Shown here piece after piece: positions 1-64,000 of a stretch of 64,000 nt of DNA. The stretch lies in the NCBI RefSeq assembly GCF_030758935.1, contig NZ_CP132333.1:3906992-3970991 (forward strand). The letters are read 5' to 3'. This DNA comes from Geothrix sp. PMB-07 (GTDB lineage Bacteria > Acidobacteriota > Holophagae > Holophagales > Holophagaceae). Made by a program: the position numbers and the translations under genes. Within the stretch, counting starts at the first letter, position 1, and each line of letters opens with the position of its first letter. The notes under the pieces were generated by a model, which saw only the letters and a program-made list of their open reading frames with translations, ran no database searches and was not told the DNA's origin.

Positions 1-1487
1 TGGGTTTCCGACAAGCGGCCCGCCACCACCCGGACGCCTGCCTTCTCCATCCGCTGGGCCACCGCGTAGGGGTCCGCCAAGGGGCGCCAGATTTCCTTGT
101 CCCATTGGGGTACCGCAAAAATCAGGAAAATGATGAGGAACCCCGCCCACTGGGTCATGCCCAGATCCAGGGCGCCCGGAAAGTCGCGGCGCCACAGCAG
201 ACGCAGCGAAATCACGCTGAGCGCCAGCGAGGCCATTGACATGGCCAGGGCCGCCGACCAGTGCAGGTTCGCCCGGTCCATCACCACCCAGGGGAAGCCG
301 ACACCGAGGATGCCCACGAAGAAGAAGGTGAGCGCCAGCACGGCCATGAGGGTGCGGTCCACCCGGCGCTTGGCCCGGGGCACGCGCCCATCCAGCCAGA
401 GCGCCGCGTGCAGATAGGTGATGGGGAAGATGGGCAGGATGTAGACCATGCGCTTCTCCGCGGAAAAGGAGAGCAGCAGGAGAATCAGGCCAAAGGAAAG
501 TGGCAGGAAATAGGTACGGGGGGAGAGGTGGTGGCGCCGATGCCGGGGGAACGCCGACCAGAGCGCCGCACCCCAGATGGCCAGCCAGGGCAGGAGGTTG
601 CCGGGAACCCGCTGCACGTAGAACAGGAAGGGCTCCACATGCTCGCCCAACCGCCCGGTGCGGGGCACCAGGTTGGGATCCGCCAGGAAGCGGCCCACGG
701 TGTTGCGCAGGAAGACTTCCACCAGGAATTCCCGTCCTCCCCGCAGTGCCAATGGAACCACCCACCCCAGCGCCAGACCCACCGCCGCGGCCATGCCCCA
801 GTTGGGCCGCAGGAAGGCGCGCAGCAGAATGGGATTCCGCTCCACCAGCAGGGTGATCACCAGGGGGAGGGCCACCAGCACCGGCCCCACGGGCCCTTTG
901 ACGAGGAAGGCGAAACCCAGACTGGCCCAGAACCAGGGCACCCAGCGGGCTCGGTAGGCCGGTTCCACCAGGGAGAGGAAGGCCAGGCCCAGGCTGAAAC
1001 TCACGGCGGCCGTGAGGGCCATGTCCACGATGGCCATGTGGCCCACCTGGAAGAACAGCACGCCCGTGGCCACCATGAAGCCCGCCCAGCCACCGGCGCG
1101 GGCAGAACTGAGGCGCCAGCCCAGGAAGCTGATCCAGGCCACGGTCGCCAGGCTCAGCAGGGCCGAGGGCAAGCGCAGGGCCCAGGGCTCGAAGCTGCCC
1201 GTGGCCCGGCACACCAGCGCGCCCAGGGCGTAGAAAAGAGGCGGCTTTTCAAGGAAGGGCTGGCCGTTCAGGGTGGGCACGATCCAATCGCCACTGCTGG
1301 CCATCTCACGGATGATGCCTGCCACATAGGGCTCGTGGTAATCCCACAGCTCGTGGTTGTGGAGGCCCAGCCCGAAGAGCAGCAGGGCCGCCAGGAAGGT
1401 CCAGAGCAAGGTTCGCCAGCCCAGGATGCGCCGACCGCTCACCTTGAGGGTCTCCGTCATGTGGGCCTGGAAAGGTATTTTCAGCAT
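1..1487 (-). CDS. GT39/GT83-family lipid-linked sugar transferase (ArnT-like), C-terminus cut by window edge
   Basis: Polytopic membrane glycosyltransferase that would move a sugar from a polyprenyl-phosphate carrier to a cell-envelope acceptor; the acceptor is unknown. About 495 residues are visible from ATG 1487 and the frame runs off the window. The N-terminal loop after the first membrane helix has the family hallmark: acidic D49 and E52 in an LWDYHEP motif, then GDWIVPTLNG and EKPP at about 80-83, matching ArnT-type proteins. Many Leu/Val/Phe-rich helices follow. The start is weakly supported: a GGATCTCC sequence sits just upstream, and an alternative ATG lies at 1460. Divergent from the SulP gene. 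The family is confident; the substrate is not. Confidence 0.82.
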   Translation of the reverse strand, partial: MLKIPFQAHMTETLKVSGRRILGWRTLLWTFLAALLLFGLGLHNHELWDYHEPYVAGIIREMASSGDWIVPTLNGQPFLEKPPLFYALGALVCRATGSFEPWALRLPSALLSLATVAWISFLGWRLSSARAGGWAGFMVATGVLFFQVGHMAIVDMALTAAVSFSLGLAFLSLVEPAYRARWVPWFWASLGFAFLVKGPVGPVLVALPLVITLLVERNPILLRAFLRPNWGMAAAVGLALGWVVPLALRGGREFLVEVFLRNTVGRFLADPNLVPRTGRLGEHVEPFLFYVQRVPGNLLPWLAIWGAALWSAFPRHRRHHLSPRTYFLPLSFGLILLLLSFSAEKRMVYILPIFPITYLHAALWLDGRVPRAKRRVDRTLMAVLALTFFFVGILGVGFPWVVMDRANLHWSAALAMSMASLALSVISLRLLWRRDFPGALDLGMTQWAGFLIIFLIFAVPQWDKEIWRPLADPYAVAQRMEKAGVRVVAGRLSET

Positions 1488-1582
1488 GGAGATCCAGTCT
1501 ATCCCGGAGCGCGCGACCGCTTGGGAGCTACCATGGACCCTCCCCCGGACATCCTGCCCCAGGAGTGGCCCAAGGAGTCGCT

Positions 1583-3454
1583 TTGGCCCGCACGCGTTTT
1601 CAGGATCCCTCCTCCACCGTTCCCCTCCGCGCCCTGCCGGCGGCGGCGTTGCGGGCGGTGTGGGCGGAGGGCTACAGCGGACGGCAGTTCAAGCGGGATC
1701 TGTCCGCCGGTTTCCTGGTGGGCATCGTGGCCCTGCCCCTGGCGATGGCCCTGGCCATCGCCGTGGGTGTGCCACCCCAGCAAGGGCTCTATACGGCCAT
1801 CATCGCGGGCTTCCTCACAGCGCTGCTGGGCGGCTCGCGCGTTCAGGTGGCCGGGCCCACCGCAGCCTTCATCGTGGTGCTGGCGCCGCTCTACGTGAAG
1901 TTCGGCATGTCAGGGCTGCTCATGTCGGGCCTGCTGGCGGGGCTGATGCTCATCGGCATGGGCCTGCTCCGCATGGGCAAGCTCATCGAATACATCCCCT
2001 TTCCGGTGACCACGGGCTTCACCTCAGGCATCGCCACGGTCATCGCCCTCCTGCAAATCAAAGACCTCTTCGGCCTGAAGCTGGAGCACACCCCCGACCA
2101 CTTCATGGAACGGCTGGCGGCCATGGGCCGTGCCGCCCACACCGCCTCGCCCTGGGAACTGCTCATTGGCCTGACCACCCTGGCCATCCTGCTGGCCCCC
2201 CGCCTGCCGAAGCGCCGCCTGGCCCGGCTGCCCAAATGGCTCCGCAAGATCCCCCCGCCACTCCTGGCCTTGCCTCTGATGGCTTTGCTGGCCTGGGCCC
2301 TGGGGCGTTGGGTTCCAGGGTTTACCGTGGATACCATCGGCACCCGTTTTCACACCGTGGTGAACGGAAAGGTGGTGGCGGGCATTCCGCAGGTGCTGCC
2401 CTCCTTCCAGTGGCCCTGGCGGGTGCCCGGGCTGGATGGCCAGTGGATGGGCCTGAGCCTCGGCACCGTCCGCATGCTGCTGCCCAGCGCCTTCGCCGTA
2501 GCCATGCTGGGCGCCATCGAATCGCTGCTCTCGGCCGTGGTGGCCGATGGCATGGCCCGCACCCGGCATGATCCCGATGCCGAGCTGCTGGCCATGGGCG
2601 TGGGCAATGTGGTGGCCCCCTTCTTCGGCGGCATCGCCGCCACGGGGGCCATCGCCCGCACCGCCACCAATTTCCGCTTCGGTGGCCGCACGCCCTTTGC
2701 GGCCATGACCCACGCCCTGACCATCCTGCTGGCCATCCTGATCCTGGCGCCGCTCATCCGTTTCCTGCCCATGGCCAGCCTGGCGGCCCTGCTGCTGCTG
2801 GTGGCGTGGAACATGTCCGAGGCCGAGCATTTCTTCCACACGGTGCGGGTGGCCCCCAAAAGTGATGTGGCGGTACTGCTCACCTGCTTTCTCCTCACGG
2901 TGGTCTTCGACATGGTCATCGCCGTTACTGTGGGCATCGTGCTGGCCTCACTGCTATTCATGCGGCGCATGGCGCATGTCTCCGAAGGCCACGTGACCCA
3001 CCCCGATCACCGGGCCCTGCCGGGGCCCCTCCCAGAAGGTGTGGTCATCTACGATCTGTCGGGGCCCCTGTTCTTCGGCGCCGCGGAGCGCGCGCTGAAT
3101 GCCATGCGGGCCATCGGCGCGGAGGTGCGCGTCATCATCTTCCGCATGGAACAGGTGCCCAGCGCGGACGTAAGTGGTCTGGTCGCCATGGAGGGCGTCC
3201 TCCGCGAAATGGAGCGGCAGCGCATCAAGGCCATCTTCGTGGGCCTGCACGGCCAGGCTCGCGAGGTCTTTGAGCGCGGTGGCCTCCAGAACAAAGAGGG
3301 CGAAGTGGCCTTCTGCGCCACCATGGTGGATGCCTTCAAGGTGATGAACGCCCGGCTGCACACCTATCGACGCCGGAATCTGGGGCCCATCCGCTTCCAG
3401 GTGCTCCACCGGGAGAAGACACGGGCTGCAGCCCCGCCCCCTTCGGACTCCTAA
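1583..3454 (+). CDS. SulP-family anion permease with C-terminal STAS domain
   Basis: Inner-membrane secondary transporter for sulfate, bicarbonate or another small anion. The N-terminal half has the SulP signature around VGVPPQQGLYTAI and many hydrophobic helices; the last 130 or so residues form a STAS domain (IYDLSGPLFFGAAERAL, then SADVSGLVAME). The open frame reaches a GTG at 1565, but I prefer TTG 1583, because AAGGAG at 1572-1577 lies 5 nt upstream and the protein then starts MARTRFQDP, 623 residues, usual for the family. No carbonic anhydrase or sulfate-assimilation gene is adjacent, so the substrate cannot be assigned. Confidence 0.88.
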   Translation: MARTRFQDPSSTVPLRALPAAALRAVWAEGYSGRQFKRDLSAGFLVGIVALPLAMALAIAVGVPPQQGLYTAIIAGFLTALLGGSRVQVAGPTAAFIVVLAPLYVKFGMSGLLMSGLLAGLMLIGMGLLRMGKLIEYIPFPVTTGFTSGIATVIALLQIKDLFGLKLEHTPDHFMERLAAMGRAAHTASPWELLIGLTTLAILLAPRLPKRRLARLPKWLRKIPPPLLALPLMALLAWALGRWVPGFTVDTIGTRFHTVVNGKVVAGIPQVLPSFQWPWRVPGLDGQWMGLSLGTVRMLLPSAFAVAMLGAIESLLSAVVADGMARTRHDPDAELLAMGVGNVVAPFFGGIAATGAIARTATNFRFGGRTPFAAMTHALTILLAILILAPLIRFLPMASLAALLLLVAWNMSEAEHFFHTVRVAPKSDVAVLLTCFLLTVVFDMVIAVTVGIVLASLLFMRRMAHVSEGHVTHPDHRALPGPLPEGVVIYDLSGPLFFGAAERALNAMRAIGAEVRVIIFRMEQVPSADVSGLVAMEGVLREMERQRIKAIFVGLHGQAREVFERGGLQNKEGEVAFCATMVDAFKVMNARLHTYRRRNLGPIRFQVLHREKTRAAAPPPSDS

Positions 3455-3714
3455 GGTTGAGGCCGGTTCGTGCCGAGGATCACAAGGATGTTGAATATTC
3501 CGTGACCCGAAGCTCCAATGGTTCAGCTCTTACCAACAGAGAGAGGCTGGAGTCATCCGCCGGCCTTTCCTCGAATGACCTCCTGGCGAAGCGGGATTGC
3601 CTTACCTCGGGCCGTGAAAGATTGGCTCGGCACTTGGCGACCCTTCTCCGACATTCACCCGGGGCGCACCTCCACGGCTCCGACGCGCTTCGCCTGCTCC
3701 TGGAGATCCAGCCC

Positions 3715-6700
3715 ATGCAGCTCCATCGCGGACCATCTCTTCTTTCCGACTCACTGGCACTCCTGAAACGCGGAGTGGCGGCGCTCCTGCTGCTCGGCCT
3801 GGGTGCCCAGCGCGTCGCGGCCATGCCGCCGCCCACTGCGGCCATGCTCAAGCGCTATCGGGAAGACGGCACCCTGCCGCAGCGCATCGCGTTCGCCAAG
3901 GAAATCGGCAACCACAAGGCCGATCCACAGCTGCTTCAGGATGCCCAGCGCCGAGTTCAGGAACTGGCCAGGGTCCATGGGGTGAACCTCCCGGCCAGCG
4001 CGGTCACACCGACGCCTCCATCCGCCTGGAGAGGGTTGCCCACCAAGGGTTCGCCGAAGATGTTCATTCTGATGATCGATTTTTCGGATTATCCGGCAGA
4101 TCCTGTGAACACCCTGTCTGCCGTCGCGGCAAGGGCCTTCGGTGATGGGGACGGCGTGCAGGCGGCTCCTTACGAAAGCCTCAAGAGCTACTACTACCGC
4201 TCGTCCTACGGGCAGCTGACCATCTCGGGCAATGTCCTGGGCTACTACCGCCCGGCCTACACCCGGGCCAGCATGGGCACCTCCCCCACCACCGCCCAGC
4301 GCCAGGCCCTCATCAAGGAGGCCCTGCTGGCACAGTCGGCTGCGGGGCATGATTTCAGCCAATACGACAACAACGCCTCCGGCAAGATCGACTACTTCGC
4401 CGTGCTGTGGACCGGCCCTGATACCGGCTGGTCCAATTTCTGGTGGGCCTACCAGACCAACTGGAGCAACAGCACCACGCCCCTGACGCTGAACGGCAGG
4501 ACCCTGGGCAAGTACGTGTGGCAGTGGGTCTCCAACAAGGACTACCCCACCCGGAACGCCCCGGCCTTCGACCCCAAGGTGCTGATCCACGAAACGGGGC
4601 ACGCCCTGGGCCTTCCTGACTACTACGACTACGACGCCACCGTGGGCCCCAGGGGCGGCCTCGGGCGGCTCGACATGATGGATGGCAACTGGGGCGACCA
4701 CAACTGCTTCAGCAAGTTCCTGCTGGACTGGACCACCCCTGCGGTCATCACCAGTTCGGTCACCGGGCAGAGCCTTCTCTCCTCCGGCGACCACAAAGAC
4801 AACAGCTCCTTCATCCTCATGGACACCAACCCGGGCGGCACCTTCGGCGAATACTTCATGGTCCAGAACCGCCAGCGGGTGGGAAACGACACAACCTATC
4901 CGGCGGACGGCCTCCTGATCTGGCATGTGGATTCTCGGCTGGATCCGGCCACGGGCAATGCCAACTACCTCTACGACAATTCGTACACAGCGCATAAGCT
5001 GCTCCGGCTCATGGAGGCCGATGGCCTCGAAGAGATTGAAACCCTGGGCTCTCAGGCCAATGCCGGGGACTACTGGATCGCAGGAAAGCAATTCGGGCCC
5101 GGAAGTCTGCCAAACAGCAACCGCTACGATGGAACCTTCACCAGGATGGGCATCCGTAACATTTCCGCCGCCGGCCCGAGCATGACCCTGGACGTGTTCC
5201 AAATTCCAGCAGACACCACCCCGCCCACCGGCAGCCCCTCCACCCCCACCGCCACTGCGACCCTGGATACCCTCACCTACACTTGGACCGTCGGCAGCGC
5301 AGCGGACGCCGATTCCGGAATAGTCAGCTACCGCCTGCAGGTGGGCACCACCCCCGGTGGCAACGATGTCTTCGATGCCTTGGTCGGCAACGTCCTCACC
5401 TACACCGTCAAAGATTTGGGATGGAGGGATGGCACCCTGCTTTACGGGCGCGTCGCCGCCCTCAATGGCGGGGGGCTTGCTTCCGCCTACTCGGGAGATT
5501 GCGTTGGCCCCGCCATCGCCCTGCCGACCTTCGATGGCAGCGTGCTGGACAACACCAACCTCCTCTTCAAAACCCTAGGCCCCTGGACCGTGGATCCAAC
5601 GGCCTACTCAGCGGGTCTCAGCTCGGCCCGCAGCGCCGTCATCACCGATTCCAGCAAGACCTACCTGCAAGCGAAGCTGGTCGGTCCCGGCACCCTGACT
5701 TTCGACTGGAAGGTGTTGTCGGAAGCTGGCTATGACTTCCTCACCTTCAGCCTCGATGGCGTCGAGCAGCCGGGAAAGATCAGCGGAACCACAGCCTTCG
5801 CCACTGTGAACGCCAGCATTCCCGCCGGAACGCACGTGGCCCGCTGGACCTACGCCAAAGACGAAGCCTCGGCCCCGACAGGCGACGGGGCTTGGGTTGA
5901 CAACGTGCAGTGGAGCGGTTCAACCATCGCTGCCGCAACTGTCACTCCGGCCAACTACGCCACCATCACCGGCGGTGCGGTGCCCTTCTCCGCCACGGTT
6001 TCCAACGGCAGCTCAAGCAACCAGGTGACCTGGGGCATCACCACGGGTGGGGGCACCTTCACCCCCGCGACCACGGCCTCCGGCTCGGCCACCACCCTCA
6101 CAGGCGGTGCCACGGCCGACAGTTACATCATCACAGCCACACCGGTGCAGACGCCCAATTTCCCTGGTTCTGCCAGCCTGCAGCTGGTCAGTCCCTCCAG
6201 CGTGGTGGTGGGCCTTGTGCCCAGCGCCACCACGGTCACGATGGGCACGCCGGTGACCTGCACCTCCAGCGTCTCCCTCCTCACGGACAAGACCGTCACC
6301 TGGATCAAGGATGGCGGCACCTGGACCGGCACCCCCGGAGCCTCGGCCACCTGGTCCTCCGCCGTTCCCGGCACCTACCACCTCACGGCCACCAGCACCG
6401 TCTCTCCCACCAGCGTCGCCACCGTCACCGTCATCGTCATTGGTCTGGCCCTCGATCACACGATGGCCACCCTGCTGTCTGGCGGTTCCGCAACCTTCAC
6501 CTGCAGCGGCGACCTGGGCGGAGGCGTCACCTGGACCCTGACCGGCCTCGCCACCAAGGTGGACAGCGGCCTCAGCACCACGGTCACGGTGCCCACCTCC
6601 GCGCCGCTCACCACCGGAACGTACACCCTCACCGCCACGGACAAGCAGGATGCTTCCAGGAAGGTCACCGCCACCCTCACCGTGAAGGGCATGGACCTGG

Positions 6701-6843
6701 TGGCCGATGGGCTCCTGAATCCTATGGATCTGCTGGGATTCGCCGCGGAATGGGGCAAGGGCACGGGCAGTCCCGCCAACTTCAAGGGCACCGGTACGGT
6801 CGACAACACCGATCTCGCTGCTCTGTTGAACCAGATCAAATAG
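3715..6843 (+). CDS. Secreted M6-family metalloprotease with Ig-like repeats and dockerin-like C-terminus
   Basis: Extracellular zinc endopeptidase of the immune-inhibitor-A (M6) type, 1042 residues from ATG 3715. The frame is open back to 3457, but GGAG at 3702-3705 lies 9 nt before ATG 3715, and that start gives a good signal peptide ending near QRVAA. The zinc site is HETGHALGLPD (H292, E293, H296). After the catalytic part come a beta-rich region (about 500-740) and two or three bacterial Ig-like domains (about 741-996) rich in Thr and Gly. The last 50 residues carry two degenerate dockerin-type repeats (DLVADGLLNPMDL and GTGTVDNTDLAALL). A lipoprotein with cohesin-like character follows 12 nt downstream, probably in one transcript. 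Confidence 0.87.
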   Translation: MQLHRGPSLLSDSLALLKRGVAALLLLGLGAQRVAAMPPPTAAMLKRYREDGTLPQRIAFAKEIGNHKADPQLLQDAQRRVQELARVHGVNLPASAVTPTPPSAWRGLPTKGSPKMFILMIDFSDYPADPVNTLSAVAARAFGDGDGVQAAPYESLKSYYYRSSYGQLTISGNVLGYYRPAYTRASMGTSPTTAQRQALIKEALLAQSAAGHDFSQYDNNASGKIDYFAVLWTGPDTGWSNFWWAYQTNWSNSTTPLTLNGRTLGKYVWQWVSNKDYPTRNAPAFDPKVLIHETGHALGLPDYYDYDATVGPRGGLGRLDMMDGNWGDHNCFSKFLLDWTTPAVITSSVTGQSLLSSGDHKDNSSFILMDTNPGGTFGEYFMVQNRQRVGNDTTYPADGLLIWHVDSRLDPATGNANYLYDNSYTAHKLLRLMEADGLEEIETLGSQANAGDYWIAGKQFGPGSLPNSNRYDGTFTRMGIRNISAAGPSMTLDVFQIPADTTPPTGSPSTPTATATLDTLTYTWTVGSAADADSGIVSYRLQVGTTPGGNDVFDALVGNVLTYTVKDLGWRDGTLLYGRVAALNGGGLASAYSGDCVGPAIALPTFDGSVLDNTNLLFKTLGPWTVDPTAYSAGLSSARSAVITDSSKTYLQAKLVGPGTLTFDWKVLSEAGYDFLTFSLDGVEQPGKISGTTAFATVNASIPAGTHVARWTYAKDEASAPTGDGAWVDNVQWSGSTIAAATVTPANYATITGGAVPFSATVSNGSSSNQVTWGITTGGGTFTPATTASGSATTLTGGATADSYIITATPVQTPNFPGSASLQLVSPSSVVVGLVPSATTVTMGTPVTCTSSVSLLTDKTVTWIKDGGTWTGTPGASATWSSAVPGTYHLTATSTVSPTSVATVTVIVIGLALDHTMATLLSGGSATFTCSGDLGGGVTWTLTGLATKVDSGLSTTVTVPTSAPLTTGTYTLTATDKQDASRKVTATLTVKGMDLVADGLLNPMDLLGFAAEWGKGTGSPANFKGTGTVDNTDLAALLNQIK

Positions 6844-6855
6844 GCCGAGGCTTCC

Positions 6856-7431
6856 ATGAATCCACGCATCCTCACTCTTGCCCTATGTCTGGGAAGCCTG
6901 CTCGCCTGCGGCGGCGGTGGTGGTTCCACCCCCGCTGGCCCCACCACCGCCACCCGGCTGACCTACACCGACCCCACCACTGGGGCTTACCAGCTTCGCC
7001 AGAACGCCGCCCTCAGCTCACCCACCCATCTGGTACTGGAACTGTGGGGCCCGGCCACGGACACCGGCTGTGGCGTCTCTGTGGCCTTCACCCTTGGTGG
7101 CACTGCCGGCACCTGGCGCAACATCAAAGCCACGGATGCCGCTGGCACCTACGTCGGCAACGGCACCGCCTTCGATCTGGGCAGCGGAACCCCCATCCTG
7201 AAAGCCACGCTCAGCGGAGCCACTCTGAGTGCCGCGGTGGCCGAAAAGGGGTTGGCCACTCCCAAGCCCCTGAACAAGGCCCTGCTTCAGGTGGCCGTGG
7301 AGCTGCAGACGGGCACCACGCCTGGCACGAGCATCACCATCACCCCCGACCCAGCGAAATGCCGCCTCCTCCTGCCCACAGGCGAAACAGCACCCATCCT
7401 CATCACGGCTTCCGCCATCAGCGCCCAATAA
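6856..7431 (+). CDS. Small lipoprotein, cohesin-like beta-sandwich candidate
   Basis: A 191-residue lipoprotein: the signal peptide ends in lipobox LLAC followed by a Gly/Ser-rich linker (CGGGGGSTP). The mature part alternates short beta-strand segments (HLVLELWGP, GVSVAFTLGG, LLQVAVELQT, SITITPD), the pattern of cohesin-type carbohydrate/dockerin-binding sandwiches; I judge this from strand pattern and phrasing, not a firm motif. It starts 12 nt after the M6 protease, whose C-terminus is dockerin-like, so an anchoring role for that protease is a reasonable inference. It could equally be an unrelated beta-sandwich lipoprotein. Confidence 0.6.
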   Translation: MNPRILTLALCLGSLLACGGGGGSTPAGPTTATRLTYTDPTTGAYQLRQNAALSSPTHLVLELWGPATDTGCGVSVAFTLGGTAGTWRNIKATDAAGTYVGNGTAFDLGSGTPILKATLSGATLSAAVAEKGLATPKPLNKALLQVAVELQTGTTPGTSITITPDPAKCRLLLPTGETAPILITASAISAQ

Positions 7432-7452
7432 CCGCGGAATCCGCGTCCCGTT

Positions 7453-9978
7453 CTAGAACAACCGCAACAGCGCCACGTAGCCGTTCACGGTCTTCACACC
7501 GGCGATGTCGCTCTGCAAACCTGCGCCCAGGTTCACCCGCACAGCGGTGAACCACCAGAAGCCCGGCAAGTCGCCGGACACCCCCAGGCCGCTCACGCCA
7601 TAAGTCTTCCCATCATCCAGGCTGCGCGCACGGGCGTGTTCAAGGCTGAGGGTCAGGCGCAGGTTGGGGCCCGTGGGGATGGCCATGCCCGCCTTGGCGT
7701 AGGCCACCTGATCGGCGGCGATAGCGTTGGAACGGATGCCCGCGACGCGCACCACGGAACCGGCACCCCCCACATCCAGGGCATTGAAGCGGTCGAAGGC
7801 GCGGCCTCCCACCCAGCCCGCCTCGCCGTGGAACCAGAAGCCGGGCCGAGCTTCGCGATCAAGACCCAGGCTTCCCCCATAGCGCTTGAAGGCGCCGCCC
7901 TCGGGCACCACCAGGGGATGGGCGGCAGTGCCGTACGTGCCTTCAGGGCGCTGCCCCCAGCTCTGGAAGCCCCGCACCTGGAAGCCCCGAAACAGCCACG
8001 AACCCTGCAGGCTGCCCACGCGCGTGAGCCCTGAGGGCGGCAGCACATAACCCGGTGTGCGGTACTTGGTTTCGCCTTCGCTGAAGGCGTCGTACTGAAA
8101 ATCACCCCGGCCTTCCAGGCGGAAACCCAGGCCCAGATCATGACCCAGCTCCACCCCGAACATGCCGAAACGGCGGCCCACACCGTCGTCATCAGCCAGC
8201 TCACCGCGGACCACAGGCCGTTCGGTACTCTTCAGCAGCAGGGCCGTGGCGCTGGCGCTCACATCGAAGCTGCCCACCCCCCGTGGAATGGCCAGGCTGG
8301 CCGTGTTGAAGACGCCGGCCGTGAGCGCGTTCAGCTGCACCCCTTTGCCGAAGGCGTTGTAGTCGAAGTACACGAGGCCCGCCAGCGGCAGCACCGGCGG
8401 GGTCAGCCCCGGATTCACCAGCACCACCGCGGCGATGGCCCGGCCATTGCTCTTGGCGTGCTCATCGATCCTGCGGGTGCCATCGCTTTGCCGCGTAAAG
8501 TAGCGCGCCCCTTCAGGGGTCACTTTCAGCATGGTGGAGGCCGAGCCCCGTGCCGCATCCCGGTCGGCCATGAAACGTTCGCTGTTCAGCTCGAAATCCC
8601 GGTAGGTGAAGCGGCGCTGCACTTGCACCACACCGTCGGTGCTCACCCAGCGCTCGAAGGTCTTCACCGCCACGGGCCGCCAGACTCCCGGGGCGACGGC
8701 TCCATAGGTGAGCACCTCCCGTTCGCTCTTCACCGTGCCTGGCAGGTTGGTACGCTCGCGGCGCTCCTCCAGAATCCGCCCGGTGGCCTCTTCCACCTCC
8801 AGCTCGCCGCGGTAGGCCAGTGGATCGGGGGTCACCGGCTCGAAGCGGAGCAGCCTGCGCCCAGGCCCTGCCGGCCCGCCATCCCGGTAGCGATACGTCT
8901 CCGCCAGACTGAGGGACACCGGCAGCGAGACGGAGCGGCGGCTTTCGATGAGGGGCAGCTGCACCTCGCCCTTCAGGTTTGCCTTCACGCCGTTGAAGCG
9001 CACTTCCTTCTGAAGCAGCTCGGGCCAGTCCCCGGCCTGCTCGAAGTACTCGAAGGTGAAGCCCAGATCGCCGCCCTGTCCGCTCTGCCCCTGGATGTGC
9101 AGGTCCAGATCCGCCTTGGCCTGGAGGGTGCGGACCTGGGCCCGCGAGCGCAGTTGGGTGGCGCGCACATGTGCCAGCAGGGCGCCCACGTCGTAGGCCT
9201 CAGCTCCGGTGACGGCCACCTCGGTGCGGTTCTTTGGCAGCGCCGCTTCGGTCCAAAGCTCGTTCGCGAACACCCAGCGCCGCGAAGCACCGGTGCGGTT
9301 CCGCAAGGTCAGGTCGCCCAGCCCCCCCTCCACCTCCTGGAAGCCCGGGGGGATGAGGCTTGCGAGCTGGGCCGCTGCGCCACCCGCGGGCACCACCAGA
9401 CGCCCCCCATCACCCAACAGAGTGGAGGCCAGGGCGCCGGGTTCCTTCGGCAACCAGAGGGTCCAGGGACGGCCTGGAAAGGTTTCCTGGGCCTGGGCCA
9501 ATTGCTCTCGCCACGTCACCGGCTCCAGAGCCAAGTCAGCGGGCACCAGGGCCCCGCCATCCACCGCACCCCAGGCGGTTTCCTCGAGCAGAGCCGGAGC
9601 CTTGGCATCGAAGGCCACGTACAGGCGTTGCAGGGGAGCCTGCGCCCTCAGGGCCTGGGCCGCCGCCAGCAGGATGGGCAGACGGGCCTCATTCAGGGGC
9701 AACCGCAGACGCACTGAGACCGCCTCTTTGAAGGGCGCCACCAGGGCCAGCCATCGCTGGCGGGTGGCCTCCACCTGGGCCGCGTCTCGGTTGTCCTTCG
9801 GCAGCAGATCCTGGGCCTGGACCGCCCGCAGATCCAGGTCCAGAGGTAACGGCTCGCCCACACGCAATGGCGCGGGCTGAGGCGCTTGGGCCAGCAGCAC
9901 CGATGTGAGCATGGGCGTGAGCATGGGCGCGAGCAAGGGCGTGAGCGTGGGCACCATCAAAAAGGAATTGCGCGGCAC
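7453..9978 (-). CDS. Large outer-membrane beta-barrel protein, function unknown
   Basis: An 841-residue secreted protein. The signal peptide (VPTLTPLLAPMLTPMLTSVLLAQA) is followed by about 450 residues of mixed soluble domain, including several charged beta-rich stretches, then a C-terminal barrel with alternating aromatic/hydrophobic strands ending in Phe (YVALLRLF), the usual BAM signal. The start is GTG 9978 with AGGAGG four bases upstream; the ATG at 9957 has no ribosome site. Convergent with the preceding lipoprotein gene and divergent from the F-protein gene. I do not recognise a named family. The signal-peptide core is encoded by a 12-bp tandem repeat, listed separately. Confidence 0.7.
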   Translation of the reverse strand: MPRNSFLMVPTLTPLLAPMLTPMLTSVLLAQAPQPAPLRVGEPLPLDLDLRAVQAQDLLPKDNRDAAQVEATRQRWLALVAPFKEAVSVRLRLPLNEARLPILLAAAQALRAQAPLQRLYVAFDAKAPALLEETAWGAVDGGALVPADLALEPVTWREQLAQAQETFPGRPWTLWLPKEPGALASTLLGDGGRLVVPAGGAAAQLASLIPPGFQEVEGGLGDLTLRNRTGASRRWVFANELWTEAALPKNRTEVAVTGAEAYDVGALLAHVRATQLRSRAQVRTLQAKADLDLHIQGQSGQGGDLGFTFEYFEQAGDWPELLQKEVRFNGVKANLKGEVQLPLIESRRSVSLPVSLSLAETYRYRDGGPAGPGRRLLRFEPVTPDPLAYRGELEVEEATGRILEERRERTNLPGTVKSEREVLTYGAVAPGVWRPVAVKTFERWVSTDGVVQVQRRFTYRDFELNSERFMADRDAARGSASTMLKVTPEGARYFTRQSDGTRRIDEHAKSNGRAIAAVVLVNPGLTPPVLPLAGLVYFDYNAFGKGVQLNALTAGVFNTASLAIPRGVGSFDVSASATALLLKSTERPVVRGELADDDGVGRRFGMFGVELGHDLGLGFRLEGRGDFQYDAFSEGETKYRTPGYVLPPSGLTRVGSLQGSWLFRGFQVRGFQSWGQRPEGTYGTAAHPLVVPEGGAFKRYGGSLGLDREARPGFWFHGEAGWVGGRAFDRFNALDVGGAGSVVRVAGIRSNAIAADQVAYAKAGMAIPTGPNLRLTLSLEHARARSLDDGKTYGVSGLGVSGDLPGFWWFTAVRVNLGAGLQSDIAGVKTVNGYVALLRLF
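9905..9952 (-). repeat. Four tandem 12-bp units inside the signal-peptide codons of the outer-membrane protein
   Basis: On the plus strand the unit gtgagcatgggc occurs twice exactly (9905-9916, 9917-9928), then as gcgagcaagggc and gtgagcgtgggc. Each unit encodes four residues (MLTP, MLTP, LLAP, TLTP in gene order), so unit gain or loss would lengthen or shorten the hydrophobic core without breaking the frame. Confidence 0.85.
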
Positions 9979-10058
9979 GAGGCCTCCTGGGGAACAGCGG
10001 CTACTGCAGCGACGGTATCCGGGTTTATCCGTTATTCTCTAGGTCTCTTTAGGTGCCC

Positions 10059-11246
10059 ATGCGATTCACGGTCCGACTCACCCATGCCAACGGCGAAGTC
10101 CTGGTGCGCGAATTCGAGGCCGAGTCCGAGGCCACCCTCCGGGCCCGGGTGCTGGCCGAAGGCGGCTTTCCGCTGGAAATCACCCGCACGGACACCGCCT
10201 TCCGGAGCCGGGCCCAGCTCAAGACCGAATCCCTGGTCCTTTTCAATCAAGAGCTGCTGGCCCTGTTGAAGGCTGGCATCCCCCTGTTGCAGTCCCTGGA
10301 GCTGCTGGTGGGGCACGGCAAGGATCCCCAGTTGCGGCGCAGCCTCGCCCAGGTGGTGGAGCTGGTGCGCGAGGGCATGTCCTTTTCGGATGCCCTGGAA
10401 CAGGCGGGCTCATTTCCCCCCATCTACCGCAGCAACGTGGTGGCAGGTGAACGCAGCGGCACCATGACCGAAGTACTGGCCCGCTGGCTGGCCTTCCAGA
10501 AATTCGCCCAGACCAGCCGACGGCGCATCATCGAGGCCCTGTTCTATCCCTCTTTCCTGGTGCTGGTGATGATCCTGGCGCTGGGTGTGATCTTCAATGT
10601 GGTGCTCCCGCGGTTCTCGGAGTTCTACGCGGGGGGCGACATTGAAATGCCCCTCATCACCAAGATCCTGCTGGGGGCGGGCAAATTCATCAGTTCTACC
10701 CTCTGGCTCCAGGGCATCCTCGTGGTGGGCCTGGTGGTTCTCATCCGCTGGATGATCGCCTCTGAGGCGGGCCGCAAGATGGCCGAACGCCTGCTGCTGA
10801 AGCTGCCCAAGCTGGGCACCCTCTATCGCATGTACCACTCCAGCGTGTTCTGCCGAACCCTGGGCGTGCTGCTGTCAGGCGGCCTGCCGGTGGTGCAGGC
10901 GCTCGAAGTGGTGCAGCGCACCAGCCCCAGCGAGCGCATGAAGGCGGGCCTGCTCACCATCACCGACAAGGTGCGGGCCGGCAGCAGCCTCCACCTGTCA
11001 CTGGAACAAGGCAAGGTGCTGGATCCCCTGGCCGTGGAAATGATCCGCGTGGGTGAACAGAGCAGTGCCTTACCCGAGATGCTCGATCACGTGGCCAACT
11101 TCTTCGATCAGGAAGTGGAGAAGGCCACCACCGCCGTCACGAGCCTCATCGGCCCCGTGCTCATCCTCTTCATGGGCGTGGTGGTACTGGGCCTGCTGCT
11201 GGCCATCTACGTGCCGCTGTTCAACGCGAGCAACGTGATTCACTGA
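10059..11246 (+). CDS. Type II secretion / type IV pilus inner-membrane F protein (GspF/PilC family)
   Basis: Polytopic inner-membrane platform protein that works with a secretion or pilus ATPase. It is 395 residues from ATG 10059, with AGG six bases upstream; a GTG two codons earlier lacks a ribosome site. Two repeated T2SSF domains are visible: the first around LVLFNQELLALLKAGIPLLQSL ending in a membrane helix near 155-185, the second around HSSVFCRTLGVLLSGGLPVVQAL ending in a C-terminal helix (LILFMGVVVLGLLLAIYVPLF). No E, G or pilin gene is adjacent, so it is probably the stand-alone partner of a system encoded elsewhere. Pilus and type II variants cannot be told apart here. Confidence 0.9.
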   Translation: MRFTVRLTHANGEVLVREFEAESEATLRARVLAEGGFPLEITRTDTAFRSRAQLKTESLVLFNQELLALLKAGIPLLQSLELLVGHGKDPQLRRSLAQVVELVREGMSFSDALEQAGSFPPIYRSNVVAGERSGTMTEVLARWLAFQKFAQTSRRRIIEALFYPSFLVLVMILALGVIFNVVLPRFSEFYAGGDIEMPLITKILLGAGKFISSTLWLQGILVVGLVVLIRWMIASEAGRKMAERLLLKLPKLGTLYRMYHSSVFCRTLGVLLSGGLPVVQALEVVQRTSPSERMKAGLLTITDKVRAGSSLHLSLEQGKVLDPLAVEMIRVGEQSSALPEMLDHVANFFDQEVEKATTAVTSLIGPVLILFMGVVVLGLLLAIYVPLFNASNVIH

Positions 11247-11272
11247 GTCCTCCGCCACCGGGAGTGTGAAGC

Positions 11273-12907
11273 ATGTTTCCAGGACAAGCGATCCTGCTCC
11301 TATGCGCCCTCGGTGCGTCTCACGACCTGGATACGACACCTCTGCGATCCGCCCCACCGCAGGTAGATAAGCTCACCCTGGCCCAACTGGAAGCCGCTGC
11401 CATCCGTGGAGAGGCTGATGCTGCCCGCGAATTGGGAGACCGCTATTTCCAGGGATATGGAGGGGCTCCCAAGGATGAGATCAAGGGGGTCCACTGGTAC
11501 CGCAAGGCCGCTGACCAGGGCCACGTCATGGCCATGGCCGACATGGGCTACTGCACACTCAACGGCTTCGGCGGACTGGCCAAGGATGAGGCCCGCGCAC
11601 TCACTCTTTTCTTGGCAGCCGCAAAGCAGAACAACGCCTATGCGGCACGCATGCTCGGTCAGATGTTTGAAGAGGGCCAGGGTACCCCGAAGGACGATGC
11701 GCAGGCCGCCGAATGGTACCGACGCGCCGCCAACCTGGATGATGTGGATGCCCTCATGAGCCTAGCCTGGCTGACCGAGTCGGGCCGAGGCGTACCAAAA
11801 GACGAGTGGGAGGCGGCCAGGATGTACGCCATCGGCGTGTCCAAGGGGAACGCAATCGGTATGAACAATCTGGGCTGGTTCTACGTAACCGGGAAGGCGG
11901 GCCTCACCAAGAACTACCAGACGGCGCGTGAACTGTTTGAGATCGCGGCTGTCAAAGGGAACCCCAGGGCCGATGGCAATCTGGGCTACCTCTACGAGAA
12001 CGGTCTGGGAACTCCGGTCGACCTCATCGCGTCGATTTCCCACTACATGGGTGCGGCCAAGGAGGGCGACCTCCTGTCCCAGCAGCGCTTAGGGCACATT
12101 TATGAAACGGGGCATCCCGTCCCGCGCGACCTGGATCAGGCGCTGCGCTTCTACCTGCAGGCTGCAGCGCAGGGAGACGAATTCGCCTTCCAGGGCCTCA
12201 CCCGGCTTCTGCTTGGGCCCGCGGTACCGGCCACAGTAGAGGTGTCCACCCTCGTTCCCATCTGTCGAGAACAGGTGGGAAGGGGCCGCGACGGTGCACG
12301 GATTCCTCTGGCTCTGGGACTGCTCCGCGGGGTGGGGATCACCGCCCAGCCAGAGGAAGCGAAGCGACACCTGCTGGCGGCCACCCGGAATCAGCCGCCC
12401 TCCCAGCTGTTGCCCTACATCGCTAGGCAGATTCAATCCGGAAGCATGCTTCCCCAGGATCCTGCTTTCGGTCGGTTGCTCCTTGAGGCCGTTGCGGAGC
12501 AGGGGGTACCTGGTGCGAAAGTGGAGTTGGCCAGATCCCTCCTGGACGGATCACGTGAGCTTCAGCCGAAGGGCCTCGCCCTGCTCAAGGAGCTGAGCCA
12601 GGCAAACGACGGGAAAGCCTGTTTTGAACTTGGACTGCTCTACCAGAATGGCCGCGGGGTGCCCGCCTCGCCCTCCAGGGCCCTGGCGCTGTTCACGAAG
12701 GCCGCCGAGGCCGGGCTGCCAGAGGCCATGTTCCACCTGGGATTGATCCACCAGGCCGGCATTGGTGTTCCGGTCAACGCCCGAAAGGCGCGGGAATGGT
12801 ACCTCAAAGCCGAAGCGGCGGGTTGGCCACCGGCCAAGGGCCGGGTTCAGCCGGATGGCAAGCTCGCGCCTCTATCCACCCTCACCGCGCCCACCCCGAT
12901 CCGATAG
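11273..12907 (+). CDS. Sel1-like repeat (SLR) protein, probably secreted
   Basis: A 544-residue protein built of about ten to twelve Sel1-type helical repeats of roughly 36 residues. Typical units read A-LG--Y--G-G--KD---A--WYRKAA (GDRYFQGYGGAPKDEIKG, GQMFEEGQGTPKDDAQA, LGLIHQAGIGVPVNARKA). Such repeats make alpha-solenoids for protein-protein contacts. The N-terminus (FPGQAILLLCALGA) resembles a short signal peptide. It starts 26 nt after the F-protein gene, so the two may be co-transcribed, which hints at a link with the same envelope machinery but does not prove it. The middle (about 315-440) is less regular. Confidence 0.82.
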   Translation: MFPGQAILLLCALGASHDLDTTPLRSAPPQVDKLTLAQLEAAAIRGEADAARELGDRYFQGYGGAPKDEIKGVHWYRKAADQGHVMAMADMGYCTLNGFGGLAKDEARALTLFLAAAKQNNAYAARMLGQMFEEGQGTPKDDAQAAEWYRRAANLDDVDALMSLAWLTESGRGVPKDEWEAARMYAIGVSKGNAIGMNNLGWFYVTGKAGLTKNYQTARELFEIAAVKGNPRADGNLGYLYENGLGTPVDLIASISHYMGAAKEGDLLSQQRLGHIYETGHPVPRDLDQALRFYLQAAAQGDEFAFQGLTRLLLGPAVPATVEVSTLVPICREQVGRGRDGARIPLALGLLRGVGITAQPEEAKRHLLAATRNQPPSQLLPYIARQIQSGSMLPQDPAFGRLLLEAVAEQGVPGAKVELARSLLDGSRELQPKGLALLKELSQANDGKACFELGLLYQNGRGVPASPSRALALFTKAAEAGLPEAMFHLGLIHQAGIGVPVNARKAREWYLKAEAAGWPPAKGRVQPDGKLAPLSTLTAPTPIR

Positions 12908-12964
12908 CCTGTCAGTGACCCGGAGAGCCATGCAGCGCATGCGCGGCGAAGGCACTTTCGACGG

Positions 12965-14140
12965 TCACCGATAGCGCCGCTTCAGCCACTTCTGCGGATC
13001 CTGCGGCTGGGCCTGGTGACGGATCTCAAAGCCCAGCCGCGGGCCATCCACGGTGTCGCCCACGGCACCCACGGATTCGCCCGCGCGCAGCACCTGGCCC
13101 TTGCTGACGCTGAGTCCCAGCAGGTGCGTGTAGAGGGTGAACCAGCCGCCGCCGTGGTCGAGGATCACCATGGGGCCATAGCTCTGGTAGTAGTCCGCGA
13201 AGGCCACCTTCCCATCGGCCACCGCACCCACCGGGGCCCCGCCATTGGCGGCGATGAGCAGGCCACTCTGCATGGTCTTGGTGTGGAAGCGCGGGTGCAG
13301 ATGTTCGCCGAAAGCCTGAGAGAGGGTGCCCTCCACAGGCTGCGGCAGTTCGCCCCGCAGGTTCGCAAACGCGACGGTGGCCTCGAAGGCTTCGCCCTTG
13401 GGCTTGCCCAACAAGCCTGAGAGCAGGCGTTCGAGCTGCAGCGCTTCCTCTGCCAATTCAGCCTGCGCCTGCTTCTGGGCGGTTTCATCCTTCTGCAGGC
13501 CATCCAGGAAGCTGTTGAGCTTTTCCTCCTGAAGGCGGAGGGCGGCCTGCAGCTGGGCCGCCTCCTTCTCGTCAGCCGCCACCCGCGCCAGCACTTCCTT
13601 CAGGGCCTTCTCTTTGACTGCGAGATCACCCTGCAGCCGATGGACCTGACCCAGCTGCTTGCGTTCCTGCAGCCGCGCCCAGGCCAGCATGCGGCCCCGC
13701 ACCAGCCAAGCCTCCAGATCCTTGAACGAAGCGTAGAGGCCCAGATCGCCCCAGGGGCCGAGCGCCTGCATCCATCGCACCTGTCGGCGCAGGTCACTCT
13801 GGAGCCGCTGGACCTCGCCCTGAATGCGGGCCTGCTCCCGGCCAATGACCTGCACTTCGGTTTGGGCTTGATCACGGCGCAGCCGCGCGCCCTCGACCTG
13901 AGCCCTGGCGCGGTCCCGCTGCAGGGAGATGCCCTGGATTTCCACCAGCACGCCCTTGCGGCGTTTCTTCAGGGAGGAGAGCTGCTGATCCACCTGATTC
14001 AAGCGGCCCTGGATGTCCGCCAGCTTCTGGCGCAGCTCGGCGGGATCCTGGGCGCTTTGCGCCATCAGAAAGGCTCCCCCCTGCGCCACCAGCCACAGTG
14101 GCAGGAGCACCGGCAGGAGCAGACCCGGCAGCGGACGCAT
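12965..14140 (-). CDS. EnvC-like murein hydrolase activator, coiled coil plus degenerate LytM domain
   Basis: A 391-residue periplasmic protein. A signal peptide (about 1-28) is followed by a long coiled coil with Gln/Arg/Glu heptads (about 30-250), then a C-terminal M23/LytM-like domain. The zinc ligands of active M23 enzymes are missing: the usual H-x-G-x-D is replaced around QSGLLIAANGGAP, and the usual H-x-H-F-E reads PRLGFEIR. That is the pattern of EnvC, which activates amidases instead of cutting peptidoglycan itself. It lies three nt downstream of a membrane-protein gene in the same direction. No ftsE/ftsX is next to it. Role as activator is inferred from the lost ligands. Confidence 0.83.
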   Translation of the reverse strand: MRPLPGLLLPVLLPLWLVAQGGAFLMAQSAQDPAELRQKLADIQGRLNQVDQQLSSLKKRRKGVLVEIQGISLQRDRARAQVEGARLRRDQAQTEVQVIGREQARIQGEVQRLQSDLRRQVRWMQALGPWGDLGLYASFKDLEAWLVRGRMLAWARLQERKQLGQVHRLQGDLAVKEKALKEVLARVAADEKEAAQLQAALRLQEEKLNSFLDGLQKDETAQKQAQAELAEEALQLERLLSGLLGKPKGEAFEATVAFANLRGELPQPVEGTLSQAFGEHLHPRFHTKTMQSGLLIAANGGAPVGAVADGKVAFADYYQSYGPMVILDHGGGWFTLYTHLLGLSVSKGQVLRAGESVGAVGDTVDGPRLGFEIRHQAQPQDPQKWLKRRYR

Positions 14141-14143
14141 CAG

Positions 14144-14884
14144 CTACTTTCGCCCCCCGGCAGGCAGCAGCATCGCCAGCGCGCCTAACACCAGCGGACC
14201 ACCGATGGACAGGGGCAGCGCCAGGGGCGAGAAAGGGTCCGAAGGCAGTTGGGCCATGGGCAGCAGGCGCACGAAGACTTCCAGCACCTTCACCTGACCA
14301 GCCGTCCAGCCCAGATCCTGCCCGAAATCGAGGAAGAAACTCAGCCGCGGCCCCAGTTCGCGCAACAGCAAAGTCAGCAGCAGAGCCAGGCCCGCGCTGG
14401 ATTTCAGCAGGCGCGAGAGCAGCACCGACCAGAGCAGCATCTGCAGGCCCAGCAGCAGGCCATGGAGATCGGCCCGCAGCAGCTCGGGTGGGAAGGCCTC
14501 TCCGATCAGCCGCCAGCTCAGAGCCCACACGGGAATCAGGGCCACCTGGGAGAGGAACAGCCCGTGGGCAAAGCCCAGGCCCGTGCCCGCGAAGAAACCC
14601 TTGAAGCGTTCGCCCCGGGCGGCAGCGGCGGTCCACTGGCTGACGGGCACGAAGGCGCCCAACAGCACCACGAGCGAGACCGCCCAGTACATGGCGCCGA
14701 CCAGGTTGCCCAGCGCGTAGGATCGCAACGAATCGGCCCCCAGGGGGATGGCCGTGCCGAAGAGAAGAATCTGCGAGCCGCCCTCGCCCTGCTGACCCCG
14801 GACGGCCATGACCACCAGTCCGGTGACGAACAGGCTGATCAGCGCCCAGGTGATGCGCAGCTTTGAACTTCCAAACCGATCCAT
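14144..14884 (-). CDS. Integral membrane protein of unknown function, coupled to the EnvC-like gene
   Basis: A 246-residue protein with about six hydrophobic helices (ITWALISLFVTGLVVMAV, ALGNLVGAMYWAVSLVVLLGAF, LLLGLQMLLWSVLLSRLL, a C-terminal GGPLVLGALAMLLP). The start ATG 14884 has GGAG about six bases upstream. Its stop lies only three nt before the EnvC-like start, so the two are almost certainly translated from one message. It occupies the position FtsX has in other genomes but shows no FtsX-like large periplasmic loop. The topology is compatible with an ABC-2-type permease subunit, but I see no decisive motif. Confidence 0.6.
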   Translation of the reverse strand: MDRFGSSKLRITWALISLFVTGLVVMAVRGQQGEGGSQILLFGTAIPLGADSLRSYALGNLVGAMYWAVSLVVLLGAFVPVSQWTAAAARGERFKGFFAGTGLGFAHGLFLSQVALIPVWALSWRLIGEAFPPELLRADLHGLLLGLQMLLWSVLLSRLLKSSAGLALLLTLLLRELGPRLSFFLDFGQDLGWTAGQVKVLEVFVRLLPMAQLPSDPFSPLALPLSIGGPLVLGALAMLLPAGGRK

Positions 14885-14925
14885 GAAGACTCCAGGGGTC
14901 CCTTCGAGTCTACGGCAGACCCGGC

Positions 14926-15330
14926 TCAGCGCGCCGCCGACACCCTCGTCAGGTGGGCCTTCACCTCGGCCAGCCGCTCGGGCAGCACGGCCACGAACAC
15001 CGTGTCATCACCGGCCAGGGTGCCCATGAGGCCGGGCACGGGCTCCGCATCCAGGCTCAAACCCAGGGCCTGCGCGAAACCCGGCGCCGTGCGCAGCACC
15101 AGCAGGTTGGGCGGCACCTCGGTGATGGTGACCTCGGGCAGCAGCTGGGCACTGGCCTCCACGCGGCGGTAGTGCCCCTGGACCTTCTGAACCCCCAGCC
15201 GCTTGAGACGACGGGAGAGGGTGGACTGGGTCAGCTCATGCCCCTGGGCCGCCAGGCGCACCAGCAGATCCCCCTGATCGGTGATGGGCGAAGCCTCCAG
15301 CAGGTGGAGGATGAGGGCGTCCAGATCCAT
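14926..15330 (-). CDS. argR: Arginine repressor ArgR
   Basis: DNA-binding regulator of arginine genes, 134 residues from ATG 15330 (MDLDALILHLLEA). The N-terminal winged helix (LTQSTLSRRLKRLGVQKVQGHY) matches the ArgR recognition region. The C-terminal half is the hexamerisation/arginine-binding domain, with GTLAGDDTVFVAV resembling the G-T-(I/L)-A-G-D-D-T motif. Neither ATG 15330 nor the in-frame ATG 15345 has a Shine-Dalgarno sequence, so the message may be leaderless. The start codon lies inside a TGCAT-type inverted repeat, consistent with autoregulation. It is divergent from argD and controls the operon that follows. Confidence 0.92.
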   Translation of the reverse strand: MDLDALILHLLEASPITDQGDLLVRLAAQGHELTQSTLSRRLKRLGVQKVQGHYRRVEASAQLLPEVTITEVPPNLLVLRTAPGFAQALGLSLDAEPVPGLMGTLAGDDTVFVAVLPERLAEVKAHLTRVSAAR

Positions 15331-15355
15331 GCATGAATGATGCATGAAATTGCAT
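15330..15355. promoter_or_regulatory. Candidate ArgR operators over the argR start
   Basis: Two overlapping inverted repeats of TGCAT half-sites: TGCATGAATGATGCA (15330-15344) and ATGCA-N6-TGCAT (15340-15355). They cover the argR start codon. The half-site recurs at the argD promoter, so they are probably the ARG boxes of this organism, though they differ from the TGAAT half-site of E. coli. Confidence 0.55.
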
Positions 15356-15405
15356 ACATCAACAACCAGGAGTTCCAGAACAATCGAATTCACAGGAATT
15401 TCATC

Positions 15406-15438
15406 TTGTATTGCCATATCAACAGTGCATAATATGCA
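15406..15438 (+). promoter_or_regulatory. argD promoter with operator over the -10 box
   Basis: A sigma70-like promoter: TTGTAT at 15406-15411, 16 nt, CATAAT at 15428-15433. The perfect odd palindrome TGCATAATATGCA (15426-15438) covers the -10 box. Further half-sites (TTATGCACA, GCGCATATGCACA) follow to 15480. Repression of the arg operon by ArgR here is inferred from the position. Confidence 0.55.
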
Positions 15439-15491
15439 ATCAGCCGCTGGATTATGCACACTCCATGCGCGCATATGCACAGGATGCCCGC

Positions 15492-16640
15492 ATGACCGTC
15501 ACCCTTCCCAGTCCCGCCCTGCTCCCCACCTATGCGCCCTACCCCTTTCCCCTGGTGCGGGGCGAGGGCGACCGGGTCTTCGACGATCAGGGCCAGGGCT
15601 GGTGGGACTTCTACGGCGGCCACTGTGTCTGCGCCACGGGCCACAGCCACCCCAAGGTGGTGCGGGCCATCGCTGGCCAGGCCGCTTCGCTGCTGTTCTA
15701 CTCCGCCGCCGCAGCCCTGCCCGTGCGGGATCAAGCGGCCGCCGCCATCACCGCCTTCGCGGGCATGGATTCCGTCTTCTTCTGCAACAGCGGGGCCGAG
15801 GCCAACGAAAACGCCCTGAAGCTGGCCCTGCTGCTCACGGGCCGGAAGACCCTCGGCGCCTTCCAGGGGGGCTGGCACGGCCGCACCCTCCTGGCCCTTT
15901 CCGTCACGGACGATCCGAAGATCACCGAGCCCTTCGCCGATCAGCTGGTGCCCTGTCGGCGCCTTCCCTTCGGCGACCTCGCAGCCCTGGCCGCGGCTGA
16001 TTTCTCCGACCTGGCCGGCGTCATCCTCGAGCCCATCCAGAGCATGGCCGGCATCAAGACCGCCTCCCGCGAGTGGTTCCAGGCCCTGCGCGCCAAGTGC
16101 GATGCCTCTGGCACCCTGCTCATCTTCGATGAGATCCAGACGGGCATGGGCCGCCTGGGAACCCCCTTCGCCGCCCAGTACTACGGTGTCCGTCCCGACC
16201 TCATCACCTCCGCCAAGGGCCTGGCCTCCGGCGTGCCCATGGGTGCCTTGCTGATGACGGCCGCCGTGGCCGCCAGGCTCAAGGGCGGCTACCTGGGCAG
16301 CACCTTCGGCGGCGGTCCCCTGGCCTGCGCGGCCCTGCTGGCCACCGTGGACGTCATCAACCACGAGGGGCTGATGCCCAATGCCATGGCCGCTGCGGCG
16401 CGCCTGCGCTTGGAGCTGAAGGGTTCGGTGGTCACCGAGGTGCTGGGCGAGGGCCTGCTGCTGGGCCTACGCAGCGCCCATGCCGCGGCTCTCAAGAAGC
16501 ACCTCCTCGCCCATCACCTCCTCGTCGGCGGCTCGGGCGATGCCTCGGTGCTGCGCCTCATGCCCCCCCTCAATGTCAGCGGCGAGGCCCTGACCGCGCT
16601 CATCACCGCCATCTACGCCTTCCAGCCGGAGTCGAAATGA
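15492..16640 (+). CDS. argD: N-acyl-ornithine aminotransferase (ArgD)
   Basis: PLP-dependent class III aminotransferase converting N-acylglutamate semialdehyde to N-acylornithine. It is 382 residues from ATG 15492 with AGGA seven bases upstream; earlier in-frame ATGs fall in the operator region. Family marks are FCNSGAEANENALKLA near residue 100, IFDEIQTGMGR (PLP-contacting Asp) near 210 and the PLP lysine in TSAKGLASGVPMGA. The usual family length is 390-400. It is first in the arg operon; the stop overlaps argF' by four bases. Acetyl or succinyl substrate form is undetermined, because of the transcarbamylase downstream. Confidence 0.92.
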   Translation: MTVTLPSPALLPTYAPYPFPLVRGEGDRVFDDQGQGWWDFYGGHCVCATGHSHPKVVRAIAGQAASLLFYSAAAALPVRDQAAAAITAFAGMDSVFFCNSGAEANENALKLALLLTGRKTLGAFQGGWHGRTLLALSVTDDPKITEPFADQLVPCRRLPFGDLAALAAADFSDLAGVILEPIQSMAGIKTASREWFQALRAKCDASGTLLIFDEIQTGMGRLGTPFAAQYYGVRPDLITSAKGLASGVPMGALLMTAAVAARLKGGYLGSTFGGGPLACAALLATVDVINHEGLMPNAMAAAARLRLELKGSVVTEVLGEGLLLGLRSAHAAALKKHLLAHHLLVGGSGDASVLRLMPPLNVSGEALTALITAIYAFQPESK

Positions 16641-17629
16641 AGCACTTCACCCGCATCTCCGACCTGGGCCCCGCCGGGGTCAAGGAGATCCTCGCCACCG
16701 CCGCCACCTGGAAGCAGAACCGCCCCGGCGCCATCTTCACCGACCGCATCCTGGGCATGGTGTTCTTCAATCCCAGCCTGCGCACCAGGGCCAGCTTCGA
16801 AGCGGCCATGCTGCGCCACGGCGGCCACGCCATCGTGCTGGAAGTGGGCGCGGGCACCTGGAAGCTGGAGGACCGCGACGGCGCCATCATGAACGAGGAC
16901 CGCGCCGAGCATGTGCGCGAGGGCGTGCCCGTGCTGGGCCGCTACGCGGACCTGCTGGCTGTGCGCACCTTCAGCCACGGCAACGGGGATGCGGAAGACG
17001 AAGTCGATCCCGTCATCAACGCCTTCCGCCGCTTCTCCACCGTGCCCGTGCTGAGCATGGAAAGCGCCCGCGAGCATCCCCACCAGGGCCTCGCCGACCT
17101 GCTCACCATCCAGGAGGCCCACGGCAGCACGAAGGTGCCCGTGACCCTCACCTGGGCGCCGCACATCAAGCCCCTGCCCAAGGCCGTGCCCAACTCCTTC
17201 CTGCTCACCGCCGCGGCCTGCGGGGCCGAGATCCGCGTGGCCCATCCCAAGGGCTACGAACTGAGCGCCGAGGTGCGGGCCGAGGCCGAAGCCTATGCCG
17301 CCGCCACCGGCGGGAAAATCACCTACACCAACGACCAGGACGCCGCCCTCGAAGGCAGCGCCGCCGTCTACGCCAAGGCCTGGGGCCCCTCCACGCAGTC
17401 CGGCCTGACCGCCGCGCCCATGGCCGACCTCGGCGCCTGGATGCCCACCGCCGCGCACATGGAGAAGGCCGCCAAGGAGGCCATCTTCACCCACTGCCTG
17501 CCGGTGCGCCGCAACCTCGAGGTGCACGACAGCGTCCTCGATGGGCCGTGGAGCCGCGTGGTGGACGAAGCCGAGAACCGCTTCCACGTGCAGCGGGCCA
17601 CCATCCACCACCTTCTTTCCCAGTCCTAA
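16637..17629 (+). CDS. argF': N-acetyl/N-succinyl-ornithine transcarbamylase (AOTCase/SOTCase, ArgF')
   Basis: Transfers carbamoyl phosphate to N-acylornithine, giving N-acylcitrulline, in place of ordinary ornithine transcarbamylase. It is 330 residues: carbamoyl-phosphate loop SLRTR (47-51), HPHQ (147-150, where most relatives have HPCQ), TWAPHIKPLPKAVPNSF (about 172-188, as in Bacteroidetes SOTCase) and HCLPVRRN (286-293). By my alignment the residue matching Xanthomonas Glu92, which separates acetyl from succinyl specificity, is Ala90, and the position of the carboxylated Lys302 is Glu295. So acetyl versus succinyl cannot be settled. It overlaps argD by four bases; the argB start is 31 nt downstream. 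Confidence 0.9.
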   Translation: MKHFTRISDLGPAGVKEILATAATWKQNRPGAIFTDRILGMVFFNPSLRTRASFEAAMLRHGGHAIVLEVGAGTWKLEDRDGAIMNEDRAEHVREGVPVLGRYADLLAVRTFSHGNGDAEDEVDPVINAFRRFSTVPVLSMESAREHPHQGLADLLTIQEAHGSTKVPVTLTWAPHIKPLPKAVPNSFLLTAAACGAEIRVAHPKGYELSAEVRAEAEAYAAATGGKITYTNDQDAALEGSAAVYAKAWGPSTQSGLTAAPMADLGAWMPTAAHMEKAAKEAIFTHCLPVRRNLEVHDSVLDGPWSRVVDEAENRFHVQRATIHHLLSQS

Positions 17630-17659
17630 CCGATCCGCCCTGTTGATTCCGAGGTTGTG

Positions 17660-18589
17660 ATGCCGCTCTCCCCGAACCCCTACGCCGCCCTCAAGGAAGC
17701 CTCCCAGTACGTCCGCCTCTTCCGCGGCAAGACCTTCGTCGTGAAGGTGGGCGGCGACGTGCTGTCCGAAGCCAAGATCCGCAAGGCCCTCTGCGAGCAG
17801 ATTGCGCTGCTGTGGTCCTTTTCCATCCGCGTGGTGCTGGTGCACGGCGGCGGTTCCGAGCTGGATGCCGTCTGCGAGGCCATGCACATCCCCATCGAGA
17901 AGGTGGCCGGCCGCCGAGTGACCAGCCCCGAAGTACTCGATGCCGCCAAGATGGTCTTCGCGGGCCAGGTGCACATGGATCTCCTCGCCGATCTCCAGGC
18001 CTCGGGTGTCCCTGCCGTGGGGCTCACCGGTCTGGATGCAGGTCTGGTGAAGGCCCATAAACGACCGCCAGTCCCCGTGGTGCCCGATGGTGCCACCGAA
18101 CCTCAGTTGGTAGATTTTGGTCTCGTGGGCGACATCGATGCCATCGACCCCCACGTACTCAGCCACCTGCTCGAAGGAGGGTTCGTGCCGGTGGTGGCGC
18201 CGCTCTCGGGAGGCGAGGACGGCGCCATTTACAACACCAACGCCGATACCATCGCGGCCAGCCTGGCCGGGGCCCTGGGCGCGGAGAAGCTCTTCTTCCT
18301 GCTGGCCGTGCCGGGCCTGCTCAAGGACATCAGCAAGGCGTCCTCCCTCATCCCCCATGCCACCCTCGAAGAGTTGGCGGGTTTTGAAGCCAGGGGCATC
18401 ATCAGCGGGGGCATGCGGCCCAAGCTCGCGGCGGTGAAGGCCGCCCTGTCGGCTGGTGTGCCCAGCGCTCACCTGGTGAGCGGCTTGGCCCCCGACGCCC
18501 TGCTGGCCGAGATCTTCACCAACGAGGGCAGCGGCACCATGCTCGTACCGGGAAGCGTCCCGGGCCTCGCCACCGGAGTTGCCGGATGA
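17660..18589 (+). CDS. argB: N-acylglutamate kinase (ArgB)
   Basis: Phosphorylates N-acetyl- (or N-succinyl-) glutamate with ATP. It is 309 residues from ATG 17660 with GAGG five bases upstream; the GTG one codon earlier is too close to that site. Amino-acid-kinase fold marks are VVKVGGDVL (ATP site), LVHGGGSELD (substrate Gly loop), GRRVTSPEVLD and the ATP/Mg part around YNTNADTIAASLAGAL, then ISGGMRPKLAAVKAAL. Length and order are normal for ArgB. An N-terminal extension of about 20 residues (NPYAALKEASQYVRLF) recalls the extra helix of arginine-sensitive hexameric kinases, so feedback inhibition is plausible. The stop overlaps the next gene by four bases. Confidence 0.92.
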   Translation: MPLSPNPYAALKEASQYVRLFRGKTFVVKVGGDVLSEAKIRKALCEQIALLWSFSIRVVLVHGGGSELDAVCEAMHIPIEKVAGRRVTSPEVLDAAKMVFAGQVHMDLLADLQASGVPAVGLTGLDAGLVKAHKRPPVPVVPDGATEPQLVDFGLVGDIDAIDPHVLSHLLEGGFVPVVAPLSGGEDGAIYNTNADTIAASLAGALGAEKLFFLLAVPGLLKDISKASSLIPHATLEELAGFEARGIISGGMRPKLAAVKAALSAGVPSAHLVSGLAPDALLAEIFTNEGSGTMLVPGSVPGLATGVAG

Positions 18590-19665
18590 GCCCCGAAGAA
18601 CTCCTCACCCTGCTGGTGGGCACCCCCAGTGTCTCCGGCGAGGAAGGTCCCATCGCCGACCTGGTGCAGGATCTCCTCATCAGCAGGGGTTTCGCGGTGC
18701 AGCGCCAGGGACACAACCTCTGGTTCTCCTTCGGCACCCCGGGCGGCGCTCGCCTCCTGCTCAATTCCCACCTGGACACCGTGCCGCCCTGTGCGGGGTG
18801 GGAGGGCGATCCCTTCACGCCCGTATGGAACGGATCGCGGCTCCAGGGCCTGGGCTCCAACGATGCCAAGGGCTGTGTTACCGCCATGCTGCTGGCGGCC
18901 TTCGAGCTGTCCAAGCAGAAGGTGGATGGCGAAGTGGTGGTGGCCCTCAGCGCGGAAGAGGAAACGGGCGGCAAGGGCATTGCCACCATCCTCGATCAGC
19001 TGGGCCCCTTCGATGGCGCAGTCGTGGGCGAGCCCACGGGCTTACGCATCTGCGCCGCCCAGCGTGGCATGCTCCTGCTGAAGTGCACAGCGCGCGGCAC
19101 CAGCGGCCACGTGGCCAATGCGCAGATGCTGGGGGCCGAGAACGCCATCCACAAAGCCGCCCGGGACATTTCCAAAATCGCCGTCATGGAATTCCCGCCC
19201 CATCCGTTGCTGGGCTCCCAGAAAGCCCAGGTCACCCAGATCCAGGGCGGCCTGCGGCGCAACCAGGTGCCCGATGCCTGCGAGTTCTTCATCGACCTGC
19301 GCACCAGCCCCGACCAGGATCACGACGACCTTGCGGCCTCCTTCCAGCGCCAGCTGGAAAGCGAAGTGGCCATCCACTCCAAGCGCTACCTGCCCAAGGG
19401 CACGGATCCCGACCACCCCATCGTCCGCGCCGCGCTCCAGGCCGCGGGCAAGGCCGGGCCCGTGGGATCCGGCACCACCTCCGACTGGGCCTTCCTGGGT
19501 GGCATCCCCGCCGTGAAGGTCGGCCCCGGCGACACCTTCCGCAGCCACAGCCCCAACGAATACCTCACCCTGCCCGAGCTCGAAGCTGGCGCCGCCTTCT
19601 ACACGAACCTCGCCACCACCTTCTTCAAGCTACAGACGGCCAAGCACGAAGCAGGTGCCCGATGA
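18586..19665 (+). CDS. argE: M20-family N-acyl-citrulline/ornithine deacylase (ArgE-like)
   Basis: Zinc-dependent deacylase, 359 residues. Metal ligands and motif regions are NSHLDTVPP (H62, D64), GLGSNDAKG (D93) and the catalytic ALSAEEETGG near 122-131. In a pathway using an N-acylornithine transcarbamylase, the substrate would be N-acylcitrulline, released as citrulline for argG. The surroundings GLGSNDA and SHLDTV resemble the deacylases found in Bacteroidetes arginine operons. It overlaps argB and argH by four bases at each end, so expression is tightly coupled. The acyl group (acetyl or succinyl) is unknown. Confidence 0.87.
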   Translation: MSPEELLTLLVGTPSVSGEEGPIADLVQDLLISRGFAVQRQGHNLWFSFGTPGGARLLLNSHLDTVPPCAGWEGDPFTPVWNGSRLQGLGSNDAKGCVTAMLLAAFELSKQKVDGEVVVALSAEEETGGKGIATILDQLGPFDGAVVGEPTGLRICAAQRGMLLLKCTARGTSGHVANAQMLGAENAIHKAARDISKIAVMEFPPHPLLGSQKAQVTQIQGGLRRNQVPDACEFFIDLRTSPDQDHDDLAASFQRQLESEVAIHSKRYLPKGTDPDHPIVRAALQAAGKAGPVGSGTTSDWAFLGGIPAVKVGPGDTFRSHSPNEYLTLPELEAGAAFYTNLATTFFKLQTAKHEAGAR

Positions 19666-21020
19666 AGCCAGACGGAACAACACTCTGGGCCAAGGACCTG
19701 CCGCTGGATGTGGCCATCCACCGCTTCACCGTGGGCGATGATCCGGATACCGATCTGACCCTGCTCCCCTGGGATGCCCTGGGCAGTGCCGCCCACGCGA
19801 AGATGCTGGCCGCCACGGGGCTGCTGGATTCCGCCGACGCCGCGGCCCTGGTGCGGGGCCTCAAGCGCATCGCCAACCTCGCCAAGCAGAATGCCTTTCC
19901 CATCCCGCCCCACCTGGAAGATGGCCACACTGCCATCGAAGCGGATCTCACCCGCAGCTTGGGGCCCGTGGGGCAGCGCATCCACTTGGCCCGCTCGCGC
20001 AACGACCAGGTGATCCTCGCCTTTCGGCTCTACCTGCGCGATGCCCTGCTGCGACTGGGCCTGAGGGTGTCCGATCTGGCGGCGGCCTTCCTTGCCTTCG
20101 CCCGCGATCATCAACACGTGGCCCTGCCCGGCTACACCCACCTGCGGCGTGCCATGCCCAGCACCTTCGGCATGTGGGCTGCGGCCTTCGCCGAGGGCCT
20201 GCTGGAGGAACTGGAAGCTCTGCAGTCGGTCTACCAGCGGCTCGACCGCTGCCCGCTGGGATCAGCCGCGGGCTTCGGCGTGCCCCTGCCCATCGACCGG
20301 GCACTCACGGCCAAGCTGCTGGGCTTCTCCAAGGTGCAGTGCAGTCCCATCGATGTGCAGAACAGCCGGGGCCGTCATGAGACGGCGCTGCTGCAGTGGG
20401 CCGCCTCCACCGGCGGTGTGCTGGAAAAATTCCTGTGGGACGTGTCCTTCTACAGCACCGAAGAATTCGGTTTCCTCAAGCTGCCGGATGCCTTCACCAC
20501 GGGCTCGAGCATCATGCCCCAGAAGAAGAACCCCGATGTGGTCGAACTGGCCCGGGGCCGCTGTCGCGAGCTGCGGGGCACTGCAGGCCTGGTGGATCAG
20601 ATCGGATCGGGCCTGCCCTCCAGCTACCACCGCGACCTCCAGCTGCTGAAGCGCCCCGTGATCATGGGTCTGCGCCAGGCAGACGAGCTGTTCGGCGTGC
20701 TGGTGCGGCTCATCCCCGCTCTGAAAGTGAACGCCGAGGCCACTTCCGCCGCCAGCACCGACGAGCTTTACGCTGCCCATCAGGCCTATGTGTACGTGCA
20801 AGGCGGCCTCCCCTTCCGCGAGGCCTACCGCAAGGTGGCGCAGCAGATCCAGGAGGGCACCTTCGCTCCCGATCGCGCAGCCCTCACCGCCACCCACTTG
20901 GGCGGCGCTGGGAATCTGGGCCTGGACGACCTCGCCACGGAGCTCATGCAGGCCCGCGCCTGGATCGAGGCCAAGCGGGACATCCATGCGGAAGCCGAGG
21001 TGGCGCTGTGGGCGAACTGA
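19662..21020 (+). CDS. argH: Argininosuccinate lyase (ArgH)
   Basis: Splits argininosuccinate to arginine and fumarate. It is 452 residues from ATG 19662, which overlaps the deacylase stop (ATGA). Superfamily signature GSSIMPQKKNPD (catalytic Ser loop) lies near residue 285, the substrate-binding SRNDQV near 110 and GYTHLRRAMPSTFG near 155, where the more common wording is TH.QRAQP. Normal length. The frame is open far upstream in another gene, but only this start makes sense in the operon. It is followed by a repeat element before argG. Confidence 0.93.
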   Translation: MKPDGTTLWAKDLPLDVAIHRFTVGDDPDTDLTLLPWDALGSAAHAKMLAATGLLDSADAAALVRGLKRIANLAKQNAFPIPPHLEDGHTAIEADLTRSLGPVGQRIHLARSRNDQVILAFRLYLRDALLRLGLRVSDLAAAFLAFARDHQHVALPGYTHLRRAMPSTFGMWAAAFAEGLLEELEALQSVYQRLDRCPLGSAAGFGVPLPIDRALTAKLLGFSKVQCSPIDVQNSRGRHETALLQWAASTGGVLEKFLWDVSFYSTEEFGFLKLPDAFTTGSSIMPQKKNPDVVELARGRCRELRGTAGLVDQIGSGLPSSYHRDLQLLKRPVIMGLRQADELFGVLVRLIPALKVNAEATSAASTDELYAAHQAYVYVQGGLPFREAYRKVAQQIQEGTFAPDRAALTATHLGGAGNLGLDDLATELMQARAWIEAKRDIHAEAEVALWAN

Positions 21021-21030
21021 CAACTGATCA

Positions 21031-21106
21031 CCACCAAGACACCAAGGCGCCAAGAAAAACGAGGGCACTTTCATTTGCAGTTCTTGGTGTCTTGGTGCCT
21101 TGGTGG
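21031..21106. repeat. Imperfect 26-bp inverted repeat of CACCAAG heptamers between argH and argG
   Basis: Left arm 21031-21056 begins ccaccaagacaccaaggc; right arm 21081-21106 begins ttcttggtgtcttggtgc. About 23 of 26 positions pair around a 24-nt loop. Each arm is itself three near-copies of CACCAAG. It resembles dispersed REP/MITE-like repeats seen in several phyla, and transcribed it would fold into a long hairpin. Confidence 0.8.
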
Positions 21107-21132
21107 TTCAGCTTTCTCTTGAAGGAACCCGT

Positions 21133-22320
21133 ATGAACAAGCTCGCCGTCCTCGCCTTCTCCGGCGGTCTCGACACTTCCTTCTGTGTGCTCTACCTCAA
21201 GGAGCAGGGCTACGACGTGGCCACGGTCACCGTGAACACCGGCGGCTTCTCGCCCGAGGAACTGGCCCGCATCGAGGCCGCCTCCCCCAAGCTGGGCGCC
21301 ATCAGCCACACCACGGTAGATGCCCGCGCCGGACTCTTCGACGGCTACCTCCGCTACCTGGTTTACGGCAATGTGCTGCGCGGCCAGATGTATCCCCTGT
21401 CGGTGTCGGCCGAGCGTGTCTGCCAGGCCCGCGCCGTGGCCGAGCTGGCCAAGGAGATGAAGGCCGCTGCCATCGCCCACGGCTCCACGGGCGCAGGCAA
21501 CGACCAGGTACGCTTCGACGTGGCCTTCCGCGCCCTGGCCCCAGAGCTGGAGATCCTCACCCCCATCCGTGACCTGGGCCTGTCCCGGGCCGAGGAGATG
21601 GCCTACTGCGCCGAGCGGGGCTTCCCCTTCCCCGAGAAGACCAAGGACTACTCCATCAATGAGGGCATGTGGGGCACCAGCGTGGGCGGTCGCGAGACCC
21701 TCGATGCCTGGAGCACCCTGCCCGAGGCGGCCTTCCCCGGCGGAGTGATCGGCTCCCTGGCGCCCAAGACGCTCACCATCAGCTTCGATCAGGGTGTGCC
21801 CGTGGCCCTGGACGGCAACGCCATGGATCCGGTCACGCTCATCGCCCAACTCAACGCCGTGGGCAAGGTCTACGGCATCGGCCGCGGCGTTCACCTGGGC
21901 GACACCATCCTGGGCATCAAGGGCCGCGTGGGCTTCGAGGCCCCCGCCGCGCACCTGCTCACCGGCGCGCACCGCGAACTGGAGAAGCTCGTACTCAGCG
22001 GCAAGCAGCTCTTCTGGAAGGAGTCCTTGGGCAACCTCTACGGCTCACTGCTGCACGAGGGCCACTTCTTCGATCCCCTGGCCCGCGACCTGGAAGCCTT
22101 CCTGCAATCCAGCCAGGATCGCGTCTGCGGCGAAGTGCGGCTCACCCTGCATCCGCGCACCTTCGTGGTGGAGGGCGTGCAGTCCCCCTATTCGCTGATG
22201 GACCCGCGCATCGCCACCTACGGCGAAGCCAACAAGCTGTGGACCGGCGCCGAAGCCGCAGGCTTCGCCAAGGTCTTCGGCGTCCAGCAGACCCTCACCC
22301 TCAAAGCCAAGCCCAACTGA
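21133..22320 (+). CDS. argG: Argininosuccinate synthase (ArgG), Bacteroidetes-like type
   Basis: Joins citrulline and aspartate with ATP to argininosuccinate. It is 395 residues from ATG 21133 with GAAGGA six bases upstream. The PP-loop is AFSGGLDTSFC (residues 8-18), followed by AHGSTGAGNDQVRFD (citrulline/aspartate site, about 117-131) and DYSINEGMWGTS (about 175-186). Wording such as NTGGFSPEELARIE and GNVLRGQMYPLSVSAER resembles the argG of Bacteroidetes more than that of proteobacteria, in line with the acyl-citrulline pathway around it. Separated from argH by the inverted repeat and from the next gene by 15 nt. Confidence 0.93.
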   Translation: MNKLAVLAFSGGLDTSFCVLYLKEQGYDVATVTVNTGGFSPEELARIEAASPKLGAISHTTVDARAGLFDGYLRYLVYGNVLRGQMYPLSVSAERVCQARAVAELAKEMKAAAIAHGSTGAGNDQVRFDVAFRALAPELEILTPIRDLGLSRAEEMAYCAERGFPFPEKTKDYSINEGMWGTSVGGRETLDAWSTLPEAAFPGGVIGSLAPKTLTISFDQGVPVALDGNAMDPVTLIAQLNAVGKVYGIGRGVHLGDTILGIKGRVGFEAPAAHLLTGAHRELEKLVLSGKQLFWKESLGNLYGSLLHEGHFFDPLARDLEAFLQSSQDRVCGEVRLTLHPRTFVVEGVQSPYSLMDPRIATYGEANKLWTGAEAAGFAKVFGVQQTLTLKAKPN

Positions 22321-22335
22321 TCACCCGAGGCACCC

Positions 22336-23388
22336 ATGAGAATCCACGTCGACAAGCTCGCCTCCGTCACCCGCAACCTGCGGCTGGGCCGCACCCTCAC
22401 GCTGGGCAGCGAGATCCTGCTCGAAGAAGGCTCCGTCATCGCCTGCCGCGTGCGGGGCGAAAAGAGTACCTACAACCAGCTGGAAGATCCCTACGGCCGC
22501 ATGAGCACGCTGCACGACGGCGACATCCTCGTGGGCGCCCTGGGCCACCGGAACGCGCTGCAGGGCTATGAGGGCGCCATGCCCACATCCTTGAAGCCCG
22601 GCGACACCGTGAACCTGCTCAACATGGGCGGCGTCATCGGCCAGTGCCTGTCGCACAACCCCGACGTGGGCAAGCCCTTCGAGCTGGAGGTGCTGGGCCA
22701 GGTGCTGGTGTTTCCCGAATTCCAGTCCCGCGCGGGCCAGTCGGCCCACATCCGCATGGGCGCCCTCAAGGGCACAAGCCTTTCCGCCCACTGCCCGGTG
22801 GTGTACGTGGCAGGCACCTGCATGAACGCGGGTAAGACTGCTGCCGCCTGCGCCACCATCCGCCAGCTGAGCCGTGCGGGCTATCGAGTGGGCGCCTGCA
22901 AGCTCACGGGTGTCTCCCTCATGCGCGATGCCCTGGCCATGCGGGACTACGGTGCCGAAGTTGCGCTTGATTTCACGGATGCCGGCATCACCTGCACCGA
23001 TGCGGGCAGCGCTGCGGGCGTGTCGCACATCATCTTTTCGGAGCTGGCCTCCCATGGCGTGGATGTCATCGTGGCCGAAACCGGCGACGGCATCATGGGT
23101 GAGTACGGCGTGCAGGCCATTCTGCAGGATGCCGAGCTCATGGCCCTCAGCGGCGCGTTCATCGTATGCGCCAACGACCCTGTGGGCGCCGCCGGAGCCG
23201 TCCACAACCTGAGCTCGACCTACGGCATCAAGACCGACCTGGTGGCGGGCCCCGCCACAGACAACCGCGTGGGTGAGCGCTTCGTGGCCACCCTGGGCCT
23301 GCCCGCCCGCAACGCCCGCGCCGACGCCGAAGCCCTCGGCAAGTTCGTGCTCAACCTCCTCGAGCCCAGGCTCGCGTCCAAGGTCTAA
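22336..23388 (+). CDS. P-loop protein of unknown function in the arginine operon (DUF1611/DgcN- or dethiobiotin-synthetase-like)
   Basis: A 350-residue protein with two parts. Residues 1-150 are a beta-rich domain without an evident motif. From 155 on there is a SIMIBI-type P-loop fold: Walker A GTCMNAGKT (160-168), CKLTGVSLMRD, an acidic segment (VDVIVAETGDGIMGEYG) and a possible base-recognition region (FIVCANDPVGAAGA). The order resembles DUF1611 proteins, of which DgcN is reported as a D-glutamate N-acetyltransferase, and dethiobiotin synthetase; I judge this by eye. It lies between argG and argC in an operon with every arginine step except N-acylglutamate synthesis. A role in that first step is an attractive but unproven inference. 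Confidence 0.72.
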   Translation: MRIHVDKLASVTRNLRLGRTLTLGSEILLEEGSVIACRVRGEKSTYNQLEDPYGRMSTLHDGDILVGALGHRNALQGYEGAMPTSLKPGDTVNLLNMGGVIGQCLSHNPDVGKPFELEVLGQVLVFPEFQSRAGQSAHIRMGALKGTSLSAHCPVVYVAGTCMNAGKTAAACATIRQLSRAGYRVGACKLTGVSLMRDALAMRDYGAEVALDFTDAGITCTDAGSAAGVSHIIFSELASHGVDVIVAETGDGIMGEYGVQAILQDAELMALSGAFIVCANDPVGAAGAVHNLSSTYGIKTDLVAGPATDNRVGERFVATLGLPARNARADAEALGKFVLNLLEPRLASKV

Positions 23389-23398
23389 GGATTTTGGT

Positions 23399-23510
23399 CC
23401 ACAGATTCCACGGGTGTCACAGATTCAAAAGCTTCCGTTTTTCATCTGTGTGAATCTGTGAAATCTGTGGATGACCTTCTATTTGTGAGCCCAAATGAAA
23501 TCTGTGGATG
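23399..23510. repeat. CACAGATT-type inverted repeat reaching into the argC start
   Basis: Left arm 23399-23431 (ccacagattccacgggtgtc...) and right arm 23443-23470 (ending gaaatctgtgg) form an imperfect inverted repeat. The 15-mer tgaaatctgtggatg at 23459-23473 is repeated exactly at 23496-23510, where it makes the first codons of argC (ATG AAA TCT GTG GAT). The motif resembles dispersed repeats of the form cacagattncacagatt found in many bacteria. Confidence 0.75.
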
Positions 23511-24493
23511 TCTTGATCCTGGGCGCTTCCGGCTACGGCGGCGGTGAACTGCTGCGGTGGCTCTCCAACCATCCGGCGATAAATTCCATTCGTGGCACGG
23601 CCCGCAGCCACGCGGGAAAGCCCTTTCATGCCCAGCACCCGAACTTGCGCGGGCTGATCGAAGGCACCTTCGAGGCAGCACCGGACTGGGTAGCCCTCAG
23701 TCAGAGTGAAGCCCCCGTGGTGTTTTCCGCACTGCCCCATGGCGAACTGGGCAAGCTGCGGCCCGAGTTCGAGGCCGCTTGGCAAGCGCATGGCTTGATC
23801 GACCGCCTCACCATCATCGATCTCTCTGCGGACTTCCGCCTGGATCCCACCTGGGTGTATGGCCTGGTGGACTGGAAGCCCGAGCGCATGAAGGGCGCCC
23901 GGCGCATCGCCAATCCGGGCTGCTTCGCCACGGCGCTGCAACTGGCGCTGCTGCCCCTGGCGGAATGGAAGCCCGCCTTCGTGGCCGTCACCGCGGCCAC
24001 GGGATCTTCGGGCTCAGGTGCGGCGCCCTTGGACACCGCCCACCATCCCACCCGAGCCAATGATTTCCGAGCCTACAAGATGCTCAGCCACCAACACGAG
24101 GCCGAGGTGCTGCGCACCCTCGCCACGGCGGGCTGGGAGGCGCCGCTCAGTTTCGTGCCGCAGAGCGCGCCCATGGTGCGGGGCATCTTTGCCACACTCC
24201 AATTCCCGCTTCCTGCGGGAATTGGAGAAGAGGCTCTTCGAGCTCATTTTGAGGCCTTCTACCGCGACCGCTTCTTCGTGCGGATGGTCGAGGGGTCGCC
24301 CCGGGTGGCAGCCACCACGGGCAGCGCCTTCGCCGATCTCAGCGTGGTGGCCCGCCAGGGTCATGGGGCCGTGCTGGTGGCCCTGGACAACCTGGGCAAG
24401 GGCATGGCGGCCCAGGCGGTTCAGAACCTGAACCTGGCCCTGGGCCTGCCCGAATGGACCGGCCTGAAGAACGCGGGCGGCTACCCCGCGTAA
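23495..24493 (+). CDS. argC: N-acyl-gamma-glutamyl-phosphate reductase (ArgC)
   Basis: NADPH-dependent reductase making N-acylglutamate semialdehyde, third step of the pathway. It is 332 residues: Rossmann motif LGASGYGGGELLRWL (9-23), the active-site cysteine in NPGCFATALQLAL (about 145) and the later HQHEAEV histidine loop. The start ATG 23495 lies inside a copy of the upstream repeat and has only a weak GAG six to seven bases ahead, so the repeat may have reshaped the original start. Last gene of the arg cluster. A perfect 12-bp inverted repeat lies in its codons 235-244. Confidence 0.93.
   Translation: MKSVDVLILGASGYGGGELLRWLSNHPAINSIRGTARSHAGKPFHAQHPNLRGLIEGTFEAAPDWVALSQSEAPVVFSALPHGELGKLRPEFEAAWQAHGLIDRLTIIDLSADFRLDPTWVYGLVDWKPERMKGARRIANPGCFATALQLALLPLAEWKPAFVAVTAATGSSGSGAAPLDTAHHPTRANDFRAYKMLSHQHEAEVLRTLATAGWEAPLSFVPQSAPMVRGIFATLQFPLPAGIGEEALRAHFEAFYRDRFFVRMVEGSPRVAATTGSAFADLSVVARQGHGAVLVALDNLGKGMAAQAVQNLNLALGLPEWTGLKNAGGYPA
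24198..24226. repeat. Perfect 12-bp inverted repeat within argC
   Basis: TCCAATTCCCGC (24198-24209), loop TTCCT, GCGGGAATTGGA (24215-24226). It is translated in frame as part of TLQFPLPAGIGEE in ArgC. A hairpin this regular inside a coding region is unusual; it may be a small palindromic insertion tolerated at a variable surface site. Confidence 0.7.
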
Positions 24494-24521
24494 CTTCATG
24501 AGTGACCCGTTCGTCTGTTAA

Positions 24522-24549
24522 TAGACAACCCTCCGGGCTGTGGGATGAT
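24522..24549 (+). promoter_or_regulatory. Candidate promoter of the M20 peptidase gene
   Basis: TAGACA at 24522-24527 and GATGAT at 24544-24549 with 16 nt between. The near-palindrome GTCTGTTAATAGAC (24513-24526) overlaps the -35 box and could be an operator. Distance to ATG 24573 suits a short leader. Confidence 0.35.
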
Positions 24550-24572
24550 GATTACCCCTTCCCGGAGAATCT

Positions 24573-25949
24573 ATGAATCCTTCCCTTCTCACCCGCGAGG
24601 CCCTGGGCCAGTTCGCCGCTGAGAGCCGCGCGGCTTTTGAGGCCGAGCTGAAAACCCTGGTGGAGATTCCCTCCATCAGTGCGGACCCGGCCCGGCAGGG
24701 CGATGTGCGGCGCTGCGCCGAGGCGGCGCGGGCCCTGTTTGAGCGGCATGGTGGCAAGGCCGAAATCCTGGAGACCAGCGGCAATCCCCTCATCCACGGC
24801 TGGTTCGGCGAAGACCCCAGCGTCTCCACCATCACCGTGTACAACCACATGGACGTGCAGCCCGCCAACGAGCCCGAGTGGACGGCAGAGCCTTTCACCT
24901 TCGTGGTGGATGGCGACACCTACCGCGGCCGCGGCAGCACGGACGACAAGGGCCCAGCCGTGACGGCCTTCTTCGGCGCCCTGGCCGCGCGCCGGGCGGG
25001 CGTGCCCCTCAACATCCACTTCCTGTGGGAACTGGAGGAGGAGATCGGCAGCCCCAGCTTCGAGGGCGGCCTCACCCGCCACCGCGAGCGCTTCAACACC
25101 GATGCCATCGTGGTGAGCGACACCGTGTGGATCACCCGCGGCAAGCCCAGCACGCCCGCGGGCCTGCGCGGCCTCAAGGGCTTCCGCCTCACGCTGGAGA
25201 CCGCCGACCACGACCTGCACAGCGGCGTGGTGGGAGGCGCGGCGCGCAACCCTCTCGCCGAGCTCATCAAGGTCGTGGCCACCATGATGGATGGCGAAAC
25301 CGGCAAGGTAAAGATTCCCGGCTTCTACGATGACGTGGTGAAGCCCTCCAAGAAGGAACTGGAAGAGTGGGCCAACGCGGGCTTCAGCGTGGAGACCTTC
25401 AAGAAGGACCACATGATCACCGGCATGCGCACCGAGGATCCGCTCAAGGTCATGAAGCGCGTGTGGGGTCGCCCCACCATGGAAGTGCATGGCGTCGTCG
25501 GCGGCTACACGGGCCCCGGCATCAAGAGCGCTGTGCCGCCCCGCGCCGAAGTGAAGATGAGCTGCCGCCTGGTGCCCGACATGGATGAACACAAGACCAT
25601 TCAACTCATCCGCAGCTTCGTGAATGAGAACTTCCCCGATGTTCAGTTCCACGAGGAGCACGGCCTCGCGCCCTTCAAGGGCCACGTCACCGGCCCCTAC
25701 GCCGAGGCCATCAAGGACGCCTACAAGTTCGCCTTCAACGCGCCCTGCTCTTTCACCCGCGAGGGCGGCAGCATTGGCGCCGTGAAGACCATGGAGGATG
25801 TCCTCGGCTGCGAAGTGTTCTTCCTGGGCCTCAGCCTGCCCAGCCACGGTTACCACGCCCCCAACGAGAACTACGACTGGGAGCAGGCCTCCGGCGGCAT
25901 CGCCGCCTTCGCCCACTACTTCCAGACCGTGAGTGGCTTCAAGAGCTGA
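24573..25949 (+). CDS. M20-family metallopeptidase (dipeptidase/CNDP-like)
   Basis: Cytoplasmic zinc peptidase, 458 residues; start ATG 24573 with GGAG six bases upstream. Metal and catalytic motifs are YNHMDVQ (H92, D94), GRGSTDDKG (D124) and LWELEEEIGS (about 151-160). A dimerisation domain occupies roughly 195-350 (DHDLHSGVVGG, then GPGIKSAVPPRAEVKMSCRL). The layout fits the dipeptidase/carboxypeptidase branch rather than ArgE, so it probably cleaves small peptides. It follows argC but appears to have its own promoter and ends in a strong hairpin. Substrate unknown. Confidence 0.88.
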   Translation: MNPSLLTREALGQFAAESRAAFEAELKTLVEIPSISADPARQGDVRRCAEAARALFERHGGKAEILETSGNPLIHGWFGEDPSVSTITVYNHMDVQPANEPEWTAEPFTFVVDGDTYRGRGSTDDKGPAVTAFFGALAARRAGVPLNIHFLWELEEEIGSPSFEGGLTRHRERFNTDAIVVSDTVWITRGKPSTPAGLRGLKGFRLTLETADHDLHSGVVGGAARNPLAELIKVVATMMDGETGKVKIPGFYDDVVKPSKKELEEWANAGFSVETFKKDHMITGMRTEDPLKVMKRVWGRPTMEVHGVVGGYTGPGIKSAVPPRAEVKMSCRLVPDMDEHKTIQLIRSFVNENFPDVQFHEEHGLAPFKGHVTGPYAEAIKDAYKFAFNAPCSFTREGGSIGAVKTMEDVLGCEVFFLGLSLPSHGYHAPNENYDWEQASGGIAAFAHYFQTVSGFKS

Positions 25950-25958
25950 AGCGGATCC

Positions 25959-25999
25959 TTGCGCAGAAACGCCGGCCTCTGGCCGGCGTTTCTGCGCAA
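25959..25999. terminator. Strong 19-bp hairpin between convergent genes
   Basis: Perfect inverted repeat: TTGCGCAGAAACGCCGGCC (25959-25977), loop TCT, mirrored 25981-25999. It stands between the convergent M20 and S74 genes and can stop both directions. There is no clear U-tract directly after the stem on either strand, so the mechanism may not be purely intrinsic. Confidence 0.7.
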
Positions 26000-26011
26000 A
26001 AAGGATAGGGG

Positions 26012-28381
26012 CTACTTTTTCAGCAGCGCCTTGATCTCGGCCAGATCCCGCTTCAGAGTGGCATTCTCCTCCTGCAGCGCCTTGAGCCGCCGTGCCAGCT
26101 CCTGGGTGGCGCTGATGTTCAGCGTGCTGAGCGCCTCGTAGTCCACCACCCGGAAATCCTTCACCTGAACGCCGTAGACAAAAACCTTCTCCTCCTCGCG
26201 GGGATAGTTGGCCACCACGAAATGGGTGGCATCCAGGACTTCGGCCACTGGCAGATCCTGGGCCCCCTTCGCCCCGATCAGACGGAGGGTTTCGCCGCCC
26301 TTCAGCCCGTGCGGCTCCGCCAAGCCAACCGTCAGTCGCCCTTCGGTGTAGCTGACCATGGCGCTCAACCGGTAGATGTTCGGCAGGAAATCCACGGTCT
26401 GCTTCACGGCGATGGGATAGACCGCCTCTACCTCCTGAGCGATGACCTTCTTGTGAATGGCATCGCCCCGCTGGAGCCGATCTTTGTACCGGTAATCCGT
26501 GATCTGGAGCTGCTGGAGTTTCTCCAGATCGGCGGCTCCATCCGAGCGGCCGACCACGTCCTTCACGCGGGCATCGGAGGTGGCCGCGAAGCTGGCGGCG
26601 GCGACATCGCCAGAAGCCCGGATGGAAACTGTATTCAAGGTGCCGTTGGTGGGGAGTCCAAAGGCCGGATCGTAATCAATCAGGAAATTCACACCGGTCA
26701 GCGTATTTCCCGTCACGGTGAGCGTCCCGCTGGTTGAGTTGTTCCCCGAGGCATTCCACCCCCCGCCCCCAGCCGCAGCCCAGCTGACGCCGCCGCTGCC
26801 ATCCGTGGTGAGGAACAGGCCGCCGTTGCCGCCTTGGCTGGGCAGCAGCGCGTTCAGCGCCGCCGAAGCAGTGATCGCGCCTGTGCCGCCATGGGCCACC
26901 GCCAGGGCTGAGCCGGACCAGTTGCCGTCGTTCACGTTGCCTAGTGTGGCCAGGGAACCCAGCCCCGACACACGAGCCACTGGCACCGTCCCTGTGGTGA
27001 TGGTGCCCAGGGTGGTGATGGCGGTGGAGCCTGCCCAGGTGGACAGGGCCGTGTTCTCCGCGTTGCCCAGGCCCACTTGGGCCTTCGTCAATCCGGTGAG
27101 GTTCGAACCGTTGCCCGAGGGCGCCAGGAAATCCGTACCTGCCACGGGAAGGCCCGTCAGACTGGCATAGGCACCCGTGGAAGCCACGGCGGCCAGCCCC
27201 AGGGCGGTGCGCGCATTGGCGGCCGAGTTGGCGCCCGTGCCGCCATTCGCGAGGCCCAGCACTCCCGTGACTTCGGTGCCGAGGTTGATGGCTGCGCCAT
27301 TGCTGGCCGCGGTCAGCCTTCCCTGCTGGTCCACCGTGAGGTTGGCGCGGGTATAGGCACCCGGGCTCACCGCCGTGTTAGCCAGGGAGATGGTTCCGCT
27401 GGTGGTGATGGGACCACCGGTGAGGCCTGTGCCTGTACCCACGCTGGTCACCACGGCGGTGCCGGTGTTCAGGCCGAACAGCGACCAAATGCCGCCATCA
27501 AACTGGTAGAGGCCGGCCGTCCCATCGGTCTGGTAGACCATCAGGCCCACCGCGGGCGAGGTGATGGCCGCGCGCTGGGCAGCGGTCATGCGGGGTGGCA
27601 GGAAACCCTTGGTCGTGCTGGTGAGATCCAGCAGGGCGCTGGCGGCGGGCGGGCTGATGCCCAAGCCGAGCGAGCCAGTGGTGAACACAGCGTTGGCGCC
27701 GTTCAGCGTGAAGGGGCTGGCCCCCGCGGGCCCAGTGGCACCCGTCGCTCCGGTGGCGCCCGTGAGCCCCTGGGGCCCGGGAGGTCCTGGAGGCCCCTGG
27801 GGCCCCGTTGTGCCCGTGCCAACAACGGTGCCAGCCACCCACTTCGTGCCATTGAACACCAGCGCCTGGCCACTGGCGGGCGCAGTGGTGGTTAGATCCA
27901 GGGTCCTGCCTTGCAGCTTTCCAACCAGCAGCTGGTTTTGCGTGCCGCTCAAGTCGCCCCCGAAGGCGCCCGTCACCTCCCAGGCACTGCGGGCCTGGAA
28001 GGCAGGCACGATGTCCACATCGGGTGCCAGGGCCTGACTTCCCATCACCACGTGCAGCTTCAGTCCGGCCTTGCCCAGCAGTGTCAGGGGCAGGGGCGGC
28101 ATGCCGGTGGTGCCCAGTACCACCCCGTAGAGGCCATCAGTTACGGTGAGAGTCTGTGGCCCGGAGTTCCATTGTTCGGTGCCTGCGCCATCCACCACGC
28201 TGAAGGTGAAGCTCCGCACCCCAGTGACCGCCACGGTACCCTCCATCAGCCGCCCCTGGTACGTGAGGGTGGGCAGGGGCGCGGGATCCGCCGCGAGGGC
28301 CAGGGTACGGGCCTGAAGGCCCGGCTGGACTGAGCCGACGATGAGGATGGCGAGGGTGGGCGTGAGGAAGGGGCATCGCAT
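26012..28381 (-). CDS. Secreted collagen-like protein with C-terminal S74 (intramolecular chaperone) domain
   Basis: A 789-residue surface protein from ATG 28381, with AAGGTG seven bases upstream; the open frame reaches a TTG five codons earlier. A signal peptide (about 1-25) is followed by a beta-rich N-domain, a short collagen-like Gly-X-Y stretch ([17 protein letters not shown]), then long tail-fibre-like repeats ([30 protein letters not shown]). At the C-terminus is a peptidase S74 domain with the Ser-Lys site SDARVK and the helix [14 protein letters not shown], ending in a coiled coil. S74 domains trimerise fibre shafts and then cut themselves off. No phage genes are nearby, so this looks like a cellular surface fibre, in a cluster with the next two genes. 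Confidence 0.85.
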
Positions 28382-28428
28382 GGCGTTCACCTTCAAAAGT
28401 CGGGAAGACTCGGCGGGGAGGAAAGGGG

Positions 28429-28947
28429 CTACTTCACGGGCGGGTTGAAGCCATGACGCACCTTGATGGCGCCATTGACGCTGACGGCTGTCACAGAGGG
28501 AACGGTTTCCCCCACCACCGCGGCATTGGTCGTGTCAGTGCCCGTCACCACCTGCTGCGCACCGGAAGCCTGGGTGAGATTGGGCGATATTTCAGCAGGA
28601 GCGGGGGGTGGCAGCACACTGACCCCGGTGCTGGCGGTGTAGCGCACATCCTTGGTCCACACCGCAAAGACCGTGGCGGCGCCGGGGGTCGCGGAGGCGG
28701 TGAACAGCCCCGTGGTGGAGATGGTGCCTGCTGAAGCGGGCAGCACCGACCAGGTCACCTCCTGGCCCCAGGGAGTGCCGGCGCTGAACTGTACCGTCTG
28801 GCCCGGCAGGAGCGAGGGCGCCTCCGGAAGGATGGTCATGTTCCCGTTCACGGTGCCCGCCCGGTCGCTGGATTTATTGGTGCCAAAACAGCCCAGGAAC
28901 ATCGGCAGGAGCACCAGAACCAGCGGGAGGAATCGGCGCAGCATCAT
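28429..28947 (-). CDS. Ig-like lipoprotein, unknown function
   Basis: A 172-residue lipoprotein from ATG 28947 (GGAGG upstream; a second ATG follows at once). Signal peptide ends in lipobox LGC after [12 protein letters not shown]. The mature part holds a single bacterial Ig-like domain of the type '[10 protein letters not shown]', with [14 protein letters not shown]-like wording. It is between the beta-barrel gene and the S74 gene in one direction, with short spacers (10 and 47 nt), so the three probably form an operon. Its function is unknown. Confidence 0.72.
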
Positions 28948-28957
28948 GAGGCCTCCG

Positions 28958-29554
28958 CTAGAACGTCCAAACGAGGTTGACGGAGACCACGTTCGTGGGC
29001 TGGTTCTCTTGACCGTAGTGGCTGGACATGAAACGCAGTTCCACATCCGTGTGCTTCGACCACTGGCGACCCACCATCAAGCCCAGTCCCAGTCGGGTCC
29101 AGCGTGTGGTGGATCGGGGCTCGAACACATCGCCGGCGGATTCCAACCGGTTGGCGCTGTCCACAGTCCAACGCACCGCATAGAGGCCCGCACCGAAGGA
29201 CCAGGGTCCCTCATAGTCGAGCTGCTCCAGACCGACACTCTCACTGCGAACCTTGGTGGTGATCGCCTGTTTCAGGCCGGGCGAATCCACTTCCTGCCGG
29301 GCTTCCCTGAATCGGGTCATGTCCACGCGCAACCGCAGGGCGAAATCCTCGCGAGACCCCCAGGCGACCATGGCCCCAAGGTTGGGGCTGGGCCCGGTGC
29401 CTGCCGTGCGTTTGAGATCCGGCGCGGTCGGAACCTGCAAACCCGCCTGCAGGCTGAAGTGGAGGGCGTCCTCCGCCGCCACCATCGGCCCCAGCAGGCA
29501 GCCCGCCAAAGCCAGGATGATCCTCCAGCTGCGGCGCCCTCGCGAGGCTCTCAC
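28958..29554 (-). CDS. Small outer-membrane beta-barrel protein
   Basis: A 198-residue protein from GTG 29554, which has GGAGGAG about nine bases upstream; a longer frame from ATG 29593 has no clear ribosome site. Signal peptide WRIILALAGCLLGPMVAA is followed by amphipathic strands and a C-terminal aromatic end (VVSVNLVWTF), typical of 8-stranded barrels. First gene of the putative surface-fibre operon, so it could be the outer-membrane partner of the S74 protein. No named family recognised. Confidence 0.68.
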   Translation of the reverse strand: MRASRGRRSWRIILALAGCLLGPMVAAEDALHFSLQAGLQVPTAPDLKRTAGTGPSPNLGAMVAWGSREDFALRLRVDMTRFREARQEVDSPGLKQAITTKVRSESVGLEQLDYEGPWSFGAGLYAVRWTVDSANRLESAGDVFEPRSTTRWTRLGLGLMVGRQWSKHTDVELRFMSSHYGQENQPTNVVSVNLVWTF

Positions 29555-29634
29555 GGAAACTGCTCCTCCACGGTCGCCCATGCCGAGCCCCACCGAATCC
29601 AGCAGCGGAATGCCACTTGATGTGTTTAGGGTCG

Positions 29635-29656
29635 ATTATCAGGGCATTGGCCCCTG
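29635..29656 (-). promoter_or_regulatory. Possible promoter with overlapping inverted repeat, upstream of the surface operon
   Basis: A GATAAT -10 box (read on the minus strand, 29635-29640) lies next to the inverted repeat CAGGG-N7-CCCTG (29640-29656). No good -35 is visible. Position fits the beta-barrel gene about 80 nt downstream. Confidence 0.3.
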
Positions 29657-29730
29657 TCTGGAAAAAGAGTTTTCAAAATCGGGCCCATGGTTTTCTGCGG
29701 ATCACCCCAGAAGACGCCAGGCCCATGATC

Positions 29731-30519
29731 TTAAAAGGTGCCGAGCACCAGCCCGCCATCCACCAGCAGGCTCTGGCCCGTCACATAGGAAGCGGGCTGG
29801 CTGCAGAGGAAGGCGATGACGGCGCCGGCTTCCTCCGGCTCGCCGATGCGGCCCGCGGGAATGGCCGCGGCCTGGCGGGCGAAGTGTTCGGCCACGGTGA
29901 TGCCCTCGGCCTTGGACTTCACCTCGGCCAGGTGATGCTGGCGGTCGGTCATGATGTGGCCCGGCAGCAAGGCGTTGACAGTGATGCCGTCCTTGGCCGT
30001 CTCCAGGGACAGGGTGCGCGTGAGGCCCGAAAGGCCCGCCCGAAGGGTGGAGCTGATGGTCAGCAGGGGATAGGGCTGCTTGGCCACCAGGCTGGTGATG
30101 TGGACGATGCGGCCCCACTTCCGGGCCCGCATGCCCGGCAGCACCAGGCGGGTCATGCGCACCACGTTCAGGAGCGTGGTATCCACACCGGCCTTCCAAT
30201 CCTCGTCGCTGAGGCCGTCGAAGGTCGCGGCCTTGGGGCCGCCGGTGTTGGTGACGAGAATGTCCACCGGACCCAGAGCCGCCTCGGTGCCTTCGTGCCA
30301 GCGCAGGAGATCCTCAGCCTTGGAGACATCCACCGAGGCCGTGAAGGCCCGCACCCCCAGGGCCTCGAGTTCCGCCTTGGCGGCGGCGAGGGCTTCCACT
30401 CCCCGGCCACAGAGAGACACCGAGCAACCTTCGGCCCCCAGCGCCAGGGCGGCCGCCCGACCGATTCCCTTGCTGCCCGCCGCCACCATGGCCACCTTGC
30501 CGCGAATGCCGAGATCCAT
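29731..30519 (-). CDS. SDR-family protein lacking the catalytic Tyr and Lys
   Basis: Rossmann-fold short-chain dehydrogenase/reductase relative, 262 residues from ATG 30519 with GGAGGA upstream. The cofactor loop AAGSKGIG (13-20), NTGG (91-94) and the conserved Ser143 are present. The position of the catalytic Tyr (156) is Ser and that of the Lys (160) is Arg, within TISSTLRAGLSGL. This wording (SN/S-x-LRAG) defines a known non-canonical SDR group often annotated as 3-oxoacyl-ACP reductase. So it either uses another acid or binds without reducing. No fatty-acid genes are adjacent. Confidence 0.82.
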   Translation of the reverse strand: MDLGIRGKVAMVAAGSKGIGRAAALALGAEGCSVSLCGRGVEALAAAKAELEALGVRAFTASVDVSKAEDLLRWHEGTEAALGPVDILVTNTGGPKAATFDGLSDEDWKAGVDTTLLNVVRMTRLVLPGMRARKWGRIVHITSLVAKQPYPLLTISSTLRAGLSGLTRTLSLETAKDGITVNALLPGHIMTDRQHHLAEVKSKAEGITVAEHFARQAAAIPAGRIGEPEEAGAVIAFLCSQPASYVTGQSLLVDGGLVLGTF

Positions 30520-30695
30520 GACGTCCTCCAGGCCCCCAGCATAGGCGAATCCTCTGCCATGAAAGGGGGGACCGCCTGCTCCCCTCGTTTGCGATGTCCC
30601 CCCTTTGACCCCCACGTGATGTCCAGACAAAGCCCGGACATCACGTCGATGTCGGTTCGGCCGCTATCCTTGGGCCATCCGCGCAAAGGAAACCC

Positions 30696-31313
30696 GTGAC
30701 CGCGAAACGCTTCCCCCTGGCCATGCTCCTGCTCACCACCACGGCCTTCCTGCTGCTCGGTTGGCATCCCAAGGCCGACCGCTTCACCTGGTTCATGGAG
30801 AATGTGCCCGTTCTCATCGGGGTTCCAGCCCTGGTGCTCACCCATCGGAAATTCCCGCTCACCAACCTGCTGTATGCCCTCATCGCCCTCCACTGTCTGG
30901 TGCTCATGGTGGGCGGCTACTGGACGTACGCCGAAGTCCCCGCAGGCCATTGGGTGAAAGCCTGGCTGCATCTGGCGCGCAACCCCTATGACCGGCTGGG
31001 CCACCTCTTCCAGGGTTTCGTGCCGGTGCTGATCTTCCGGGAAGTGCTGCTGCGCAAGGGCATCCTGAAGCCGGGGGCATGGTCCGTGGTGGTGCTGCTG
31101 TTCATGACCCTGGGCCTCAGCGCCGCCTATGAGCAGCTGGAATGGCAGACGGCGGTGTGGACGGGCAGTTCCGCCGACGCCTTCCTGGGCTCCCAAGGCG
31201 ATCCCTGGGACACCCAGTGGGACATGGCCTGCGCCCTGATCGGCGCCAGCCTGGCGCTGGGATGGCTGGCACGAGCCCATGACCGATTCATAGAAAAGCT
31301 CATGCATTCTTAA
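30696..31313 (+). CDS. YjdF-like (DUF2238) membrane protein
   Basis: A 205-residue inner-membrane protein with six hydrophobic helices. The DUF2238 marks are visible: HCLVLMVGGYWTYAEVP near 70, RNPYDRLGHLFQGF near 95 and the acidic QGDPWDTQWDMACALIG near 165-185. The start is GTG 30696 after GGAAAC. Function of the family is not known to me. It is divergent from the SDR gene, with a spacer of 176 nt that shows no further feature. Confidence 0.8.
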   Translation: MTAKRFPLAMLLLTTTAFLLLGWHPKADRFTWFMENVPVLIGVPALVLTHRKFPLTNLLYALIALHCLVLMVGGYWTYAEVPAGHWVKAWLHLARNPYDRLGHLFQGFVPVLIFREVLLRKGILKPGAWSVVVLLFMTLGLSAAYEQLEWQTAVWTGSSADAFLGSQGDPWDTQWDMACALIGASLALGWLARAHDRFIEKLMHS

Positions 31314-31383
31314 CGGAAAACAGGAAAAGACCGATACAGCCAGCAGAGTCCTTTTGACTGTTTAGTGCTGGCATGGAGTTCCC

Positions 31384-32538
31384 ATGGCCTTGGATGCGAA
31401 GCCCCGGAGGCATGGCGCGGTCACCACGCACTTCGCCTCGCCTGAGCGCACCTCTGAGGCCGACCTGCGCCGGGAGGCCGAGGCCTGCCTGGAGAACCCC
31501 GTGGCCCGCTTCCTGATCCAGGCCCTGGATGGCCTGGTGCTCATCCTGGATGCCAACCGGCAGGTGCTGGCCACCAATGACCGGGTGCTTCAAATCGCCG
31601 ATCCCGAGGACGGAAACGTGTTGGGGCGCCGTCCTGGTGAGCTGTTCGGCTGCGTCCACGCCCACGAAGGCCCCGCAGGCTGCGGTACCAGCCATGCCTG
31701 CGCCCACTGCGGCGCGGTGCTGGCGGTGCTGGAGGCACAGAAGACCGGCCACTCTGTGGAATCCGAATGCCTGCTCACCCTCCGGCATGGAGCCCTCACC
31801 GAAAGCGCCGAATTCGCCATCGTGGCCAGTCCGCTCGAAGTGTCCGGCCACCCCTTCATCGCCGTGGTGCTGCACGACCTCAGCGCCATCAAGCGGCGCG
31901 ATGCCCTGGAGCGCCTGTTCTACCACGACGTGGCCAACCTCATGCAGGGCATCCGGGGCTGGGCCGACATCCTGGCCTCAGGGGCATCCTCGTCCTCCAC
32001 CGCGGTGGCGCAGAAATTGGCGAACCTCACCGACCTGCTCGACCGCGAACTGCGCAGCCACCGCGCCATGGCCCAGGCCGAGCATGGCGACCTCAGGCCA
32101 CGGGTGCGGGCCATCCTGCCCCTGGAGATCCTGCGGGATGTGGGCGACCTGCTGCAGCGCCACGCCCTGGCCGAGGCCCGGAAGGTGGAGCTGCTGCCCG
32201 CACCGGAAGACGTCATTCACACAGACCCTGAACTCCTGTCCCGGGTTGTCCTGAACATGGCTGTGAATGCCGTGGAGGCCTCCTTCATGGGCGAGACCAT
32301 CACCCTCTCCGCCCGGGCCGAAGGCCAGCACATCCGCTTCCTCGTGCACAACCCCGGCGAAATCCCCGAAGAAGTCCGCAGCCGCATCTTCCAGCGTTCG
32401 TTCAGCACCAAAGGGGCCGCGGGCCGAGGCCTGGGCACCTATGCCATGAAGCTCTTCGGAGAGAACGTGCTGAAGGGCCAGGTGGGGTTCGACACGGGCC
32501 CCGAGGGCACCACTTTCTGGATCCGTCTCGCCCGCTAG
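31384..32538 (+). CDS. Orphan sensor histidine kinase with four-Cys PAS domain
   Basis: A 384-residue cytoplasmic histidine kinase; no membrane helix is visible. A PAS-type sensor domain (about 40-170) carries four cysteines at 90, 100, 106 and 109 (GC-x9-C-x5-C-x2-C), a spacing suited to metal, Fe-S or redox sensing. The H-box is FYHDVANLMQGI with H181, the N-box NMAVNAVEAS near 268-277, and the G-boxes are present in RSFSTKGAAGRGLGTYAMK. The sequence ends VGFDTGPEGTTFWIRL, a typical ATPase-domain end. No response regulator is adjacent. Its stop overlaps the convergent lipoprotein gene by four bases. Confidence 0.87.
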   Translation: MALDAKPRRHGAVTTHFASPERTSEADLRREAEACLENPVARFLIQALDGLVLILDANRQVLATNDRVLQIADPEDGNVLGRRPGELFGCVHAHEGPAGCGTSHACAHCGAVLAVLEAQKTGHSVESECLLTLRHGALTESAEFAIVASPLEVSGHPFIAVVLHDLSAIKRRDALERLFYHDVANLMQGIRGWADILASGASSSSTAVAQKLANLTDLLDRELRSHRAMAQAEHGDLRPRVRAILPLEILRDVGDLLQRHALAEARKVELLPAPEDVIHTDPELLSRVVLNMAVNAVEASFMGETITLSARAEGQHIRFLVHNPGEIPEEVRSRIFQRSFSTKGAAGRGLGTYAMKLFGENVLKGQVGFDTGPEGTTFWIRLAR

Positions 32539-33113
32539 GATGCCGCAGGAACGGGGTCGGCCGTTTTCGTCTCAGCAGGGAGGGGGGCAGAGGCCGGCGT
32601 GGCCGCGGCGCCACAACCCTGGGCCTGGCCCAGGCCCTTGAGGTAGGCGCGACGGACAATGCCCGCGCCGATGGCAGCGGTCACCTGGCGCGAAAACCGC
32701 TCGGCTCCCGAAAGTTTGCGCACCCAGCTCCGGTAGGGAATCAGGCTTTCAGCCGCGCTGCGCACCGCACCCACCGCCGCGCCTTCGGCCTCGGTCCAGC
32801 CCTTCTCCAGGAGGTTGCGGCGCTCGGGGTGGCCCGGTGCATCCAGGTCGGGGCCCAGGGCCGCGTCCAGTTGGTCGATTTCCGCCTTCAATCCTGCGCA
32901 GGTGGCATCCTTGGGGGCCCCGTACGGCGCCTTTTGTGCCTCGAGAAGCACAGGCGGAATCTTGTCATGCACGAGGTTGAGGTCATTAAAGGGCGCCGTG
33001 GCCGCACCTGAAATCTGCTTGGCCAAGGGTGGCGTGGCCTCCGGCTTGGAGCAGGCGACCAGGGTCAGCAGGCAGATCAGGGCGGCGGTGGAGGGGTTGG
33101 CAGCAGGGTTCAT
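32535..33113 (-). CDS. Small lipoprotein, unknown function
   Basis: A 192-residue lipoprotein: signal peptide ends in lipobox LVAC (STAALICLLTLVAC), after which the mature protein has a Pro-rich start, a mostly helical middle (RNLLEKGWTEAEGAAVGAV) and an Ala/Pro-rich tail. It is convergent with the histidine kinase (tails overlap by four bases) and divergent from the ABC transporter. I do not recognise the family. Confidence 0.6.
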   Translation of the reverse strand: MNPAANPSTAALICLLTLVACSKPEATPPLAKQISGAATAPFNDLNLVHDKIPPVLLEAQKAPYGAPKDATCAGLKAEIDQLDAALGPDLDAPGHPERRNLLEKGWTEAEGAAVGAVRSAAESLIPYRSWVRKLSGAERFSRQVTAAIGAGIVRRAYLKGLGQAQGCGAAATPASAPLPAETKTADPVPAAS

Positions 33114-33169
33114 GGTGTCGAAGTCTACCGGAAGGCGCCGCGCCTGAGGGCCACTGCTACCCTCGTTGC

Positions 33170-33913
33170 ATGCCCGCCCTCCAGCTCGATTCCCTCACCA
33201 AGCGCTTCGGCGAGAAGACTGCCGTGGACGGCCTCAACCTCAGCCTGGAAGCCGGCGCCTTCCTGGGCCTGCTGGGCCGCAACGGCGCGGGGAAATCCAC
33301 CACGCTGAAGATGGTGACGGGCCTTCTGACGCCCACATCCGGCTCCATTCACGTGCTGGGCCTCGACCTGGCCAAGGAGCCTCTGGCGGTGAAGCGGCAG
33401 ATCGGCGCCATGCCCGAGGACATGGCCCTGCTCGACATGCTTTCGGGCCCCCAGTACCTCCGCTTCGTGGGCCGCATGTACGGCATGCCGGATGCGCTCA
33501 TCGACCAGCGCCGCGAGGAACTCTTCGACAAACTCGACCTCTCCACACCACCCAAGACGCTCATCGCCGACTACAGCTTCGGCATGAAGAAGAAGGTGGC
33601 CCTCTGCGCGGCGCTCATCCACGCCCCCCGCATGGTGTTCCTCGACGAGCCCTTCGAGGGCATCGATCCGGTCACCAGCCGCACCATCAAGGACATCCTG
33701 CACAGCCTGCAGCAGAGCGGCGTCACCCTGGTGCTCACCAGCCACATCCTCGAAGTGGTGGAGCGCCTCTGCCCCCTCATCGCGATCCTGGACGAAGGCC
33801 GCATCAAGGGCTTCGGTCCACTGGAAGAGCTGCGGCGCGGCGGCGAAAGCCTCGAACAGCTCTTCGTGGATCTGGTGGGCGGCGCCCAGAAGGGGGCGCT
33901 GTCGTGGCTGTGA
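33170..33913 (+). CDS. ABC transporter ATP-binding protein (ABC-2 type exporter)
   Basis: A 247-residue ATPase from ATG 33170. Walker A is LGRNGAGKSTT (about 38-47), the signature reads SFGMKKKVAL in place of the usual LSGGQ, Walker B is MVFLDEPFEGID and the switch His is in LVLTSHILE. The C-terminal part resembles the export ATPases of ABC-2 systems. The altered signature (Y-S-F-G-M-K) is common in this subgroup and does not imply loss of function. The permease gene starts ten bases before the stop, so the two are coupled. Cargo unknown. Confidence 0.92.
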   Translation: MPALQLDSLTKRFGEKTAVDGLNLSLEAGAFLGLLGRNGAGKSTTLKMVTGLLTPTSGSIHVLGLDLAKEPLAVKRQIGAMPEDMALLDMLSGPQYLRFVGRMYGMPDALIDQRREELFDKLDLSTPPKTLIADYSFGMKKKVALCAALIHAPRMVFLDEPFEGIDPVTSRTIKDILHSLQQSGVTLVLTSHILEVVERLCPLIAILDEGRIKGFGPLEELRRGGESLEQLFVDLVGGAQKGALSWL

Positions 33914-35538
33914 GCACCGGCCTGGCCGTGTTTCGGGCCCTGCTGACGGCCCATGCCCAAACCTCGTGGAACCGCTCCGCCCGGGAGATGGGGCGTCAGG
34001 GCACCCTGGTGTTGGTCATCCTGACTTGCCTGGTGGGGCTCTTCGCCATCGGCCCCCTATTCCTGGGCCTGGGTGGTCTGGGTTGGGTGCTCGGCAGCAA
34101 CTTCCACAAGCCGTTGGCACCGGTCTTTCTCGGCCTGGCCCTGGCCCTCATCAGCATTGGGGGTGGCCTCTTCGGTGGCATCATCGGCGGCGCCCGCCAG
34201 CTGAACTGGGAGACCTACCGGGGTTTCCCTCTGAAGCTGCGCACGCTGTACCTGGCGGAACTGGTGGCTGGCCTCGGGGACCCCCTGCCTCTCATCCTCG
34301 GCCTGGGCCTGCTGGCCTTCCTCGTGGGTTTGGGCCTGGGTTCACCCGCCTCCATTCCCGGGCTGCCACTCCTGTTCCTGGAAACCCTGGGTGCCCTGCT
34401 GGCTCTCCAGCTGCTCGTGGGCGGGCTGGCGGCGGCCCTGGTGAAGCGGCTCCGCATGGCCCTGGTGCTGCTGGGCGCCGTCGCCTGGGTGGCCACCACC
34501 CTCGCCACGGCCCAGCTTCCCCAGAAATCGAGAAAGAAGGAAACACCCGCCGTTCAGATCGCGCCCACCGATCATGCCGCCCAGCGGGCCCAGCTCGATT
34601 CGCTGGTGGAGCGCGGCACGCGGTTGGTGTCTGTCCTGCCCACCCACGCCGCGGCCCAGAGCCTGGCCGATGCCAGGGCGGGCCGCTGGGGCCTGGGTCT
34701 GCTTCGGCACGCCTACCCCTTGGCCCTGTTGGCCCTGCTCATGGTGCTGGGAGCCCGCCTGGTGGCCCGGGAATCTCGTGATGAAGGCGCCTCCAAGGCG
34801 GCCTCCCGCGGACCGGACAAACTCTGGTCCTTCAGCGGGCCCGCCGAGGGCGTGGGCCGCCTCCACTTCCGCACCCTCATGGCCAGCCAGCTGGGCCGCT
34901 TCGCGTTCCTCATGCCCATCATGACGCTGGTGCTGCTCAAGGGCCCCTTCGCCCAGCTGCGCGGCCAGTCGCTGTGGGCGGTGCCCGCCGCCTTCGCCTA
35001 CCTGTCCCTGGTGGGAAACAACGTCATGCTGAACCAGTTCGGTCTGGACCGGCACGGCATCAAGGCCATGCTGCTGCTGCCCATCCCAGCGCAGGATCTG
35101 CTCAAGGGCAAGCTGCTGGGGATGGCCGCGCACCAGGGCCTGCAGGCGCTGCTGCTGATGATCCTCCTGGCAGTCTTCGAGCACGCGGCGCTCGGCCCCC
35201 TTTTCGCCGGTCTGCTGATGCTGGGCTGCGTGTTCCTCGCTCAGAGTGCGGTCGGGCAGTGGACCTCCCTGTGGGCACCCAGACCCATGGCCCTGGACAG
35301 CCTGAAGAACAGCAACATGCCCTTTGCCGTGGGCATGCTGAGCCTGGCGACAGCCAGCCTGTGGACGGGCCTCTTTGGTGGCCTCTACGCCCTGGTCGCC
35401 TGGGTGGCGCCGGTCTGGCTGGTGCCGGTCATGGCCCTGGCCTTCCTGCTCGTTCTGGCTGCCCACCTGGCCCTGCTGCCCACCATGGCCCGGTACCTCG
35501 ACGCCCGCCGCGAAGTCCTGGTGGAGCGTCTGGGATGA
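33904..35538 (+). CDS. ABC-2-type permease partner
   Basis: A 544-residue membrane protein from GTG 33904 (AGGGGG upstream), overlapping the ATPase gene by ten bases. About 12 hydrophobic helices in two blocks (about 35-205 and 265-540) flank a charged soluble linker near 215-265 (KSRKKETPAVQ...). The doubled six-helix layout suggests a single-chain transmembrane dimer for the ATPase. No signature reveals the cargo. The last bases overlap the next gene as ATGA, so all three genes are translated in one coupled unit. Confidence 0.8.
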   Translation: MAVSTGLAVFRALLTAHAQTSWNRSAREMGRQGTLVLVILTCLVGLFAIGPLFLGLGGLGWVLGSNFHKPLAPVFLGLALALISIGGGLFGGIIGGARQLNWETYRGFPLKLRTLYLAELVAGLGDPLPLILGLGLLAFLVGLGLGSPASIPGLPLLFLETLGALLALQLLVGGLAAALVKRLRMALVLLGAVAWVATTLATAQLPQKSRKKETPAVQIAPTDHAAQRAQLDSLVERGTRLVSVLPTHAAAQSLADARAGRWGLGLLRHAYPLALLALLMVLGARLVARESRDEGASKAASRGPDKLWSFSGPAEGVGRLHFRTLMASQLGRFAFLMPIMTLVLLKGPFAQLRGQSLWAVPAAFAYLSLVGNNVMLNQFGLDRHGIKAMLLLPIPAQDLLKGKLLGMAAHQGLQALLLMILLAVFEHAALGPLFAGLLMLGCVFLAQSAVGQWTSLWAPRPMALDSLKNSNMPFAVGMLSLATASLWTGLFGGLYALVAWVAPVWLVPVMALAFLLVLAAHLALLPTMARYLDARREVLVERLG

Positions 35539-36362
35539 TGCAGCCGGTCGCCCTCCAGCTGGCCGCAGAGCTCGGCGGGGTGCTGCTCAGCGGCGGAGAA
35601 GGCGCAGGCACCCTGCTGCTGGTGGAACGCCTCAAGGGCCATGCCCTGCCCCAGGTGGCGGTGCTGGGCCGGAAAGCGGCAGACCTGTTGGCAGCTCTGG
35701 AGGGTGCCGAGCGCGCCCAGGCCGCTGGCGTGGAAATCAACCTGCTGGCCCTGCTGCCGCTGCCTGATTGCGATCTGCCCCGGGCCCTGGAGCATCACCG
35801 CCGCCGCATCGGTGCCCTGGTGGCGGCCCTCGATGCCGGGCTGCCCTGGCTCACGAACAAGCCCATGCTGGCCCGGCGCCTGCCCGGCCGCATCCTCCGC
35901 GCCACACCCGTGCCCCTGGCCAAGGCGCCCATGGGCCCCCTGGAGAAGGGCGAGCTGAAGGCCTTCCTCTCGCACTGGGAGAAGGATCGCCGCAAGATGG
36001 TCTTCCGTCGGCCGGAGTGGCGCGAAACGGCCGACCATGCGGAACACGGCGGCTTCGAAACCGAGCTCTGGCCTGGCGTACCCCTGCCTGAAGGCGCGGA
36101 GCTGCGCGTGCCGCCGCTGGAGCTGCCCTTCGCCACACCCATGACGGATGTCCTCCGTGCCGCCCTGCGCGCGGCCGTTTACTCAAACTCAGCCCAGCCC
36201 GTACCCATCCTGCCCCTGCCCGCGGATCCCTCGGGCCTGCACGCCCTGCGCTGCCTGACGCCCGAAATCGCCGCCTTCCGGGGCCCGGTACAGGCCTGGG
36301 AGCTGGCTATGGCGGGACTGTCCCGCCTGCCAGGGCCGCCTCATTTCTGCGCGCGGTGTTGA
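35535..36362 (+). CDS. Protein of unknown function coupled to the ABC exporter
   Basis: A 275-residue soluble protein starting at ATG 35535 inside the permease stop (ATGA). No signal peptide. It is Leu/Ala/Pro-rich with helical segments (about 1-110), a basic middle (SHWEKDRRKMVFRRPEW) and a C-terminal part ending FCARC. I recognise no domain. Tight coupling to an ATPase-permease pair suggests it serves the same transport process, for example as a cytosolic accessory or cargo-handling protein; this is inference from position only. Confidence 0.55.
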   Translation: MMQPVALQLAAELGGVLLSGGEGAGTLLLVERLKGHALPQVAVLGRKAADLLAALEGAERAQAAGVEINLLALLPLPDCDLPRALEHHRRRIGALVAALDAGLPWLTNKPMLARRLPGRILRATPVPLAKAPMGPLEKGELKAFLSHWEKDRRKMVFRRPEWRETADHAEHGGFETELWPGVPLPEGAELRVPPLELPFATPMTDVLRAALRAAVYSNSAQPVPILPLPADPSGLHALRCLTPEIAAFRGPVQAWELAMAGLSRLPGPPHFCARC

Positions 36363-36389
36363 GCACCGCTTCTGAGAAGATGGCTGGGC

Positions 36390-37748
36390 ATGCGCACCCA
36401 CATCGGCAAGTTCGAGATCGTCCGGCTGCTCGGCCAGGGGGCCATGGGCGAGGTCTACCTCGGACGCGATCCGGGCATCGGCCGCGAGGTGGCCATCAAG
36501 ACCATCCGCCCGGCCCTCATCGGCGAAGACATGGGCGGGGACCTGCGTGATCGCTTCGCCCGTGAGGCCAAGGCCGCGGGCCTGCTGCAGCATCCCAACG
36601 TGGTCACGGTTTTTGAATTCGGCACCGATGGCGACCTGCTCTACCTGGTGATGGAATACGTCCCGGGCGAGGATCTGGCCACCCTGCTGCAACGCGGCGA
36701 ACTCCGGCCTTCGGAGCTGCTGGAGATCCTCGCCCAGGTATGCGAAGGCCTCGCCCAAGCCCACAAACACGGCATCATCCACCGCGACATCAAGCCCACC
36801 AACGTCATGGTGCAAAAGGAGGACGGCGAGCTGCACGCCAAGGTCATGGATTTCGGCGTGGCGAAACTAAACGATGGCGAGCTGACCCAGACCGGCCACG
36901 TGGTGGGCACCCTGGCCTACATGGCCCCGGAATACCTGCGCACGGGCAAGAGCCAGCCCGCTTCGGATCTCTTTTCCGTGGGCGTCATCCTGCATGAGGG
37001 CCTCAGCGGCGAAAGGCCCTTCGCGGCGCCGAGCAGCGGAGCCATGGTCTACACCATCATCCATGACGAGCCCCATCCGCTGGAGGACACGACCTTCGAG
37101 GGCGTGAGCCCCTCGGTCAAGGCCCTGGCGAACCGCCTGCTGGCGAAGGATCCCAGCTCCCGTTTCCCGACGGCCACGGATGCGGCTCGGGCTCTGCGCG
37201 CCGCCAAGAATCCCACCTGGATCGCGCCCCTGGATGACGCCACCGTGGCCCTTCCCGGATCGAGCGGCAGCGGCCATCCCATGGCATCCACTCCCAGGAA
37301 GGCTCGTCCTGAATGGGCCGTTTGGGCCGTGGGTCTGGGCGTGCTCGCCTTGGCGACCGGGATTGGCCTGGCGAGTCTTCGCAAGGTCTCCACCCCCGCC
37401 CCTCCGGCCGTCAACACGCACATCAACGAGGTGGTGCTGGAGGAGGCCGCCCGTCAGATGGACGCCAAGCCCGAGCACGCCCTCAAGCTCGTACAGGAGG
37501 TCATCGACGCCACGCCGGATAACCAGCCTGTGGACCCCGATGCCTACGCCCTGAAAATGGCCATCTACTACCGCATGGGCTTCATGGAGCTGCTGGAGGC
37601 CACCGCGCAGGAGGCCCGCGACCGCAAAACCAGCGGCGCCGAGATGCTGAAGAACGCGAAGTTCAGGGCCATGCTCGAGAAGGACAAGGTCCATGGCCGG
37701 AAGCTGTCGGCGGACCTGCGGGAACGGCTCCTGAAGGGTGAGAACTAA
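36390..37748 (+). CDS. Transmembrane Ser/Thr protein kinase (Hanks type)
   Basis: A 452-residue kinase with all core motifs: Gly loop LGQGAMGEVYLG (15-26), K37 in VAIK, HRDIKPTN (131-138) and DFG (154-156), then the activation-segment region GTLAYMAPEY. A single membrane helix (WAVWAVGLGVLALATGIGLA, about 309-330) is followed by an extracytoplasmic alpha-helical domain of about 120 residues that resembles a tetratricopeptide-like fold rather than PASTA repeats. It starts 27 nt after the unknown gene of the ABC cluster. Its signal and targets are unknown. Confidence 0.92.
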   Translation: MRTHIGKFEIVRLLGQGAMGEVYLGRDPGIGREVAIKTIRPALIGEDMGGDLRDRFAREAKAAGLLQHPNVVTVFEFGTDGDLLYLVMEYVPGEDLATLLQRGELRPSELLEILAQVCEGLAQAHKHGIIHRDIKPTNVMVQKEDGELHAKVMDFGVAKLNDGELTQTGHVVGTLAYMAPEYLRTGKSQPASDLFSVGVILHEGLSGERPFAAPSSGAMVYTIIHDEPHPLEDTTFEGVSPSVKALANRLLAKDPSSRFPTATDAARALRAAKNPTWIAPLDDATVALPGSSGSGHPMASTPRKARPEWAVWAVGLGVLALATGIGLASLRKVSTPAPPAVNTHINEVVLEEAARQMDAKPEHALKLVQEVIDATPDNQPVDPDAYALKMAIYYRMGFMELLEATAQEARDRKTSGAEMLKNAKFRAMLEKDKVHGRKLSADLRERLLKGEN

Positions 37749-38164
37749 AAGCGTCGCCCCGGAGGCAGGTCCGCCGTGAGCAACTCCCAGGTCAGCCCTG
37801 CGGCCATGAAGCGCGCAGGAAGCACCTGCTCCGGCGCATAGCGCCAGAAGATGGTGTGGTCGGCAGTCTGGATGAGGTTGGATCCCGGCGCGCCACCATT
37901 CCAGGCCGGAGGCAGGGGATCAGCCATGGTGATGGCGCCCGGGGCCAGACGATTCCGCTCGCCTACGCGGGCCAGCACCTCGGCGCGCACGCGGCCAGCA
38001 TCGCCGGTTTCCGGCGCCAGGGACATGCGCCCCGGCCCCGCCTCCACCACCCGGAAGGTGAGGGCGCGGCCTGTGGACGTGGTGTAGTACAGCCGCCCCA
38101 GCACCGCCGGAGCCTGCGCCTGAAGCAGGCCCGGCAGCAGCAGGAGGAGCGGGCTTCGGCGCAT
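37745..38164 (-). CDS. Small secreted protein of unknown function
   Basis: A 139-residue protein with a short signal peptide (RRSPLLLLLPGLLQAQA) and a mature region with beta-rich phrases (RALTFRVVEAGPG, HTIFWRYAPEQV). The stop overlaps the kinase stop by four bases in the convergent direction. It starts one base upstream of the lpdA stop, so it is probably read together with lpdA. No family recognised. Confidence 0.5.
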   Translation of the reverse strand: MRRSPLLLLLPGLLQAQAPAVLGRLYYTTSTGRALTFRVVEAGPGRMSLAPETGDAGRVRAEVLARVGERNRLAPGAITMADPLPPAWNGGAPGSNLIQTADHTIFWRYAPEQVLPARFMAAGLTWELLTADLPPGRRF

Positions 38165-38165
38165 G

Positions 38166-39569
38166 CTACATGTTGAGGGCGCGGCCGTAGACGGCGCGGG
38201 CGGCCTCGGGGAACACTTCGTTCAGGGTGGGGTGCGGATACATGGTGTGGATGAGTTCATCCACCGTGAACTCGCCACCCATGAGTGCCACGCTGGAGGC
38301 CACCAGCTCCGTGGCCTTGGGGCCCAGGATGTGGATGCCCAGGATCTCGCCGTACTGTTTGTCGGCCACGATCTTGATGAAGCCGTGGGGCTCACCCACG
38401 ATGTTGGCCTTGGCCATGGGCGAGAAGGGGAAGCTGCCCACCTGCACATCATGGCCCTTGGCCTTGGCCGCCTTTTCGCTGAGACCAATGGAGCCCACTT
38501 CGGGATCGCAGTAGGTGCAAGCGGGGAAGCGGTCGTAACGGATGGGGTGGGGATGCACGTCCTTGCCCAGGCTCTGAGCGGCGTGCTCGGCGGCCACGAT
38601 GCCTTCGTCGCTGGCCACGTGGGCCAGCCAGGGGGTGCGCACAATGTCGCCGATGGCGTAGAGGCCGGGCTCACCGGTCTGCATGAACTTGTCGATGACC
38701 ACGCAGCCACGATCCACCTGAGCCTTGGTCTTCTCCAGGCCGATGCCCTCCACCTGGGGTGCGCGGCCCACGGCCACCAGCAGGTGACTGCCCACGACCT
38801 CGCCGGGGGTCTCACCCTCCAGGTGGCACACCACACCGTCGGCCCGCTTCTCGATGCGGGTGATCTTGGTTTTGGTGCGCACGTCGATCTTGTAGGACTT
38901 CTTGAAGATCTTCGCCAGCTCCAGGCCGATGTCCTCATCCTCCAGCGGCAGGATGGTGTCCATGAATTCCACCAGGGTCACTTTGGAGCCCAGGCGGCTG
39001 AACACGGAAGCGAACTCCACGCCGATGGCGCCGGCGCCCAGGATCACCAGGTGGGTCGGCAGTTCCGTGATGTCCAGGATGTGGTCGCTGTTCAGCACCT
39101 GCTTGCCGTCAGTCTCCAGACCGGGGATGGGCTTGGGCGACGAGCCCGTGGCGAGGATGATGCGCTTGGCCTCGTGCACCTCGCCGTTCACATCCACCTT
39201 GCCGCCACCCAGCAGCTTGCCGAAGCCCTTCAGCACGGTCACCTTGTTCTTCTTCATGAGGAACTCGATGCCCTTGGCGTTCTTCAAAACAATGCGCCCC
39301 TTGCGCTTCACGATGGCCGTCAGGTTGGGCTTGAGGGCCTTGCCGTCCACGCCGTCGATGCCGTAGGTATCAGCGTCCTGCATCTGCTCGAGCCGGTGGG
39401 CCGTCTCCAGCCAGGTCTTGGCCGGGATGCAACCCCGATGCAAGCAGGTGCCGCCGAGGACGGCATCCCGCTCGACGAGGGCCGTGTTCAGTCCCAGCTG
39501 GGCCGCACGAATGGCAGCCACATAGCCGCCGGGGCCGGAGCCGATGACAATGAGGTCGAACTGGGCCAT
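38166..39569 (-). CDS. lpdA: Dihydrolipoyl dehydrogenase (E3)
   Basis: FAD-dependent disulfide reductase that re-oxidises dihydrolipoamide in 2-oxoacid dehydrogenase or glycine cleavage complexes. It is 467 residues. The FAD loop is IGSGPGGYVAA (9-19); the redox disulfide is C42/C47 in GGTCLHRGCIPAK; the NAD loop is ILGAGAIGVEFASVF; the C-terminal catalytic His is in HPTLNE (about H446). Normal length. No E1 or E2 gene is in the window, so the partner complex is unknown. It is followed closely by the small secreted protein gene. Confidence 0.94.
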   Translation of the reverse strand: MAQFDLIVIGSGPGGYVAAIRAAQLGLNTALVERDAVLGGTCLHRGCIPAKTWLETAHRLEQMQDADTYGIDGVDGKALKPNLTAIVKRKGRIVLKNAKGIEFLMKKNKVTVLKGFGKLLGGGKVDVNGEVHEAKRIILATGSSPKPIPGLETDGKQVLNSDHILDITELPTHLVILGAGAIGVEFASVFSRLGSKVTLVEFMDTILPLEDEDIGLELAKIFKKSYKIDVRTKTKITRIEKRADGVVCHLEGETPGEVVGSHLLVAVGRAPQVEGIGLEKTKAQVDRGCVVIDKFMQTGEPGLYAIGDIVRTPWLAHVASDEGIVAAEHAAQSLGKDVHPHPIRYDRFPACTYCDPEVGSIGLSEKAAKAKGHDVQVGSFPFSPMAKANIVGEPHGFIKIVADKQYGEILGIHILGPKATELVASSVALMGGEFTVDELIHTMYPHPTLNEVFPEAARAVYGRALNM

Positions 39570-39685
39570 GAATCCTCCACGGGTCGAACCAAGTCAGTAT
39601 CCCATGAGAACGGCGGCGGTGCCTGGTCCTGCGGCGACGAGGGCAGACCGCTTCTCATCGTGCATTCGTCTCTCACCAGATGAGA

Positions 39686-40837
39686 TCAGGAGTAGACGAG
39701 GGCACTCCTAACTTCCATCCGGGCCGCCCGCCATTCGGCCCAGGCAGCGCTCAACTCTCGCCGGTGGATGGCCATGGAAGCCCGCCATTCGGATTTGGCC
39801 TCCCGCCAGGCTTCGGCTTTGGCGTGGCCCTTGGCCCGCCACTCCGCCTTTTTCTGACCCCAGGCTTCATGCCGATCGTGGAGGGCCGCCAGGGCGGCAT
39901 CGAGCTTCACCCGCGCTGCCTCCAGCCGGGCCTTCATGGGCGTGGCCGAGCCGGGGCTGGCCAGCGACAGGCGCTCCCGGAGGCGCTTCTCCTCCATGTG
40001 GAGCCGGGCCCGGGTCATGGCCGCATCGGACACGCGCCGGAAGCCGCCCACCAGGCCCATCCAATTGAGCAGGTTCAGCAGCCACTTGGTGCTGTCCCAC
40101 TGGTACCAAAGGGCGCCATTGCGGTAGTCCCACTGCCACTGATGGTGGAAGTTATGGTAGCCCTCTCCATAGGTCAGGGGCGCCAGCAGCCAGTTGTCGC
40201 GCGCCGTGTTGGCATCCGTATAAGGGCGGCTGCCGAACATATGGGCGGCGCTGTTGATGAAAAAGGTGGTGTGGTGCGTCAGCACGATGCGCAGGGCCAC
40301 GCCGAAAACAAAGTGGCCGATGAGGTTGCCCGTGGCCAGGCCAATCCAGAGGGGGATGGTGGCCACCACGGCCCCGATGAGGAAGTGGTGCCGATGCTGC
40401 CACTGGATCAGGGGATCCTTCTCCAGGTCCGCCACGCCCGCGATGGGCAGGGCCTTGTCCTCCATCACCCAGGTCCAGTGGGCGTGCCAGAAGCCTCGCT
40501 TGATGGCATAGGGGTCCAGATCTGTGTCCACATGGCGATGGTGCACACGGTGGTCGCTGGACCATTTGAGCGCTGAATTCTCGAAGGCCGCGGCGCCGAA
40601 ACAGAGGAACAGGAAACGCACCAACCACGACGCCTTGTAGGCCCGGTGACTGAAAAGCCGGTGGTAGCCGCCGCTGATGGCGGTGCCGATGCCGAACACC
40701 ATGGCCAGACAGACCAGGACCTCACTCCACCGGAGGCCCGAAGTGGCCAGGCGCCAGGGGACCAACACCAGGGCCAACCCAAGGGTTCCCGTAAGAAAGG
40801 AGGTGTTCAGGAGATTCCAGCGCTTGGCCAGGGCCAT
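39686..40837 (-). CDS. Acyl-CoA/acyl-lipid delta-9-type desaturase with a charged C-terminal tail
   Basis: Membrane di-iron fatty acid desaturase, 383 residues. The three His boxes are intact: HRLFSH (59-64), HRVHH (96-100) and HNFHH (228-232). Membrane segments lie in the usual places. The last 75 or so residues form an extra helical tail rich in Trp, Arg and Ala with an irregular repeat (KAEWRAKGHAKAEAWREAKSE and so on); typical bacterial enzymes end soon after the third box. Divergent from the symporter gene. An unusual tail could hold a membrane-peripheral or partner-binding site. Confidence 0.9.
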   Translation of the reverse strand: MALAKRWNLLNTSFLTGTLGLALVLVPWRLATSGLRWSEVLVCLAMVFGIGTAISGGYHRLFSHRAYKASWLVRFLFLCFGAAAFENSALKWSSDHRVHHRHVDTDLDPYAIKRGFWHAHWTWVMEDKALPIAGVADLEKDPLIQWQHRHHFLIGAVVATIPLWIGLATGNLIGHFVFGVALRIVLTHHTTFFINSAAHMFGSRPYTDANTARDNWLLAPLTYGEGYHNFHHQWQWDYRNGALWYQWDSTKWLLNLLNWMGLVGGFRRVSDAAMTRARLHMEEKRLRERLSLASPGSATPMKARLEAARVKLDAALAALHDRHEAWGQKKAEWRAKGHAKAEAWREAKSEWRASMAIHRRELSAAWAEWRAARMEVRSALVYS

Positions 40838-40937
40838 CCATTGACTCCAAAAAAGAGCTTAATGCTACCCCGGGTCGGCCATAGACGTCCCATGCCAAAC
40901 TTGCCCCATTCCGTAACGCTCTGCCCAAGAGGTTTCC

Positions 40938-42242
40938 GTGACCGAGACGCGCCCCTGGTACCGCTCCAGCACCACCTGGATCTTCCTCGGCTTGCTCATG
41001 GGCGTCGTGCTGGGCGGCTTCCTGCCCCAGGACCAGTACCCCTGGGCCTACGACGGCTTCCGCTTCCTCTCCAAGGCCTTCATCAGCCTCATCAAGGGGC
41101 TCATCGTCCCCCTGCTGCTGTCCACCATCATCGTAGGCATCGCCCAGACCGGCGACATCCGGGCCGTGGGCCGCATGGGCGCCAAGGCCCTGCTCTACTT
41201 CGAGATCGTCACCACCCTGGCCCTCTTCATCGGGCTGGCCGTAGGCAACTGGCTGAAACCCGGTGCCCACCTGCCCATGGATCTGGGCGCCCACACGGCC
41301 GTGGCCGCGGTGAAGGCCAAGACCGGCTGGGAGATCGCCCTCCACATGTTCCCCTCGAACCTCATCCAGCACGCGGCCGAGGGCGACATCCTGCCCGTGG
41401 TGATCTTCGCCGCCCTCTTCGGCATCGCGCTCACCAAGGTGGGTGAGCGCGGCAAACCCGTGCTGGCCTTCTTCGACGGTGTGGCGCAGACCATGTTCAA
41501 GTACACGGACTTCGTCATGAAGCTCACGCCCCTGGGCGTCTTCGGAGCCATGGCCTACAACGTGAGCCACATGGCGGCCGGTCACACGGTGAACGGCGCG
41601 CTGCTCAAGGGTTGGCCCGCGGTCTTCCACTTGCTCAAGCAATACAGCCTGCTGGTCGGCAGCCTGTATCTCGCCCTCAGCCTGCTGTTCATCCTGGTCT
41701 TCGTGCCCATCGCCTGGCTGTCGGGCATCCGCATCCTGGGCTTCGTGAAGGCCATCAAGGATCCAGCGCTGACTGCCTTCAGCACCGCCAGCAGCGAGGC
41801 GGCCCTTCCCAAACTGTTGGAGGAGGTCGTGCGCTTCGGCGTGCCCCGCCGCGTGGCCAGTTTCGTCATCCCCACGGGCTATAGCTTCAACCTCGATGGC
41901 TCCACCCTGTATCTGGTGCTCGCCAGCCTCACCATCGCGCAGGCGGCGGGCATCCACATGAGCCTGGGTCAGCAGCTGCTCATGGTTTTCACCTTCATGC
42001 TCACCAGCAAGGGCGTGGCAGGTGTGCCACGGGCCACCCTGGTCATCATCGCCGCCACCTGCGGCAGCTTCGGCCTGCCGGGCGAGGCAGGCATCGCCAT
42101 GCTCCTGGCGGTGGACGAGATCATGGACATGGCCCGCACCACCGTGAATGTCATCGGCAACGGCCTGGCCAGCGTGGTCATCGCGAAGTGGGAGGGGGTG
42201 TTCGGCACGGAGGCCGAGGCGCTGCCCGACCAGGAAAATTGA
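40938..42242 (+). CDS. Dicarboxylate/amino-acid:cation symporter (DAACS family)
   Basis: A 434-residue inner-membrane symporter of the GltP/DctA family. The signature SFNLDGSTLYLV (about 315-326) contacts substrate and cation; the serine-rich re-entrant loop FSTASSEAALPK (about 283-294) and the second loop GVAGVPRATLV (about 358) are also present. Eight membrane helices can be traced. The substrate could be glutamate/aspartate or C4-dicarboxylates; residues here do not decide. GTG 40938 is the start after AAGAGG. Confidence 0.9.
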   Translation: MTETRPWYRSSTTWIFLGLLMGVVLGGFLPQDQYPWAYDGFRFLSKAFISLIKGLIVPLLLSTIIVGIAQTGDIRAVGRMGAKALLYFEIVTTLALFIGLAVGNWLKPGAHLPMDLGAHTAVAAVKAKTGWEIALHMFPSNLIQHAAEGDILPVVIFAALFGIALTKVGERGKPVLAFFDGVAQTMFKYTDFVMKLTPLGVFGAMAYNVSHMAAGHTVNGALLKGWPAVFHLLKQYSLLVGSLYLALSLLFILVFVPIAWLSGIRILGFVKAIKDPALTAFSTASSEAALPKLLEEVVRFGVPRRVASFVIPTGYSFNLDGSTLYLVLASLTIAQAAGIHMSLGQQLLMVFTFMLTSKGVAGVPRATLVIIAATCGSFGLPGEAGIAMLLAVDEIMDMARTTVNVIGNGLASVVIAKWEGVFGTEAEALPDQEN

Positions 42243-42314
42243 CTGGGGGAGCAGCTTTCAACTTGACGGGGCCCCGGCCGATAAGGAATGGACGGTTATT
42301 ACCAAGGGGCCTTC

Positions 42315-42770
42315 ATGCGAATGAATATCTGCAGCCCATTCCTCCTTCCAGTTATTTGCCTTTCCCTGGCAGCCCAGGAGGTCACTCCCGCTGAAGTCGA
42401 AACCCTGGTGAAAGAAGCCATCGCCTTTGCCAAGACCAACGGCAAGGAAGCGGCCATCAGAGAAGTCACCCACGTCGGCGGGCGCTTCCATCGATACGGC
42501 GGAGAGCTCTATGTCTTCATCTACGACATGGATGGAAAGGTCGTCGCCCACGGCCAGGGGGCCAGCAAGGTCGGTGTGAACCAGATCAAGGCGAAGGACC
42601 CGGATGGCGTGGAATTCGTCCGGGAACGGGTGCAGTTGGCCAAGACCAAGGGCAAGGGCTGGCACGACTACAAGTACCTGAACCCCAAGACCAACCAGAA
42701 GGAGCCCAAGACCAGCTACATCGAAGTCTGGGACAACCTGATTTTCGGCGCAGGGATCTATAAGAAGTGA
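42315..42770 (+). CDS. Periplasmic single-Cache domain protein
   Basis: A 151-residue secreted protein from ATG 42315, with AAGGGG five bases upstream. Signal peptide ends near LSLAAQ. The mature part is one sCache_2-like domain: helix (LVKEAIAFAKTNGKEAAI), then GELYVFIYDMDGKVVAHGQ, GVEFVRERVQLAKTKGKGWHDYKYLNP and a closing IEVWDNLIFGAGIYK. It lacks any attached chemotaxis or kinase output domain, so it is likely a free solute-binding protein. Ligand unknown, though small organic acids are common for the family. Confidence 0.82.
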   Translation: MRMNICSPFLLPVICLSLAAQEVTPAEVETLVKEAIAFAKTNGKEAAIREVTHVGGRFHRYGGELYVFIYDMDGKVVAHGQGASKVGVNQIKAKDPDGVEFVRERVQLAKTKGKGWHDYKYLNPKTNQKEPKTSYIEVWDNLIFGAGIYKK

Positions 42771-42847
42771 GGTGGGGCCACCGCGCCCCACCGGCTCCCT
42801 CAGGGGCCGACATCGGCCTCCGGCATAATGGAAGGCTGGAGGCTTCC

Positions 42848-43495
42848 TTGAAACTCATCGCCTGGGACTTCGACGGCACCTTGGTGGACAGCCGTCCCCT
42901 CATAGAAGCGGGCATGGCCCACGCCCTGGATGCCCTGGGTCAACCTCGGTCTGTCATGGCGGAATGGCTCAAGTACGTAGGACTGCCTGTGGAAGCCGGC
43001 ATCCACAATACTTTCGACCCCCTGGGCCTGGACATGGACACGGTGCTGAAGGCCTACCGCAGCTTCGGCCACGCCGAGCATGAACACCTGATGCAGCCGT
43101 TTGAGGGCATCCCCGAATTGCTGGGCGAACTGAAGGCCCGCGGCCAACGCATGGCTGTGGTCACCTCCAAGCGCCGACTGCCCCTGCTGCGGCAGATGGC
43201 CCAATGGAACTGGGAACCCCTCTTCGACCCCATCATCACCCCCGATGAAGTCACCCACGGGAAGCCCCATCCCGAATCCCTGGAAAAGGTGCAGACCCTC
43301 ACCGGCCTCGCCCCTGAAGACATCCTCATGGTGGGTGACACCCCCTTCGACCTGGACATGGCCCGGGCTGCCGGGGTGCCCAGCTTGGCTGTGGGTCACG
43401 GTTTCTATGGCCAGGAGGCCCTGGCCGCCTGTGGCCCCCGGGCCTACGCCCCAGACACGGCAGCGCTGCGAGACATCCTCCTCGCCTACTTATGA
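42848..43495 (+). CDS. HAD-superfamily phosphatase (phosphoglycolate-phosphatase-like)
   Basis: A 215-residue HAD hydrolase. The start is TTG 42848 with GGAGG five bases upstream; longer readings have no ribosome site. Motif I is DFDGTLVD (about 6-13), motif II TSKR near 105, motif III the Lys in HGKPHPES, motif IV GDTPFDLDMA. Fold and length fit the phosphoglycolate/beta-phosphoglucomutase branch; the cap is a helical one. The stop overlaps the untranslated leader of moaC. Substrate unknown. Confidence 0.87.
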   Translation: MKLIAWDFDGTLVDSRPLIEAGMAHALDALGQPRSVMAEWLKYVGLPVEAGIHNTFDPLGLDMDTVLKAYRSFGHAEHEHLMQPFEGIPELLGELKARGQRMAVVTSKRRLPLLRQMAQWNWEPLFDPIITPDEVTHGKPHPESLEKVQTLTGLAPEDILMVGDTPFDLDMARAAGVPSLAVGHGFYGQEALAACGPRAYAPDTAALRDILLAYL

Positions 43496-43593
43496 TCCGG
43501 GGGCACCGTCTGCTCGCCGCGCTCGGGATGTCCCCCGGATCGCCAGCGCTTCCCCAGGCAGAGCCTGATGGAAGCGCTCACCTCGGAGGCCCC

Positions 43594-44094
43594 ATGGCTG
43601 GCCTGACCCATCTCGATCCCGAAGGCCGTCCCCAGATGGTGGATGTCTCTGCCAAGGCCATCACCCGCCGGTTGGCCGTCGCAGCCGGGTACCTGGAACT
43701 GGATGAACCCGCCGCCAAGGCTCTGACCCAGGGCGGGGGCCCCAAGGGCGATCCCTGGTCCGTGGCCCGCATCGGGGCCGTGGGGGGCGTGAAGCGGACC
43801 TCCGACCTGATTCCCCTGGCCCATCCCCTGGCCATCGAAGCCGTGGATGTCAGCCACCACTGGGACCCCCTCACCCGCCGCGCCTGGCTGAAGGTCCAGG
43901 TGAGCTGCGAGGGCCGGACCGGCATTGAGATGGAGGCCCTGGCCGGGGTCACCGTGGGCCTTCTGGTGCTCTACGACATGCTGAAGGCCGTGAGCCACGG
44001 CATGGTCTTGGGCCCCGCCAGGCTCTTGCGGAAAGAGGGGGGCCGCCGGGGCACCCTCGCCATGCCCTGGGCTGACTGCCCGTGGGAGCCCTGA
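43594..44094 (+). CDS. moaC: Cyclic pyranopterin monophosphate synthase (MoaC)
   Basis: Second enzyme of molybdenum cofactor synthesis, converting the MoaA product to cyclic pyranopterin monophosphate. It is 166 residues from ATG 43594 with GGAGG 4-5 bases upstream. Signature features are MVDVSAKAITRR (15-26), KGDPWSVARIG, IPLAHPL, the two Glu in GIEMEAL and D-x2-K in LYDMLKAV, which match the E. coli active site. Slightly shorter than the common 160-170 range, complete. No other moa genes are in the window. Confidence 0.93.
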   Translation: MAGLTHLDPEGRPQMVDVSAKAITRRLAVAAGYLELDEPAAKALTQGGGPKGDPWSVARIGAVGGVKRTSDLIPLAHPLAIEAVDVSHHWDPLTRRAWLKVQVSCEGRTGIEMEALAGVTVGLLVLYDMLKAVSHGMVLGPARLLRKEGGRRGTLAMPWADCPWEP

Positions 44095-44252
44095 TCCCGG
44101 GAGGCCCAGTTGGAAAACATTTGCATTTTCAGGCCCTCCCCGACCCGCTAGCATGGGGGTTGGACATTTCCACATCATCGAGCACCGGGGTCACGACCCC
44201 CACATGGAGGCCTAGCGAAGCAGGCTTTTCCGTTCCAGCCGGGAGTTTCCCC

Positions 44253-45311
44253 ATGCGTCTTGCCGTTCTGCCCCTTCTCCTATCGTCCCTCAGCCTTGGC
44301 CTCCAAGCCGCGCCGAAGCGATCCTCCAAGAAGCCCCCCCGTCGGCCCGCCGCGCAAACGGCCACTGGAACGGTGCACGTGATCCGCAAGGGCGAGACCG
44401 CTGCCTCGGTGGCCCGAGCCAATGGATTGAGCCTGGCCGAGTTGGCCGCCCTGAACCCCGGCAAGAGCCTGTCCAAGCTGTCCGTGGGCACTCGCTTGAC
44501 CATTGGTCACTCCAAAATCCAAGCGGCAGAAGCCAGCCATGGCCCCGCTGAGGCTGCCCCAGCCCCGAGGGCCGCTCTGGTGGCCCTGCCCGGCACCCCT
44601 GCAGTGGTGCCCACTCCCATGCCCCACCTGGAGCGACTCCTCCCTTACCAGGTGCGCGGGCCGGTGACGTTCAGCGCCACCTTCAGCTCCCCCAATGTGG
44701 ATGCCCACCAGGCACCCGGCACCACAGCCCAGCTTCTGGCCCGCATGCAGCAGGTGATGCCCCCTGTCACCGAGGCCGAACTCAACGCCCTGTTGCCCAC
44801 CTTCGCTGCGGCGGATCCTGATCGACTCGACCTCCTCTGGCCTGTGGAAACCCGGACCATCAGCTCGGCCTGGGGCCCCCGCATGCGTACGAAAACCGTC
44901 CGTGTGAAGAACCAGCGGAAGAAGCGGGTGCGCTACAAGGGCCGCCACAAAGGCGTGGATCTCAACGCGCCCATGGGTACCGCCGTGTTCGCAGCCCTGG
45001 ATGGGCAGGTGATCGTCGCAGGGAAGCACAAAGCCTATGGCAACTACGTGGTGGTGGACCACGGGAACGGTGTGGCCACGCTGTATGGCCACCACAAGCT
45101 GAACCTGGTCCATGAAGGCGACATCGTGCGCCGCGGCCAGAAGATCGCCGAAGTGGGCCGCACGGGCAACGCCACCGGCCCCCACCTCCACTTTGAACTC
45201 CGGGTGGACGGCGTGCAGCGCAACCCCCTGCCGGTCCTCAACGACGAGGAAGAGATCAACGCCGATGTGGCAGCCCAGAACGCGTTGCTGGGAACTGGCC
45301 CGATCCGCTGA
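44253..45311 (+). CDS. LysM-M23 peptidoglycan endopeptidase
   Basis: Secreted cell-wall hydrolase, 352 residues from ATG 44253 with GGGAG seven bases upstream; the open frame begins at 44082, inside moaC. Signal peptide (MRLAVLPLLLSSLSLGLQA) is followed by a Lys/Pro-rich linker, a LysM domain (VHVIRKGETAASVARANGL, about 42-85), a Pro-rich spacer and a C-terminal M23 domain. Zinc and catalytic residues are complete: HKGVDLNAP (H and D), YGHHKLNLV and GPHLHFELRV. So unlike the EnvC-like protein upstream in the window, this is predicted to cut peptide cross-links. Confidence 0.9.
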   Translation: MRLAVLPLLLSSLSLGLQAAPKRSSKKPPRRPAAQTATGTVHVIRKGETAASVARANGLSLAELAALNPGKSLSKLSVGTRLTIGHSKIQAAEASHGPAEAAPAPRAALVALPGTPAVVPTPMPHLERLLPYQVRGPVTFSATFSSPNVDAHQAPGTTAQLLARMQQVMPPVTEAELNALLPTFAAADPDRLDLLWPVETRTISSAWGPRMRTKTVRVKNQRKKRVRYKGRHKGVDLNAPMGTAVFAALDGQVIVAGKHKAYGNYVVVDHGNGVATLYGHHKLNLVHEGDIVRRGQKIAEVGRTGNATGPHLHFELRVDGVQRNPLPVLNDEEEINADVAAQNALLGTGPIR

Positions 45312-45343
45312 ACTTCCGCCCTGTCCACCGCACAGGAAGAGAG

Positions 45344-45384
45344 CGTGCCTCCTGATCCCCGCGCGGGATCAGCGTGGGGGCACG
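45344..45384 (+). terminator. GC-rich hairpin after the M23 gene
   Basis: Nested inverted repeat: CGTGCC...GGCACG (45344-45349/45379-45384) around TGATCCC...GGGATCA (45353-45359/45365-45371). No U-tract follows, so it is a candidate only; it also precedes the next lipoprotein gene closely. Confidence 0.4.
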
Positions 45385-45420
45385 TGTTAGACTTGGACTT
45401 TTCGCCTTTTCGAGGTGGTC

Positions 45421-47403
45421 ATGCCGCTGTACCGAGCTTTCCTCCAGACCCTGGGGGCCATGGCGATGCTGGCCTTGGCCCTGGCCTGCCACGGGAAGAA
45501 GGGCACTGATCCCGCCACCATCACGACCGCCACCATCACCGGAACCATCACCTACACCCGCGTGCCCCTGGCATTCGATGCCAACGGCAAGCCCACGGGA
45601 CTGGTCGATTCGACGGTGCCTGCCAACCTCACCAGCCTACCCGCACGGGGGGTCAAGGTGCGGGCCTACCAGCAAGTGGATCAGACCCAGCCCGATGGCA
45701 GCACGACCCAGGTGTGGATGATGGTCGCAGAGACCAGCACTGATACGACGACGACGGCACCGGGTACCTACACGCTCAGCAGCAAAATCCTGCTCAAGAA
45801 TCGTCCTACCATGGTGGAAATTCTCAGCAGCTTCCCCAGTTCCGGAGCGGATGTCATCAACGTGGTGGCCGAACCCATCAACAGCGGAACTGCGGCAGTG
45901 CAGCGTCGTCTCTACGCCCTCCGCAAGGCTGCGGATGGCACCGCCCCCGCCGGGACCAACACACCCACCTCCGTGCTGGTCGGCGATACCAAGGTGGATT
46001 TTTCGGTCGGCCTGAACGATGCCTGGTGGGTGGTCAATCCCGAGTTGGAATTGGGCACCCTGGTGCCCAACATCGCCAAGGCCGTCCTGGAGACCACCCT
46101 TCCTGGTCGCAGTGCAGGCCAAGGTTCAGGCAGCCGCGTCCTCGGCATCGGCGACACCATCGCCACGTTCACCACGAACTACGGCGCCGCCACGTCCGGT
46201 TCCACGCTGGATCTGCACTACTGGCCCGGCCAATCGGAACCCAAGGGCACCTTCATCGAATACAACCGCACCCTGTTCCCCCAGGCCTACGACCCCAGCA
46301 CCGGCAAGTACCACTTCTTCGGATCCATCCAGGCGGGACCCACCAATGATGATGCCTGGGATGAAGGCGTCCTCCTCCCGCTGCTTGCCCGCAATGCCCT
46401 CTACAGCGGTCTGGTGGGCCGCACCTATTCGGTCCCCTCCAACATCCTCTTCCCGCCCAGCGCGGCCCTCACGGATCTGAGCCCCGAAATGGCCCGCATC
46501 GAGGGCCTGGCCGATGCCATGGCGGCCAACCTGCTCAAATCCCCCTACCTGGCCGACACCCAAGGAACTGCCCTGGCGGCGCCGTTGAAGGACATCCGGG
46601 ACGTGAGCGCCCTCACTGCCAGCCAGAAGACCCCTTACTCCGCCCCCGCCCTTCGGGCCCTGGGCTGGGAGATCATCCTCAAGGCCAACAGCCTGCCCTC
46701 GCCTGGCACCTCCGCTAATTGGGCCACGATCAATCCCCTGGCTGCGGCTCGCTTCTTCCTGACGCCCAGTGCCGCACTGGCCGGGGTTGTCGATCCGTCC
46801 ACGGGCACCCGTGAGATGGAACCCCTGAACATCTTCAGCCAGCTCTCCCGCCTCAAAGAGGCAAAGGTGTCGACGGAGCCCGTCGACCTGACAGCCATCC
46901 TGACGGACCCCGTCATCACCACCCTCGCCGCCCCCTTCGGCATCACCTGGCCCCGACCCACCTCGGGCACCTACGGGCCCTTCGCCACCAACTGGGGCAC
47001 GGATCCCATCGCCGCCTTCCCGCCGGTGACCCTGAGCATGGCCAAGGCCGTCAAGGTGGACATGCCCGTGGTGAACGCAGGTGTCGTCAGCTACCAGCCC
47101 GCCTTCCCGAACCTTTCCCAGGGCGAAATCGCCTACGCGGGTTTCAGCCTGACCACAGACAAGCGCTGCAAGCTGACCGCCACCATCACTCCGGCCCTGC
47201 CTTCCGATGGCCTTGTGGAGGTCGACTTCCCCTCCTTGTCCCGGACCTTCAGCTTCACCAACACCGGTGGAACCACCGAGGTCATTCTCCTCCCCGTGGT
47301 GGGGACGGCCCCTGTGTTCCACCCCATCCGCATCCGCATGAAGAGCCCCGGCACCCAGCAGGCAGACACCACGGTGACCCTGGCCCTGACGCCCGCCCCC
47401 TGA
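45421..47403 (+). CDS. Large lipoprotein of unknown function
   Basis: A 660-residue lipoprotein from ATG 45421, with GAGG six bases upstream. Signal peptide ends in lipobox ALAC (MAMLALALACHGKK). The mature part starts with a Thr-rich stretch (TITTATITGTITYTR) and a beta-rich domain, then a mostly helical middle (about 300-510) and a beta-rich end (SLSRTFSFTNTGGTTEVILLP). No recognised motif. It is followed 17 nt later by the purine phosphorylase gene, perhaps in the same transcript. Function unknown. Confidence 0.62.
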   Translation: MPLYRAFLQTLGAMAMLALALACHGKKGTDPATITTATITGTITYTRVPLAFDANGKPTGLVDSTVPANLTSLPARGVKVRAYQQVDQTQPDGSTTQVWMMVAETSTDTTTTAPGTYTLSSKILLKNRPTMVEILSSFPSSGADVINVVAEPINSGTAAVQRRLYALRKAADGTAPAGTNTPTSVLVGDTKVDFSVGLNDAWWVVNPELELGTLVPNIAKAVLETTLPGRSAGQGSGSRVLGIGDTIATFTTNYGAATSGSTLDLHYWPGQSEPKGTFIEYNRTLFPQAYDPSTGKYHFFGSIQAGPTNDDAWDEGVLLPLLARNALYSGLVGRTYSVPSNILFPPSAALTDLSPEMARIEGLADAMAANLLKSPYLADTQGTALAAPLKDIRDVSALTASQKTPYSAPALRALGWEIILKANSLPSPGTSANWATINPLAAARFFLTPSAALAGVVDPSTGTREMEPLNIFSQLSRLKEAKVSTEPVDLTAILTDPVITTLAAPFGITWPRPTSGTYGPFATNWGTDPIAAFPPVTLSMAKAVKVDMPVVNAGVVSYQPAFPNLSQGEIAYAGFSLTTDKRCKLTATITPALPSDGLVEVDFPSLSRTFSFTNTGGTTEVILLPVVGTAPVFHPIRIRMKSPGTQQADTTVTLALTPAP

Positions 47404-47420
47404 ACCCCTGGAAACCAGAC

Positions 47421-48236
47421 ATGTCCTTTGCTGAGTCCCTCCAAACCCTGAAGGCCAAAGCGCCGTTCATTCCGGAACTGGCCATCGTCCTTGGCTCGGG
47501 TCTGGGCGCCCTGGCCGATGGCCCCGAGGCCAGGGAAGGTGTGAGCCTGCCCTTCACCGACCTGCCGGGGTTCCCCGCCCCCACGGTGGTTGGCCATGGC
47601 GGCAAGCTGGTCTTTTGCGAATTTGAAGGCCGGAAGGTGGTCCTCCAGGCCGGGCGCTTCCACTTCTACGAGGGCCACCCCATGCCCCTCGTGGTCACGC
47701 CCATGCGGCTCTATGGCCGCCTTGGTGTGAAGGCCGTGCTGCTCACCAATGCCGCGGGCGCCCTCAATCCCGACTTCGCCGTGGGCGACCTCATGGCCCT
47801 CAGCGACCACATCAACCTGTTCGGCACCAATCCCCTCATCGGCCCCAACGTGGAGCCTGGTCCCCGCTTCCCCGACATGACGGCCATCTACGATCCGGCC
47901 TATCGGGCCCACCTGCAGGCCTGCGCCAAGACCCTCGGCCAGACCCTACGTGAAGGCGTGTACCTGGGGCTGACCGGGCCCAGTTACGAAACGCCGGCCG
48001 AAATCCGCGCCTTCCGCGTCATGGGTGCCGATGCCGTGGGCATGAGCACCGTGCCCGAAGCCATCGTGGCCCGTCACGAGGGCATGCGCGTCGCTGGCAT
48101 TTCCTGCCTCTGCAACATGGCCGCCGGCATCCTGCCCCAGGCTCTCACTCACCAGGAAGTGCTCGAAGCCGGTGCCGCCGCCGCCGGACGCTTTGAATCC
48201 CTGGTCCGCGCCTTCGTGCGGGGCCTTCCGCTTTAA
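47421..48236 (+). CDS. Purine nucleoside phosphorylase (family 2)
   Basis: Cleaves inosine/guanosine with phosphate to the base and ribose-1-phosphate. It is 271 residues with family marks: LGSGLGALAD near 25-34 (phosphate loop), GRFHFYEGHP near 78, LTNAAGALNPDF near 107, LTGPSYETPAEIRAF near 187-201 and the closing VGMSTVPEAIVARHEG and SCLCNMAAG. The usual family length is 270-290. ATG 47421 follows the lipoprotein stop by 17 nt. Complete and probably functional. Confidence 0.93.
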   Translation: MSFAESLQTLKAKAPFIPELAIVLGSGLGALADGPEAREGVSLPFTDLPGFPAPTVVGHGGKLVFCEFEGRKVVLQAGRFHFYEGHPMPLVVTPMRLYGRLGVKAVLLTNAAGALNPDFAVGDLMALSDHINLFGTNPLIGPNVEPGPRFPDMTAIYDPAYRAHLQACAKTLGQTLREGVYLGLTGPSYETPAEIRAFRVMGADAVGMSTVPEAIVARHEGMRVAGISCLCNMAAGILPQALTHQEVLEAGAAAAGRFESLVRAFVRGLPL

Positions 48237-48251
48237 CCCGCGAAGCAGCAT

Positions 48252-48284
48252 GCAAAGAAGCCCGGCTCTGCCGGGCTTCTTTGC
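48252..48284. terminator. Bidirectional terminator between purine phosphorylase and acs
   Basis: Perfect 15-bp inverted repeat GCAAAGAAGCCCGGC (48252-48266), loop TCT, mirrored 48270-48284. CTTCTTT closes the plus-strand stem and the mirror applies for the minus strand. It separates two convergent genes. Confidence 0.85.
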
Positions 48285-48299
48285 GAGTGAAGGGACAGG

Positions 48300-50252
48300 T
48301 CAGTTCTGAGCTTTCTGGTGCTCCTCGATGAGACGCGCCACCACTTCCGGCTCGGCCAACGTGGAGATGTCGCCCATGCCGTCGTACTCAGCCGAAGCGA
48401 TCTTTCGCAGGATGCGGCGCATGATCTTGCCGCTTCGGGTCTTGGGAAGACCAGAGGCAATGTGGATGACATCCGGTGCCGCAAAGGCGCCGATGACCTG
48501 GCGCACCTGCTCCTTGAGGGCGCCGATGAGCTGCTGGTTGCCGTTCTCGGCGTAGCCGCTGTTGAGCAGCACATAGCAGTAGATGCCCTGGCCCTTGATG
48601 GCGTGCGGGTATCCCACCACCGCCGCTTCGGCCACAGCTTCATGGGCCACGAGCGCGCTTTCCACTTCCGCCGTGCCCAGACGGTGGCCGGACACGTTGA
48701 TGACATCATCGATGCGGCCCGTGATCCAGTAGTAGCCATCCTCGTCACGGCGGGCACCATCACCCGTGAAGTAGTAGCCCGGATACTGGGTGAAGTAGGT
48801 CTCCTTGAACCGCTTGTGGTCGCCGTGGACCGTGCGGGCCTGGCCTGGCCAAGGCGCTCCCAGACAGAGGGCGCCTTCCACCCCATTGCCCTCGAGGGGC
48901 ACGCCGGTGGCGGCATCCACGATCACCGGCTTCACGCCGAAGAAGGGCAGGGTGGCCGATCCCGGTTTGGTGGGCGTCACACCGGGCAGCGGCGTGATGA
49001 GGATGCCGCCGGTCTCCGTCTGCCACCAGGTGTCCACCACCGTGCAACGGCCGCCTCCCACCACGTCGTGATACCAGCGCCACACCTCGGGATTGATGGG
49101 TTCGCCCACGGTGCCCAGTACGCGCAGCGACTTGCGGCTGTACTTGTGGATCCACTCATCCCCAGCCTGGGCCAGGGCACGCAGGGCGGTGGGCGCGGTG
49201 TAGAAGATGGTCACGCCCAGATCGTCGATGATCTGCCAGTAGCGGCCCGCATCGGGATAGAGCGGCGTGGACTCGAAGATCACCGAGGTGGCGCCGTTGG
49301 CCAGCGGCCCGTACACGATGTAGCTGTGGCCCGTCACCCACCCGATGTCGGCGGCGCAGAAATAGATGTCATCCGGGTGATAGTCGAAGACCATCTTGTG
49401 CGTGAAGGCGGCGTAGGTGAGGTAGCCGCCCGTGGTGTGAAGCAGCCCCTTGGGCTTCCCGGTGCTGCCGGAGGTGTAGAGGATGAAAAGGGGATCTTCC
49501 GCCCCCATCCATTCGTTGGTGCAGGTGGAACGCTGCTTGGTGGTTTCCTCGTCGAGCCACAGGTCTCGGCCCGGCTGCATGGGCACGTCGCCATCGGTGC
49601 GGCGGGCCACCAGCACCGTTTCCACCAGGGACATGCCCTCGATGGCGCGGTCCACCGTGCGTTTCAGCGGCACACGCTTCCCGCCGCGGAGGCCTTCGTT
49701 GGCCGTCACCACCACCTTGCAGCGCGCATCGACGATGCGGTCGCGGAGAGCCTCCGCGGAAAATCCGCCGAACACCACGGAATGCACGGCGCCGATGCGC
49801 GCACAGGCCAGCATGGTGTAGACCAACTCGGGGATCATGGTCAGGTAGAGGCAGACGCGATCACCCTTCTTCACGCCGTGGTGCAGCAGCACGTTGGCCA
49901 CCCGGGCCACGTTGTGCTTGAGATCGCGGTAAGTGATGTGGGTGTACTGCCCCGGCTCATCCTGGGCCCAGATGAGCGCGGTCTTGTCCCCCAGCGTTGG
50001 CAGGTGACGGTCCACGCAATTGAAACAGGCGTTGACGCGACCACCCGAATACCAGGCGAAGTCCACCTCCTTGTAGTCCGCATCGAAGACCGATTGCCAG
50101 GGGTGGAACCAGGTCAGCGCCTTGGCCTGTTCGCCCCAGAACCACTCCGGATTATCCAGGGACAGCCGGTAGAGCCGCTGGTACTCCTCCATGGTCTTGA
50201 TGTGAGCCCGCTCCCGGATCTGCGGCTTGACTGGGAAGAGGTCGTCGGACAT
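48300..50252 (-). CDS. acs: Acetyl-CoA synthetase
   Basis: AMP-forming acetate:CoA ligase, 650 residues from ATG 50252 (GGAG seven bases upstream). Marks include the adenylate-forming loop [14 protein letters not shown] (about 265-278), [10 protein letters not shown] (acyl-binding Trp near 414-420) and the C-terminal regulatory lysine in [11 protein letters not shown]. Full length is usual for Acs. The same-strand MFS gene lies directly upstream, so acetate or another short acid may be imported and activated together. The K in TRSGKIM is the usual acetylation site, but no acetyltransferase is in the window. Confidence 0.95.
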
Positions 50253-50557
50253 GAGTGGGCTCCGTGCCAAGGGGTGGTGCGGGATGGAACAAAGCGGAGG
50301 CCTCGAAGGTGGCGAGCCTCGCCTGGTCAGGCGCTTCCGCATGGTTGAGATGAGAAAAGGAAGGTTGGGTGGCGACCATTCTCCGGCTCATGCAAACCCT
50401 TGTCCAGTGCTCGTTTCCACCGGGGGCCCGCCACGCGATCACTCTGGTGCAGGGGTGGCGAGTCCCAGCTTCGGAAAGGCCGGGCGAGGGAAGGTTCCGC
50501 GCGCCCGGCCTCCGTTTTGATTCCAGCGGATGCCCGCTGGAATGTCGGATCAATGGA
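50253..50557. other. Spacer between the MFS and acs genes with two hairpins
   Basis: About 305 nt without a gene. Near the MFS stop are two hairpins: ATTCCAGCGG-ATGC-CCGCTGGAAT (50520-50543) and GGCCGGGCG...CGCCCGGCC (50478-50486/50502-50510). Downstream of them towards acs I see nothing beyond the likely acs leader with its GGAG. Confidence 0.6.
50478..50543 (-). terminator. Tandem hairpins, probable terminator of the MFS gene
   Basis: The 10-bp stem 50520-50543 lies 15 nt after the MFS stop, and the 9-bp GC stem 50478-50510 follows. Only short T/A runs separate them. They may reduce read-through into acs or set a ratio of the two products. Confidence 0.5.
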
Positions 50558-52219
50558 TCAATGCTCGTAGGTGCTGATGTCCCGGTCCTTCGTTTCCTTC
50601 AAGAAGAGGAAGCCGATGACCACCGTGACCAGGGCCACGATGATGGGATACCAGAGGCCGTAGTAGATGTTGCCCTTGAGGGCCACGAGGGCCGTGGCGA
50701 AGAGGGGCAGCATGCCGCCGAACCAGCCGTTGCCGATGTGGTAGGGCAGCGACATGGAGGTGTAGCGGATGTTCGTGGGGAACAACTCCACCAGGAAGGC
50801 GGCGATGGGGCCGTAGACCATGGTCACGTAGATGAGGAAGACGAAGAGGATGAGCAGGGTCATCGGGTAGTTGATCCTCGACTTGTCCGCTTCCTTCGGA
50901 TACCCAAGATCTGTCAGGGCCTTTTTCAGGGCCGCTTCAGAGGCCGCGCTCCAGCCCTCCACCCGGGTGGTGGTGACCTGGCCGGTGGCAACATTCTTCC
51001 CGGTGATGGTGGCCACCACGGGCTTGCCCGCTTCTGGTCCGACTTTATTCACATTGAGGCCCTGCTTGGCGAAGAAGTCATTCACCCGATCCACTTCGCT
51101 GAACTTGGTGTTGGGCAGCACGAAGAGGACGAAATTCTCGTTCTTGGGATCCGCGGCCACGGTAATCACGGTGCTGTTCTGGAAGGCCTCCAGCGCCGGG
51201 TTCACATAGTGGGTGAGGGCCTTGAACATGGGGAAGTAGGTGAGGGCGGCGATGAGGCAGCCCAGCAGGATGATCTTCAGGCGACCCACCTTGTCCGAGA
51301 GCCACCCGAAGAAGATGAAGAACGGCGTGCCCAGCAGCAGCGAGGCGCCAATCAGGATGTAGGTGGTGAGGAAGTCCAGCTTCAGCGTGATCTGCAGGAA
51401 GAACAGCGCGTAGAACTGGCCCGTATACCAGACCACGCCCTGGCCCATGGTCGCGCCCAGGAGGGACAGCAGCGCGTACTTGTTGTTGGGGTAGCGGAGG
51501 AAGCTGTCGGTGAGCGGAGCCTTGGAACCCTTGCCCTCGGACTTCATCTTCTGGAAGATGGGCGATTCGTGGAGCTTCAGACGGATCCACACCGACACAC
51601 CCAAGAGCGCGATGGACACCCAGAAGGGAATGCGCCAACCCCACGTGGCGAAGGAATCCTTGTTCATGCCATAGCGGCAGCCGCCGATGATGGCCAGGGC
51701 CAGGAAGAAGCCCACGGTGGCCGTGGTCTGGATCCAGCTGGTGTTGTAGCCGCGACGCGTGGGGGCGGAGTGCTCCGCCACGTAGGTTGCCGCGCCGCCG
51801 TACTCACCACCCAAGGCCAGACCCTGAAGCAGACGCAGGGTCACCATGATGATGGGCGCCCACCAGCCGATGGCCGTAAAGGTGGGCAGGAGGCCCACGC
51901 CGAAGGTGGACAGGCCCATGACCATGATGGTCACCAGGAAGGTGTACTTTCGGCCGATGAGGTCACCCACTCGCCCGAAGACCAAGGCGCCGAAGGGGCG
52001 GACCAAAAAGCCCGCCGCGTAGGCGGCGAACGCCGAGAGCAGGGCCGCGGTTTCGTTCCCCTTCGGAAAGAAGAGGGCAGCAAAGAACGGCGCGAGCGTC
52101 GCGTAGAGGTAGAAATCGTACCACTCGAAAACCGTGCCGACGGACGAGGCGATGATCACCATCCGTTCTTCACTGGTGAGTGGGGTCTTGGCAGCGACCT
52201 GCTCAGTTGCGAGGGCCAT
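50558..52219 (-). CDS. MFS transporter (metabolite:H+ symporter type) with a large extracytoplasmic insert
   Basis: A 553-residue transporter from ATG 52219 with AGGAGG eight bases upstream. The N-half has GTVFEWYDFYLY and VGDLIGRKYTF, the motif of the MHS group (KgtP, ProP, shikimate carriers), and RLLQGLALGGEYGGA. Between helices of the C-half there is an insertion of about 110 soluble residues (about 365-470; NPALEAFQNSTVITV... to ADKSRINYP), which is not typical of the group. It is upstream of acs on the same strand, so short-chain organic acids are plausible substrates. Long leader with hairpins, see separate entry. Confidence 0.87.
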   Translation of the reverse strand: MALATEQVAAKTPLTSEERMVIIASSVGTVFEWYDFYLYATLAPFFAALFFPKGNETAALLSAFAAYAAGFLVRPFGALVFGRVGDLIGRKYTFLVTIMVMGLSTFGVGLLPTFTAIGWWAPIIMVTLRLLQGLALGGEYGGAATYVAEHSAPTRRGYNTSWIQTTATVGFFLALAIIGGCRYGMNKDSFATWGWRIPFWVSIALLGVSVWIRLKLHESPIFQKMKSEGKGSKAPLTDSFLRYPNNKYALLSLLGATMGQGVVWYTGQFYALFFLQITLKLDFLTTYILIGASLLLGTPFFIFFGWLSDKVGRLKIILLGCLIAALTYFPMFKALTHYVNPALEAFQNSTVITVAADPKNENFVLFVLPNTKFSEVDRVNDFFAKQGLNVNKVGPEAGKPVVATITGKNVATGQVTTTRVEGWSAASEAALKKALTDLGYPKEADKSRINYPMTLLILFVFLIYVTMVYGPIAAFLVELFPTNIRYTSMSLPYHIGNGWFGGMLPLFATALVALKGNIYYGLWYPIIVALVTVVIGFLFLKETKDRDISTYEH

Positions 52220-52310
52220 GGGTGAATGCCTCCTGTGAAAGGGCTTGGGGTGAGCCTTGGGGGTAGAGCATTGGCGGTGGAATCGAGCCTGAGTGCAGGA
52301 TCGACACGCT

Positions 52311-52378
52311 GCGGCACCCTTAAAAAATCGGGCGCCGCAGGCGGGTTCGCTATGAGAACCGCGATGGCCTGACCATCG
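52311..52378 (-). other. Structured leader of the MFS gene with three stem-loops
   Basis: Read on the minus strand, the 190-nt leader carries CGATGG-TCAGG-CCATCG (52362-52378), GGTTC-N7-GAACC (52344-52360) and a 9-bp GC stem with a T-rich loop (52311-52319/52330-52338). Three regular stems in a row before an organic-acid transporter resemble a cis-regulatory RNA. I do not match it to a known riboswitch class. Confidence 0.5.
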
Positions 52379-52412
52379 ATCGGTGCAAGAAAGCAATTGG
52401 GGAGACTCCCCA

Positions 52413-52442
52413 TAGCTAACGCTCTCCCCCAGGGCAGGTCAA
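52413..52442 (-). promoter_or_regulatory. Promoter of the MFS gene
   Basis: On the minus strand, TTGACC (52437-52442), 18 nt, TAGCTA (52413-52418). Both boxes match sigma70 well. The transcript would start near 52405 and have a leader of about 190 nt. Confidence 0.6.
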
Positions 52443-52721
52443 GCAAGTTCCTCTGTAAAATTTCCTTTGCCCTCTACGTCGGCCTGCGAAAAAGACGGCC
52501 TCCACAGATGATCCTCACATCACCTTACCGGCCCCTCTCTTGACCGATTCAGTGTCATGAAAAGGATCAGGCCCCCCTCGATGGCATTTTTCCGGCGCCC
52601 GCCTGTCCGGGTGAAAGCGTTGTTGTTCAGCGGGTCAGGACATCCTCTTTGCCCTTGAAGTCGGCAGGCAACACGACTGCAAACCCCTATGATGGTCAGG
52701 ACACCCCACCGCAGGATCCAC
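52443..52721. other. Non-coding spacer before the metallophosphatase
   Basis: About 280 nt between the MFS promoter and ATG 52722. It holds a TATGAT box (52688-52693) that may be the -10 of the metallophosphatase promoter, without a good -35. I see no gene, repeat or further structure here. Confidence 0.5.
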
Positions 52722-53462
52722 ATGCGCATCGCCCTCCTGGCCGATCTCCACGCGAACCGCCGTGCGCTGGAAGCCTGCCTCGATCACGCTCAGCGACTGC
52801 AGGCGGATCGCTTCGTATTCCTGGGCGACTATGTGGGCTATGGCCCCGATCCCCAGGAAGTGGTCGAACACGTCATGGCGGCGGTTGAGGGCGGGGCCAT
52901 GGCTGTGGGAGGCAATCACGATCACGCTGTGGCTGAAACCCGGGAATCCATGCACTCTGACGCCGAAACAGCCATGGCCTGGACCCGCGGCCAGCTCGAT
53001 GCCGCTTCCCGCGACTTCCTTGCCACGCTGCCCATGCGCTTCGAGGATGACACCCGCTTGTACGTGCATGCCAGCCCCCAGACTTACCCTGAGTGGATCT
53101 ACGTAAACGATCCACCGGCCGCCAAGCGCGCCCTGGAGGCCAGCCGCGCCCAGACAGTCTTTTGCGGGCATACCCATGTGGCGGCCCTGCACGGCATCAC
53201 CGCCACTGGACAGTTGGTGTCCTTTCAGCCGGTGCCCGGCGTTCCTATCCCCCTCCCCCGGCACCGCCGCTGGCTCACCGTCGTCGGCTCCGTAGGCCAA
53301 TCCCGGGACAGCGATCCCAAAGCTGCCTTCGCCCTTCTCGACACAGAGCGCTGCGAAATCACCCACTACCGCGTGCCCTATGACGTCGAGGCCACGGCGC
53401 TTGCCATTCTGCAGGCCGGTCTCCCGCCATCCCTGGCAGCGCGCCTCCAGAAGGGGCGCTGA
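52722..53462 (+). CDS. Calcineurin-like metallophosphatase
   Basis: A 246-residue metallophosphoesterase from ATG 52722 with AGGA five bases upstream. Di-metal motifs are ADLHANRRAL (D-x-H near 7-9), GDYVGYGPDP (about 36-45), GNHDHAV (about 64-70) and GHTHVAAL (about 149). Family members act as protein phosphatases or cyclic-nucleotide/2',3'-phosphodiesterases; the compact form with a His in GNHDH suits either. It precedes a kinase-USP fusion by three bases, so it may remove the phosphate that this kinase adds. Confidence 0.86.
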   Translation: MRIALLADLHANRRALEACLDHAQRLQADRFVFLGDYVGYGPDPQEVVEHVMAAVEGGAMAVGGNHDHAVAETRESMHSDAETAMAWTRGQLDAASRDFLATLPMRFEDDTRLYVHASPQTYPEWIYVNDPPAAKRALEASRAQTVFCGHTHVAALHGITATGQLVSFQPVPGVPIPLPRHRRWLTVVGSVGQSRDSDPKAAFALLDTERCEITHYRVPYDVEATALAILQAGLPPSLAARLQKGR

Positions 53463-53465
53463 ACC

Positions 53466-54914
53466 ATGGCCCGGCTGCGCATCCACACGGGCGAAACCCT
53501 GGACGGCTTCCTCATCGGAGAGGGTATCCATCGCGGCGGCATGGCATCGCTGTGGGCCGTGAGCCACCCCGACATTCCAGGCCCGCTCATGATGAAGGTG
53601 CCCAAGATGTCCGAGGGCGTGGATCCCGCGGCCATCGTCGGTTTCGAGATGGAGCAGATGATTCTGCCGCGCCTGTCGGGGCCCAATGTGCCGCGCTACA
53701 TCGGTCAGGGCGACTTCGGAGTTCAGCCCTACCTGGTGATGGAGCGCATTCCCAGCCCCTCGTTGCTGCCCACGCTCAGCCAGCTGCCCCTGCCCTGGCC
53801 CTCGGTCGCCGCGTTGGGGCGCAGCATCGCCACGGCCCTGGATGACCTCCATCGCCAGCATGTGGTCCATCTGGACGTGAAACCCTCCAACCTGCTGGTG
53901 CGGCCCACCGGGGAGATGGTGCTCATCGACTACGGCCTGTCGCACCACGACGAACTGCCGGATCTCATGGGCGAGGAGTTCCGCTTGCCGTACGGGACTG
54001 CGCCCTACATGGCGCCGGAGCAGGTGCTCGGCCATCGGCGCGATCCCCGCAGCGATCAGTTCGCTTTGGGCGTGCTGATGTATTTCTTCCTCACGGGCAT
54101 CCGACCCTTCGGCGATCCCCAGCGGCTCTCTGGCCTGAAACGGCGGCTCTGGCGTGATCCCATCCCGCCGCGACGCCTCCGGCCCGAGTGCCCGCCATGG
54201 CTCCAGGAAGTGATCCTGCGGTGCCTCGAAGTGCATCCTGCTTGGCGCTTCCCCACCGCGGGCCACCTGGCTCTGGCGCTGCAGCACCCGGAACAGATCA
54301 AACTCACGGCCCGGTCTGAAAAGCTAAAACAAGATCCCTTCACCACGGTGCTGCGGCGCCGTTTCGCCGACCACCAGGTGGCGGTGCCCAAGGCCAAGAC
54401 GCCCATTCGGCATGATGGCGATGCGCCCATCCTGGCGGTGGCCATCGACCTTTCGCCGGAGGCCGCACCCATCGCCGAGACGCTGCGCACCATGGTGGCG
54501 CGCATGCTCACCACCCTGCCCGGGGCGCGCGTGGCTTGCGTGAACGTGCTGAAGCAGGGCCGCATCACCCTCGACCAGACCCTCGACGACCAGGGCCGGA
54601 ACATCCACCACCAGCGACTCGTGGAACTGCGCGGCTGGGCGCTACCCCTGGAATTGGAGGAGGGACGCGTCTCCTACCACGTGCTGGAATCACCCGATCC
54701 AGCCTCCGCCATCCTGCAGTACGTGAACGTGAACCACGTGGATCATCTCGTCATGGGCGCCCGGGCCAGTTCCTTGCGCCGCTCCCTCTTGGGCAGCGTC
54801 TCCAGTCAGGTGGCCGCTCAGGCGCCCTGCACCGTGACCGTGGCCCGATCCCGTCGCTTCCGCAAAGTCGAGTTCATAGAGACCGACGATGGCGGTTCGT
54901 GGACCGTGGGTTGA
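53466..54914 (+). CDS. Ser/Thr protein kinase fused to a universal stress protein domain
   Basis: A 482-residue fusion. The kinase part (about 1-290) has K44 in MMKVPK, a non-RD loop HLDVKPSN (135-142) and DYG in place of DFG (155-157), then GTAPYMAPEQ; so it is active-looking but altered. From about 320 on there is a UspA-type domain: DAPILAVAIDLSPEA, VACVNVLKQG, then GARASSLRRSLLGSVS, close to the ATP-binding G-x2-G-x9-G-S motif. No membrane helix. Such fusions link phosphorylation to ATP or stress status. It starts three bases after the phosphatase gene. Confidence 0.9.
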   Translation: MARLRIHTGETLDGFLIGEGIHRGGMASLWAVSHPDIPGPLMMKVPKMSEGVDPAAIVGFEMEQMILPRLSGPNVPRYIGQGDFGVQPYLVMERIPSPSLLPTLSQLPLPWPSVAALGRSIATALDDLHRQHVVHLDVKPSNLLVRPTGEMVLIDYGLSHHDELPDLMGEEFRLPYGTAPYMAPEQVLGHRRDPRSDQFALGVLMYFFLTGIRPFGDPQRLSGLKRRLWRDPIPPRRLRPECPPWLQEVILRCLEVHPAWRFPTAGHLALALQHPEQIKLTARSEKLKQDPFTTVLRRRFADHQVAVPKAKTPIRHDGDAPILAVAIDLSPEAAPIAETLRTMVARMLTTLPGARVACVNVLKQGRITLDQTLDDQGRNIHHQRLVELRGWALPLELEEGRVSYHVLESPDPASAILQYVNVNHVDHLVMGARASSLRRSLLGSVSSQVAAQAPCTVTVARSRRFRKVEFIETDDGGSWTVG

Positions 54915-54925
54915 GCCGAGCAGCA

Positions 54926-54951
54926 AAAAGCCCCGGTCGCCCGGGGCTTTT
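54926..54951. terminator. Bidirectional terminator between the kinase fusion and rplQ
   Basis: AAAAGCCCCGG (54926-54936), loop TCGC, CCGGGGCTTTT (54941-54951). The stem ends in A/T on both sides, so it works in both directions. Confidence 0.9.
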
Positions 54952-54968
54952 CAAGTTGTAGCGGAAGC

Positions 54969-55361
54969 CTACTCCGCGTCCTCGGCCTTGGGTTCGGGGA
55001 GGGTGTAGTCCACGAACTCGATGAGGGCCATGTCAGCGGCATCGCCGAGGCGATGTCCCATCTTCAGGATGCGGGTGTAGCCACCGGGGCGGCTTTCGAA
55101 ACGCTTGCGGAACTCGTCGGTGAACAGCTTCTGGACGATATCCTTGTTACCGAGGCGGGCCATCGCCAGACGGCGGTTGGCGACACTGTCGGTCTTCGCG
55201 AGGGTGATGAAGGGCTCCACGTAGCTGCGGAGTTCCTTCGCCTTCACGAGGGTGGTTTCGATGCGCTCGCTCTCAATGAGAGCGGTCGCGAGGTTCTTCA
55301 TGAGGGCCTTGCGCTGGTTGGTGGTGCGGCCCAGGCGCTTGCCGGAAACGTTGTGACGCAT
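54969..55361 (-). CDS. rplQ: 50S ribosomal protein L17
   Basis: A 130-residue ribosomal protein, last gene of the alpha operon. Starts [20 protein letters not shown], the family's N-terminal signature, and contains [16 protein letters not shown] near 32-47. An acidic C-terminal tail (EPKAEDAE) extends beyond the core. It begins nine nt after the rpoA stop and is closed by the bidirectional terminator. Confidence 0.97.
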
Positions 55362-55370
55362 GGGGGCTCC

Positions 55371-56342
55371 TTACACTTCCTGCTCGAGCCGCATGCCGAG
55401 GGAGAGGCCGATACGAGCGAGCTCGTCCTTGATCTCCTGGAGCGACTTCTTGCCGAAGTTCTTGGTTTTCATCAGCTCAGCCTCGGTCCGCTGGACCAGC
55501 TCGCCGATGGTGGTGATGTTCGCGTTGCGCAGGCAGTTGTTGGCCCGCACGGAGAGTTCCAGTTCCTCGACGGATTTGCCCAGCCAGGTATTCGCGGCCT
55601 CGCTGCCGAGGGTGGCTCCGCCCATTTCCATTTCCGTGAAGTCCTCGTCCTGACGGGCGAACACCAGGAAGTGGTCGCGCAGGATGAGGGCCGCGTCGGA
55701 GACGGCTTCCTTGGGGTTGACGGCGCCGTTGGTCCACACCTGAAGCGTGAGCTTCTCATAGTCGGTGCTCTGGCCCACACGCGCCGGCTCCACGATGTAG
55801 TTCACGCGGAGAATGGGGCTGTGGTTCGCGTCCATGGGGATGAAACCGAGGCCGAGGCTCTCGTCATGGTTGCGGTCGGCGGTGACGAAACCGCGGCCCA
55901 GACGGACCACCATTTCGATCTCCAGTTCGCCTTCCTCGCCCAGGGTGGCGATGTGGATGTTGGGATCCACGACTTCCACGTTCTGGTTGCAGCGGATGGC
56001 GGCCGAAGTCACCGTGCCCTCACCCTTGGCCGAGATGGTCACCGTCTGGGGCTCGCTGCTGTGCAGCTTGAAGGGCACTTCCTTGAGGTTCAGCAGGACA
56101 TGGGTGATGTCCTCCCAGACGCCGGGAAGCGTGGTGAATTCGTGCATGACGCCCTTGATGCGGACGTTGGTGACGGCAGCGCCCTGGATGCTGCTGAGCA
56201 GCACGCGGCGGACGCTGTGCCCGACGGTCGTGGCGAAACCACGCTCGAAGGGATAGGCCACGAACTCGCCGTAGGAGTCCGTCAGAGACCCGGGGGTCAC
56301 TTCTGCGAAGCGCGGCCTCTGGAAATCGCTGAGATTCAGCAT
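55371..56342 (-). CDS. rpoA: RNA polymerase alpha subunit
   Basis: A 323-residue alpha subunit. The N-terminal dimerisation domain shows [18 protein letters not shown] near 40-57 and the C-terminal helical domain (alpha-CTD) shows [16 protein letters not shown] and [15 protein letters not shown] near 250-305. Normal length and order. Located between rpsD and rplQ as in most bacteria. Confidence 0.97.
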
Positions 56343-56351
56343 CCGTCCCCC

Positions 56352-56984
56352 TTACTTGGAATAGAGCTCAACGATCAGCTGCTCGTTGATGTCGAGGGTG
56401 ATGTCCTCACGGGTCGGCGCGGCAAGCACCTGGCCCTTGAAGGCGGTGGCGTCCAGGGTGAGCCACTTGGGAATGCCACGGCCGGCCGAAGTTTCGACGG
56501 AGGTCTTGACGCCGTCGTTTTCCTTGGCGCGGGCGCCCAGTTCCACCGCCTGGCCAGGCTTGACCTGGTAGGAGGGGATGTCCACCCGCTTGCCGTTGAT
56601 CTGCACGTGGCCGTGCATGACCATCTGGCGCGCGGCGGAGCGGCTGGACGCGAAGCCCAGGCGATAAACCACGTTGTCCAGGCGGCACTCGAGGAACCCG
56701 AGCAGGTTGTGGCCGGTGACGCCCTTTTTGGCGTCGGCCTTCTCGAAGTAGTGGCGGAACTGCTTTTCAAGCACACCGTAGATGCGCTTGACCTTCTGCT
56801 TCTCGCGGAGCTGCAGGGCGTAGCCCGTGGGCTTCTTGATCTTGCCCGCGCCGTGCTGGCCGGGGATCTTGCCCTTGCGGGTCTCGAACGAGCACTTCTC
56901 CTTGAAGCAGCGCTCGCCCTTCAGGTAAAGCTTCATGCCCTCGCGGCGGCAGAGGCGGCAAACGGCGTCTGTATAACGTGCCAT
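56352..56984 (-). CDS. rpsD: 30S ribosomal protein S4, zinc-binding form
   Basis: A 210-residue primary 16S-binding protein and, in many bacteria, regulator of the alpha operon. The N-terminus has a four-Cys zinc finger (CRLCRREG ... CFKEKC, about 10-34), so this is the C+ form. The S4 RNA-binding domain follows (LDNVVYRLGFASSRSAARQ). Nine nt separate it from rpoA. Confidence 0.97.
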   Translation of the reverse strand: MARYTDAVCRLCRREGMKLYLKGERCFKEKCSFETRKGKIPGQHGAGKIKKPTGYALQLREKQKVKRIYGVLEKQFRHYFEKADAKKGVTGHNLLGFLECRLDNVVYRLGFASSRSAARQMVMHGHVQINGKRVDIPSYQVKPGQAVELGARAKENDGVKTSVETSAGRGIPKWLTLDATAFKGQVLAAPTREDITLDINEQLIVELYSK

Positions 56985-56999
56985 GTCTCTCCTCCTCTC

Positions 57000-57407
57000 T
57001 TAAACCCGGCGCCGCTTGGGCGGCCGGCAGCCGTTGTGGGGGATGGGGGTGACGTCGCGGATGCTGGTCACCTGGATGCCAGCGGCGTTGAGGGCGCGGA
57101 TGGCGCTCTCACGACCGGCACCGGGGCCCTTGACGCGAACATCGACCGAGCGAACGCCCTGCTCCTTGGCGGCTTCGGCAGCGATGCCGGCGGCCACCTG
57201 GGCTGCGAAGGGCGTGCCCTTGCGGGTGCCGCGGAAGTTCTGGTTGCCGCTGGAAGCCCAGCAGAGCATGTTCCCCATCGGATCAGAGATGGAGATGATC
57301 GTGTTGTTGAAGGACGCCTGGACGTGAGCCACGCCGTGGGGAACGTTCTTCTTCTCTTTCTTCTTGACCACCTTCTTACCGGCGGTCCGGGTCTGGGTCT
57401 TGGCCAT
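57000..57407 (-). CDS. rpsK: 30S ribosomal protein S11
   Basis: A 135-residue platform protein. A basic N-terminal tail precedes the core [16 protein letters not shown] and [19 protein letters not shown]; the sequence ends RPPKRRRV as expected. Normal gene order between rpsM and rpsD. Confidence 0.97.
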
Positions 57408-57419
57408 GTGCTCCTCGCC

Positions 57420-57788
57420 TTACTTCTTCTTGCCGGCTACGGTGCGTCGCTTGCCCTTGCGGGTGCGGGCGTTGGTGTGCGTGCGCTGGCCGCGGACGGG
57501 GAGACCCTTCCGGTGGCGCAGGCCGCGGTAGCAGCCGATATCCATGAGCCGCTTGATATCCAGAGAGATGTTCTTGCGGAGGTCGCCCTCGACCGTCTCT
57601 TCGGCGGTGATGACGCGGCGGATGCGGCCCACCTCGTCCTCGGTCAGATCGCGCACCTTGGTGCCGAAATCGACCTTGGCGCGGGTGAGGATGCTGTGCG
57701 CCTTGGCGCGCCCGATGCCGAAAATGTAGGTGAGCGCGATCTCGATGCGCTTGCCGATGGGCAGATCAATACCTGAGATGCGTGCCAT
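57420..57788 (-). CDS. rpsM: 30S ribosomal protein S13
   Basis: A 122-residue head protein contacting the P-site tRNA and L5. Starts [21 protein letters not shown] and has the conserved [20 protein letters not shown] region near 92-111, with a basic C-terminal tail ending AGKKK. First gene of the alpha operon after rpmJ. Confidence 0.97.
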
Positions 57789-57797
57789 CGTTTCTCC

Positions 57798-57914
57798 TTA
57801 ACCCTGACGCTGCTTGTGCTTGGGGTTCTTCTTGCAGATGATCCGGTTGATGCCTTCGCGCCGGACCACTTTGCAGTGCTCGCACAGCTTCTTGATGGAG
57901 GGCCGTACTTTCAT
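57798..57914 (-). CDS. rpmJ: 50S ribosomal protein L36, zinc-binding
   Basis: A 38-residue protein from ATG 57914, below the usual ORF cut-off. It reads [19 protein letters not shown] and then [17 protein letters not shown], with the C-x2-C...C-x4-H zinc site of the C+ form. It sits between infA and rpsM in the standard order. Confidence 0.96.
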
Positions 57915-57927
57915 GGTGTCCTCTCGT

Positions 57928-58146
57928 TTACTTGAATCGGTAAATGATGCGGCCACGGGTGAGGTCGTAGGGGGTCACCTCTACGAGCACCCGGTCACCG
58001 GGAAGGATGCGGATGAAGTTCTTGCGCATCTTTCCGCTGATGTGCGCCAGCACCTGGTGTTTGTTCTCCAGTTCGACCCGGAAAACCGCGTTGGGCAAGG
58101 CCTCGACCACTGTGGCTTCGAGCTCAATGGCTTCTTCTTTGCTCAA
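57928..58146 (-). CDS. infA: Translation initiation factor IF-1
   Basis: A 72-residue OB-fold factor. Reads [19 protein letters not shown], then [18 protein letters not shown] and [14 protein letters not shown] at the end, all typical. Its start overlaps the adk stop by four bases; no map gene lies between them. Confidence 0.97.
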
Positions 58147-58802
58147 GCTTGTTCTCCGAAGACGTGACGCAGCGATTCAAACACCAGCTCCGGTAGGCGA
58201 TTGCCATCCACGCTCCGGAAGGTCGGCCGATGCTTGTAGAAGCCCAGGAGGGGTTGGAAGGTCGAGTTGAACTCGCCCATCCGGCTCCGGAAAGCCTCAG
58301 AGGTGTCGTCAGAACGGTGCTTCAGCGGACTTCCGCACACATCGCAGACACCGGCTTGCTTGGAAGGCTTGGTCTCCAGATGGTAGATGGCGCCGCATGC
58401 GTTGTTGCTGCACAGGCGTCGGCCCACCACACGGGCTTCCAGCACTTCCTGGGGGACATCGACCAACACCACATGCCCGACCTTCATGCCTTTGGAGGAG
58501 AGGAAGTCTTCCAGGGCTTGAGCTTGCTGTAGGGTGCGGGGATAGCCGTCGAACAACACGTCAGAGGTCTCGTCCAGCAGCCGCGCGAAGACAAGGCCGT
58601 TGACGGTGTCGTCGTCCACCAGTTTTCCTTCGGCCATAATGGCTTTCGCCCTAAGGCCGATCTCCGTTCCTTTCGAAACGGCATCTCTCAGAATGTCACC
58701 GGTTGACAGGTGAGTCAAAGAGAATGTTTCCACCAGGCGCTTGGCCTGGGTTCCCTTGCCGGAGCCAGGGGCCCCGAGGAGGATGTTCGCAGTCAGACTC
58801 AT
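58143..58802 (-). CDS. adk: Adenylate kinase with zinc-type LID
   Basis: Converts AMP and ATP to two ADP, 219 residues. The P-loop is [14 protein letters not shown] (9-22); the NMP-binding site is in [12 protein letters not shown]; the LID has two Cys pairs (CSNNAC and CDVC, about 132-160), so it can hold zinc. ATG at 58802 overlaps the secY stop by four bases. Confidence 0.96.
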
Positions 58803-60154
58803 GCTTCACCCTTGCGGGTGGAGCGGCCCCGGATGCGGCCCTTTTCGAGGAAACCGTCATAGCGGCGCATGACCAGCAGGCTTTCCAGCTGGGAGGCACT
58901 GTCCATGGCCACGCCCACCACGATCAGCAGGCTGGTGCCGCCGAAGTAGAAGTTGAGGCCCGGGATGGTGCGCCCAATGAGGATGGGCACCAGGGATACG
59001 GCCGCCAGGTAGAGGGCGCCGACGAAGGTCAGCTTGGACAGGATGCTGTCCATGAAGATGCTGGTTTCCTTCCCAGGGCGGATGCCCGGAATGTAGCCCC
59101 CGGACCGCTTCATGTTCTCGGCGGTCTCATCGGGATTGAAGACGATGCTGGTGTAGAAGAAGGCGAAGAAGATGACGATGCCCACGAACACCGGCGTGTA
59201 GTAGCCCAGGTGGGTCTGCGGGTTGATGTAGGAGGAGGCCTTCGCCAGCCATTCCCACTTGAAATACTGGTTGATCGTGGCCGGGAAGAAGATCACCGAG
59301 CTGGCGAAGATGACTGGCATCACGCCTGCGGTGTTCACCTTCAAAGGCATGTAGGAGCTGCGCTGACTGGACATGCCGGCTGAATCCGCACGGCGTGCGT
59401 AGTGGATGGGAATGCGCCGATAGGCGTTCTCCACCATCACCACCGCCAACAGCACCACGATCATGGCCGCGATGATGAGGATGAACAGGCCCGGAGGCGG
59501 CACGTTGGGTGCGTTCTTCAGGGACTGCGTGATCATCACCGTGAGGGTGGTGAGACCCTGCGGAAGACCCGCCACGATGCCCGCGAAGATCAGCAGTGAA
59601 ATGCCGTTGCCGATGCCCCGCTCGGTGATCTGTTCACCGATCCACATGACGAACATGGTGCCCACGGAGAGGGTGAAGGCCGCCAGGAGGCGGAACGCCG
59701 TGGGGGAAATGGAGCTGGTGACCACTTCCAGACCCGGCGAATTCTGGCTTTGGGCCAGAGACGCGATGCCCATGCCCTGGACGAAGGCCAGAAACACCGT
59801 CAGGTAGCGGGTCCACTGATTGATCTTCTGCCGGCCGGCCTCGCCTTCTTTCTTCTGGAGGTTTTCCAGATAAGGCACCACAGCCCCCATCAGCTGCAGC
59901 ACGATGCTGGCCGTGATGTATGGCGCGATGCCTAGGGCGAAGACGGAGAACTTCTTGAACGCACCACCGGAGAACAGGTCAACGACGTCGAAAAGTCCGC
60001 CGCCGCCCTTGCGCAGGGCGGCCTGGAGGTTCTCGGCGTTCACCCCGGGCACGCTGACGTGCACACCCAGCCGGTAGATGGCCAGGAGGAGCAGGGTGAA
60101 GAGGAGCCGCTTGCGCAGCTCCGGGATGGCGAAGAGGTTCCTGAGGCGGTTCAT
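58799..60154 (-). CDS. secY: Preprotein translocase subunit SecY
   Basis: Ten-helix core of the Sec channel, 451 residues. Conserved marks are the N-terminal PELRKRLLFTLLLLAIYRLG, the plug region after helix 1, FVMWIGEQITERGIGNGISLL (about 180-200) and the cytosolic GSGYIPGIRPGKETSIF-like loop (here SGGYIPGIRPGKETS near 352-366). In the usual place between rplO and adk. Confidence 0.97.
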   Translation of the reverse strand: MNRLRNLFAIPELRKRLLFTLLLLAIYRLGVHVSVPGVNAENLQAALRKGGGGLFDVVDLFSGGAFKKFSVFALGIAPYITASIVLQLMGAVVPYLENLQKKEGEAGRQKINQWTRYLTVFLAFVQGMGIASLAQSQNSPGLEVVTSSISPTAFRLLAAFTLSVGTMFVMWIGEQITERGIGNGISLLIFAGIVAGLPQGLTTLTVMITQSLKNAPNVPPPGLFILIIAAMIVVLLAVVMVENAYRRIPIHYARRADSAGMSSQRSSYMPLKVNTAGVMPVIFASSVIFFPATINQYFKWEWLAKASSYINPQTHLGYYTPVFVGIVIFFAFFYTSIVFNPDETAENMKRSGGYIPGIRPGKETSIFMDSILSKLTFVGALYLAAVSLVPILIGRTIPGLNFYFGGTSLLIVVGVAMDSASQLESLLVMRRYDGFLEKGRIRGRSTRKGEA

Positions 60155-60160
60155 CGGCCG

Positions 60161-60622
60161 TTACTCGGCAGACTTCGCAACGGGCTCCTGGATGGTGCCG
60201 CCCTTGGCCAGGATGGCTTCCCGGGCGCCCTTGGTGATGCGGTCCGCGACAACGTTCACCTTGGCAGTGAGCTCGCCGCTGGCCAGCACCACGATCTTCT
60301 CAACACGGTGGCCAACCAGCTTCTTGTCCCGCAGGGAGTCGAGGCTGACCGTCTCACCATCCTGGAAGTGGATGGAAATGAGGCTGAGGGGAATTTCCTT
60401 CGTCTCAGGGGCGAAGATGTTGGTGAAACCGCGCTTGGGCAGACGACGGACGAGGGGCATCTGGCCACCCTCGAAGCCGCGCTTGCTGCGGTAGCCGCTG
60501 CGGGACTTCTGTCCCTTTTCACCGCGGCCAGACGTTTTGCCCAGGCCTGAGCCCTTGCCGCGGCCCAGACGCTTGCGAGACTTGGTGGCGCCCTCTGCGG
60601 GGCGGAGTTCGTTGAGCTTCAT
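60161..60622 (-). CDS. rplO: 50S ribosomal protein L15
   Basis: A 153-residue 23S-binding protein. Gly/Arg/Lys-rich N-terminus (RKRLGRGKGSGLGKTSGRGEKGQ, quoted only in part) and the central GGQMPLVRRLPKRGF are diagnostic. It lies six nt before secY. Confidence 0.96.
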   Translation of the reverse strand: MKLNELRPAEGATKSRKRLGRGKGSGLGKTSGRGEKGQKSRSGYRSKRGFEGGQMPLVRRLPKRGFTNIFAPETKEIPLSLISIHFQDGETVSLDSLRDKKLVGHRVEKIVVLASGELTAKVNVVADRITKGAREAILAKGGTIQEPVAKSAE

Positions 60623-60625
60623 GAT

Positions 60626-60823
60626 CTACCCCTTCACCTTAACGTCGATGAGATGAGGGACAAGCTTGACCATCCCGTGGACGTTGGGGGTGTATTCGCA
60701 TTCGCGGGTGTCGCCGGGACGCTTCAGGCAGAGGGTCTGCATGAAGGCGCGGTGCTTGGGAGTGGTGCAGATGATGGAGCGCTTGAGGGTCAGCACCACC
60801 TGCTTGCCGAGATATTGCGACAT
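60626..60823 (-). CDS. rpmD: 50S ribosomal protein L30, divergent
   Basis: A 65-residue protein from ATG 60823 with GGAGG six bases upstream; a longer reading would overlap rpsE. The L30 pattern is present (VVLTLKRSI..., ending HGMVKLVPHLIDV), but three Cys (IICT, TLCL, RECE) stand at places usually Gly or small residues, and the middle is longer by about four residues. The family is clear from position and the HGMVKLVPHL end. Confidence 0.9.
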   Translation of the reverse strand: MSQYLGKQVVLTLKRSIICTTPKHRAFMQTLCLKRPGDTRECEYTPNVHGMVKLVPHLIDVKVKG

Positions 60824-60824
60824 G

Positions 60825-61349
60825 TTATGCCTCCGCCTGGTCAAGGCCACGGTTGGTCAGAACCGTGTAGGGATCCATGAGTTCCTTCAGGCCCTCGAAC
60901 GTGGCGCGAACCACGTTGTGGGGATTGGAGGAGCCGAGGCTCTTGGTCATCACGTTGTGGATGCCGGCAGCCTCCATGATGGCGCGGACCGCGGCGCCGG
61001 CGATGATGCCGGTGCCCTCAGGAGCGGGCTTCAGCAGCACGCTGCCGGAACCGAAGATGCCGGTCACCGGGTGCGGCAGGCTGCCGTTCGGGGTGAGGGG
61101 AACGCGGATCATGTTGCGCTTGGCGCTCTCGATGCCCTTCTTGATGGCGGAAGGAACTTCGAGGGCCTTGCCGAGACCGAAGCCGACCTTGCCGTTGCCG
61201 TCGCCCACGACCACCAGCGCGGAGAAGGAGAAGTTCTTGCCCCCCTTCACCACCTTGGTGACGCGGCCCACGTAGATGACCTGGTCCTTGAATTCCCCAG
61301 CTTCGGGGTTGCGGGATTCTTTGTTTTCTTTGAGCTCTGCAGTCGCCAT
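60825..61349 (-). CDS. rpsE: 30S ribosomal protein S5
   Basis: A 174-residue protein from ATG 61349, six bases after AGGGG; the ATG at 61355 is too close. Contains [38 protein letters not shown] and [22 protein letters not shown], all typical. Located between rplR and rpmD. Confidence 0.97.
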
Positions 61350-61358
61350 GGTCATCCC

Positions 61359-61721
61359 CTAGAACTGGAGCCCGGCTTCGCGGGCGCTGTCAGCCAGCGC
61401 CTTGACGCGGCCGTGGTAAACGTAGCCATTGCGGTCGAACACCACGGCTGTGATGCCCTTCTCCTTCAGGCGGGCAGCGATGCTGGCACCGACGGCCTTG
61501 GCGGCCTCGATGTTCGCGCCGTTCTTGAGCGAGCTGCGGAGATCCTTCTCCAGGCTGCTGGCTGAGGCCAGGGTGATGCCCTTGGTGTCGTCCACCGCCT
61601 GCACGTAGATGCGCTTCAGGCTCTTGTAGATCGTGAGACGGGGCCGCTCGGGCGTGCCGCTCACGCGGCCGCGGATGCGGGCCTTGGTCTTGTCGCGTCG
61701 AATTTGGATATCGTTCGCCAT
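61359..61721 (-). CDS. rplR: 50S ribosomal protein L18
   Basis: A 120-residue 5S rRNA-binding protein. Reads [23 protein letters not shown] and later [23 protein letters not shown], the conserved C-terminal motif. Normal order. Confidence 0.97.
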
Positions 61722-61730
61722 GGGTTCCCC

Positions 61731-62267
61731 TTACTTCCCGGTCTTGCCGGCCTTGCGGCGGATGACTTCGCCGGTGTATTGGACGCCCTTGCCCTTGTAG
61801 GGCTCGGGCTTGCGGAATTTCCGGATGTCGGCGGCAACCTGGCCCACCAGCTGCCGGTCGATGCCGGTCACGACGATGTGGGTGGTCTTTTCGACGGCCA
61901 TCTGGATGCCCGCGGGGGCCTCGTAGTTGATGGGGTGGCTGTAGCCGAGCTCGAGCTTGAGCTTGGCGCCGTCCATGGCAGCCTTGTAACCCACGCCGAC
62001 GATGTCCAGTTCCTTCTTCCAGCCTTCGGTCACGCCGGTCACGGCATTGCCGAGGAGGGCGCGGGTCAGGCCGTGGTAGGCACGGTTCTGGGGTTCGTCA
62101 TTGACACGGGAGAGGACGACGGAGTCGGCCTGCACATCCAGGGTGATCCCGGCCGGGATCGGGCAGCTGAGCTTGCCCTTGGCGCCCTCGACGACGGCCT
62201 CGGACCCGGTGACTGTGACCTTCACGCCCTTGGGCAGCGTCACGGGCTTCTTTCCGATTCGAGACAT
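61731..62267 (-). CDS. rplF: 50S ribosomal protein L6
   Basis: A 178-residue 23S-binding protein. Starts MSRIGKKPVTLPKGVKVTV and has the C-terminal EPYKGKGVQYTGEVIRRKAGKTG signature. Between rpsH and rplR, with a 48-nt spacer to rpsH that holds a small hairpin. Confidence 0.97.
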   Translation of the reverse strand: MSRIGKKPVTLPKGVKVTVTGSEAVVEGAKGKLSCPIPAGITLDVQADSVVLSRVNDEPQNRAYHGLTRALLGNAVTGVTEGWKKELDIVGVGYKAAMDGAKLKLELGYSHPINYEAPAGIQMAVEKTTHIVVTGIDRQLVGQVAADIRKFRKPEPYKGKGVQYTGEVIRRKAGKTGK

Positions 62268-62285
62268 GGTTTATTCCTTAGATGA

Positions 62286-62302
62286 GGGCGGAGGATCCGC
62301 CC
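62286..62302. other. Small hairpin between rpsH and rplF
   Basis: GGGCGGA (62286-62292), loop GGA, TCCGCCC (62296-62302). It lies in the 48-nt spacer; possible protein-binding or processing site for spc-operon control. Confidence 0.5.
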
Positions 62303-62315
62303 ATTTCAGGATGGG

Positions 62316-62711
62316 TTACCAGACGTGGGCGAGGATTTCGCCGCCGACGTTCTGCTTCTTGGCGTCCTTGCCCGTCAGGAGACCCTTGGGGGTGGACAGG
62401 ATGGCGATGCCGAGGCCCCCGTGAACTTCGGGAATCTCCTGGGCGCCGGAGTAGATGCGCAGGCCGGGGCGGGACACGCGGCGCAGGCCGTGGATCACGT
62501 TCTCCTTGTCCTTCACATACTTCAGATTGAGGATCAGGTAGCTGCGGCTCTCGTGCTCCACCTGCTTGAAGGAGTGGATGTAGCCCTCCTGCTTCAGGAT
62601 GTTGCAGAGCTGAGCCTTGATCTTCGAGGCAGGCACCACCACAGCATCGTGACCGGCCATGATGCCGTTGCGGATGCGGGTGAGATAGTCAGCGATGGGA
62701 TCGGTGTTCAT
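62316..62711 (-). CDS. rpsH: 30S ribosomal protein S8
   Basis: A 131-residue 16S-binding protein and, in E. coli, repressor of the spc operon. Starts [16 protein letters not shown] and ends [10 protein letters not shown], both typical, with [10 protein letters not shown] in the middle. Twelve nt after rpsN. Confidence 0.97.
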
Positions 62712-62723
62712 GGTCCCCTCTCC

Positions 62724-62909
62724 TTACCAGCTGGACTTCTGGACGCCCGGCAGCTCGCCATTCAAGGCGAACTTGCGGAAGCACAGACGGCAGAGTTCAA
62801 ACTTGCGCATGTAGCCCCGGGGCCGGCCGCAGCACTTGCAACGATTGCGGTGCTGGGTCGAGAACTTCGGCTTGCGCGCGTCCTTGACGATTTTGGAAAT
62901 CTTGGCCAT
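62724..62909 (-). CDS. rpsN: 30S ribosomal protein S14, type Z (zinc form)
   Basis: A 61-residue short S14 from ATG 62909. Zinc ligands are CKCC and CRLC, in [21 protein letters not shown], followed by the usual [12 protein letters not shown] end. The short zinc form replaces the longer S14. Between rplE and rpsH. Confidence 0.96.
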
Positions 62910-62926
62910 CGGTATGATCTCCTTGG

Positions 62927-63490
62927 CTATTTGCGGAAGGGCATACCGAGGTGGGCGAGAAGAGCCCGAGCTTCGGCGTCGTTGGCGGCGGTGGTCACGA
63001 ACGTGATGTTCATGCCCTTCATCTTGTCCACCTTCGAGTAATCGATTTCCTGGAAGATCAGCTGATCCTTCAGGCCCAGGGTGTAGTTGCCACGGCCGTC
63101 GAAGGACTTGGTGGGCACACCGCGGAAGTCGCGAACTCGGGGCAGGGACAGGGTCACCAGGCGGTCGAAGAACTCCCACATGCGCTCGCCACGCAGGGTG
63201 ACCATGCAGGCGATGGGCATGCCGGCGCGCAGCTTGAACTGGGCGACGCTCTTCTTGGCCTTGCGCACGACGGCCTTCTGGCCGGCGATGGCGGTGAGTT
63301 CGTCAACGGCCACGTCCAGGACTTTGATGTTCTGGATGGCATCGCCAACGCCCATGTTGATGACGATCTTCTGCAGGCGGGGCACCTGCATGGCAGAGGA
63401 GAAGGCGAATTCCTCTGTGAGCTTCGACACCACCTCCTGGTGGTAGCGAGCCTTGACGCGGGGCTCCGCGTGGCCTTGCTTGGCAGTCAT
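62927..63490 (-). CDS. rplE: 50S ribosomal protein L5
   Basis: A 187-residue 5S rRNA-binding protein from ATG 63490, with GGAGGAA about five bases upstream; a longer start at 63502 has no support. Contains [37 protein letters not shown] and [15 protein letters not shown], all diagnostic. The gap to rplX is unusually long. Confidence 0.97.
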
Positions 63491-63811
63491 GGATTCCTCC
63501 ATTTCCGTGGGACGGCTATGCCCCAGGGGTTCGGGAGAGCGGGGGGGCTTGGGAACGGCGGTCCGGCCCGTTTCCCCCCAACCTCAATTGTCATGGCGCA
63601 GGATGCGCCGCGAAACTCCGTCCCGCGCACGGGACAGAATGATCATATTCACACAGGGCAGCTCCCCTGTGAAGCGAAAAGCTTGAATTTCAACTCCAAG
63701 CCAGGGCATTCGGCAGGCCCGACGCCTGATTCGAAGAAATCCGCAGAGGCTTCGCCTCTGAGGACGCGGGGGTCCGGGGTGTGCGCGCAAGCGCGTACCC
63801 CCCGGAGAACA
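63491..63811 (-). other. 321-nt hairpin-rich spacer between rplX and rplE
   Basis: Ribosomal operons normally leave only a few bases here. On the minus strand the spacer holds, from rplX onwards: a 16-bp GC stem with two mismatches (63770-63803); CAGAGGC-GAA-GCCTCTG; TTCACAGGG-N6-CCCTGTGTGAA; GTCCCG-N4-CGGGAC; GGCGCA-TCC-TGCGCC. The small open frame through it (63584-63790) is mostly made by these repeats and has no good start. It may hold a terminator/promoter pair, an attenuator or a small RNA. Confidence 0.7.
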
Positions 63812-64000
63812 TCAAACCCGTTTGCGGGTGCCCTTGCCGGTCTTGGCGTCGAGGAGCATCACGTTGGAGGCGTGGATCGGAGCCTCCTTCTCGATGATGC
63901 CGCCGCCTTCGCCCGTCTGGGGGTTGGGCTTGGTGGCCTTCTTGATGATGTTGAGGCCGGCGATGACCACGCGGTTGGTGGAGGGGCTGACCTTGGTGAC
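63812..64000 (-). CDS. rplX: 50S ribosomal protein L24, C-terminal part, cut by window edge
   Basis: Sixty-two codons plus stop of a larger gene that continues past the window. It reads [20 protein letters not shown], then [16 protein letters not shown] and KGTRKRV at the end, diagnostic for L24. In the expected place upstream of rplE but 321 nt away from it. The start is outside the window. Confidence 0.95.

Follow-up and report, generated by a model that had tools for sequence, protein, structure and literature searches.

The window, that is, the whole 64,000-nucleotide stretch of DNA that was analysed, carries an arginine operon in which a gene for a P-loop protein lies between argG and argC. 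The genes of the operon and the parts of the P-loop protein are as follows.

14926–15480, minus strand: divergent argR, arginine repressor (Arg_repressor, both domains above the cut-off; frame taken from the first possible start)
15411–16640, plus strand: argD-type N-acylornithine aminotransferase (TIGR00707, below its curated cut-off)
16637–17629, plus strand: argF', N-acylornithine carbamoyltransferase (NCBIfam N-acetylornithine carbamoyltransferase model: 392.8 bits, cut-off 288 bits)
17657–18589, plus strand: argB, N-acylglutamate kinase (amino acid kinase domain alone, without a NAT domain)
18586–19665, plus strand: argE-type deacylase (best NCBIfam matches below curated cut-offs)
19671–21020, plus strand: argH, argininosuccinate lyase (NCBIfam)
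21136–22320, plus strand: argG, argininosuccinate synthase (NCBIfam)
22336–23388, plus strand: P-loop protein, proposed N-acyl(succinyl)-L-glutamate synthase (ATG start, ORF of 350 aa)
22813–22839, plus strand: Walker A codons of the P-loop gene, GTCMNAGKT, residues 160–168 (ORF translation, homologue alignment)
Residues 1–149 of the P-loop protein: beta-rich N-terminal domain (predicted structure)
Residues about 150–350 of the P-loop protein: SIMIBI-type P-loop domain (predicted structure; Walker A at 160–168, invariant acid E248)
23495–24493, plus strand: argC, N-acylglutamyl-phosphate reductase (NCBIfam)

The P-loop gene begins 15 bases after the end of argG and is separated by 106 bases from the start of argC, which is itself trailed by an M20 peptidase gene (NCBIfam). 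Promoter and terminator patterns around the P-loop gene are few and are mere pattern matches. Adjoining the operon, on the minus strand at 26012–28396, lies the gene of a 794-aa protein that combines an S74 endosialidase chaperone domain with a collagen-like stretch (below the Pfam cut-off).

According to the first-pass annotation, argG and argC flank the gene of a 350-aa protein with this Walker A motif, and the operon holds argB, argC, argD, argF', argE, argG and argH but lacks argA, argJ and a GNAT-type synthase. The open reading frame and the NCBIfam matches of the neighbours agree with this description: neither ArgA nor ArgJ is encoded in the operon. The absence extends to the whole host genome (4.24 Mb, a single contig, 98% complete), in which no ArgJ was present and the sole match of the ArgA model TIGR01890 was ArgB (model positions 4–278). 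Every step except the first is thus covered by an operon gene, and the only gene left unassigned among them encodes the P-loop protein. By elimination and from this context, we infer that this protein forms N-acyl-L-glutamate.

Alternatively, the protein might be a P-loop NTPase with an accessory or regulatory role in the operon, and an unrecognised GNAT encoded elsewhere might make N-acylglutamate. The host genome yielded 20 Acetyltransf_1 matches, the role of which is unproven and which would leave room for such an enzyme. However, none of the 20 reached an NCBIfam cut-off, no NAGS model was listed for any of them at E 1e-5, and the window ArgB lacks a NAT domain.

Distribution of the P-loop gene and of known synthases

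A single scan across the collected species genomes returned 159 relatives, of which the best 80 were taken as the locus set. Homologues at 60–96% identity are present in these 80 loci, which indicates that the P-loop ORF is a real gene. By record title, the loci belong to Geothrix/Holophagaceae, other Acidobacteriota, Myxococcota (Myxococcus, Corallococcus, Pyxidicoccus and Hyalangium), Gammaproteobacteria and Armatimonadota. A record of Myxococcus xanthus (L071) is among them; excerpts of an earlier study describe this species as lacking ornithine acetyltransferase and hence as dependent on NAGS (PMC1865377). Neighbours were identified with the window's ten operon genes as queries, and upstream the nearest match within 1.5 kb was scored. 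The nearest upstream operon gene was argG in 77 of the 80 loci (two contig edges and one argB make up the rest), and the nearest downstream operon gene was argC, again in 77 (two edges, one without a match); the gap between the P-loop gene and argC exceeded 400 bases in one locus. This steady placement between argG and argC across records of four phyla argues against an accessory NTPase.

Two further observations concern individual records. In nine loci that are gammaproteobacterial by title (L044, L049, L052, L053, L060, L061, L068, L074 and L076), an argE match was absent from the fetched stretch, and argE may be divergent or located elsewhere in these operons. The P-loop protein of the record Comamonas sp. 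KCTC 72670 (L075, 9.0 Mb genome) is near-identical in the alignment to that of M. xanthus; the label of this record looks wrong, or the record mixed.

Among 197 Acidobacteriota genomes, 56 contained a P-loop homologue at E 1e-10. We treated as carriers the 50 genomes with at least 34% identity, leaving out six with only a 32–33% copy outside arginine operons. ArgJ was found in none of the 50 carriers, compared with 73 of the 197 genomes overall, and acyl-type ArgF' (180 bits or more, a line of our own) in 42 of the 50, compared with 50 of the 197; in these genome-level counts, related genomes are not independent. At the family level, the P-loop gene occurred in 13 and ArgJ in 23 of 66 families with zero overlap, for which the probability by chance is 0.0018 if families are assumed to be independent. 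From the 80 loci, we also selected 25 P-loop genomes, 22 of them not Acidobacteriota by title, and ArgJ was absent from all 25. This mutual exclusion at the genome and family levels also weighs against an accessory NTPase, a reading that we consider unlikely. G088, one of the 50 carriers, is doubtful: its copy is a fragment of 87% identity lying where a contig begins, the genome belongs to a distant family, and contamination is possible.

The survey for synthases covered the P-loop gene, ArgJ and ArgA (TIGR01890). TIGR01890 gave exactly one match in 40 of the 50 carriers, none in 3 and more than one in 7, and in these 7 a weak ArgA-like GNAT may be present; over the 197 genomes, the matches listed were mostly ArgB. 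Weak ArgA-type GNAT fragments, scoring at most 43.6 bits, were found in 8 of the 25 P-loop genomes. The P-loop gene keeps a steady place in an operon without ArgJ or another recognised synthase, with these weak GNAT matches and the five non-carriers described below as exceptions.

Several loci depart from the common arrangement. In four variant operons of distant carriers (L118, L152, L153 and L154), argC, argD and argB accompany the P-loop gene in a stretch without acyl-type ArgF', and two more (L119 and L151) also lack acyl-type ArgF' in the stretch, with argC not recognised. These operons suggest that the P-loop protein may also serve pathways with an ordinary ornithine carbamoyltransferase. 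A second branch of the family comprises nine Acidobacteriota loci (L142–L150) at 28–33% identity and outside arginine operons, and two of these nine paralogues adjoin a YheC/D-type ATP-grasp gene. Among the six genomes whose sole P-loop copy is a 32–33% homologue, three contain ArgJ.

In some genomes, the operon persists and the P-loop gene is missing. Within genus g39 of family f21, the gene is present in G035, G093, G101, G141 and G173, and absent from G125, G133, G157 and G165; G188, from another genus of the same family, also lacks it. All five non-carriers retain argC, argD, argF' and argB, and the ArgF' specificity site is Thr in each, as it is in five carriers of the family (L110–L114). 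ArgJ was absent from all five, and TIGR01890 matched each genome once, at ArgB. Another genome, with Pro at the ArgF' site (G116), likewise lacks the P-loop gene, and G072 is cut by a contig end. As an observation from the survey, five Acidobacteriota genomes (L102–L106) have an acyl-type arginine operon and none of the searched synthases (P-loop gene, ArgJ or ArgA-type).

We compared the GNATs of both groups, using the best 55 of 70 matches from the non-carriers G157, G133, G165 and G188 and the best 43 of 61 matches from the carriers G093, G173 and G101 (G125, G035 and G141 were left out), and found no convincing replacement synthase among these matches. Candidates were also weighed individually. 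The GNAT beside the G188 operon, which could have been a swapped-in synthase, was rejected, as it is of the RimI type (TIGR01575, 88.8 bits) and has counterparts at 43–51% identity in carriers and non-carriers of f21 alike. In G125, argF' and argB are separated by a gene of 181 aa, which was rejected as the replacement because it showed neither a family match nor a relative in the 17 other genomes searched. The GNATs special to the non-carriers of g39 fall by eye into a RimL/RimJ-like group and an AAC(3) acetyltransferase-like group, and were unconvincing.

Because no replacement was found, the five non-carriers may use another route, may need an outside source, or may indicate that the P-loop gene is dispensable. 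That they keep the operon, with no synthase found in their genomes, speaks for an accessory role of the P-loop protein. The proposal of the first-pass annotation that the gene supplies the missing N-acylglutamate synthase thus draws support from its place in the operon, from the exclusion of ArgJ and from the lack of a host ArgA match beyond ArgB, but is weakened by these five operons. For this reason, and because the function is predicted, our confidence in the synthase is moderate.

The acyl group and the ArgF' specificity site

We examined the acyl group through ArgF'. In an alignment, residue 90 of the window ArgF' is Ala, and the acetyl-type enzyme of Xanthomonas has Glu. At one column, the deposited chains of the Xanthomonas acetylornithine carbamoyltransferase differ, with Glu, Ala, Ser or Val, and such variation among chains of one protein indicates that the column is a mutated site, which we take to be Glu92. 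Shi et al. 2007 reportedly found that changes of Glu92 turn the acetylornithine carbamoyltransferase to N-succinylornithine; the Gln, Thr and Ile seen at the site in some P-loop operons go further than the changes reportedly made in that work.

In 65 P-loop loci, counted once per locus, this site was Ala in 50, Pro in 9, Gln in 3 and Thr in 3, and in 13 further Acidobacteriota carriers it was Thr in 5, Ala in 4, Pro in 2, Val in 1 and Ile in 1. Glu was therefore missing in all 78 P-loop operons read, which points to succinylated intermediates. The one Glu that we saw occurs in an Acidobacteriota genome without a P-loop match (G047), in which an acyl-type ArgF' with Glu at the acetyl site accompanies an ArgB fused to a NAT domain (L156:6068–7384; PF04768, 129.9 bits). 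The combination of a Glu-type ArgF' with a known synthase in this genome, compared with that of a non-Glu ArgF' with the P-loop protein, also suggests succinylated intermediates. Passages of published work describe an ArgB–NAT fusion in Xanthomonas that the G047 arrangement resembles (PMC1865377), and others propose succinylated arginine intermediates for Bacteroides (PMC7311316, PMC9026213).

As a variant of this reading, the product could be N-acetyl-L-glutamate made from acetyl-CoA rather than the N-succinyl compound. NCBIfam places ArgF' with acetylornithine carbamoyltransferase, and DgcN, which shares the P-loop fold (see below), is deposited as an N-acetyltransferase, both of which are in its favor. 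Given that the Glu of the acetyl site was found in none of the 78 operons, we regard an acetyl product as rather improbable. Our best reading is an N-succinyl-L-glutamate synthase of a new family, with N-acetyl less likely.

Fold, conserved residues and predicted reaction

The first-pass annotation had likened the architecture of the protein to DUF1611/DgcN, and this resemblance was upheld for one of the two domains. We built an AlphaFold2 model from 36 homologues (mean pLDDT 92.7) and compared it with solved structures using VIA. The P-loop domain resembled the DUF1611 structures 2g0t (Z 16.7, rmsd 3.2, 176 aligned) and 2obn (Z 15.0, rmsd 2.9, 174 aligned) and the DgcN structure 7xrj (Z 14.5, rmsd 3.3, 179 aligned). 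CTP synthase and BioD structures, at Z 14–16, were tied with DUF1611 among many tied rows, and BioD headed the Foldseek list (E 2.3e-6). Owing to this tie, the fold is compatible with an acyltransferase, a ligase and other P-loop functions alike. A structure search from the single sequence returned as best rows BioD and, at E 0.11–0.21, the PDB 'prenyltransferase' entries 9v4g–9v4i.

In contrast to this likeness in fold to both DUF1611 and dethiobiotin synthetase, the profile scores of the window protein missed both cut-offs: 15.9 bits for PF07755 (DUF1611) against the Pfam gathering cut-off of 25, and 13.9 bits for NCBIfam bioD against an equivalog cut-off of 83.3. Distant homologues scored 19.8 (L117, arginine branch) and 20.1 (L144, outside arginine operons) with PF07755. 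Neither a GNAT family (Pfam, NCBIfam) nor ArgJ PF01960 (Pfam) was among the matches of the protein, and Pfam gave no match ahead of residue 145. The N-terminal 149 residues, modelled separately (pLDDT 90.6), had a best Foldseek E of 0.79 and a best VIA Z of 2.8; such weak structural matches are no proof of a new fold, although one is possible, and DUF1611 structures beyond the rows listed may still match.

We further analyzed the conservation of residues. Every residue of the Walker A motif except A165 was invariant in the 36 aligned homologues, and across the 29 family members aligned, nine of them paralogues outside arginine operons, the Lys and Thr of Walker A and the acid E248 did not vary. 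R72, G166, K167, T168, K189, D198 and E248 are among the positions common to the arginine branch and these paralogues. S10, Y46, L75, G77, N96, C162, G250, G255 and Y257 are among those kept in 19–20 of the 20 arginine-branch rows and in at most two of the nine paralogue rows, and such branch-specific positions are candidates for substrate binding.

The P-loop protein is, in our estimation, probably the first enzyme of arginine synthesis: it would acylate L-glutamate at its amino group, most likely with succinyl, and so yield N-succinyl-L-glutamate as the substrate for ArgB. The donor would be an acyl-CoA whose diphosphate is cradled by the P-loop, the glutamate would be bound by the N-terminal domain and the residues specific to the arginine branch, and the succinyl identity of the acyl group is suggested by the ArgF' specificity site. 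We favor acyl-CoA transfer because DgcN (7xrj), an N-acetyltransferase according to its deposition, has this P-loop fold. The reported reaction of DgcN is the acetyl-CoA-dependent N-acetylation of D-glutamate.

The main chemical rival is an ATP-dependent N-acylglutamate ligase, as the residues usual for Mg-nucleotide binding are intact: the P-loop would bind Mg-ATP as in dethiobiotin synthetase, free succinate or acetate would be converted to an acyl phosphate, and glutamate would attack it. Besides the invariance of the Walker A Lys and Thr and of E248, this chemistry is favored by BioD, which tops both profile searches of solved structures as well as the Foldseek list, and by a very weak second alignment (0.7 bits) that pairs the E248 motif with the VEGAGG stretch of BioD. 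However, a Walker motif can also hold the diphosphate of CoA, and the deposited function of DgcN runs counter to a ligase, which we judge to be doubtful. The ligase overlaps with our best explanation, and the step is fixed more firmly than its chemistry.

If the predicted acylation of L-glutamate is correct, the P-loop protein would add a new isofunctional family to those known for this step. Arginine synthesis is commonly feedback-controlled at its first step, which also leaves a gap when arginine need is predicted from genomes, and this gap would be closed for groups such as Myxococcus and Geothrix. DUF1611-like P-loop proteins would gain a metabolic role besides D-glutamate use, and a Walker-motif protein, not a GNAT, could acylate an amino acid in primary metabolism.

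Comparison with known systems

The combination of a SIMIBI P-loop domain with an N-terminal domain of possibly new fold may define an undescribed family that has no relation to GNAT or ArgJ enzymes and catalyses N-succinylglutamate formation, the committed first step of arginine synthesis, in Acidobacteriota and Myxococcota as well as in some Gammaproteobacteria and Armatimonadota; we hold this to be about as probable as its opposite. In the open-licence literature, we found nothing that assigns this P-loop family a function. Overall, the first-pass annotation was probably right on the function and half right on the family.

DUF1611/DgcN proteins (7xrj, 2g0t and 2obn) have the fold of the P-loop domain in common with the window protein (Z 14.5–16.7), both have GK(T) in the P-loop and an acid further downstream, and the substrates would be related if the proposal holds. 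Nevertheless, the window protein falls below the Pfam cut-off of DUF1611, its N-terminal domain has no convincing match, and its gene lies in an arginine operon, whereas DgcN, in excerpts of published work, serves D-glutamate use (PMC10845958, PMC12363236).

Another proposed enzyme for this step is ArgA2 of Bacteroidetes (BT3761, Q8A1A5; N-succinylglutamate synthase), which would act in a succinyl-type arginine pathway, and passages of two papers present it as a proposed synthase within the Bacteroidetes arginine operon (PMC9026213, PMC7311316). It is likewise a replacement inside the operon; it is annotated as a GNAT, whereas the P-loop protein has no GNAT match. Sections of one of these papers give as published solutions for the first step the ArgA forms, ArgJ, ArgA2 (GNAT) and ArgA3, which is related to N-acetylcysteine deacetylase (PMC9026213). 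ArgA, short ArgA, NAGS–kinase fusions and ArgJ act at the same metabolic step as that proposed for the P-loop protein, but belong to the GNAT or ArgJ families. BioD and the amidoligase domain of CTP synthase are alike in their SIMIBI P-loop fold, and the P-loop protein differs from both in its additional N-terminal domain and in its place in an arginine operon.
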